Assembly: GCA_036496425.1 (NCBI GenBank)
Contig: DASXLG010000249.1
Span: forward strand, 1 to 33,037
Direction of reading: 5' to 3'
DNA: 33,037 bases
Origin: Terriglobia bacterium
GTDB lineage: Bacteria; Acidobacteriota; Terriglobia; 20CM-2-55-15
The notes under the pieces were generated by a model. That model was not told the DNA's origin, did not search any database, and saw only the letters and a program-made list of their open reading frames with translations. Positions 1 to 33,037 of this stretch are shown piece after piece (position 1 is the first letter of the stretch; every line of letters begins with the position of its first letter). Made by a program: the position numbers and the translations under genes.

Positions 1-1
1 G

Positions 2-382
2 AAGGGCATCAGCATCCTCGTGGTGGAAGATGACGACGACACGAGAGATTTATTGAAGGTTCTGCTGGAAACACAGGGCGCGGCCGTTACCACCACCGCT
101 TCCGTCCAGGAAGCGCTCGCCGCCTACGATAATGCCCGGCCCCATGTCATCGTCGCCGATATCGGCATGCCGGATTACAACGGCTATACGCTGATCGGCC
201 GTGTCCGCTCCCGGGACCGCGAGAAAGGGAAGATGGTCCCAGCCATCGCGTTGACCGCCTTTACAACCGCAATCGATCGCGACACCGTTCTTTCCGCCGG
301 CTTCCAGGTTCACATACCGAAGCCATTCGAGCCGGGCCGCCTGATTTCAGTCATCGCCGATCTGGCTGCGAAATACAAATAG
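2..382 (+). CDS. Response-regulator receiver domain, 5'-truncated by window edge
   Basis: This is a phosphoacceptor (REC) domain of a two-component system. The open frame runs to the left edge without a stop (codons read KGISILVVEDDDD), so the GTG at position 20 lies inside the first beta strand and is not the true start. Visible REC landmarks are the acidic pocket VVEDDDD, the phosphoacceptor Asp in VIVADIGMPD, the conserved Thr in ALTA and the Lys in HIPKPFEP. The form LTAFTTAIDRD..LSAGFQVHIPKPFEP resembles the C-terminal receivers of hybrid histidine kinases, so this is probably the tail of a longer hybrid kinase. A stand-alone CheY-like regulator is the alternative; only upstream sequence can decide. 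Confidence 0.9.
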   Translation, partial: KGISILVVEDDDDTRDLLKVLLETQGAAVTTTASVQEALAAYDNARPHVIVADIGMPDYNGYTLIGRVRSRDREKGKMVPAIALTAFTTAIDRDTVLSAGFQVHIPKPFEPGRLISVIADLAAKYK

Positions 383-390
383 TCCGCGCT

Positions 391-585
391 TCAAGCCGCT
401 TTGCGGTGATCTTGGTGATCTCGGTGATCTCGTGATTCGTGTCTTTCGGTGTAAACCGCAATCCCGAATATGATCGCGGCGGGAAGCACAGGAATAAATA
501 CCCAGATCGCGAATCCGAAGACTGCCAGCAGCGTGAATGCCGTCACGGCGATAGACAAAGCAATGATTTTGAGTATTCGCCCCAC
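391..585 (-). CDS. Small two-helix membrane protein (hypothetical)
   Basis: A 64-residue ORF from a GTG start, divergent from murJ. It is strongly hydrophobic: a first segment at about residues 5-30 (KIIALSIAVTAFTLL onwards) and a second at about 30-46 (VFIPVLPAAIIFGIAV), followed by a charged His/Asp/Arg tail. The tail RDHRDHQDHR is encoded by the tandem 9-nt repeat at 405-431, so the repeat has supplied or extended the C-terminus. No convincing Shine-Dalgarno sequence is seen. The hydrophobic profile argues against a random shadow ORF. No family is recognised and no function is proposed. Confidence 0.5.
   Translation of the reverse strand: MGRILKIIALSIAVTAFTLLAVFGFAIWVFIPVLPAAIIFGIAVYTERHESRDHRDHQDHRKAA
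405..431. repeat. Three tandem 9-nt units (ggtgatctt/ggtgatctc/ggtgatctc)
   Basis: Units at 405-413, 414-422 and 423-431 differ at one base; a degenerate continuation (gtgattcg) follows. The array sits between the receiver-domain stop and the body of the small minus-strand ORF and encodes its RDH/QDH-rich tail. It may be a slippage-generated minisatellite. Confidence 0.8.
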
Positions 586-615
586 AATGATTCAGCTGCA
601 CCTTCGTCACCATCC

Positions 616-621
616 TATAAA
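616..621 (+). promoter_or_regulatory. Putative -10 box of murJ (TATAAA)
   Basis: TATAAA lies 11 nt before the ATG at 633, which would place transcription start about 5 nt before the codon. No Shine-Dalgarno sequence precedes this ATG, consistent with a very short leader. The -35 region is not convincing. Confidence 0.35.
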
Positions 622-632
622 ATCGAATCTGG

Positions 633-2213
633 ATGCCGTCCGCAACACAACCCGGATATCTGCAGCGAGCCGTGCGGATGCTGCGGCCCTCGCACGAACA
701 TTCGGCACGTTCAGCGACGCTGCTGGTGATGACGGTAGTCATGATTGCGCGCGTGATTGGCTACGTGCGGCAGGCATATATCGGATATGCATTCGGAGCC
801 GGAGTGGAAACGGATGCCTATGTCGCCGCATTCATCGTGCCGGACTTTCTGACCTACCTGCTAGCAGGGGGCGTCACTTCGATCACGTTTATATCGATCT
901 ACACGCGCTATACGTCCGAGAACCGCGAGAACGAGGCTCAAAGAACGCTTTCGATCATCATTACTGTAATGGCCGTCGTATTTGCCCTCGGCGGACTGGT
1001 TGCGGGAGTATTTGCCCCGCAGATCGTTCGGCACATCTTTCCCAAGTTTGGCCCTGAAGAATTGCGTCTTTGCGTATACCTGACGCGAATTCTGTTGCCT
1101 CAGCCGCTGTTTGTCTTTGTGGGGGGCGCCCTCGGCGCGGTGCTGCTTTCGAAGCGGATGTTCCTCATCCCTTCGCTCACTTCCATCATCTACACGCTAT
1201 GCCTTATCGCCGGAGGAATTCTTCTGTCCGGGCGGATCGGGATCGCATCGTTGGCGCTGGGCGCCACCGCCGGTGCGTTTATCGGACCATTTCTAATGAA
1301 TGCGATCGGCGCCGCGCGGCATGGCGTTCGATACTCGCCAAGCCTCGATATAAAGAACGCCGGGTTTCGGGAGTGGTTGTGGATCTCGATCCCGCTGATG
1401 CTGGGTGTCTCCCTCGTAACAGCCGATGATTGGCTCCTTAGTTACTTTGCTTCCGGAGGCGTGGGCGATATTGCCCGGTTGAATTACGCCAAGCGGTTGC
1501 TGCAGGTTCCGGTTGCCGTGATGGCTCAGGCTGCCGGCCAGGCGGCGCTTCCGTTCTTTGCGAAACTGTTCAGCGAAAAACGCCTGGTCGAGTTTGAGGA
1601 GCAGGTGAACAGGGCGGTGTATCGTGTCGCCGCAGCGTCATTCCTGATAACGGCCTGGATGATGGCCACCACTCTTCCGATTACTGACCTCGCCATGCGC
1701 CGCGGCAAATTCACGTTTGTCGATTCGCAGGAAACGGCGATTTTTCTGTTCTGGTTCGCGCTCTCCCTCGCGTTCTGGGCGGCTCAGGCAATCTATGCCC
1801 GCGGTTTTTATGGCGCAGGAAGCACATGGACCCCGATGATTGCCGGAACCATTGTTACTGCAGTGATCATTCCTGTGTATTACGCCTCCTTTCACGCGCT
1901 GGGCGTCACGGGACTAACCATCGCTTCAGACATCGGGATCGCAACACACACCATCGTGCTCGCCATTCTGCTTCATCGCCGAAAGCTCGTGACGTTCGGC
2001 CTCATGCCTTGGCGAGAACTCGGAAAAGCTGCAATCACGGCCGTTTTCGCAGGTCTGCTCGCTTTCAAAGCCGGCAGCCTCATTCCGTTGAGCGGCGGCC
2101 GGCTGCCCGATATCGAAGCCTTCTCGCTGGCTTCCATCACCTGGGCCATCGCGGTCGCTTTCGGCCTGTGGGTGACCAAATCCAACCTGCCAGGAGTTCT
2201 GCGCAAAAAGTGA
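633..2213 (+). CDS. murJ: MurJ/MviN lipid II flippase
   Basis: A 526-residue polytopic membrane protein of the MurJ (MviN) branch of the MOP superfamily, which moves lipid II across the inner membrane for peptidoglycan synthesis. The N-terminal half shows the family layout: SARSATLLVMTVVMIARVIGYVRQAYIGYAFG, then the polar stretch before DAYVAAFIVPDFLTYLLAGG. Length and about 13-14 hydrophobic segments fit the family. The ATG at 633 gives a 15-residue hydrophilic lead; ATG at 678 is an alternative start. The gene stands alone: murB is 16 kb away on the other strand. The next gene begins about 80 bp downstream with its own promoter-like sequence. Confidence 0.93.
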   Translation: MPSATQPGYLQRAVRMLRPSHEHSARSATLLVMTVVMIARVIGYVRQAYIGYAFGAGVETDAYVAAFIVPDFLTYLLAGGVTSITFISIYTRYTSENRENEAQRTLSIIITVMAVVFALGGLVAGVFAPQIVRHIFPKFGPEELRLCVYLTRILLPQPLFVFVGGALGAVLLSKRMFLIPSLTSIIYTLCLIAGGILLSGRIGIASLALGATAGAFIGPFLMNAIGAARHGVRYSPSLDIKNAGFREWLWISIPLMLGVSLVTADDWLLSYFASGGVGDIARLNYAKRLLQVPVAVMAQAAGQAALPFFAKLFSEKRLVEFEEQVNRAVYRVAAASFLITAWMMATTLPITDLAMRRGKFTFVDSQETAIFLFWFALSLAFWAAQAIYARGFYGAGSTWTPMIAGTIVTAVIIPVYYASFHALGVTGLTIASDIGIATHTIVLAILLHRRKLVTFGLMPWRELGKAAITAVFAGLLAFKAGSLIPLSGGRLPDIEAFSLASITWAIAVAFGLWVTKSNLPGVLRKK

Positions 2214-2231
2214 TTCGAGTTCTATGACACC

Positions 2232-2261
2232 GCGACAAATTCGAAGGCGAACACTTATACT
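2232..2261 (+). promoter_or_regulatory. Putative sigma-70-type promoter of the NHL-repeat gene
   Basis: GCGACA (2232-2237), an 18-bp spacer and TATACT (2256-2261) lie about 33 bp before the start codon at 2294, in the short gap after murJ. The -10 is good and the -35 matches four of six consensus bases. Confidence 0.4.
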
Positions 2262-2293
2262 ACGGAGACCTATCGGCTTAAAGTGAGGGAGTG

Positions 2294-3343
2294 ATGAAAA
2301 GTGTTCGTATTTCAGGCGCTGTGGTTGCCGTCTGCGCATTGGCCGCGATGGCGTATGCGCAGGCCGATGTCAGACCTACCAACCTGCTTCCGAATCCATA
2401 TGACACGGTGCAGGGTTGGGCGAAAATGCCGGCCGGCCGGACCTGGGGAGCGACCGGCGCCGTCGACATCGACAAGGACGGCAAGTCCATCTGGGTTGCC
2501 GAGCGCTGCGGCGCCAACTCCTGCCAGGGATCGATGCTCGATCCGATCCTGCACTTCGACGAGAACGGAAAGCTGATCAAGAGTTTTGGCGCCGGAATGA
2601 CGATCGCGCCGCACGGCATCTTCGTCGACCGGGACGATAACGTGTGGGTCACGGATTGCGCCTGCACGCCGGGTTTAACTCCAGAAGCAGGCAAAGGTCA
2701 TCAGGTTTTCAAATTCAGCAAGGATGGAAAGCTGCTCATGACACTGGGCAAGGCCGGAGGCGGCCGCGAGCCCGAATTCTTCTTCCAGCCGAACGATGTG
2801 CTCGTCGCTCCGAACGGCGACATCTTCGTCTCGGAAGGCCACACCAGCACGCCCGGATCGACAGCGCGTATCCTGAAATTTTCCAGGGACGGGAAGTTCA
2901 TCAAGACCTGGGGCAAGCTCGGAACCGCGGGCGGCGATTTCGATCAGCCGCACGCGCTCGCGATGGACTCGAAACGCCGGCTGTTCGTGGGCGATCGCGG
3001 CAATAACCGCATCCAGATTTTCGATCAGGATGGCAGCTTCCTCGATCAATGGAAACAGTTCAGCCGGCCGAGCGGTCTTTACATCGATCCGAAGGACACG
3101 CTTTACGTTGCCGATTCCGAATCGGAATCCATCGCAAAAAATCACGACGGCTGGAAGCGCGGTATACGCATCGGGAGTGCTCAGAATGGATCGATCAAAT
3201 ACTTCATTCCCGATCCGGTTGAAAAAGCCACAACCACCAGCGCCGCTGAAGGCGTGGCCGCCGATGAGCAGGGGAATATCTACGGTGCGGAAGTCGGGCC
3301 CAGGGCATTGAAAAAATACGTCAAGAAAAAGGGCTCGAACTAA
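2294..3343 (+). CDS. Exported NHL-repeat (six-bladed beta-propeller) protein
   Basis: The product begins with a Sec signal peptide (MKSVRISGAVVAVCALAAMA, cleavage near YAQA) followed by repeated propeller blades of the NHL type: FDENGKLIKSFG, FSKDGKLLMTLG, FSRDGKFIKTWG and FDQDGSFLDQW, each preceded by a GIFVDRDDNVWVTD-like strand. This resembles the family containing peptidyl-alpha-hydroxyglycine amidating lyase, but a lyase activity is not claimed. It is likely periplasmic. ATG at 2294 is preferred over GTG at 2291 because GAGG at 2285-2288 is then 5 nt upstream. The stop is 8 bp before lhgO, so the two are probably co-transcribed. Two Cys pairs (CGANSC, CACT) could form disulfides. Confidence 0.85.
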   Translation: MKSVRISGAVVAVCALAAMAYAQADVRPTNLLPNPYDTVQGWAKMPAGRTWGATGAVDIDKDGKSIWVAERCGANSCQGSMLDPILHFDENGKLIKSFGAGMTIAPHGIFVDRDDNVWVTDCACTPGLTPEAGKGHQVFKFSKDGKLLMTLGKAGGGREPEFFFQPNDVLVAPNGDIFVSEGHTSTPGSTARILKFSRDGKFIKTWGKLGTAGGDFDQPHALAMDSKRRLFVGDRGNNRIQIFDQDGSFLDQWKQFSRPSGLYIDPKDTLYVADSESESIAKNHDGWKRGIRIGSAQNGSIKYFIPDPVEKATTTSAAEGVAADEQGNIYGAEVGPRALKKYVKKKGSN

Positions 3344-3351
3344 TTCCATTC

Positions 3352-4551
3352 ATGGATTTTGAGATTGTCATCATCGGTGGTGGCATCGTCGGCCTCGCCA
3401 CCGCACTTCAAATCATCCGAAAGCAAAAAGGCGTGCGCATTGCGGTCCTCGAGAAGGAGCCGGAAATCGCGCGCCACCAGACCGGACACAACAGCGGCGT
3501 CATTCATTCCGGCCTTTACTACAAGCCAGGATCATTGAAAGCAAAGAACTGCGTCGCGGGCGCCGCGGCGATGGTCAGGTTTTGCAAGGAGCACGGCATC
3601 CCGTATGAGATCTGCGGGAAAGTTGTCGTCGCGACCGATCCATCCGAGCTTCCGGGGCTTCAGGAACTGCTTCGCCGTGGCACGGCGAATGGCGTGCCCG
3701 GAGCGGTGACGATCGGGCCCGAGCGATTGCGCGAGCTGGAGCCGCACTGTACTGGAGTGGAAGCCCTTCATGTGCCGGGAACGGGGATCGTGAACTACGC
3801 CCTCGTCGCCAGGAAATACGCCAAACTGATTACAGCGGGCGGAGGGCAAATTCTGACCAGTTGCCCGGTGCACGGGATCGTCCAGAAGTCTGGTGAAACG
3901 GTTCTCGAAACGAGCCGGGGAGCAGTCAAAGGAAATCTCATCATCAATTGCGCCGGACTGTACAGCGATCGCATCATGCGGCTTGCCGGCCAGGACAATG
4001 GTCTTCAAATCGTGCCGTTCCGCGGCGAGTACTACGAAATCGTTCCGGCGCGGCGCGGCTTGGTGAAGGGTCTGATTTATCCGGTTGCCGACCCGCGATT
4101 TCCATTTCTCGGCGTTCATTTCACGCGCCGGATTTCCGGCGGCATTGAAGCCGGACCGAATGCCGTACTGGCGTTTAAGCGCGAAGGATACAAGAAAACC
4201 GATGTGAACCTGAAGGACGCCGTCGAAACTGCGCTATTTCCGGGATTCTGGCGCATGGCCGCGAAATACTGGAAGAGTGGATGCGGGGAGTACTACCGGT
4301 CACTGAACAAAGGCGCTTTCACGCGCGCCCTGCAGAAGCTGGTTCCGGAGATTCAATCCGCGGATCTGGAGCCGGCGGGTTCGGGCGTCCGCGCGCAGGC
4401 TCTGGATAGGACCGGGAGACTCCTGGACGATTTCGCCATCGTGCAAACGAAGCAATTCATCCACGTTTGTAATGTGCCGTCGCCGGCGGCAACGGCATCG
4501 CTGGTGATCGGGAAACAGATTGCGGAACTTGCCGCGGGCGCAGAAAAATAG
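3352..4551 (+). CDS. lhgO: L-2-hydroxyglutarate oxidase, FAD-dependent
   Basis: A 399-residue FAD-dependent oxidoreductase of the DAO superfamily matching LhgO (YgaF), which oxidises L-2-hydroxyglutarate to 2-oxoglutarate and in E. coli passes electrons to the membrane quinone pool. The dinucleotide-binding motif IIGGGIVGLATAL is at the N-terminus, followed by the acidic strand end VLEKEPEIARHQTGHNSGV and the family signature HSGLYYKPGSLKA. The C-terminus has the FAD-contacting segment GSGVRAQALD. It begins 8 bp after the NHL gene with no clear ribosome site of its own, suggesting translational coupling. Other members of the glycerol-3-phosphate dehydrogenase-like group are the alternative, but the signature fits LhgO best. 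Confidence 0.9.
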   Translation: MDFEIVIIGGGIVGLATALQIIRKQKGVRIAVLEKEPEIARHQTGHNSGVIHSGLYYKPGSLKAKNCVAGAAAMVRFCKEHGIPYEICGKVVVATDPSELPGLQELLRRGTANGVPGAVTIGPERLRELEPHCTGVEALHVPGTGIVNYALVARKYAKLITAGGGQILTSCPVHGIVQKSGETVLETSRGAVKGNLIINCAGLYSDRIMRLAGQDNGLQIVPFRGEYYEIVPARRGLVKGLIYPVADPRFPFLGVHFTRRISGGIEAGPNAVLAFKREGYKKTDVNLKDAVETALFPGFWRMAAKYWKSGCGEYYRSLNKGAFTRALQKLVPEIQSADLEPAGSGVRAQALDRTGRLLDDFAIVQTKQFIHVCNVPSPAATASLVIGKQIAELAAGAEK

Positions 4552-4593
4552 GCGAGACGCCGGGGTTGCATAGAATCCCAATTTCGACATGGC

Positions 4594-4801
4594 GTGCGAG
4601 CGCCCCCCCTGCCGCTTCGCGGCTCTCCCCCTGTATCAGGGGGAGAGTTTACGCTGGAGGAACCGGCAAACAGTCTCTTTCCGTCCTCGAATGTGACGCT
4701 GGTCACGTTGGCTCTGGGACTGCCGTTCTAATTAAGTTTACTGTCCCCCTGATAAAGGGGGACAGCCAGGCGCGAAGCGCCGGGCAGGGGGTCGCTCACA
4801 C
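4594..4801. repeat. MITE-like element with imperfect long terminal inverted repeats
   Basis: The left end (4594-4650) and the reverse complement of the right end (about 4740-4801) share the order GAGCG, a C-rich tract ending in CTGCC, GCTTCGCG, and a hairpin with C5 and G5 stems. Each end carries its own stem-loop: 4623-4647 (loop around TGTAT) and 4741-4765 (loop around TGATAAA). The core of about 90 bp has no ORF of note. The element fills the gap between the convergent stops of lhgO and the 4808 gene. It may also act as a bidirectional terminator. No transposase is nearby. Confidence 0.7.
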
Positions 4802-4807
4802 ACCATC

Positions 4808-5188
4808 CTATTTCTCGAGATCCTTCGAATTCATCGTCACCTCGAACCGTGCAATGTTCGAGGTCGCGTTGGCTTTGACATCTTCGACCCACAATGCATA
4901 CACGCCTGGCAGCATGACCACTGTGTCGATATCGTGTTCGATCTCACCTTTGTCATTCGTGTACATCTCGAGAATCCGAAATTCGGTTCCGTCCGGTCTC
5001 TGGAGATGAGAGCGCACGTCGGATTTTGGCGTGAAACCGGTACCTTTCATCTCAACGTGTCCGAGGTGCAGGATTTTCGCCGGCGAAACAGTGATTTTGG
5101 GTGTTGCTTTCGGGGTGGTCTGGGCAAATATGGACATCCCCAACAAAACGCAGAAAATCGAGGCGAACAGCGGTTTTAAGCTACACAT
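4808..5188 (-). CDS. Small exported protein of unknown function
   Basis: A 126-residue product with a Sec signal peptide (LFASIFCVLLGMSIFAQ, cleavage after FAQ) and a Thr/Pro/Lys-rich linker, then a single compact domain at about residues 30-120. It has short alternating strands such as KILHLGHVEMKGTGFTP and LPGVYALWVEDVKANAT, which look like an Ig-like or TIG-like beta sandwich. No catalytic motif is visible. The assignment to the beta-sandwich class is inference from strand pattern only. It is transcribed away from the 5204-5265 palindrome and its stop is 7 bp from the MITE-like element. Confidence 0.7.
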   Translation of the reverse strand: MCSLKPLFASIFCVLLGMSIFAQTTPKATPKITVSPAKILHLGHVEMKGTGFTPKSDVRSHLQRPDGTEFRILEMYTNDKGEIEHDIDTVVMLPGVYALWVEDVKANATSNIARFEVTMNSKDLEK

Positions 5189-5203
5189 AGAGTCTATTCA
5201 TCA

Positions 5204-5265
5204 TTGCATCATTCGAGGTTGCTTCATTTCTTCAATTTGAAATGCAGAAACTTCGAATGATGCAA
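5204..5265. repeat. 62-bp imperfect palindrome
   Basis: TTGCATCATTCGA (5204-5216) is repeated exactly inverted as TCGAATGATGCAA (5253-5265). The interior contains a further inverted pair around ATTTCTTCAATTTGAAAT (5226-5243). It lies immediately upstream of the small exported gene and 12 bp beyond the T-tract of the molybdoenzyme terminator. It could be an operator, a REP-like repeat or a cruciform; the sequence alone does not say. Confidence 0.65.
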
Positions 5266-5276
5266 TCTCCAATGAT

Positions 5277-5322
5277 TTTGAACAAAAAAATGGACCAAGG
5301 TCCGAGAACCCTGGTCCATTTT
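5277..5322 (-). terminator. Rho-independent terminator of the molybdenum hydroxylase operon
   Basis: A 14-bp stem (5287-5300 with 5309-5322, one G-U-type mismatch) closes an 8-nt loop. Read on the minus strand it is followed at once by seven T residues. It lies about 20 bp past the stop codon at 5341. On the plus strand there is no comparable T-run, so it mainly serves the minus-strand operon. Confidence 0.9.
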
Positions 5323-5340
5323 ATTACGGATTGTTGCGAC

Positions 5341-7659
5341 CTACGTCCAGGAATACCCTGCCTTGGCAAGAGGCAGATGTCGAATCCGAACGCCCGTTGC
5401 TGCGGCGATCGCATTGCAGATCGCGGCAGGCGCCGGTGGCAGCGAAGGCTCGCCGAGGCCGGTTGGCGTATAGTCGGATTTGAGGAACTTCACCTGGATC
5501 TGGTTCGGTGCGACTTGACGCATTCGGGTCGGTTGATACTTGTCGAAGTTCGACTGCACGACAGCGCCGTTCTCGATGGTGATTTCCCAGGCCATCAAAT
5601 GGCTCATGCCTTCGACGAAGCCGCCCTGGACGAGGTTTTCCGCCTCGCTCGCATTGACGATCTGCTCGCCGATGTCCACGGCCGCCCATGCCTTGTCGAC
5701 TTTGAGCTTCTTGCTGGCATCGACAGAAACCTGGCAGACGTACGCCACGTAACCGGAATGCGCGTACTGGAACGACACACCCTGGCCGGTGCCTTTCGGC
5801 AGCTTGCTGCGGTTATTCCAGTTGGACATATCCCGGACGGCTTCCAGCACTGCTTTTGCTCGGGCAGCGTTGAACGGAGCATTGGCGCCAGTTCGATTCG
5901 TCGGAGGTTTGTAGGTCGTCGGGCTATTCAGAAGATCTAACCGATACTGCAGAGGATCTTTTCCGGCGGCCACCGCGATTTCGTCAATGAACGACTGCAT
6001 CACGAAAGAGGTGCCATTGAACGCCGGAGCCCGCATGGCTCCTGTCGGAATGTTGAAGGGGCCGAACTGGCTGTCGGACACCCAGAAGTTGTCGGTGAAC
6101 CCGCGCGGGAATTCGTTTGTGGGTACCACCGAAACGTTACCATAGCTGGCAACCATATCGCGGAACGCGGTCAGCTTGCCGTTGGCGTCCAAACTGGCTT
6201 TGAAATAGTGATAGGCCGGCGGACGATAGTCGTCGTGGGCGATATCGTCTTCACGCGACCAGAGCAGCTTCACCGGGACGCTCGGCTGGCCGGCTTTTTG
6301 CCGTTCATCTGCAACCAGACGCGCAATCTTGGACACTTCAACGTCATATTCTTTGTAGAGGCGCCGTCCGAAACCGCCGCCGGCTCGGACCATATGGAAT
6401 GTGACGTCTGCCGGTTGGACACCAGAAGGCACCGCGGCGTCATTCAACGATGGAATCTGAGCGGGAGACCAGATTTCGATCTTTCCGTCCTTATACCATG
6501 CCGTCGAGTTCTGCGGTTCGAGTGGCGCGTGTGAGAGAAGCGGGAACGAGTATTCCGCTTCGACCACCTTCGCGGCTGTTTTGAAAGCCGCTTCGGCGTC
6601 GCCTTCTTTCGCGGCACGCGCTCCGCCAAATCCTCCACCAACGGTAGGCTCTTGAGAAGCTTTCGATGCCAGGGATTTGATCTGGGCGTTGTAGCCTGCG
6701 GTGCTTTGCGTTCTCACTGCACCGTAATCCCAGTCGACCTTCAAGACTTTGTTGCGCGCGCTTTGAGCATGCCACCAGGTTTCGGCGACGATCGCGACGC
6801 CTCCCGCCCATGTTACGCCGCCACCGCCGCCACCGCCGCGTTGACCGCCTGCAGGAGCCGCCGGAGGAACTGGAGGCTCGATGACGAAAACGTGTTTAAC
6901 GCCCGGCTGTTTTTTAACTTCCTCAACATTGGCGCTCATCACTTTTCCGCCGAATGTCGGGCACTTTTGATAGACGGCGAACAGCATTCCCGGAGGATTC
7001 ACGTCGATGCTGAAGGCCGGCTGACCCGTAACGATAGCCATGACGTCGACGCCCTGAACCCGTGTTCCGAGGATTTTGAAATCCTTCGGATCCTTCAGCT
7101 TGATCTCGGCGACAGTCATCGGAGGCATCTTCATTGCGGCGTCCGCCAGAGCAGCGTATGTCGCCGTTTTGTTTGTACGGGCGTGTTTCACCATTCCCGA
7201 ACCAGTCGTCAACTCACTCTCAGAAACGTTCCACTGTTTTGCGGCGGTGGCGACCATCATCATGCGGGCCGCAGCTCCCACGTTGCGCATCGGCGTGTAT
7301 TGCGTCGGAGTTGCCGTACTGCCGCCTTCGATCTGGCCTCCGCCGTACCTTGCTGCGTCGAGGTCACCCTGCTGAACCTTGACCTGCTTCCAATCGACGT
7401 CGAACTCTTCCGCAATGATCATCGGCAGCGAATTGCGCATGCCTTGGCCCGTTTCCGGATTCCTGGCCATTAACGTGAAGGTGTTATCCGGATGAACCGT
7501 AATGTAATTGTTCGGATTCACCGGAGCAGGCGGGCCGCCACCGCCGCGCTGGGCGAGCATTTCAGTTTCGGATGCGTAAACGCCAACCAGCAAGCCGCCG
7601 CCTGCCAGGGCCGTCAGTTGGATGAAGGACCGACGATTCAGTTGTTTTTGATCTTTCAT
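5341..7659 (-). CDS. Tat-exported molybdopterin subunit of a xanthine dehydrogenase-family hydroxylase (isoquinoline oxidoreductase beta type)
   Basis: A 772-residue large subunit of a molybdenum hydroxylase, matching the two-subunit isoquinoline 1-oxidoreductase/aldehyde dehydrogenase group. A Tat signal (NRRSFIQLTALAGGGLLVG) opens the protein, so the folded enzyme should act in the periplasm. Cofactor-binding segments seen are GGGFGG, RAGGGFGRRLYKEYDVE, MRAPAFNGTSFVMQSFIDE, and near the C-terminus GLGEPSLPPAPAAICNAI, whose Glu corresponds to the catalytic base of the family. It follows the 2Fe-2S gene by 9 bp and has a strong AGGAGG site. A Gly-rich insertion (Gly7, about residue 275) is unusual. 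The physiological substrate (aldehyde or N-heterocycle) cannot be read from sequence. Confidence 0.92.
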   Translation of the reverse strand: MKDQKQLNRRSFIQLTALAGGGLLVGVYASETEMLAQRGGGGPPAPVNPNNYITVHPDNTFTLMARNPETGQGMRNSLPMIIAEEFDVDWKQVKVQQGDLDAARYGGGQIEGGSTATPTQYTPMRNVGAAARMMMVATAAKQWNVSESELTTGSGMVKHARTNKTATYAALADAAMKMPPMTVAEIKLKDPKDFKILGTRVQGVDVMAIVTGQPAFSIDVNPPGMLFAVYQKCPTFGGKVMSANVEEVKKQPGVKHVFVIEPPVPPAAPAGGQRGGGGGGGVTWAGGVAIVAETWWHAQSARNKVLKVDWDYGAVRTQSTAGYNAQIKSLASKASQEPTVGGGFGGARAAKEGDAEAAFKTAAKVVEAEYSFPLLSHAPLEPQNSTAWYKDGKIEIWSPAQIPSLNDAAVPSGVQPADVTFHMVRAGGGFGRRLYKEYDVEVSKIARLVADERQKAGQPSVPVKLLWSREDDIAHDDYRPPAYHYFKASLDANGKLTAFRDMVASYGNVSVVPTNEFPRGFTDNFWVSDSQFGPFNIPTGAMRAPAFNGTSFVMQSFIDEIAVAAGKDPLQYRLDLLNSPTTYKPPTNRTGANAPFNAARAKAVLEAVRDMSNWNNRSKLPKGTGQGVSFQYAHSGYVAYVCQVSVDASKKLKVDKAWAAVDIGEQIVNASEAENLVQGGFVEGMSHLMAWEITIENGAVVQSNFDKYQPTRMRQVAPNQIQVKFLKSDYTPTGLGEPSLPPAPAAICNAIAAATGVRIRHLPLAKAGYSWT

Positions 7660-7668
7660 GCCGTCCTC

Positions 7669-8133
7669 CTATGCTTTCTTCCCGCCGTTAGCGGCGAGGT
7701 GAATGGCTTCGCGGATTCGGACGTACGTTCCGCATCGGCACACGTTTCCGGTCATTGCGCCATCGATATCGGCGTCGCTCGGTTTGGACGTTTTCGCGAG
7801 TAATGCTGCGGCAGTCATGAGCTGGCCGGATTGGCAGTATCCGCATTGCGGTACATCCAGCGCCAACCAGGCTTTCTGCAGCGGATGTGATCCGTCCGGG
7901 GACAGACCTTCGATCGTCGTGATTTTGGCGTTGCCGACCGCCGAAATCTGCGTCTGGCAGGCTCGTCGAGCCTGGCCGTCAATCTGGACGGTGCAGGCGC
8001 CGCAGGCGCCGATGCCGCATCCGAACTTGGTTCCCTTCATGTTCATGACATCTCGGAGAACCCAGAGAAGGGGCATATCCGACGGTACGTCTACCGTTTT
8101 GGACTGCCCATTCACAGTCAGTTTATAGGGCAT
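7669..8133 (-). CDS. 2Fe-2S subunit of the periplasmic molybdenum hydroxylase (isoquinoline oxidoreductase alpha type)
   Basis: A 154-residue iron-sulfur subunit with both [2Fe-2S] clusters of the xanthine oxidase family. The plant-ferredoxin-like N-terminal cluster uses CGIGACGAC plus a Cys about 12 residues later (RRAC). The C-terminal four-helix domain carries CGYCQSGQ and CRCGTY. It passes electrons from the molybdenum site in the next gene to an unidentified acceptor; no cytochrome gene follows. There is no signal peptide, as expected if it is exported by hitch-hiking on the Tat signal of the large subunit. It is first in the operon, with AGAGGAG about 8 nt before the ATG. Confidence 0.95.
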
Positions 8134-8185
8134 AACAATTCTCCTCTAGAGTTAAGGATTCAACCGCGGTTTGATCAGTTAACTA

Positions 8186-8220
8186 GGGTGGGAGCCTATC
8201 ACTTCCGAAGGGGTGGGAGC
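8186..8220. promoter_or_regulatory. Two direct repeats GGGTGGGAGC upstream of the molybdoenzyme operon
   Basis: Identical 10-mers at 8186-8195 and 8211-8220, 25 bp apart centre to centre, lie 50-90 bp before the operon start codon. Spacing of about 2.4 helical turns could suit a dimeric regulator, but chance or a decayed repeat is possible. Confidence 0.3.
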
Positions 8221-8232
8221 AACCAAATCAGG

Positions 8233-8308
8233 ACAGTTTAGCCGCAGATGCCGCGGATCACGCAGATAGGTCTATCTGCGTAATCCGCGGCATCTGCGGC
8301 TAAACTGT
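8233..8308. repeat. Near-perfect 36-bp-arm palindrome (repeat family A, copy 1)
   Basis: Arms at 8233-8268 and 8273-8308 pair over 36 bp with a single A/G mismatch and a 4-nt loop (GGTC). The core GCCGCAGATG.CGCGGAT is shared with the element at 11386-11470. It begins 1 bp past the stop codon of the TonB receptor gene, so it can fold in the 3' end of that mRNA as a terminator or stabilising stem. Confidence 0.9.
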
Positions 8309-8309
8309 T

Positions 8310-11204
8310 TTAGAAGTTCAGGCGGGCGCCGAGTTCGATCGTCCGCTGGCTCCTGGCTGTCTTGAACAGGCCAAACTCAGGCGACGTCAGCGTGCCGCTC
8401 GGAGTGTTGAAGTTCCGGTGGTTCAGCACATTCTGAAAGTCTGTATAGAATTGCACGGTCGGACCAGTGTTCGCATTGCCACGGCCACCGCCACCGCCGC
8501 CGCGATTGCCGCCGCCGGCGAAGCTGCCGCCGCCGCCACGACCACCGCCGCCGCCGCCGCGATTGCCACCGCCCTGATTACCACCGCCACCGCCATTGAA
8601 TCCGCCGCCGAAGCCCTCAGCACCGGGTGCGCCGCCCTTTTCGCTCTTTTTCAATGAGATCGTCCTTCGGATTTCGAAGTTGACATTGAACACGCCCGGT
8701 CCAGTGGCGTAATTAAGCGGGATCATGTTCGATGAAGGGGACGAACAATTGAGGCCGGACAAGCCCACGGTCCGGGGATCGCTGCACAGCTGAGCAAAAG
8801 TCGGACGGGCGTTCGGTGTGCCCGTACCGAAAGTGTTCAAGCCGCCCGTGAGATTGTAGGGATTTCCGCTATACAACTGCAGCTGCGGACTGATGAAGAA
8901 GTTTCCAGGTATCTGGCCGCTGATCCCCATCTGGAAGTGATTGCGCTGGTCGTTGCCCGAGCGGCCCCATTCTTGCGAGAGGTCGTAGTTGTTCACCGGC
9001 AGGCTGAACGCGCCATTGGTATCACTGTAACTGCGCGCGAACGAGTAGTTCACGAACATGTTCAGCGTCTTCGTCAGCGGTCCGCGGTATCCCACGGTTA
9101 TCCCTTTATATGTCGAGTTGCCGGTCGATTCGAGATTATAAATGTTACCTTGCGTCGGGTCAGGCCGCACGAGGGTATTGTTCGCAAAATCGGAGATGGA
9201 GCACTGTCCCGGGTTCGCGAAGCAATCGGTCGGAATCGGCGCATTGATGTTCCGGCTGCGGAAGAGGTGGTTGCCGCGTATGAAATCGTAAGTCACCGAC
9301 ACGGATGAGCGGCTCAGTTGTTTCTCCAGCGAAACCGAAAGGTTGCTGGTATATGGCGCACGGAGTTCGGGCGCTACCACTCGCACGGTCGGCGGAGCGG
9401 CCTTTGCAGTTCCGGCGCCCAACGGATTGATCAAAGTAGGGTTGTTGACGACAAACTGAGTCTGGTTCGAGCCGTTCGACTGGGTCAGCGACTGGTAAGT
9501 GCCAACGCTGTAATTCTGATGGAATGAGCCGGCTCCGAGCCGCAGAATCATCGTCTTGTTCAATTGATAGGACAGCGTCGCACGGGGATCAAAATTGTCG
9601 TAATTGTGCAGATGCGTTTGTAATGCATACCGAACTCCGGGAGAGATCAGCATTTTGTCCGATATCTTAATGTCGGTCTGAGCAAACACTCCGGCTTCGA
9701 TCTGGCCCACGGAAAGCAACGGGTTGCCCACCGTCTGGGTGTACGTTTGCGGCGCGAAGTCGTCGATGAAGCCGGTCGTCGTCGGGTCGCTGGCGAGGCA
9801 CGGGTTCACCGTCGCGATTCCGTTAACGCAGTTGTACTGTTGCAGACTTGCGTAAGTGAACGTTCCCAGCGAGTTGCTCAAAGTATTGGTGTGATTCCGG
9901 TAATAGTTGGCCTGGAAGCCTGTCTTCACGGTCAGCGACTTTGCGTTGTAAATGAACGTGTCGCCGGCCAGCCAGTTTTTGGTGGTTGTGTTCGATTGAT
10001 TCTGGGAACCACCGGCTGTGTATGCGTCAAGGATCGAAATGGTTGGAGCATTTATGTTCGGAACGACCGTGTTGTGGTTGCTCGAGAGCTCAAACCGGGT
10101 TTCATGAACCAAATGGCTGGAAAGAACGGAAGTGTAACGGAAATGCAATCCCCAATTATGAGAATTCGAACTGTATCCATTATCGACCAGATCATACAGT
10201 CCGACGCCCTGGTTGCTCCGCGCTTGCGATTGCAATTCCAGGTTGAAGTTCAGCATGTTGTTGTCGTTGACTGCATATTGTCCGCGGATATTGAAGTTCG
10301 ACCGCACATTTGGCTGCGCAATTTGAACAGAGTTGGTAAGACCGGTAGCAAGATCGATCGGCGCTGTCACGGCCGTACCGAAGTTGTTATTCCGTTGCGC
10401 GTTCAGCGTCATCGTCAACTTGTCGTGAACGAAGGGACCGGCAACCGTTGCCTGATAATTCTCCCGGTGGTAGGGAACCCGGTTGTCGACGCCGAACGGA
10501 ATGGCGTTCATCGCGTCATTTCTGAAGTTGAAGTTAAAATTCCCGCGCATCTTTCCGGTGCCGGGCTTCGTGATGATTTCGATGCGTCCGAAACCGGCCT
10601 GGGCGTACTCGGTCGTGAACGGATTGTTATTAATGCGGATTTCTTTGATCTGATCTTTCGGCGGAAGCTGGCCGCCTAAAAAGCCGTCGATCACGAATTG
10701 CACGCCGCCGGTAGCTGCTGCGCGGGGTCCCGCGAGGTCCGTCAGGTACTGTGTCAATTCGTCGACATCGTCCGGCAACGCCTGGATATCATCTTCCTTC
10801 AGAACCAGCGCCGATGCGTTGTCGTCCTGAGCCAGGCTGATTGTGTTCGGGTTTTCCTGAACTTCGACCTGCTGCGTGATCTTTGCGATCAGCAGGGTGA
10901 CGGTCATCGGCCGGTTGTTTGCGGCCGCGATCGAAATCCCCTCGATGTCATTGTCAAAACCGTCGGCGCTCACCTGTAAGGCATAGGAGCCGGGAGCGGC
11001 GTCGAGTTGGAATTTACCGTCCGCGTCGGTTTTCGATGACGCGATCGTATTGTTATTGGGGCCCATCAGGGTTACCGTGGCACCCCGAATCACGCCGCCG
11101 GACGAATCCACAGCGCTTCCTGTGAGACGCCCTGTCTGCTGGGCGGTTGCGGAAGTTACAAAAAGAATAAGGGTCAGAATGAAAGTTAAATAGAGTCGCT
11201 TCAT
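8310..11204 (-). CDS. Oar-type TonB-dependent outer-membrane receptor
   Basis: A 964-residue outer-membrane protein of the Oar/CarboxypepD_reg TonB-receptor group that is greatly expanded in Acidobacteriota. Order: signal peptide (LYLTFILTLILFVTSATAQ); carboxypeptidase-regulatory-like Ig domain (GRLTGSAVDSSGGVIRGATV onwards, about residues 25-105); plug domain with RINNNPFTTEYAQAGFGRIEI; then a long beta-barrel ending in aromatic Phe (LGARLNF). A Gly-rich segment at about 855-912 interrupts the barrel just before its last strands. ATG at 11204 is chosen because AAGGAG sits about 10 nt upstream; the ATG at 11237 has no site. The ligand is unknown; polysaccharide or peptide uptake is typical of relatives. 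Palindromes flank the gene on both sides. Confidence 0.93.
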   Translation of the reverse strand: MKRLYLTFILTLILFVTSATAQQTGRLTGSAVDSSGGVIRGATVTLMGPNNNTIASSKTDADGKFQLDAAPGSYALQVSADGFDNDIEGISIAAANNRPMTVTLLIAKITQQVEVQENPNTISLAQDDNASALVLKEDDIQALPDDVDELTQYLTDLAGPRAAATGGVQFVIDGFLGGQLPPKDQIKEIRINNNPFTTEYAQAGFGRIEIITKPGTGKMRGNFNFNFRNDAMNAIPFGVDNRVPYHRENYQATVAGPFVHDKLTMTLNAQRNNNFGTAVTAPIDLATGLTNSVQIAQPNVRSNFNIRGQYAVNDNNMLNFNLELQSQARSNQGVGLYDLVDNGYSSNSHNWGLHFRYTSVLSSHLVHETRFELSSNHNTVVPNINAPTISILDAYTAGGSQNQSNTTTKNWLAGDTFIYNAKSLTVKTGFQANYYRNHTNTLSNSLGTFTYASLQQYNCVNGIATVNPCLASDPTTTGFIDDFAPQTYTQTVGNPLLSVGQIEAGVFAQTDIKISDKMLISPGVRYALQTHLHNYDNFDPRATLSYQLNKTMILRLGAGSFHQNYSVGTYQSLTQSNGSNQTQFVVNNPTLINPLGAGTAKAAPPTVRVVAPELRAPYTSNLSVSLEKQLSRSSVSVTYDFIRGNHLFRSRNINAPIPTDCFANPGQCSISDFANNTLVRPDPTQGNIYNLESTGNSTYKGITVGYRGPLTKTLNMFVNYSFARSYSDTNGAFSLPVNNYDLSQEWGRSGNDQRNHFQMGISGQIPGNFFISPQLQLYSGNPYNLTGGLNTFGTGTPNARPTFAQLCSDPRTVGLSGLNCSSPSSNMIPLNYATGPGVFNVNFEIRRTISLKKSEKGGAPGAEGFGGGFNGGGGGNQGGGNRGGGGGGRGGGGSFAGGGNRGGGGGGRGNANTGPTVQFYTDFQNVLNHRNFNTPSGTLTSPEFGLFKTARSQRTIELGARLNF
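8478..8640. repeat. Low-complexity (GCC/CCG-rich) tract coding a Gly-rich segment
   Basis: Within the TonB receptor the plus strand shows a run of degenerate ccaccgccg/cgattgcc triplets encoding on the minus strand repeated GGGGG.RGGG and NRGGG units. The unit GGNRGGGGGGRG appears twice. The pattern suggests expansion by slippage. It is not a CRISPR: there are no spacers of fixed size. Confidence 0.8.
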
Positions 11205-11385
11205 CAGTTCGGCTCTCCTTGAACGTTGCGAATACATGATTTACGGTGCGGGACACGGGAACGTTACGGATTGCGGATTTTTTTAACGGATTTTTACAGG
11301 AACTGGTGCCTCTAGAGGAGATTAGCGGGGACTTTCTCCATGCCAGTATTTCTTGCCGCCGGCCGACATAATACCGCGTTGTTTA
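11205..11385. other. Intergenic region upstream of the TonB receptor
   Basis: It contains the receptor's ribosome site on the minus strand and AT-rich patches (seven-T run near 11278) with three nearby copies of AATCCG on the minus strand. TATTAT-like boxes exist near 11370 on the minus strand but no convincing -35. No gene is seen. Confidence 0.5.
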
Positions 11386-11470
11386 GCCGCAGATGACGCG
11401 GATGACGCAGATGGTTGCAAATAAGAGACTTATTGATGCGCCCATCAGCGTCATCCGCGACATCTGCGGC
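11386..11470. repeat. Palindromic repeat family A, copy 2
   Basis: Arms 11386-11414 and 11442-11470 pair over 29 bp with two mismatches around a 27-nt loop. The left arm GCCGCAGATGACGCGGATGA matches the 8241-8260 core of copy 1 at all but two or three positions. It lies 8 bp past the stop codon of the DUF3300 gene, the same position relative to its gene as copy 1. Confidence 0.9.
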
Positions 11471-11478
11471 TGCTTGAC

Positions 11479-12420
11479 TTAACGGCCGTGATGCTCTTCC
11501 TTGCGATCACGTCCCTTCCGCTCGGATTCACGCTCCGCCGGGGACCGCCCGATAGCGCGGTGCTGTTCGACGGCATGCGGCGCCGCCACAGGGTAACGGC
11601 GAACCGTGTACGGGTGGACGTAGGTCACGCGGTTCGCCCAGGTCCGGCGCCACGGCGCAGCATTAATAATGACCGCGTGGTTGGCCCAGCCAAAACTCGT
11701 GGAGCGCCAGCCCCACGGAGCAAAGGCCGCCCCCAGTGTGATGCCGAAGCCGAAGTGAATCGCGCCTCCAACCACGAAGCCGGTCCGCGGCCGGACGTAC
11801 ACGACCGCCGGATCGTAGTACGGAACCACGATGTAATCCGGATTCACCGGCAGAATTTCAATGTAGCGACCCGTGCTGACGACGCGTACCTGCGGATTCG
11901 TTCGCAGATATCCGAAGCTGACAGCCTTCTGCCGTTCGCGTTGCACCGCATCCATAACGTCCTGCGGCTGGGTCAGAAACGCATTTCCGATTTCCTGCGT
12001 CCACGGCATGGATGAAGCCATCATGTCGAGCACGGACGGAAACGGAAGCAGCGCCTGCACGCTCGGATCCCACGGCACCTGGTCTGCCGCCATTGCCGAC
12101 GTTAATGCCGGACCGGACAGATAATGATGTTGATCCGCCCAGCGTGCCGCATCCGGAATCTGATCCGAATAGGTGGCCGCCGCTAAAACCTGCGCCAGAA
12201 GCGGGTCCGGATATAACGCTACCGGCGAAGCAATCCGGTCCAGTTCGGCCGGTGGATATGACGGCGCGCCCTGTGGAACCGGCACCGGCGCGGGGGCTCC
12301 TGGAAGCGGCGCCCGTTGGGCCGGCGGTGGTTGCGGAACCGGCAAAGGCGCCTGGGCTAAAGCTGGTGCGATCCAGCATCCTATAAGAACTATCGCCACT
12401 AGAAATTTTCGACCCTTCAT
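11479..12420 (-). CDS. DUF3300 family exported protein
   Basis: A 313-residue product with a Sec signal peptide (FLVAIVLIGCWIAPALAQ), a Pro/Ala-rich linker (residues about 25-55) and the DUF3300 domain: LDRIASPVALYPDPLLAQVL, DQVPWDPSVQALLPFPSVLD, and the later NPDYIVVPYYDPAVVYV. Family function is unknown. The C-terminus is Arg/Lys/His-rich (ERKGRDRKEEHHGR). ATG at 12420 is chosen: GAGGAGGG lies 7-8 nt upstream and the signal peptide begins there, whereas the longer frame from 12471 has neither. Its neighbours give no clue to its role. Confidence 0.88.
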   Translation of the reverse strand: MKGRKFLVAIVLIGCWIAPALAQAPLPVPQPPPAQRAPLPGAPAPVPVPQGAPSYPPAELDRIASPVALYPDPLLAQVLAAATYSDQIPDAARWADQHHYLSGPALTSAMAADQVPWDPSVQALLPFPSVLDMMASSMPWTQEIGNAFLTQPQDVMDAVQRERQKAVSFGYLRTNPQVRVVSTGRYIEILPVNPDYIVVPYYDPAVVYVRPRTGFVVGGAIHFGFGITLGAAFAPWGWRSTSFGWANHAVIINAAPWRRTWANRVTYVHPYTVRRYPVAAPHAVEQHRAIGRSPAERESERKGRDRKEEHHGR

Positions 12421-12707
12421 TGGTCTCCCTCCTCGAAGTCTTCTCATTCTCCATCTGTTCCAGGTAGACAAGTCATACGTTAAGTGTAGACCGCCGGATT
12501 ATGAAAGGAGAATGAGATGAAGATTATTTCCAGTTAATGTGGCTTAGCGGTAGGCGTAGTTGAAAGCAGCCCATCCATAAGCTATTGAATTTATGGCCGG
12601 CGTAATTTTTTCGAAATAATATTAGGCCCCTCGGCCTCTCCTCTTGTCTGTGTCTGTGTGTCCAGGCAGTAAGATGACACCGACTTCCGCTTCAGGAGGA
12701 ATCTCAC
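12421..12707. other. Divergent intergenic region between DUF3300 and DUF1800 genes
   Basis: It holds the ribosome sites of both flanking genes (AGGAGGA at 12694-12700 for the plus gene). A TG/CT-rich stretch occurs at about 12640-12660. Short ATG reading frames of 4-7 codons near 12501-12537 follow an AAGGAG sequence but are too short to call. No further structure is seen. Confidence 0.5.
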
Positions 12708-14297
12708 ATGAAGATGACGCTTCCAGGCTTGGTGTGCGCACTATTGGCGGCGAGTTCTGTTTTCGCCCAGAGCACGACTCTGCCCGCAACTGCGCCACCA
12801 TTGATGACGGCGGCAGCGGCCGCGCGATTCCTGGATCAAGCGGCCTGGGGGCCGGCGCCATACTCTATTGCCGAGCTGCAGCAGGTTGGAATCGATGAAT
12901 GGCTGGCTGCTCAGTTTTCAATGAATGTTTCCGACCTGCCGGACCAGCCGGTTCTGAACTCTCTCGGCAAATCGAATAACGATCTGACGCCGATTCAACG
13001 CGCGTTCTTCGTGAATGCGCTGTACGAGCCGGATCAACTTCGGCAGCGCGTGGCATTTGCGCTTTCCCAAATGTGGGTGGTTTCGGCCGTGGGCGTTCCG
13101 CCGGCCTATGCGTATCCGCCGTACTGGCGCATGTTTCGCGATAACGCTTTCACGAACTATCGCGACGTCATTCGCGCCGTCACGCTGAATCCCGCCATGG
13201 GCAGTTACCTGAACATGGCGAACAACAACAAGGCCAACGCGGCAAAGGGGACGTCGGCAAATGAGAACTATGCGCGTGAGCTGATGCAGTTATTCACGCT
13301 CGGGTTGACGCAGCTCCATCCCGACGGCAGTCCGGTGCTCGATGCGAACGGCAGTCCTGTGCCTACGTACAACCAGGCAATCGTCACCAGTCTGGCGAAG
13401 GCTTTGACCGGCTGGACCTATCCGCCTGCTCCGGGCGCTACGCCGGCAGCCAGCGGCAACAATCCGGCGTTTTTCGTCGGAGAGATGTACGCCGTCGAAA
13501 AGAATCACGACACCACTTCGAAATCGATTTTCGCCGGCATCACCATCGCGGCCGGACAAACGGCGGAGCAGGATCTCGAATCCGTGATCAACGCGCTGAT
13601 GCAACAAAGCACGGTGGCTCCATTCGTGTGCACGCAGTTGATCCAGCATCTGGTGACGGGCAATCCGAGTCCGGCGTACATCCATCGTTGCTCGAATGTC
13701 TTCTTCAATAACGGCGAAGGCGTGCGCGGCGACATGAAGGCGGTCATCAGCGAGATCCTGAGCGATTCCGAGGCTCGTGCATATGACAATCCCGGAAACA
13801 TCGTCGATCCGAACTTCGGCCATATGCGCGAGCCGGTCCTCTTTATGGCGAACCTCCTGCGCGGGCTGAATGCCACACTGTCGACCTCCAGCACGCCGTA
13901 TTCGACGGCGAACAAGCTCGGCCAGAACCTGTTCTCGCCGCCGACCGTGTTCAGTTATTTTTCGCCGCTCTACCGCCTGGAGAGCGGCTCGTTCGCGCCG
14001 GAATTCCAGATCTATACCACGCAGACCGCGGCGAATCGCGCCGACACCGTGAACTCACTCCTGTACGGCAAGCTCGATAGCGGGACGTCGGTGGACCTGA
14101 CGGCGTTCGTTCGGGCTGCCGGCAACCTGGACAATCTGATGAGCCTTGTGAATTCGATTTTTCTGCACGGATCGATGTCGTCAGACCTCAATAACAACGC
14201 CCGCGCGGCAGTAAACGGTGCAACGACGCCCACGGCCGTCGCTCAGGGCGTCCTGTATATGGTCCTGACTTCGGGCGAGTATCAGATCGTTCATTGA
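12708..14297 (+). CDS. DUF1800 family exported protein
   Basis: A 529-residue protein with a Sec signal peptide (LVCALLAASSVFAQ) and the DUF1800 domain. Family landmarks are the N-terminal ARFLDQAAWGP and IDEWLAAQF, the region LRQRVAFALSQMWVVS, and the hallmark NENYARELMQLFTLG, followed by ALTGWTYPP. The C-terminal part has the FSPPTVFSYFSPLY stretch. DUF1800 proteins are almost always encoded next to a DUF1501 protein, as here, but their biochemical role is not established. AGGAGGA with 7-nt spacing supports the ATG. It lies 22 bp before the DUF1501 gene, and the two are surely co-transcribed. Confidence 0.93.
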   Translation: MKMTLPGLVCALLAASSVFAQSTTLPATAPPLMTAAAAARFLDQAAWGPAPYSIAELQQVGIDEWLAAQFSMNVSDLPDQPVLNSLGKSNNDLTPIQRAFFVNALYEPDQLRQRVAFALSQMWVVSAVGVPPAYAYPPYWRMFRDNAFTNYRDVIRAVTLNPAMGSYLNMANNNKANAAKGTSANENYARELMQLFTLGLTQLHPDGSPVLDANGSPVPTYNQAIVTSLAKALTGWTYPPAPGATPAASGNNPAFFVGEMYAVEKNHDTTSKSIFAGITIAAGQTAEQDLESVINALMQQSTVAPFVCTQLIQHLVTGNPSPAYIHRCSNVFFNNGEGVRGDMKAVISEILSDSEARAYDNPGNIVDPNFGHMREPVLFMANLLRGLNATLSTSSTPYSTANKLGQNLFSPPTVFSYFSPLYRLESGSFAPEFQIYTTQTAANRADTVNSLLYGKLDSGTSVDLTAFVRAAGNLDNLMSLVNSIFLHGSMSSDLNNNARAAVNGATTPTAVAQGVLYMVLTSGEYQIVH

Positions 14298-14319
14298 GAG
14301 GATCGAGAAGAGGGAGCTT

Positions 14320-15660
14320 ATGTTTACACGACGCCAATTCATCCGGATGGGAGCCGCATCGGTGGGAACTCTCGCGCTGCGTCCATTCGGTCTTTTACCC
14401 GCACTCGCTCAGAGCGGCCCGGATTATCGCGCGCTGGTTTGCGTGTTTCTGTTCGGCGGCAATGACTCCAACAACACCATCATTCCGATGGACGACACGA
14501 ACTATAAAGCATACATGTCAATCCGCCAGAATCTGGCGCTGACCGGGTCTTCCCTTACGTCGACGGTTTACTCCCTGGCGGGCGCGCCGTACGCATTTCA
14601 TGCCAAGCTGCCGGACTTGGCGAATCTCTTCTCGACCAGGGAACTGGCCGTCGTGGCGAACGTCGGATCGCTGATTCAGCCGATGACGCGCAGCACATAT
14701 CAGAGCCAGGCAGCGGCACTTCCGTCGAATCTGTTTTCGCATCTGGATCAACAGCTCCAATGGCAGAGCTCCGTTGCCCAGGGCACCTCCACTTCGGGAT
14801 GGGCCGGCCGCGCAGCCGATTACGTCGCGTCGCAGAAGATGAACTCCACCGGCTTTCCATCCAACATGTCGGTGGCCGGGAACGTCTTGTTCGGTGTCGG
14901 GACGTCGACCGAGCTTGTCACGTTGACGCCCGGACAGACGCTGCAGCTTGCCGGCTTCAGCACGAGCGCGGTTTCCCAATCGCGCTGGAACGCGCTGAAC
15001 AATCTGCTGAGCCTCCCCAGCGGGCTGTCGCTGGCGCAGGCTGCCAATGGCACATTGGCGCACAGCATCACCGATGCGGCGTCGTTGACAGCCGCGCTCG
15101 CTCAGGTGCCGGCGTTGAAGACCGTTTTCCCGAATACGAGCCTGGGCGGCCAGTTGAAACAGGTGGCGCAGGTGATCCAGGTGCAGGCCCAGCTCGGAAT
15201 GCGGCGGCAGATTTTCTTCGCTTCGCTGGGTGGTTTCGATACGCACACGAACGAGATCAATACCCATGTCTCGCTCTATCCGCAGGTGAATGACGCCCTG
15301 GTGGCGTTCTACAAAGCGACTCAAGAGCTGCAGATGGCGGACAACGTGACGACATTCACCGAATCCGAATTCAACCGGACGTTCCAGCCGACCTCGGGGG
15401 CCGGCGCCGATCATGGCTGGGGAAGTCATCATATGGTTCTCGGCGGGGCCGTGCAGGGTGGACAGATCTACGGCCAGTTTCCAACCTTCCAGCTTGGTGG
15501 CCCCAGCGATACCGACACCCGGGGCCGCTGGATTCCAACCACGTCGATCGATCAGTACGGCGCAACGCTCGCTTCGTGGTTCGGGATTCCGGACGCCGAG
15601 CTCTCATCCATGTTTCCGAATCTGGCGAATTTCGGCTCGCAAAAGCTCGCCTTCGTTTAG
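14320..15660 (+). CDS. DUF1501 family Tat-exported protein (alkaline-phosphatase/sulfatase-like fold)
   Basis: A 446-residue protein starting with a twin-arginine signal (RRQFIRMGAASVGTLALRPF). The domain begins YRALVCVFLFGGNDSNNTIIP, the metal-site-like strand of DUF1501, and near the end has the DHGWGSHHMVLGG motif typical of the family. DUF1501 is distantly related to the sulfatase/alkaline phosphatase superfamily, but a hydrolase activity has not been demonstrated here. It would work outside the cytoplasm with its DUF1800 partner upstream. GAGGGAG precedes the ATG at a good distance. Confidence 0.92.
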   Translation: MFTRRQFIRMGAASVGTLALRPFGLLPALAQSGPDYRALVCVFLFGGNDSNNTIIPMDDTNYKAYMSIRQNLALTGSSLTSTVYSLAGAPYAFHAKLPDLANLFSTRELAVVANVGSLIQPMTRSTYQSQAAALPSNLFSHLDQQLQWQSSVAQGTSTSGWAGRAADYVASQKMNSTGFPSNMSVAGNVLFGVGTSTELVTLTPGQTLQLAGFSTSAVSQSRWNALNNLLSLPSGLSLAQAANGTLAHSITDAASLTAALAQVPALKTVFPNTSLGGQLKQVAQVIQVQAQLGMRRQIFFASLGGFDTHTNEINTHVSLYPQVNDALVAFYKATQELQMADNVTTFTESEFNRTFQPTSGAGADHGWGSHHMVLGGAVQGGQIYGQFPTFQLGGPSDTDTRGRWIPTTSIDQYGATLASWFGIPDAELSSMFPNLANFGSQKLAFV

Positions 15661-15673
15661 GCGAAGCGCTCCT

Positions 15674-15704
15674 TTGTAATCACAGCGCGCGAGCACGATA
15701 TAAT
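15674..15704 (+). promoter_or_regulatory. Putative promoter giving a leaderless LLM oxidoreductase mRNA
   Basis: A perfect TATAAT (15699-15704) lies 8 nt before the ATG at 15713, predicting a start site within 0-3 nt of the codon. A weak TTGTAA at 15674-15679 with a 19-bp spacer is the best -35 candidate. Confidence 0.5.
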
Positions 15705-15712
15705 GCTCCGCT

Positions 15713-16612
15713 ATGTCCAATATGGCGCAATCTTCCGTCAAGTTCGGCCCGGTCGGAATCTGGACGCGGCAGTTTGAAGATCATCCTGCTTCGAAGGTGC
15801 AGGAGACCGTCCGCGAATTGGAGGAACTCGGTTACGGCGCGATCTGGTTCGGGGAGGCGGTCGGCCGCGACGCGCTAACGAACGCCGGTCTGTTGTTGGC
15901 GGCGAGTCGTCGAATCGTTATTGCGACCGGGATTGCGAACATCTACGCGCGAGATCCCGTTACCATGGCTGCCGGACAAAAGACGCTGGCCGAAGCTTAT
16001 CCGGACCGCTTCGTCCTCGGGCTCGGCGTCAGCCATGCGCACCTGGTCGAAGGAGTGCGTGGACACAAGTATGAGAAACCGGTGCCGCGAATGCGCGCGT
16101 ATCTTGACGGTATGGATCAGGCGCCTTATCGTTCCGTGGCTCCTCCGTCGAAGCCCCTTCGCGTACTGGCCGCGCTGAGACCCAAGATGCTGGAGCTTGC
16201 CGCCCAGCGTGCCGATGGAGCCCATCCTTATAATGTGAATCCCGAGCATACGGCGCGCGCCCGCCAGATCCTCGGTGCAAACAAATACTTATGCCCGGAG
16301 CAGGCGGTTGTACTCGAAACGGATCCCGGAAAAGCGCGCAAGATCGGCCGTGACTTCCTCGAGTTCTATTTGAAGGCGCCAAACTACATCAACAACCTCC
16401 TGTGGCTTGGATTCGACGAAAGCGACGTGCAGAACTGCAGTGACCGGATGATCGACGCAGTCATCGCCTGGGGCGATCTCAACGCCATCCGACACCGGGT
16501 CCGCGAGCACCACGCCGCCGGCGCCGACCACGTCTGCGTTCAGGTCCTCACCGCCGATCCACATGCCCTGCCGCTTCCGGAGTGGCGGGAACTCGCGAAG
16601 GCGTTGCTTTAG
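15713..16612 (+). CDS. F420-dependent-type LLM class oxidoreductase (TIGR03620-like)
   Basis: A 299-residue luciferase-like monooxygenase superfamily protein. The sequence FGPVGIWTRQFEDHP, then LEELGYGAIWFGEAVGRDA, IVIATGIANIYARDP and FVLGLGVSHAHLVE follow the pattern of the probable F420-dependent oxidoreductase family TIGR03620. These are TIM-barrel enzymes that use a deazaflavin or FMN for hydride transfer; cofactor and substrate are inferred from family only. An ATG at 15722 is an alternative start. It is separated from the DUF1501 gene by 52 bp containing its own perfect TATAAT and converges on the DUF971 gene. There is no clear Shine-Dalgarno sequence, in line with a leaderless message. 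Confidence 0.85.
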   Translation: MSNMAQSSVKFGPVGIWTRQFEDHPASKVQETVRELEELGYGAIWFGEAVGRDALTNAGLLLAASRRIVIATGIANIYARDPVTMAAGQKTLAEAYPDRFVLGLGVSHAHLVEGVRGHKYEKPVPRMRAYLDGMDQAPYRSVAPPSKPLRVLAALRPKMLELAAQRADGAHPYNVNPEHTARARQILGANKYLCPEQAVVLETDPGKARKIGRDFLEFYLKAPNYINNLLWLGFDESDVQNCSDRMIDAVIAWGDLNAIRHRVREHHAAGADHVCVQVLTADPHALPLPEWRELAKALL

Positions 16613-16631
16613 AACCAACGAAAACTTGCTG

Positions 16632-16931
16632 CTACTGCTGAGCGAGCTCGCGAAGATAGTCGAAACTGTAGATTCCGGTACGATGGCCGTCGCTCCATTC
16701 GAATTGCAGTGCGTACTGCCCCACAAGCTCGATTTTCCGGAATTCCAGGTCGTCAGGGATATGAATCGGCAGGATGATGCGAACACCGGTCATTTCGTCC
16801 TTGCATGAAGCGCAGGGACACATGCCGCGAAGAATCGGCGCCAGGTAATGGCTCTCCTGGCCGTCTGCCCAGATGATCATCAGTTCGCCCGGGCTGACCT
16901 TCTTGATCTTCGTCGGCGTGCTGGCTTTCAC
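16632..16931 (-). CDS. DUF971 domain protein, partner of Mrp
   Basis: A 99-residue single-domain protein matching DUF971 (related to the N-terminal domain of gamma-butyrobetaine hydroxylase). Signature elements: LMIIWADGQESHYLAPILRG, the CPCASC motif that could bind a metal, and the C-terminal FEWSDGHRTGIYSFDYLREL. Its ATG overlaps the stop of mrp by 4 bp, indicating translational coupling. DUF971 genes or domains are repeatedly found beside or fused to Mrp/ApbC proteins, suggesting a role in Fe-S cluster handling; this role is an inference. It converges with the LLM gene, with 19 bp between the stops. Confidence 0.9.
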   Translation of the reverse strand: MKASTPTKIKKVSPGELMIIWADGQESHYLAPILRGMCPCASCKDEMTGVRIILPIHIPDDLEFRKIELVGQYALQFEWSDGHRTGIYSFDYLRELAQQ

Positions 16932-18031
16932 TCGACCTCAAGGACCGGAGCTTCGTAATTGCGGATGCTGACCTGAGCCGCGACTTTCTCGGCGATGGAT
17001 CGCAGCGTCCGGGCGCTCGGCGCATCGGGTTGAGCGAGCACGATCGGCTGACCGATGTCGGACTGCGTCCGGATGGCGAGGTCCAGCGGCACCTCCCCGA
17101 GGAATGGAATGCCGAGTTGTTCCGCCGCGCGGCTGCCGCCTCCCTGTCCGAAAATATGATCCTGCGAATTGCAGTGCGGACAGATGTAGTAACTCATGTT
17201 TTCAACAATGCCGAGGATCGGAACACGGGTCTGCTGGAACATCCGGAGCGTCTTCATCGAAATGCGCAGACCGACATCCTGCGGCGTCGAAACAATCACT
17301 GCGCCCGTCAACGGAACCGCCTGCGCCAGCGTCAAGTGAACGTCGCCGGTGCCCGGCGGCAGATCCACCACGAGGTAATCGAGTTCACCCCAGTCCACGT
17401 CGAACAGAGACTGTTGCAGCGCCTTGTGCGCCATCGGACCGCGCCAGATCAGCGGCTGGTCGGATTTCACCAGCAGGCCCATCGAGATAAATTTCAGGCC
17501 GTTCGATTCCTGCGGGATCATTCGATTCCCGACCGACTTCGGAGGCGTTTCGAGACCCAGCATGATCGGCGTCGTCGGTCCGTAGATATCGCCATCGAGA
17601 AGCCCGACCCGCGCCCCTGCTGAGGCCAGCGCGGCGGCGATATTCACCGCGATCGTCGATTTACCGACGCCGCCTTTACCGCTGCCTACCGCAACGATAT
17701 TACGGACGGCGGATAGCGCCGTCTTATCGAGCTGCGGCGCCTGCTTGACCTCGCTGGTCATTTTGACTTCCACGTTCTGAACGCCCGGAAGCGCTTTGAC
17801 GAGCGCAATCGCTTCATCGCGCATCTGGTCTTTGACGGGACACGCCGGCGTGGTGAGATTCAGATCGAACGCGACGTTGCCGGTCTCGACCTTCAGGTTG
17901 CGGATAAACCCGAGCGACACGATGTCCTTATGAAGGTCCGGATCCTGTACGCGCTTCAAAACGCCCAGGATCTGCTCGTCAGTCACACCGGTCACACCGG
18001 AATTCTTGTCTTCTTTATTCCAAAAGGCCAT
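16928..18031 (-). CDS. mrp: Mrp/NBP35-type P-loop ATPase, iron-sulfur cluster carrier
   Basis: A 367-residue ApbC/Mrp scaffold protein. The N-terminal MIP18/DUF59 domain covers about residues 18-95 (VLKRVQDPDLHKDIVSLGFI, TTPACPVKDQM). The deviant Walker A motif GSGKGGVGKST follows, then DGDIYGPT and the Walker B-like DYLVVDLPPGTGD. CPHC, the Cys pair that binds a bridging [4Fe-4S] cluster in the dimer, is present in MSYYICPHCNSQ. Length and domain order are typical. It lies 36 bp downstream of murB and overlaps DUF971, forming a three-gene operon. The N-terminal GVTGVTD comes from a short duplicated stretch and is harmless. Confidence 0.95.
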   Translation of the reverse strand: MAFWNKEDKNSGVTGVTDEQILGVLKRVQDPDLHKDIVSLGFIRNLKVETGNVAFDLNLTTPACPVKDQMRDEAIALVKALPGVQNVEVKMTSEVKQAPQLDKTALSAVRNIVAVGSGKGGVGKSTIAVNIAAALASAGARVGLLDGDIYGPTTPIMLGLETPPKSVGNRMIPQESNGLKFISMGLLVKSDQPLIWRGPMAHKALQQSLFDVDWGELDYLVVDLPPGTGDVHLTLAQAVPLTGAVIVSTPQDVGLRISMKTLRMFQQTRVPILGIVENMSYYICPHCNSQDHIFGQGGGSRAAEQLGIPFLGEVPLDLAIRTQSDIGQPIVLAQPDAPSARTLRSIAEKVAAQVSIRNYEAPVLEVE

Positions 18032-18067
18032 CGCCTCTGTCCCCGCTTTCCTTGGAAGCTCAACAGG

Positions 18068-19123
18068 CTATTGTAGCAGACTCAAACCGACGAAGACGGG
18101 CTCCGGCGCCAACCGGACGCCGAATTCGCCATAGACACGGCCATGGATTTCCCGCGCCAGGCGAAGGATGCCGGCGGCGGTGGCGCTCCCTTTGTTGACG
18201 ATCGCCAGCGTGTGTTTGGTGGAAATGCCCGCCGGCCCGATCGCGTAGCCCCTTGAAAAACCTGCATGTTCGATCAGCCACGCGGCGGAGGTTTTTACCC
18301 GGCCGGGCCCGGCATCATAACGGGGCAACGTGTGGCCGGCCCTGGCTCGCAGGTGTTCGAATTGAGATTCGCTGAGGATCGGATTCTTGAAAAAAGATCC
18401 GGCACTGCGGCAATCCGGATCGCCTTCCACCAGCAGCATCGCTTTGCGGGCGCGGATGCGACGGACCGCGTCACGAACACCACCCAGCGTCGCCGGCTCC
18501 TTGGAATTCTCGAACTCCCGTTGCACATCCGGATATCGGATCGCCGGTTCACCGTGCTCGGTTAGCGCGTATGTCACCTGAAGGACAATATATCGCTCGC
18601 GCGCCGTTGTATTGAACAGGCTCTCCCGATAGCGGAACCGGCATGCCCCAGGGATCAGATCGACAATCGAATCGGTCTCGCGATCATAGGCTCGAACTCC
18701 GGCGATGACTTCCGATACCTCCTGGCCGTACGCTCCGACGTTTTGAACCGGCGTGCCGCCGACAGAACCCGGAATTCCGCTTAAACACTCGACGCCCGCC
18801 AGATCGCGTTCCACACATTGCGCCACGAAACGGTCCCAGTCCTCGCCGGCGCCGGCGCGAGCGATCGCCTTGCCGTGATCGGCCTCCCATGCTGTTCCCT
18901 CGATTGCAATTTTCACCACGAGTCCAGGAAATCCGGCATCGGAGACCAGGAGGTTCGAACCTCCGCCCAGGACAAACAAAGGGAGTTTTTTTTCGTTGGT
19001 GAATTGAACTGATTCGAGAACGGCTGCTTCGGTTGCGGCTTCGATGAAATATCTCGCCGGACCACCGATGCGGAACGTCGTCAGGGGAGCCAGCGCCACG
19101 TTCTCCTTGATGAGTGCATTCAC
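18068..19123 (-). CDS. murB: UDP-N-acetylenolpyruvoylglucosamine reductase
   Basis: A 351-residue cytoplasmic FAD enzyme that reduces UDP-GlcNAc-enolpyruvate with NADPH to form UDP-MurNAc. It opens with APLTTFRIGGPARYFIEA and LFVLGGGSNLLVSDAGF (FAD-binding), then SGIPGSVGGTPVQNVGAYGQE, FRYRESLF, and SAGSFFKNP with the catalytic Ser. The C-terminal GVRLAPEPVFVG carries the second catalytic Glu. Length and the YRESLF-type loop indicate the E. coli-like type I form. The start ATG at 19123 is 9 nt from a TAGACT box and has no ribosome site. It is divergent from the methyltransferase gene across only 18 bp. It heads the murB-mrp-DUF971 operon. Confidence 0.95.
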   Translation of the reverse strand: MNALIKENVALAPLTTFRIGGPARYFIEAATEAAVLESVQFTNEKKLPLFVLGGGSNLLVSDAGFPGLVVKIAIEGTAWEADHGKAIARAGAGEDWDRFVAQCVERDLAGVECLSGIPGSVGGTPVQNVGAYGQEVSEVIAGVRAYDRETDSIVDLIPGACRFRYRESLFNTTARERYIVLQVTYALTEHGEPAIRYPDVQREFENSKEPATLGGVRDAVRRIRARKAMLLVEGDPDCRSAGSFFKNPILSESQFEHLRARAGHTLPRYDAGPGRVKTSAAWLIEHAGFSRGYAIGPAGISTKHTLAIVNKGSATAAGILRLAREIHGRVYGEFGVRLAPEPVFVGLSLLQ

Positions 19124-19132
19124 CGCGGTTTC

Positions 19133-19138
19133 AGTCTA
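19133..19138 (-). promoter_or_regulatory. Putative -10 box of murB (TAGACT)
   Basis: TAGACT on the minus strand lies 9 nt before the murB ATG, predicting a leader of only a few nucleotides. The same hexamer precedes the aminotransferase gene at 23423-23428. The box overlaps the 18-bp divergent gap with the methyltransferase start, so the two genes may interfere. Confidence 0.4.
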
Positions 19139-19141
19139 ACA

Positions 19142-19804
19142 TTGTGGCCCGTGCGGCACGTTCGGACCATCCTCGTTGTCCTTATTCTCGGCGGTTTGGC
19201 GGGAAACGCCCAGACCCAGGCCAAACGTCAACCTGCGCCCGTCATGTCGGCGGCCGGAGCCGACTGGCTTACCCGGCCGGAACGCATCCAGGAAGAGGAT
19301 CCGGACCGGATGCTGATAGCGCTCGATATCAAAAAGGGCTCGGTTGTTGCCGACATCGGCGCGGGCGTCGGCTATCACGTCTGGCGTCTCTCGGATATTG
19401 TCGGGCCGGCGGGGAAGGTCATCGGCGAAGACATCCAGGACGGGATGATCCGCATGATGAAAAAGAACATCGAAGACCGCAAGCTGCACAACGTCGAGAT
19501 CATTCAAGGAACGCCGACGGATCCGAAATTGCCGGCGGGCGCGCTGGATCTGGTCCTGATGGTGGACGTCTATCACGAGTTTTCCGACCCGGTGACGATG
19601 TTGAACCATATCAAAGAGGCCCTGAAGCCTAATGGCCGCGTTGTTCTGGTCGAGTTCCGGAAAGAAGATCCAAAGGTTCCGATCCAGCCGCTTCATAAAA
19701 TGTCCGTCGAGGACGTCCGATCGGAACTCGAACCACTCGGTTTCAAGTTCCAGCGCTCGCTTGAATTTCTGCCCTGGCAGCACGTTATCATCTTCACCAG
19801 GTGA
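19142..19804 (+). CDS. Class I SAM-dependent methyltransferase with signal peptide
   Basis: A 220-residue Rossmann-fold methyltransferase. Motif I is VVADIGAGVGYHVWRLSD, with the acidic residue EDIQ ending strand 2, then LDLVLMVDVYHEFSDP as motif II/III region. What is odd is a clear N-terminal signal sequence (RTILVVLILGGLAGNAQTQ), implying export although SAM is cytoplasmic. The first codon is TTG at 19142; GTG at 19151 is an equally good start and keeps the signal. The stop overlaps the symporter start by GTGA. The acceptor substrate is unknown. Similar signal-bearing methyltransferases occur in Acidobacteriota and Planctomycetota, from general knowledge of these phyla. Confidence 0.85.
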   Translation: MWPVRHVRTILVVLILGGLAGNAQTQAKRQPAPVMSAAGADWLTRPERIQEEDPDRMLIALDIKKGSVVADIGAGVGYHVWRLSDIVGPAGKVIGEDIQDGMIRMMKKNIEDRKLHNVEIIQGTPTDPKLPAGALDLVLMVDVYHEFSDPVTMLNHIKEALKPNGRVVLVEFRKEDPKVPIQPLHKMSVEDVRSELEPLGFKFQRSLEFLPWQHVIIFTR

Positions 19805-21117
19805 ATCTCCAGATCGGGGTACTCATTGGCTACTCCGCGCTGTTCATCACGGTGGGGCTGTTCATATCCCGGCGGGTGAAAAAGGCGGACGACTTTCTGG
19901 TTGCCGGACGAAGCCTGAGCCCCGGCCTGATTGCCGCGACATTTCTTGCCGCCAACATCGGCGCGGGATCGACCGTTGGCGCGACGGGACTGGGTTACAT
20001 CTACGGCTTTGGCGCGTGGTGGTGGGTCGGCTGTGCCGGTATCGGTTCCTTCATTCTCGCAAATACGGTCGGACCGAAGATCTGGTCGCTCGCGGCGAAG
20101 CATGGCTGGCGAACCGTCGGCGACTTTCTCGACTACCGTTACAGCCGTTCGGTGCGCGGCGTCATTGCCGTGTTGCTCTGGCTGGGCACGCTGATGATCC
20201 TTGCCGGCCAGCTGATCGCGATTTCACAGATTCTCGCAGTGGTGTCGGCCCTGCCAAAGTGGGAAGGCTGCCTCATTGGAGGAGTTGTTGTAACGGCCTA
20301 TTTTGCCGCCGGCGGTCTTCTCAGTTCGGCTTGGGTCAACCTGATTCAGCTCACCGTGAAGCTTGCGGGTTTCACGCTCGCAGTCCCTTTCGCGATCGCC
20401 GCGGCCGGAGGATGGGAAGGGCTGCAACCCGCCATCCGGACATCGACTCCGCTGGGCGCATCCGGCGTTTTGTCTTATGTGGCGATTCTCGTCCCCTCGT
20501 TCGTCATCTCGCCCGGTTTGATTCAAAAACTCTACGGGGCGCGCGATGCGCGCGCCGTCCGGCAGGGCGTGAACTGGAACGCGCTGGGATTGATCGTCTT
20601 TGCTTTTGCGCCGGCCATCCTCGGCATCGTCGCGCATGCTCGATTCCCGGGACTGGCGAATCGGGAACTCGCGCTTCCCCTCGTCATGACAAAGCTGATG
20701 CCCGGATGGCTGGGGCTGCTCACGCTGGCCGCCGTGTTTTCGGCCGAGGTCAGTGCGAGCGACGCGATTCTCTTCATGCTTTCGAGTTCGCTCAGCGTCG
20801 ACCTTTATAAGACGTTTTTGAAACCGAAAACGTCGGACCGGGAACTGCTCCGTATCGGACGCATTACGGCTTTCGCCGGCGCCGGCTTGGGCGTTGTGCT
20901 TGCGATTGTTCTGCCGTCGATCATTTCCGCCCTTCAAATTTTTTACACCCTGATGGCGGTGGCGCTGTCGGCGCCGCTGCTCGTCGGCCTCTACGCGCGG
21001 CGACCGACGGCGGCGCGGGCGATCGTGGCGATCGTCAGTTCGGTTTCTCTGACGGCATTCACGCAGTCGGCGCCAATAGGAATATTGGCCGCGTTCGTGG
21101 TAATGATTATGCCGTGA
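19801..21117 (+). CDS. Sodium:solute symporter (SSS family)
   Basis: A 438-residue inner-membrane transporter with about 12-13 hydrophobic segments. The SSS signature is at the N-terminus: KKADDFLVAGRSLSPGLIA, then AATFLAANIGAGSTVGATG and LGYIYGFGAWWW. The middle shows ALTGGWLSSA-like AAGGLLSSAWVNLIQ and the conserved SAEVSASDAILFMLSSS, which in family members contributes to the Na+ site. Members move sugars, amino acids, organic acids or nucleosides; the substrate cannot be told. It starts with GTG overlapping the methyltransferase stop and ends overlapping the peptidase GTG, so it is the middle of a translationally coupled trio. Confidence 0.92.
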   Translation: MNLQIGVLIGYSALFITVGLFISRRVKKADDFLVAGRSLSPGLIAATFLAANIGAGSTVGATGLGYIYGFGAWWWVGCAGIGSFILANTVGPKIWSLAAKHGWRTVGDFLDYRYSRSVRGVIAVLLWLGTLMILAGQLIAISQILAVVSALPKWEGCLIGGVVVTAYFAAGGLLSSAWVNLIQLTVKLAGFTLAVPFAIAAAGGWEGLQPAIRTSTPLGASGVLSYVAILVPSFVISPGLIQKLYGARDARAVRQGVNWNALGLIVFAFAPAILGIVAHARFPGLANRELALPLVMTKLMPGWLGLLTLAAVFSAEVSASDAILFMLSSSLSVDLYKTFLKPKTSDRELLRIGRITAFAGAGLGVVLAIVLPSIISALQIFYTLMAVALSAPLLVGLYARRPTAARAIVAIVSSVSLTAFTQSAPIGILAAFVVMIMP

Positions 21118-22154
21118 ATCGCAGATCCTTCCTTGGGGCACTCACGGCTGCGGGTCTGTTGAACCAGACCGTGTCCTACGCACAAGCGCGCGAGGGATTC
21201 ATCACCGACGTCGACGGTATCAAGGTCGGACACTTCACCGAAACACGCAGGCCGACGGGCTGCACCGTCATTCTTTATGAAGCCGGTGCTGTGGGTGGCG
21301 TCGATGTCCGCGGCTCCGCTCCGGGGACTCGCGAAACGGATCTCCTCAAACCGACGAACCTGGTGGACAAGGTCAATGCCATTGTTCTTTCCGGCGGAAG
21401 CGCGTTCGGTTTGGATTCCGCTACAGGCGTGATGCGATACCTCGAAGAACATAATGCCGGGTACCCGACTGCCGGCGGTAAAGTGCCGATCGTTCCGGCG
21501 GCGATCCTTTATGACCTTAATGTTGGCGATGGGAAAATCCGGCCCAACGCGGACTCGGGGTACAAGGCCTGCACGAATGCCAAATCCGGAGCGGTCGAAG
21601 AAGGTAGCGTCGGTGCCGGCGCCGGGGCCACCATCGGCAAGATCGGCGGCGGAAAACCGATGAAGGGCGGGATTGGAACGTCGAGCATCAAGCTGCCGAA
21701 CGGCCTCGTGGTCGGCGCGATTGTTGCGGTGAACTGCGTTGGAGATGTTATCGATCCCAGGAGCGGAAAGATCGTCGCGGGCGCGCGCACGGCGGACGGG
21801 AGATCGTTTCTGAATATCATGGAGACGTTCCGCTCGGGCCGCGGTGTGGTTCAGAACACGCCGCCGGGGCAGAACACGACCATAGGTGTGGTTGCGACGA
21901 ATGCGCGATTTGACAAGACACAGATGACCAAGATTGCGGAAATGTCTCATGACGGCATGGCTCGCGCAATCAACCCGACCCACACGCCGTCGGACGGAGA
22001 TACGCTTTTCGCGCTTTCCACCGGGACGGGGGCGGCAAACGCGAATCTTACGGCCATCGGGGCTCTCGCGGCGGAAATGGTTACCGAGGCGATCCTTCGC
22101 GCGGTGAGGAAGGCGAAATCAGTGCCCGGTTATCCGAGCGTAAGCGAGCTGTAG
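21114..22154 (+). CDS. P1 (S58/DmpA) family peptidase with Tat-type signal
   Basis: A 346-residue member of the Ntn-like DmpA/P1 peptidase group (MEROPS S58), autoprocessing aminopeptidases acting on small D- or beta-linked peptides. The signal region NRRSFLGALTAAGLLNQT is of Tat form. Domain landmarks: ITDVDGIKVGHFTE, GGVDVRGSAPGTRETDLL, IVLSGGSAFGLDSATGVMRYL, the GAGAGATIGK stretch and MKGGIGTSS, then VGAIVAVNCVGDV, where self-cleavage occurs in this family. The C-terminus has HTPSDGDTLFALSTG. GTG overlaps the symporter stop by 4 bp. An exported peptidase with an importer suggests breakdown and uptake of small peptides or amides; this is inference. It ends 41 bp before a MITE-like element. 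Confidence 0.92.
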   Translation: MNRRSFLGALTAAGLLNQTVSYAQAREGFITDVDGIKVGHFTETRRPTGCTVILYEAGAVGGVDVRGSAPGTRETDLLKPTNLVDKVNAIVLSGGSAFGLDSATGVMRYLEEHNAGYPTAGGKVPIVPAAILYDLNVGDGKIRPNADSGYKACTNAKSGAVEEGSVGAGAGATIGKIGGGKPMKGGIGTSSIKLPNGLVVGAIVAVNCVGDVIDPRSGKIVAGARTADGRSFLNIMETFRSGRGVVQNTPPGQNTTIGVVATNARFDKTQMTKIAEMSHDGMARAINPTHTPSDGDTLFALSTGTGAANANLTAIGALAAEMVTEAILRAVRKAKSVPGYPSVSEL

Positions 22155-22195
22155 GGAAGGTCTGTGGCAAAGAAGCACAGATGTCGTTCAGGCAA

Positions 22196-22411
22196 CATTC
22201 CCCTCCGTATTCAAGGAGGGGTGGCCGAGCGATCATACCGTTAGAACGCGAGGACGGGGTGGTTAGGAAAAGGTCGCGAAGCCTCATTATTTATGCTCGC
22301 GTAGCGCACCCTATTTTGTTGAAATTTACCAACCACCCCGTCTGCGCCGCTGCGGAACGGGGATCTCTTGTTAGTGGCGCAGCCACCCCTCCTTGAAAAC
22401 GGAGGGGAATG
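22196..22411. repeat. MITE-like element with 30-bp terminal inverted repeats
   Basis: The ends 22196-22225 and 22382-22411 are inverted copies over 30 bp with one mismatch, starting CATTCCCCTCCGT. A second nested inverted pair, GACGGGGTGGTT (22253-22264) and AACCACCCCGTC (22331-22342), lies inside. Each terminal repeat also forms its own small hairpin (CCCCTCC with GGAGGGG). No transposase ORF is inside the 216 bp. It occupies the gap between the convergent stops of the P1 peptidase and the 22425 gene. Its sequence differs from the 4594 element, but the architecture is the same. Confidence 0.85.
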
Positions 22412-22424
22412 GGCTTGGCCCAAT

Positions 22425-23003
22425 TCATTCCGCGCGGCCGACCAACCCTGCCTTGTACAGCCGTTCATCCATGTACATGCGTCCTGTCGCCTGGAAGATC
22501 GGCGTGTGCGCGATTTCGCAGAGATACTCCGGAATCGCCCAGAGGGGCTCTTCAGTCGTCATCCACTGCAAAGAATCAAACCGGGCCAGATTCACCGGCC
22601 TCCGCGAATACCCCCGCAGCGTTTTCTCACCCTTCAAGTTGTAGTAGTGCTCGAAGTAAGACAGCGCGAGCTCGCGCAACGTGCGGTAAACCGGAGAACG
22701 AAACCTCAGGCCGGCATAATTCGACTTTCCGATCGCCCCCCAATGCCCATTTGTCCGGTAGACAGCGATCACATGATCGTCGTCGCGCACGGCTTCGAGA
22801 TCCAGGATCAAGGGCGGATGACCGTTCGCGCGCAATGCCGCAGCGGCAAAGAGGGCGCCTTCGAAACAGTGTGCCGTATTGAAGTCGATGACGAGGCGGG
22901 GTGACCGGCAGGTCTCGCCGGACTTCTCTTTGTTGTACGGAAGGTCATCGAGATAACGCTGGATTTTTTCCGGCGTGGAGAGCTTATGCAGCAGCTTATG
23001 CAT
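22425..23003 (-). CDS. Conserved-looking protein with Cys-His transglutaminase-like pattern, unknown function
   Basis: A 192-residue cytoplasmic protein with no named family that I can assign. The segment AHCFEGALFAAAALR (Cys46), followed by GHPPLILDLEAVRDDDHVIA (His77) and IGKSNYAGLRFR (Asn95), has the Cys at a helix start and a His on a later strand, as in transglutaminase/papain-like folds. A catalytic role is inference. Basic tail motifs GEKTLRGYSRRPVNL follow. The start at 23003 overlaps the thioesterase stop by 8 bp; an upstream ATG at 23030 would overlap by 35 bp and adds MPFEVLSPG. No signal peptide is seen. It is probably co-transcribed with the thioesterase. Confidence 0.75.
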   Translation of the reverse strand: MHKLLHKLSTPEKIQRYLDDLPYNKEKSGETCRSPRLVIDFNTAHCFEGALFAAAALRANGHPPLILDLEAVRDDDHVIAVYRTNGHWGAIGKSNYAGLRFRSPVYRTLRELALSYFEHYYNLKGEKTLRGYSRRPVNLARFDSLQWMTTEEPLWAIPEYLCEIAHTPIFQATGRMYMDERLYKAGLVGRAE

Positions 23004-23400
23004 TCCTGGCGATAATACTTCGAATGGCATCCGGAAGCGGGACCGATTTGAAGGTCGAGGCGTCGACGCAGACAACGGTGATGTATCCCTCCGCGAGCTT
23101 CTCCGTGGTTGTATCGGAGACGATCTCAAAATTGTAACGGATGGTCTTCTCTCCCTTCAGCTGCGGGTTCAACCGAACCCTGATGGCGCCGCCAAGCGGT
23201 ATGGGTTTCGAGAATTTCGAAAACGCTTCGACCCGGGGCAGCCACATTTCATGGGATTTCAGAACGGACTGCAGATCCATTCCTGCCGCCCGGAACATCT
23301 CCTCTTCGGCGTGTTCGGCGAACTTGAAAAAGTGCGGAAAATGCACAATGCCTGCCGCGTCCACGTCCGCCCAATAAGTCTGCAGCCTCACCTCGAACAT
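22996..23400 (-). CDS. Acyl-CoA thioesterase, YbgC/4HBT hotdog family
   Basis: A 134-residue hotdog-fold protein. The N-terminal YWADVDAAGIVHFPHFFKFAE is the 4-hydroxybenzoyl-CoA thioesterase motif, with the conserved Asp residues before AAGIV and the aromatic HF pair, followed by AEEEMFRAAG on the hotdog helix. Such enzymes hydrolyse acyl-CoA or acyl-ACP thioesters; the chain preference is unknown. It is the first gene of a two-gene minus-strand unit and its start codon overlaps the likely -35 region of the divergent aminotransferase. Confidence 0.88.
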   Translation of the reverse strand: MFEVRLQTYWADVDAAGIVHFPHFFKFAEHAEEEMFRAAGMDLQSVLKSHEMWLPRVEAFSKFSKPIPLGGAIRVRLNPQLKGEKTIRYNFEIVSDTTTEKLAEGYITVVCVDASTFKSVPLPDAIRSIIARNA

Positions 23401-23428
23401 GACGGGTGGATTCTAGCACTGGTAGACT
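23399..23428 (+). promoter_or_regulatory. Putative promoter of the aminotransferase gene, leaderless
   Basis: ATGACG (23399-23404), an 18-bp spacer and TAGACT (23423-23428) precede the ATG at 23436 by 7 nt. The predicted start site coincides with the start codon. The -35 overlaps the first codon of the divergent thioesterase gene. Confidence 0.45.
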
Positions 23429-23435
23429 CACCGGT

Positions 23436-24590
23436 ATGGAGATGTTCTTCTCAGACTTTGCGGCAAACCTGGGGGGCGCGAAGAACCCCTTATATCTTTT
23501 GCACGACCGGCTGAAGACGGAAGGGGCAAAAGTCGTGGACCTGGTCCGCGGCAATGTCAACGAACACGGGATCGTCTACCCGCCCGATATTCTCGATGAG
23601 ATTCTGAAGATCTCAGCGGAAGGCGCTCGCGTCTATCGCCCGGATTCGCTCGGCCAGCGGCCCGCGCGCGAGGCGATCGCGCGCTACTACGACGATCTGG
23701 GTATCTCCGTCGACCAGATCCTGCTCACTCCGGGCACGAGCGTGTCCTACTGGTACTGCTTCAAGCTCCTTGCCGAACACGGCGACGAGATCCTGTGCCC
23801 TCAACCTTCATATCCGCTCTTCGATTACATCGCGCGGCTCGCCGGCCTCAACCTGACGCACTACCGGCTGGACGAATCGCAAAACTGGGCGATCGATCTG
23901 GATCATCTCGAGAGCCAGATCACGGCAGGTACGCGGGCCATCATTCTGATTTCGCCACACAATCCCACCGGCATGGTCGCGGACCAGAAGCAGCTCCAGG
24001 GCCTCGCCGACATCGCCGCACGGCATGCGCTGCCGATCATCTCGGACGAAGTGTTCAGCGAGTTTCTGTTCGGGATGGAGACGTTTCCGCGGATCGCGTC
24101 GACGAACGCGCCGCTGGTCTTTACCCTGAATGGTTTTTCCAAGATGTTCGCTTTGCCGGGAATCAAGCTGGGGTGGATGGCAATCAGCGGGAATGAACCA
24201 TTGGTGAAGAAATCGATGGCCGCGCTCGATCTGATTTCGGATACATTTCTGCCGGTCAATGAAATCGCTCAATTTGCCTGCTCGGAGATATTTGCGCGCG
24301 GGGGCGGTTTCCTGGATGGGTATCGCGACTGGATCCGGAGATGCAGGACGGCGGCGGTTGAAGGTTTGAAGGGGCTGTCATTTGTTCCGCCGCAGGGTGG
24401 GTTTTACATTACACTTCGGGTCGATCGGGATGAAGAACAACTGGCAGCGAATTTGTTGGAACGTGATGGGATTCTGGTCCATCCGGGATATTTTTACGAC
24501 ATCATGCCGGATCACCTGGTGATGACGTTTATCGAGGAACCGGAGACGGTGCGGGGTCATTTTGAGAGGATTGCGCGGCAGCTACGGTAG
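23436..24590 (+). CDS. PLP-dependent class I/II aminotransferase
   Basis: A 384-residue fold-type I aminotransferase. Motifs: VYRPDSLGQRPAREAIARYY, SPHNPTGMV (substrate/PLP contact), ISDEVFSEFLF with the Asp that pairs with the pyridine nitrogen, and NGFSKMFALPGIKLGW containing the Schiff-base Lys236. The C-terminal HPGYFYDIMPDHLVMTF holds the substrate-binding region; the usual Arg that clamps the alpha-carboxylate is replaced here, since the family reads LRxSF and this protein has LVMTF. Substrate is therefore uncertain. ATG at 23436 is chosen over GTG-type upstream codons because a TAGACT box lies 7 nt before it and homologous sequence begins there. Confidence 0.9.
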   Translation: MEMFFSDFAANLGGAKNPLYLLHDRLKTEGAKVVDLVRGNVNEHGIVYPPDILDEILKISAEGARVYRPDSLGQRPAREAIARYYDDLGISVDQILLTPGTSVSYWYCFKLLAEHGDEILCPQPSYPLFDYIARLAGLNLTHYRLDESQNWAIDLDHLESQITAGTRAIILISPHNPTGMVADQKQLQGLADIAARHALPIISDEVFSEFLFGMETFPRIASTNAPLVFTLNGFSKMFALPGIKLGWMAISGNEPLVKKSMAALDLISDTFLPVNEIAQFACSEIFARGGGFLDGYRDWIRRCRTAAVEGLKGLSFVPPQGGFYITLRVDRDEEQLAANLLERDGILVHPGYFYDIMPDHLVMTFIEEPETVRGHFERIARQLR

Positions 24591-24646
24591 GGTTTGAGGG
24601 TAGCTACTCCGCGCCTGACTCAGGCGAGAGTTCAAGAGGAGGACTG

Positions 24647-25669
24647 ATGCGATTTTCAATGATTGCCTTTGCAGTGGGCATGGTTTTCGCGTTCGCCGCC
24701 GCTGGCTTCGCACGGCAGGCGGCGGCTCCGGCAGGAGACGTGGTGATCGGTTCCGGAAGTTTCAGCCCGATCGTCAAAGACCTGGATAAGTCCCTCGCCT
24801 TCTACCGGCACCTTCTGGGCGTCAGCGCTCCCGCCACCGCGACGGAACCGACGCCTTTCGGCAACGATTCCGCTCTCCTGAATTTTCTGGGCACACCCAC
24901 GGCCCAGGTCCGAGTCGGAACCGTCCGGATTCCGGGCACGATGATGAATGTCGAAATTGTCGACTTCAAAGACATCGACCGGAAAGCCGTCCACCCGCGG
25001 CTGCAGGACCCCGGGGCAGTCATGCTCATCCTGCTGGTTCGCGATGTCGACACGCTACTTGCGGACATGAAGAAACAAGGCGCGCCGGTGGTCACGGCCG
25101 GCGGCGTTCCGGTCACTGTCGCGGATAAGACTCGGGCCGTGGTCATCCAGGATCCCGATGGCTTCCACATTGCGCTCCTCCAGATCGATCCCCTGCCGGA
25201 AACAACCGCGCCCGCCGCCAGCAATGTGATCGGATCGCGTTTCGCACTGACCGTGGAAGACACGGATCAAACGGTGCGCGTCTATCGCGATGTGCTCGGC
25301 TTCAAACCGGAGGCCGGTGGCTTCAGTGTGAACAAAAGCTGGAACGATCTGATGAACACGGCGGGAGCTCAGATGCGGCGAACCACCGCCATGGTTCCCG
25401 GCTCTCCGCTGCAGGTGGAGTTTCTCGAGTTCAAAGGCATCGAACGCCATCCCATCAACGCGCGGATCCAGGACTCGGGCGCGACGCGGCTACAACTGCG
25501 GGTTCGGGATTCGGACGCCGCGGTGAAGGCTTTGAAGACTGCCGGCGGCCGCGTCATCACGACGGGGGGAAATGACGGTCCGATCGACATGCGTGGCTTG
25601 CACCTGGCGATAGTTCGCGAAGTAAACAATTTGTTTCTTGTGATCTTTGCGCAGCCCCCGCGCCGGTAG
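24647..25669 (+). CDS. Exported protein with two tandem VOC (glyoxalase-like) domains
   Basis: A 340-residue product with a Sec signal peptide (IAFAVGMVFAFAAAGFARQ). Two VOC-type domains follow: residues about 35-180 (PIVKDLDKSLAFYRHLLGV, ending VVIQDPDGFHIALLQ) and 195-335 (ALTVEDTDQTVRVYRDVLGF, ending LHLAIVREVNNLFLVIF). The first-strand metal-ligand His normal for glyoxalase I/dioxygenases is absent in both (GSFSPIV and SRFALTV), so an enzymatic metal site may be incomplete. Export of a VOC protein is unusual. AGAGGAGGA directly precedes the ATG. It runs 30 bp before the kinase gene. Substrate is unknown. Confidence 0.85.
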   Translation: MRFSMIAFAVGMVFAFAAAGFARQAAAPAGDVVIGSGSFSPIVKDLDKSLAFYRHLLGVSAPATATEPTPFGNDSALLNFLGTPTAQVRVGTVRIPGTMMNVEIVDFKDIDRKAVHPRLQDPGAVMLILLVRDVDTLLADMKKQGAPVVTAGGVPVTVADKTRAVVIQDPDGFHIALLQIDPLPETTAPAASNVIGSRFALTVEDTDQTVRVYRDVLGFKPEAGGFSVNKSWNDLMNTAGAQMRRTTAMVPGSPLQVEFLEFKGIERHPINARIQDSGATRLQLRVRDSDAAVKALKTAGGRVITTGGNDGPIDMRGLHLAIVREVNNLFLVIFAQPPRR

Positions 25670-25683
25670 ACGCCGCCCGGTGT

Positions 25684-25689
25684 TAAGAT
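25684..25689 (+). promoter_or_regulatory. Putative -10 box of the kinase gene (TAAGAT)
   Basis: TAAGAT lies 10 nt before the TTG start at 25700, between the VOC stop and the kinase. No Shine-Dalgarno sequence is visible. No good -35 was found. It may not be used if the kinase is read through from the VOC gene. Confidence 0.3.
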
Positions 25690-25699
25690 CCATTCAACT

Positions 25700-27088
25700 T
25701 TGAGCGACGAAGCTAAAACCGCCAGCAGACTCGCGCCGCAGCAGCGAGTCGGATCGTTCATCCTTCTGGAAAGACTTGGCGCCGGTGGGATCGGCGAAGT
25801 ATGGAAAGCCCGGGACCACCGTTTAAACCGGGTCGTCGCTTTGAAGTTCATCCTCGATGACACGCGCAGTTCATCGAACGATCTGCTGCGCGAAGCGCGC
25901 GCCACTTCAGCCCTCAACCAGCCCAACATCGTAACGATTCTCGAGATCGGCGAAAGCGACGGCGGTACCTACATCGCCATGGAGTTCGTTGAAGGCGAAA
26001 CGCTTCGTGAACGGATGAAGCGCGGCCTGCCGTTTCCGGCAGCGCTCGATATCGCAATGCAAATGGCGAAAGGCCTCGCGGCCGCGCACGAGATCGGAAT
26101 CATCCATCGCGACATCAAGCCGGAGAACGTCATGATCCGGATCGACGGCCTCGTCAAGCTCCTCGACTTCGGCTTCGCGAAGGTGCTGCCGTGGAGTCAG
26201 GACGCCGTGACGGCCGGGGCCGCCGGAGCACCGAGCGAAAGCGGCCAGCTCACCGGAACATTCGGCTACATGTCGCCCGAACAGGCGCGCGGCCGGCAGA
26301 TCGAGCCTTCGAGCGACATCTTCTCTTTTGGAATTGTGCTGTATGAAATGCTGACCGGAGAGCATCCCTTCCGGGCCGAGACTCCGATCGACACCCTGCA
26401 TCGAATCCTCAATACCGAGCCGGTCAGCACCCGCGGCCGATGTCCGGAAGCGCCGGCGGAAATCCATAACATCATCGAGCGTTGCCTGAAAAAAGATAAG
26501 ACGCAGCGCTTCCAGTCGGCGTCCGATCTGCTGGCCCATCTTCGGCTTGCGGAAGGCGCCGCGCCCGGGCCTAAACGTCGGATCTCCCGCCGCAGCGGCC
26601 GCATCGCTGCAACGATCCTGCTCGCCGTTGTGCTCGCAGCAGCGCTGATCTGGTTCTGGCGGCCGTTTTCCCGGCCACCGGCGAACTCGATCGTGGTCCG
26701 CTCAATCGCGGTCGCGAACCTCACCACGCCGCCCGAAGAACCGATTGCCGGCGTCCTGGCTCAGGGCCTGTCTGAAGAATTAGGGGGCGCGCTCTCCCAT
26801 GAAGGGTTTCTGGTGCCGGCCCGCAGCCGGGTTCTTGCCGCCTCGGGCGAGACGACGGATCCGGAAAAGATCGGCGCGGAGCTCAAAGTGGATGCCGTTT
26901 TGCAAGGAACGGTAACCAATGTCAATAACGAGTTCCGGATCTATGTCGAATTAGTGGACACGAAAACCGGTTTCCAGATATGGAGCCGGCTGTCCAGCGC
27001 TGGCCAATCCGATGTTCTGTCGAGCGATTCGGACACCGCTGAACAAATTGCCAAAGAGCTTCGGTCCGCTGTGGGCGAGGGGAGATGA
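25700..27088 (+). CDS. Membrane Ser/Thr protein kinase with TolB/FlgO-like C-terminal domain
   Basis: A 462-residue Hanks-type kinase starting at TTG. Kinase domain at about residues 14-275: glycine loop [14 protein letters not shown], catalytic Lys in [17 protein letters not shown] (Asp138), DFGFAK (Asp156) and the activation-segment end [14 protein letters not shown]. All catalytic residues are present, so it should be active. A transmembrane segment ([17 protein letters not shown], about 303-320) leads to an extracytoplasmic domain ([51 protein letters not shown]) like the TolB-like/FlgO-like region common in kinases of this group. Its stop overlaps the next gene by ATGA. In relatives the TolB-like part is often followed by TPRs, here found on the next protein. 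Confidence 0.9.
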
Positions 27089-29283
27089 AAATCAGACTGC
27101 CTGGATTTCTGACAATCGTGGGGCTGGCGCTGCCCGTTTTTCTGGCAGTCAACGCAAAGGCGGCGGATGTGCAAATCACCGTTCTGCCGAACCACTCGAT
27201 TAATGTCAGCGGCGGGAGCGGCAAGCAAGCCTGGCATATTCAGTACGGCGCGCGGAGCGGACCGGGCCGCTTACCGGGGGTGGGAACTCTCACTCTCTCC
27301 GGCCCCGGCGACATTGCCTATTTCACGCACGAAACCTGGCTGAGGCGCGTGGATGTGAGCAGGGGCGTTGTGACCGGGCGGTGGCATTTCCCGGGAATGC
27401 GCATCACGGCGCTTGCCTGGAAAGACGATCACATTCAGGTACGCGTAGAGGATTTCAGGGTCGGCGGCGAAATGTTCCCGCGAACCATCGACTTCAATCC
27501 GGATCATCCGAATTTCCCGTTTTGGCCGAACGGGTCGATACTTTCCGCCAGCACCGCGGAACTGGAGACATACTGCTGCTGGGCAGCGGGATTTAATGAT
27601 GTCGCTCAAGCGAAGGAGTGGCTGGATGAAGCCGAAAACGCGGTCCGGCGGGATCCGTTCTCTCCGTGGATGAAGATTCAGCTGGCGCACATTTACCGTG
27701 CGCTTGGCCGTCCTGAAGCGGCAGAACTTTTTCAACGAGCCATTCATACCGAAGTCAACGATTACAGCGAGCTGCTGCGTATCTCCGCGAACCTGGACGA
27801 TGACGGCCGGCCGGAAGATGCACAGGAAGCCTTCGAGCGCGGATATGCCGAGTATTGGAAACGGGGGATGGATCCCCGCTTCAACGCGCGACTGCTCGGC
27901 CAGCTATTGATTTATCCGAATCCGAGGAAAATCTCGCGCACGCTCCGCCCGGAACTCATCGACCGCCGATATCGGTTGGGACCATGGGTCGAAGACGCGG
28001 CATATGCCTGGGACACTTATGCGAATGTGCTCGACTCCGGCGGCAAATCACAAGAGGCGGCGCAATGGCGCGCGCGGGCGGGCGAAGCACGGCAGAATTC
28101 GCTTTATCCGCTCAACCGAACGCTCATGCGCTGGTACGAAATCGCGTTCACGCTGGTGCCAGCAGTCGATCTCGCCGCGGGTCTCTTTATCCTGGCATTG
28201 TTCCTGCGCTATCTGCCGCAGCGCAAGTTGCAGGGCCGCGCGCGGCAGACCGGGGTTGCGCGCGGTTTCACGTTCTTCAACATCGAGTATTGGAGCCGGG
28301 CCGACCGCATGGCGTTTTTCCTGATCTGCATCGCGAGCTGGTTCGCCCTGGGAGCAGCCGGCGCGATGACTCAGACACTGGTCCGCCAGGCAGGAATCCC
28401 GCTCAGCGTCGGCATGGGAAATTTCGGTGGGCCCGCGACAACCTGGTATTTCGAGAACCGGCTCGCGGCAAGTCCCGAACGGGACCTTTTGCTCGCCATT
28501 GCGTACCAGGACGAAGCAGAAAACACCAAGGCGGAACAACTGTATCGCGGCTTGAGTCAATTTCCGGAAAGCTGGAACAATCTGGGCGTTCTGCTCCAGG
28601 ATGCCGGCAAGACCGCGGAATCAAGACAAGCGTTCGAACAGGCCCTGCGTCTGGATTCGAACATGCCGGACGCACACTGGAATCTCGAACACAAGTCACA
28701 GGACTTCTGGACAGAGATGCACCAGAAATTCGTTCCGGATCGTGGAATGATCGCGCCGCCGAGCCGGCAACACTTCATGCAGGCCCTCGGACTGGGCTCA
28801 CCGTCTCAGTTCTTCCTCCAGGCCCTCCGCGGGCCGTTCATCGGATACGCCATGCTCGATGCGGGCGCCAGATTAAGGTTACCGCGCCCGTTCGCACTGT
28901 CGTTTTACCTGACATTGGCCGAGATCGCTGCCGGATTGCTTATTCTCTTAGTTCTACCCTTCCGTGATGTCACTCAGCCTGCGTATCGGTTCCAACTTGG
29001 TCTGGAGTACCTGCTACCCGGAACCGCCCCGCAATGGCGGCGGTGGGGTGGACTGCTGCTGTGCGCATGGGCAGCCCTCCTCCTGCAATGGCTGGCCTCG
29101 TTGGCCGGTATCGGAACGGTCGCGTTCGGCGGCTTTCCCAATATTCAGCGTTCGTTCGGCGTGCCCGCCGCCTCACAACCAACGAATGTTTTCCAGCAGA
29201 ACGCGCCGTACATGCTTGCCGCCATGGCTGTCCTCTATGCGATCAACGCCGCTCTGGTCTGGCGTTCGCATCGTCAGGTTTAA
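27085..29283 (+). CDS. Membrane protein with TPR-like repeats, unknown function
   Basis: A 732-residue protein with signal peptide (LTIVGLALPVFLAVNAKA). An exported beta-rich region (about 25-155) is followed by helical TPR-like repeats (about 160-260: WLDEAENAVRRDPFSPWMKI, HIYRALGRPEAAELFQRAI). Transmembrane segments are seen at about 350-375, 409-433, 603-630, 655-680 and 708-728. A second TPR pair lies between segments 2 and 3 (WNNLGVLLQDAGKTAESRQA). No family is recognised. Its overlap with the kinase gene implies coupled translation, and a role as a partner or substrate of the kinase is an inference only. Confidence 0.75.
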   Translation: MKIRLPGFLTIVGLALPVFLAVNAKAADVQITVLPNHSINVSGGSGKQAWHIQYGARSGPGRLPGVGTLTLSGPGDIAYFTHETWLRRVDVSRGVVTGRWHFPGMRITALAWKDDHIQVRVEDFRVGGEMFPRTIDFNPDHPNFPFWPNGSILSASTAELETYCCWAAGFNDVAQAKEWLDEAENAVRRDPFSPWMKIQLAHIYRALGRPEAAELFQRAIHTEVNDYSELLRISANLDDDGRPEDAQEAFERGYAEYWKRGMDPRFNARLLGQLLIYPNPRKISRTLRPELIDRRYRLGPWVEDAAYAWDTYANVLDSGGKSQEAAQWRARAGEARQNSLYPLNRTLMRWYEIAFTLVPAVDLAAGLFILALFLRYLPQRKLQGRARQTGVARGFTFFNIEYWSRADRMAFFLICIASWFALGAAGAMTQTLVRQAGIPLSVGMGNFGGPATTWYFENRLAASPERDLLLAIAYQDEAENTKAEQLYRGLSQFPESWNNLGVLLQDAGKTAESRQAFEQALRLDSNMPDAHWNLEHKSQDFWTEMHQKFVPDRGMIAPPSRQHFMQALGLGSPSQFFLQALRGPFIGYAMLDAGARLRLPRPFALSFYLTLAEIAAGLLILLVLPFRDVTQPAYRFQLGLEYLLPGTAPQWRRWGGLLLCAWAALLLQWLASLAGIGTVAFGGFPNIQRSFGVPAASQPTNVFQQNAPYMLAAMAVLYAINAALVWRSHRQV

Positions 29284-29337
29284 ATAATTCTGCCTCTTCC
29301 CAAATTTTTCAGGCATTTTCGTGTACTGTAAGCGACC

Positions 29338-29371
29338 GTGTAGTCCGGGCCGATGTAACGAGTGACTACAC
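29338..29371 (+). promoter_or_regulatory. Inverted repeat in the amtB 5' untranslated region
   Basis: GTGTAGTC (29338-29345) and its inverse GACTACAC (29364-29371) are separated by 18 bp. A TACTGT box at 29324-29329 could be the -10, placing the transcript start just before the stem. The ribosome site AAAGGGGAG (29381-29389) follows 9 nt later. It may be a hairpin in the leader or a dyad operator for nitrogen control. Confidence 0.4.
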
Positions 29372-29396
29372 AGTTCCGACAAAGGGGAGTATTGGA

Positions 29397-30791
29397 ATGA
29401 AACGCCACGTCCGCGTTTTATTGTTTGTATTGATTTGCCTTGCCGCGTCGACTCTGCCCGTCTTTGCTCAAACTCCAGCAGCCCAACCGAAAGTGGATAC
29501 CGGAGACACAGCCTGGATGCTGACTTCTTCGGCTCTGGTTCTTTTCATGACGATCCCAGGCCTCTTTCTTTTCTATGGTGGCCTGGTGCGTTCAAAAAAT
29601 GTTCTCGGCGTGCTGATGCAGAACTTCATCATGGTCGGGCTCGTGACCGCACAGTGGATCATTATCGGATACAGTCTGGCGTTCGCCAACGGCTCGAGTT
29701 TTATCGGCGGCCTTCAATGGGTGGGTTTACACGGCGTCGGCGCGGCTCCGAATGCGGATTATGCTGCAACGATCCCGCACCAGACGTACATGTTCTATCA
29801 ACTGATGTTCGCCATCATCACGCCCGCCTTGATGACCGGTGCGTTTGCGGAGCGGATGAAGTTCGTTTCTTTCCTGGCCTTTTCGCTGCTCTGGTCTACG
29901 CTTCTTTATGACCCGCTCGCGCATTGGGTGTGGGGCACCGGCGGCTTCCTTCGCAACATGGGCGCTCTCGATTTCGCGGGCGGGACCGTCGTGCATATCA
30001 GCGCGGGTATGTCCGCGCTTGTCGCTGTGTTGATTCTGGGTAAACGTGCCGGGCACGGCAAAGTACCGATGCCGCCACACAACCTTCCGTTTGCGGTGAT
30101 CGGTGCGGCGATGTTGTGGGTGGGTTGGTTTGGATTCAACGCGGGATCGGCTCTCGGTGCAAACGGTCTGGCTTCGAGCGCATTTATGGCGACACACACG
30201 GCTGCTTCGCTGGCGGCTTTGGGATGGATGCTTGCCGAATGGATCAAGAGCGGCAAGCCGACAATGCTCGGCGCCGCATCCGGAGCCGTCGCGGGATTGG
30301 TTGCGATTACCCCTGCATCCGGTTTTGTGACACCGCTGGCTGCAATGGTGATTGGTTTTGTTGCAGGTGTCGTCTGCTATAGCGCCTGCTTCCTGAAGTC
30401 GATATTCGGATATGACGACGCGCTGGATGTCGTCGGCGTACACGGTGTGGGCGGCATTCTGGGCGCGATTCTCACTGGAGTATTTGCTTCGAAAGCGATC
30501 AACCCGGCCGGAAACGATGGATTGATTTACGGCAATCCCGGCCAGGTTGTAACCCAATTGATTGCAGTCGGAGTAACCATCATATTCGCAGCGGCAGGCA
30601 CCGCCGTGATCCTGCTCGCCATCAAGGCGCTGATGGGATTGCGTGTCAGCGAAGAGGACGAGCTCTTAGGTTTGGACCTGAGTCAGCACAGCGAAAGCGC
30701 ATACGTGCTCGCGTCCGACTATGACGAAGGAGCTTCGGCGTTGTCCGGTCACGCTCCGGCCAGAGCCAAAGCAGCAACGTCTCGGACCTGA
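29397..30791 (+). CDS. amtB: Ammonium transporter AmtB with signal peptide
   Basis: A 464-residue Amt family channel that conducts ammonia/ammonium across the inner membrane. A signal peptide (VLLFVLICLAASTLPVFAQ) precedes the mature N-terminus, as in E. coli AmtB. Family landmarks: WMLTSSALVLFMTIPGLFLF, YGGLVRSKNVL, FAERMKF, the pore His in DPLAHWVWGTGG, DFAGGTVVHISAGMSALVA, and the second His region VVGVHGVGGILGAILTGVFA. The cytosolic C-terminus EEDELLGLDLSQHSESAY matches the PII-responsive tail and continues with an Ala-rich extension. The ATG at 29397 is 7 nt after AAAGGGGAG; the longer frame from 29034 is an overlap artefact. No glnK lies downstream, which is unusual: relics follow. Confidence 0.96.
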   Translation: MKRHVRVLLFVLICLAASTLPVFAQTPAAQPKVDTGDTAWMLTSSALVLFMTIPGLFLFYGGLVRSKNVLGVLMQNFIMVGLVTAQWIIIGYSLAFANGSSFIGGLQWVGLHGVGAAPNADYAATIPHQTYMFYQLMFAIITPALMTGAFAERMKFVSFLAFSLLWSTLLYDPLAHWVWGTGGFLRNMGALDFAGGTVVHISAGMSALVAVLILGKRAGHGKVPMPPHNLPFAVIGAAMLWVGWFGFNAGSALGANGLASSAFMATHTAASLAALGWMLAEWIKSGKPTMLGAASGAVAGLVAITPASGFVTPLAAMVIGFVAGVVCYSACFLKSIFGYDDALDVVGVHGVGGILGAILTGVFASKAINPAGNDGLIYGNPGQVVTQLIAVGVTIIFAAAGTAVILLAIKALMGLRVSEEDELLGLDLSQHSESAYVLASDYDEGASALSGHAPARAKAATSRT

Positions 30792-30862
30792 GGCACAAAG
30801 ACTTACACGTATGCCTGTAATGGCTTTATTGTGTGGATGGTAAATTTAGCCGGGAGGAAGCT

Positions 30863-31018
30863 GTGACCAGGGAAACACCATTACCCGAAAGTTTTTTTAC
30901 ATCGATCAAAAGGCTTTGCGGTGTGCCAAACGCATTCTGCGCGTCCGCACCGATGCGGAGGCGATTCCTCTGGCGTTAGAACGCGTCGCCGAAGCGGTAA
31001 CCCGGATATTGCATAAAA
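30863..31018 (+). pseudogene. Remnant of a VapB-like antitoxin gene with frameshift
   Basis: GGAGG about 6 nt before GTG at 30863 begins a frame MTRETPLPESFF that breaks at a seven-T run (30892-30898). One added T would continue it as YIDQKALRCAKRILRV, then RTDAEAIPLALERVAEA, a pattern seen in VapB-type antitoxins (ribbon-helix-helix or AbrB-like short proteins). The C-terminus is lost and fused directly to the YfhO-like relic. Only about 50 residues remain and no toxin gene is nearby. The family call rests on a short stretch. Confidence 0.4.
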
Positions 31019-32194
31019 GTGGCGGTCGCCATCAACCGATCCCGATCATTCTGGCGGATTGCCATTCCCGTCTTTGCTCTTTTCGTGGCGCTAAACTATG
31101 CGCCGATCTTTGAAGGTAAGATCCCGTTTCCGCGCGATCTCGTTCTGACTCATGCGGCGTGGGAAGGACATCGTCCCGCAGCCCTGCGTTTATACCCTTC
31201 AATTATTGATGTTCCGGCGGTGTTCTATCCGTTTCATGTTCTGGCTTCGCGCGCGGCTCGCGAAAGAACGTTTCCGTTGTGGAATCTGCTTCCTCGCGGC
31301 AATCGAACTACTCACATTCAGTTATGGCTACCTGGGGTTCGCCGCACCAAACGAAGTCTTTCCGCCGGCGCCAGTCTTTGATTTTCTTGCCAGACAGGGT
31401 AATCCCGCGGAGTTTCGCATCGCGAAGGTCGGCTATCCGATACCTGCGAACTCAGGAATGTTCTATGGGGTCGAAATGGCTGAGGGCTATGACCTGCCTA
31501 TCGAGCGCACCCGGTTGTTCACGCAGGGGCTGACGGAGAATCGCGACGATGGCGTGTTTTTTCTGGCCGACAAGATTGTGGAGACGAACGATCGGCGGCT
31601 AGATCTGATGAATTTGAAATACATTGTGACCAGCTGGCCAAGTCCGGAGTTCGATCGACTCGTCAGGCGGTCCGATCGTTTTGCCGTTGTTTATGAGGAA
31701 GGCGCAATCGCGGTCTTCGAGAACAAATCCGTATTGCCGCGAGCTTTTGTCGTGCCGGAGCAAGGCGTCGAAGTCATCCCGGATCCGGCAGCCCAGCTTA
31801 ACCGTTTGAAGGACGTTTCTTTTGATCCGCAGAAAGCGGTCATCGTTTCGCGGTCTCCTGTTGAAGCTGCCGGCGGCGACGAACCTTTCAGCGGTGATGT
31901 CCGCCTCTCCGAATCCCACAACCACGAGACGGTTCTGCAGACCCGCGGTTCCGGGCCTTCCATCCTGGTTTTGAGCCAGACGTACTATAGCGGCTGGCAG
32001 GCCACGATCGACGGCAGAGAAGCGTCCGTTGAGCCCGTCGACTTTGCCTTGTCAGGCGTGGCTTTGCCCTCCGGCACGCATGAGGTCCGGTTTGTCTATC
32101 GCCCGGAAAGCTTCAGACTGGGCGCCTTGATTCGCTGATATCTCTGGCTGTCGTTGTGAGTGCGGTACGCCGCCGGTCCATCCACCTTAAATGA
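31019..32194 (+). pseudogene. Degenerate YfhO-family membrane glycosyltransferase-like gene with internal deletion and two frameshifts
   Basis: The N-terminal piece (31019-31285) encodes one transmembrane helix and the family loop GKIPFPRDLVLTHAAWEG and AVFYPFHVLASRAARE..PLWN. At about 31285-31287 the frame shifts by +1 to FLAAIELLTFSYGYL, which in intact proteins follows hundreds of residues later, so most membrane helices are deleted. The soluble C-terminal domain then runs to 32138 (ILVLSQTYYSGWQATIDGRE, FVYRPESFRLGAL). An apparent 8-nt insertion around 32132-32139 puts the last helix (LISLAVVVSAVRRRS) in another frame ending at 32194. Intact YfhO proteins are roughly 700-900 residues; about 380 remain. 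The gene is judged non-functional. Confidence 0.8.
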
Positions 32195-32372
32195 TTTCCC
32201 CGTTCGCGCTCTGCATCGCTTCGGCCACGGGCGCAGATTCTATCAAGAAGGGAATGTGATTCGCCTGCAATCCTTAATCATTCAGAGTGACCAGCGTCCC
32301 CAGGGGATGATTGGCGATCAGTTCCCTTAAGACATCCACACGATTTTCCTCGAATACCTTAGGTATGTACAT
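32187..32372 (-). pseudogene. Truncated PaiB-like FMN-binding regulator
   Basis: A start with AGGAG 6 nt upstream encodes MYIPKVFEENRVDVLRELIA and HPLGTLVTLND, the N-terminus of PaiB-family (FMN-binding negative transcriptional regulator) proteins. An in-frame TAA at 32274-32276 interrupts it, and the same frame resumes at once with GLQANHIPFLI, the next conserved family segment, before homology fades and a second stop occurs at 32187. About 45 of roughly 200 residues survive. It lies opposite the end of the YfhO relic. It is too short for standard ORF finding. Confidence 0.7.
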
Positions 32373-32408
32373 CTTCGGCTCCTGCAACCCTCTGCTTTGT
32401 CAGTATCG

Positions 32409-33037
32409 TCAGCGGAAGAGGTTGTTGATTTCGGCGGAAGGCGCAACGCCTTCAAGGCCTTTGAAACTGCCCTCTCTGGAGAGAGCCTGCGCTGCGTCCA
32501 TGAACCCCGTCCAGGCAGCGCGCGCCAGAGCTGAACCGAGACTGATACGGCGAACGCCCAATTCAGCGAGATCCACAACGCTCAAGCCGATATCGCGGCT
32601 GACTAGAACGTTTACGGGTTTGGGCGCCACCTCCTTCACGATCGTTTTGATTTCGTCGCGCTGATGAACGCCCGGAGCATAAAGGACATCCGCCCCTGCC
32701 TCTGCATAGGCCTGAAGCCGGCGAACGGATTCCTTAAGCGGCTCGGGGTGCTTTGTGAGGTAGCACTCAGCTCTTCCCACCAGCAGAACTCCGGAACCGG
32801 AAGCATCGATTGCCGAGCGCGCAGCCCTGAGGCGCGCCATCGCCATCGGTAACTCGTAAAGGGGCTGCCCGGGATTTCCAGTGCTGTCCTCGATGGAAAG
32901 GCCCGAGACTCCTGTCTCAATGCAAAGCCTCACGTTCTCCGCGACACCGGCAGGATCGGTGGCCAGTCCGGCTTCAAAGTCCGCATTGATGGGAAGGTCG
33001 ACACTCCCGACAATCTCCGCAATGTGTGCCAATACTG
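32409..33037 (-). CDS. Isocitrate lyase/PEP mutase family protein, 5' part outside window
   Basis: At least 209 residues; the frame is open to the right edge, so the TTG at 33032 is not the true start. The sequence HIAEIVGSVDLPINADFEAG is the metal-binding/active-site strand of the PEP mutase/isocitrate lyase superfamily, followed by GVSGLSIEDSTG, VLLVGRAECYL, and the C-terminal barrel strands KPVNVLVSRDIGLSVVDLAE and GVRRISLGSALARAA. This is the COG2513-like subgroup (methylisocitrate lyase or oxaloacetate decarboxylase-like, or carboxyphosphonoenolpyruvate mutase). The specific reaction cannot be fixed. About 50-60 N-terminal residues should lie outside the window. Confidence 0.9.
   Translation of the reverse strand, partial: VLAHIAEIVGSVDLPINADFEAGLATDPAGVAENVRLCIETGVSGLSIEDSTGNPGQPLYELPMAMARLRAARSAIDASGSGVLLVGRAECYLTKHPEPLKESVRRLQAYAEAGADVLYAPGVHQRDEIKTIVKEVAPKPVNVLVSRDIGLSVVDLAELGVRRISLGSALARAAWTGFMDAAQALSREGSFKGLEGVAPSAEINNLFR

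Follow-up and report, generated by a model that had tools for sequence, protein, structure and literature searches.

A dispersed, REP-dimer-like hairpin repeat in a Terriglobia genome, found in part within an IS903-like casing

The window analyzed here (the whole stretch of DNA under study, 33,037 nucleotides from a Terriglobia bacterium of the Acidobacteriota) contains a palindromic element, the window copy of what we call family A, at positions 22196–22411. An earlier, sequence-only reading had described this element as MITE-like, with 30-bp ends carrying one mismatch, a nested 12-bp inverted pair, small hairpins inside each end, and a position between convergent stops, and in each of these particulars it was correct. 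In particular, 22196–22225 is identical to the reverse complement of 22382–22411 at 29 of 30 bases, the 12-bp pair nested within these ends (22253–22264 and 22331–22342) is exactly complementary, CCCCTCC/GGAGGGG hairpins occupy 22200–22221 and 22386–22407, and the slot is faced by the end of a plus-strand gene at 22154 and the stop of a minus-strand gene at 22425. A further element, which that reading had placed at 4594, does indeed have the same plan and a different sequence, and is referred to here as family B. The features of the locus are as follows.

4589..4806, no strand: window copy of family B (the 4594 family), same plan as A, different sequence
21114..22154, plus strand: upstream neighbor, peptidase of family S58 (Pfam PF03576, E 3.8e-54), convergent partner of the A slot
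22196..22411, no strand: window copy of family A, two inverted double-hairpin arms flanking a variable middle
22200..22221, plus strand: left end hairpin CCCCTCC-GTATTCAA-GGAGGGG, paired locally in 42 of 42 aligned copies, in one of them via G-T
22225..22253, plus strand: left second hairpin CCGAGCG...CGCGAGG, with a tandem G.A mismatch; CGCTCGG, GGC/GCC or CGCG versions in other copies
22253..22264, plus strand: inner arm GACGGGGTGGTT, exact complement of 22331–22342
22331..22342, plus strand: inner arm AACCACCCCGTC, partner of 22253–22264
22342..22382, plus strand: right second hairpin CTGCGCC...GGCGCAG, from fold prediction and copy alignment
22386..22407, plus strand: right end hairpin CCCCTCC-TTGAAAAC-GGAGGGG, paired locally in 42 of 42 aligned copies
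22425..23129, minus strand: downstream neighbor, a weakly vasohibin-like protein (Pfam match below cut-off)

For each strand, the predicted RNA fold of the window copy is far more stable than that of shuffled sequence (z −9.1 and −9.5, with 0 of 200 shuffles equally stable); on the plus strand it consists of an outer stem leading to a four-way junction, from which two side hairpins and an inner stem branch off. This nearly perfect long duplex is, however, an exception within family A. Among 42 aligned full-length copies of 177–254 bp, in which the end stems are either CCCCTCC/GGAGGGG or CCCCGCC/GGCGGGG, just 3 have the CCCCTCC type on both arms as the window copy does. The variable bases of the end stems pair locally in 42 of 42 left arms (41 if G-T is not counted) and in 42 of 42 right arms, whereas pairing across the arms is found in just 16 of 42 copies even with G-T counted, and the left and right arm types are combined independently of each other (3, 21, 5 and 13 copies; Fisher P 0.26). 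The left second hairpin, parsed in 40 copies, varies in a paired fashion too: CCGAGCG is paired with CGCGAGG through the tandem G.A mismatch in 15 copies and with CGCTCGG in 8, CCGAGGC with GCCGAGG in 4 and CCGCGCG with CGCGCGG in 3, and ten one-off forms mostly pair more poorly. Family B is similar, with local pairing of the variable stem base in 49 of 51 hairpins and cross-arm pairing in 2 of 14 two-armed elements. Because the end stems pair within and not between arms, it is the local hairpins that are conserved, arranged as in a REP dimer, and A is better described as two inverted REP-like double hairpins than as a classical inverted-repeat transposon. The sequence-only reading is supported in that A is multi-copy, intergenic and inserted (see below), but its anatomy of 30-bp ends was wrong, the ends being local hairpins.

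A blastn search of the host genome with A returned 126 candidate places, 40 of which were scored, and the DNA fetched in the course of the work holds 64 unique places for A and 40 for B. An element-blind sample of 431 kb, drawn from 40 contigs, one in every ten, each represented by its first 20 kb or in full, contains 7 A and 3 B places, corresponding to roughly 100 and 43 per genome, estimates that are rough because 4 of the 7 sampled A places share one contig. Family A is present in at least 8 of 41 genomes, all of them from the host's own family (8 of 11 there and 0 of 30 outside it, in the same search with up to 18 candidates scored per genome). None of the 64 A places lies within a called gene, 14 of the 64 being at contig ends and unclassified. 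(One 26-kb contig, C337, which includes loci L028 and L116, carries five A copies, and some A copies on this and other contigs have additional outer sequence, AAGGAGCGCGCTGCGCGCG..., in common.)

The gene for the S58 peptidase and that for its vasohibin-like neighbor are adjacent in three relatives. In one of these (G001) the slot between them is empty, with 22 bp separating the aligned coding ends; in the second (G005) it holds a different palindrome, unrelated to A, and in the third (G006) a nearly perfect hairpin, again unrelated. In two more relatives the second neighbor was not seen; next to the S58 gene, one has an A-like core within other ends (G004; L166 2555–2856, GTGGTGTCCCA...TTTGACA, inverted match 20 of 25) and the other a further unrelated palindrome (G002). 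The B slot retains both of its neighbors in G005 alone among the loci of 7 relatives, and B is absent there. Orthologous positions are therefore not always occupied, as they might be by a conserved RNA, the A slot being empty in G001 and filled otherwise in G005 and G006. These differences at one slot show A to be an insertion.

The sequence-only reading had offered two explanations for the presence of two such families in one window, a role as bidirectional terminator and a common mobilizing enzyme. As regards the first, we classified the elements by the orientation of the flanking genes, using a home-made gene caller trained on the host genome. The 50 classifiable copies of A comprise 17 convergent, 26 tandem and 7 divergent ones, and the 35 of B comprise 12, 18 and 5 (three further B places, inside called genes, and 2 at contig ends fall outside the classification). 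Compared with spacers of at least 100 bp, 22 of 142 of which are convergent, the convergent share is raised for both A (17/50, P 0.001) and B (12/35, P 0.005), and 19 of the 26 tandem A copies lie nearer the upstream stop. Long inverted repeats of any family, scored in the spacers of the 40 contigs and the window (those longer than 1,500 bp excluded), are also commoner in convergent than in other spacers at a score of at least 16 (13/46 versus 28/273, P 0.003; none in shuffles) and of at least 20 (9 versus 20 spacers, P 0.02). (Long hairpins of a further family, AGCCGCAGATGACGCGGATGACGCAGAT, occur in the window at 8134–8309 and 11205–11478 and in spacers of L296, L308, L328, L329 and L332, and hairpins made of GAAGCACAAGAGGCACAAGA-like sequence in spacers of L298, L303, L305, L307 and L320.)

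These excesses, together with the filling of the same slot by unrelated palindromes in relatives, are what would be expected if A were primarily a bidirectional terminator or 3′-end stabilizer selected at convergent slots, with its mobility incidental. The position bias of A and B toward convergent spacers is modest, however, and that of long inverted repeats is lost at stricter cuts, whether spacers are restricted to those of at least 100 bp (6/22 convergent versus 16/120 other, P 0.11) or the strictest threshold, a score of at least 30, is applied (1/46 versus 5/273, P 1.0). Moreover, a T-tract (U-tract) terminator was found at 0 sites on either strand of 22100–22500, the slot of G001 is empty, tandem copies make up 26 of the 50, and the same distribution is general among REPs, published examples of which favor tandem and convergent spacers and 3′ ends (PMC3733652). 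The positional side of the terminator proposal fits while the T-tract is missing; A may act in termination, but as the primary reason for the existence of the family we regard this as rather unlikely.

With respect to mobilization, subsets of both A and B are enclosed in a common casing, in that an outer repeat, GGCTTTGCACAAAAAGTCG, lies in inverted orientation external to the hairpins. When up to 5 of its 19 positions may differ, the outer repeat marks 24 of 121 ends in A and 11 of 77 in B (about 0.08 with shuffled controls, 0 with the reversed pattern), and in 21 of the 24 A matches it is located 27–30 bases outward of the A core. The A figure is inflated because 11 of the 24 ends come from loci fetched for the outer repeat itself; of the other 13, 11 stem from loci retrieved with the A core and 2 from loci retrieved with B. 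Most A ends are free of the casing. Indeed, neither window copy has an intact outer repeat: the best matches at the ends of window A have 6 and 7 mismatches of 15, and window B has at best a degraded repeat on its left, with 5 mismatches of 15. Nor could a target duplication be defined for window A. Terminal repeats with a 9-bp duplication are a feature of the casing as a class and of one host A copy (L038, 244 bp, with the exact duplication CTTGCAGTG), but not of the window element. L038 is the one exact case among 8 host elements with an outer repeat at both ends; another has a duplication with 2 mismatches and 6 have none in the register used by the scripts, although one of those six (L106) can be seen by eye to have GTGACTATG on both sides if an internal duplication is skipped.

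Beyond the host, the outer 19-mer (up to 1 mismatch) was found in 8 of 41 genomes, in which the reversed pattern gave no match, and an exact scan of a species-level collection returned 88 stretches, 61 of them labeled Acidobacteria. The remainder come from bins labeled Rubrobacter, Entotheonella, Aenigmatarchaeota and others, among which mixed bins and single chance matches are possible. Of 53 facing pairs of outer repeats separated by 40–420 bp, 27 have 9 flanking bases that agree to within 1 mismatch, 16 of them exactly, as compared with a rate of 0.0004 for unmatched flanks, and no other length of at least 5 is comparable. A slightly altered set of 53 pairs, clustered by interior under a coverage rule, gave 19 clusters, 9 of them with at least 2 members, in which host A and host B copies each group with one from the relative G005. 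In bins labeled Abditibacteriaceae, Rubrobacter and Aenigmatarchaeota there are elements of about 100–130 bp with casing ends, exact 9-bp duplications and interiors unrelated to A or B (L178 4050–4148, L180 1301–1399, L213 4238–4336, L233 6602–6700, L205 5741–5866 and L248 28–155). A CCCCTCC-type motif is found within 25 bp of a casing pair in 6 of 53 cases (a raw count taken without a control), and REP-like hairpins are thus suggested as targets of the casing. (Casing elements abut or interrupt CCCCTCC-type hairpins in relatives at L139 1519, L144 252–271, L146 191, L148 1519 and L162 1501. Separately, an array of degenerate, GCGAAACTAAAGGCGAGATCGC-like units at L101 ~2256–2556 adjoins a one-mismatch copy of the 15-base outer motif.) Searches of plasmids yielded no element related to a cased A copy and only weak short matches to a 99-bp MITE, and in the literature searched GGCTTTGCACAAAAAGTCG occurred as a printed sequence in a single, unrelated paper.

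A candidate for the enzyme of the casing came from two viral contigs, L350 and L352, in which the outer repeat bounds a 3,890-bp element; since the element and its site are identical in the two, we count them as one insertion. At L350 740–4629 the element has both outer repeats and an exact 9-bp duplication, AGCCTATGC, and encodes a transposase with PF01609 DDE and SWIM zinc-finger domains together with a DNA methyltransferase. (The C-terminal part of this methyltransferase is restriction-endonuclease-like, and methyltransferase-like reading frames similar to it occur in two Entotheonella-bin loci with a casing end, L187 and L234.) The best NCBIfam model for the transposase is of the IS5 family, with a score of 120.5 bits that falls short of the cut-off of 140; among the matches listed, the best in plasmids carry the annotation IS5-family or IS903B transposase, with 27.5% identity over residues 93–379, and the best in phage records are those of HK022, one of them annotated as IS903. 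The IS903 of HK022 has the ends GGCTTTGTTGAATAAATC, which agree with those of the casing at 14 and 13 of 19 bases, and, like the casing, makes a 9-bp duplication. IS903, a member of the IS5 family, is unlike the L350 element in that the latter has an N-terminal SWIM domain on its transposase and a DNA methyltransferase aboard, and unlike A and B, which are non-autonomous palindromic fillings of IS903-like ends.

When the L350 transposase was compared with the loci retrieved in this work, the only match besides itself was L201, a 405-bp casing element from an Entotheonella bin that retains a C-terminal scrap of the protein (50% over 30 residues, with E 1.9e-5 in this set of loci) and so fits an internally deleted derivative of an L350-type element; the 30–50-residue fragment itself, used as a query, gave no match in plasmids, Pfam, NCBIfam or viral contigs. 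A common mobilizing enzyme for A and B, as proposed from the sequence, is supported for the subsets with the shared outer repeat, 9-bp duplications and an IS903-related transposase, but not for the window copies, which have no intact repeat. Ends shared with a transposase-encoding element were found for the casing alone.

Other candidates for an enzyme were set aside. An IS5-type C-terminus beside an Entotheonella outer repeat was dropped because, of 20 places read out of 78, only the starting place has the outer repeat at up to 3 mismatches, the other 19 having a different end, GGCTCAGGACTCA. A 2.6-kb segment (L231 1810–4391) with outer repeats at 0 and 4 mismatches and an exact 9-bp duplication, ACCTCAGCC, was not accepted as an autonomous element, as it holds a 572-aa non-transposase reading frame and a truncated IS5-like one. 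The PF13737 profile matched nothing in 11 genomes, a negative that is uninformative because control genomes had no match either.

An alternative source of mobility would be a RAYT, a Y1 tyrosine transposase that acts in trans on the hairpin ends of a REPIN- or BIME-type element. The REP-like local hairpins, the inverted doublets and the intergenic siting near 3′ ends are all as in REPs (PMC3733652, PMC3116915), and at least one Y1_Tnp gene is present in 9 of the 11 genomes of the family, including one gene in the host (L027 3439–4341). The host gene, however, is flanked by a 30-bp inverted repeat of its own, AGGGGGCGCACACCTGAATTC..., a third repeat family that recurs in L038, L054 and L102, and A hairpins were found at 0 of 12 RAYT loci of the family (about 1.5 kb on each side, less at two of them), two loose pattern matches proving on inspection not to be A; one locus (L293) has a loose match to the outer repeat. 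In addition, the 42 aligned copies show by eye no GTAG beside their end hairpins, and cased copies as a class make 9-bp duplications. In 40 of 42 copies the right second hairpin has CGTC next to it (by eye), but this stem does not begin with the paired A-T that is reported for CGTC REPs, which according to PMC3733652 lack a dedicated transposase. We consider it quite improbable that a RAYT moves A. (L027 also contains, at 6115–6624, a tandemly repetitive reading frame of SSPPNGFSRREHPFRRHQTDFHGANIRF-like units.) Still less credible, to the point of being very improbable indeed, is a conserved structured non-coding RNA, which would account for the strong fold and the compensatory stem changes but is contradicted by the orthologous slots, empty in one relative and filled by unrelated palindromes in others, and does not agree with the many copies per genome, with the lack of an Rfam match in the window or with that of a promoter-like site in 22100–22500.

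Several known systems resemble A in part. Like A, the REP dimers and BIMEs of PMC3733652 are inverted pairs of short stem-loops that are high in copy number, intergenic and located mostly in tandem or convergent spacers near 3′ ends; dimers with differing arms are common among them, and structured spacers occur. Unlike them, A has no GTAG, has 7-bp end stems with loops of 7–8 bases, carries two hairpins per arm over 177–254 bp and lies in some copies within a transposon casing with 9-bp duplications. The REPINs of Pseudomonas fluorescens (PMC3116915) are likewise hairpin-forming REP doublets with compensatory changes, for which long-hairpin and clover folds are discussed, but they adjoin their cognate RAYTs, whereas the RAYT loci here are without A hairpins. 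The Tn3-derived TIMEs (PMC4133298) share with the casing elements a non-autonomous character and conserved ends around different core modules, and differ from them in their 38-bp repeats and 5–6-bp duplications. Finally, insertion sequences are described to insert into REPs (PMC1525189), with palindromic repeats as targets, and some casing elements here do abut CCCCTCC hairpins; in the cased A copies, by contrast, the element itself encloses the hairpin core.

Family A is found in high copy number, with stems that covary locally, as an insertion, and partly within a casing that also carries B and unrelated palindromes. The reading we prefer, to which we assign a probability of about 0.75, is that A is a dispersed REP-dimer-like repeat with inverted double-hairpin arms and an exchangeable middle that has spread non-autonomously through intergenic DNA, a subset of its copies doing so in the casing. 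On this account, an IS903-like transposase of this kind would move the cased copies in trans, and copies free of the casing, such as window A, would either have lost it or have arrived by another route. Copies may persist mainly near the 3′ ends of genes, either because hairpins are tolerated there or because they are useful as 3′-end or terminator structures. A bolder version, which we think clearly unlikely to hold in full, is that unrelated palindromes, A and B among them, have been captured again and again by an IS903-like casing that occurs in several phyla and that carries them to the 3′ ends of genes, where convergent slots would be acceptors with interchangeable palindromes; transposition would then supply 3′-end hairpins or terminators that are replaced between related species.

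As a REP-dimer-like repeat, A is ordinary in kind; what sets it apart is that unrelated hairpin families share one cross-phylum, IS903-like casing and that one palindrome replaces another at a single slot. For the spread of REP-like palindromes without a linked tyrosine transposase, the occurrence of two unrelated paired-hairpin families in one casing, with defined ends, 9-bp target duplications and a candidate transposase, makes capture by a transposon a testable route. Equally, palindrome replacement at the same convergent slot means that whether such elements are parasites or useful terminators may be tested through occupied and empty slots.
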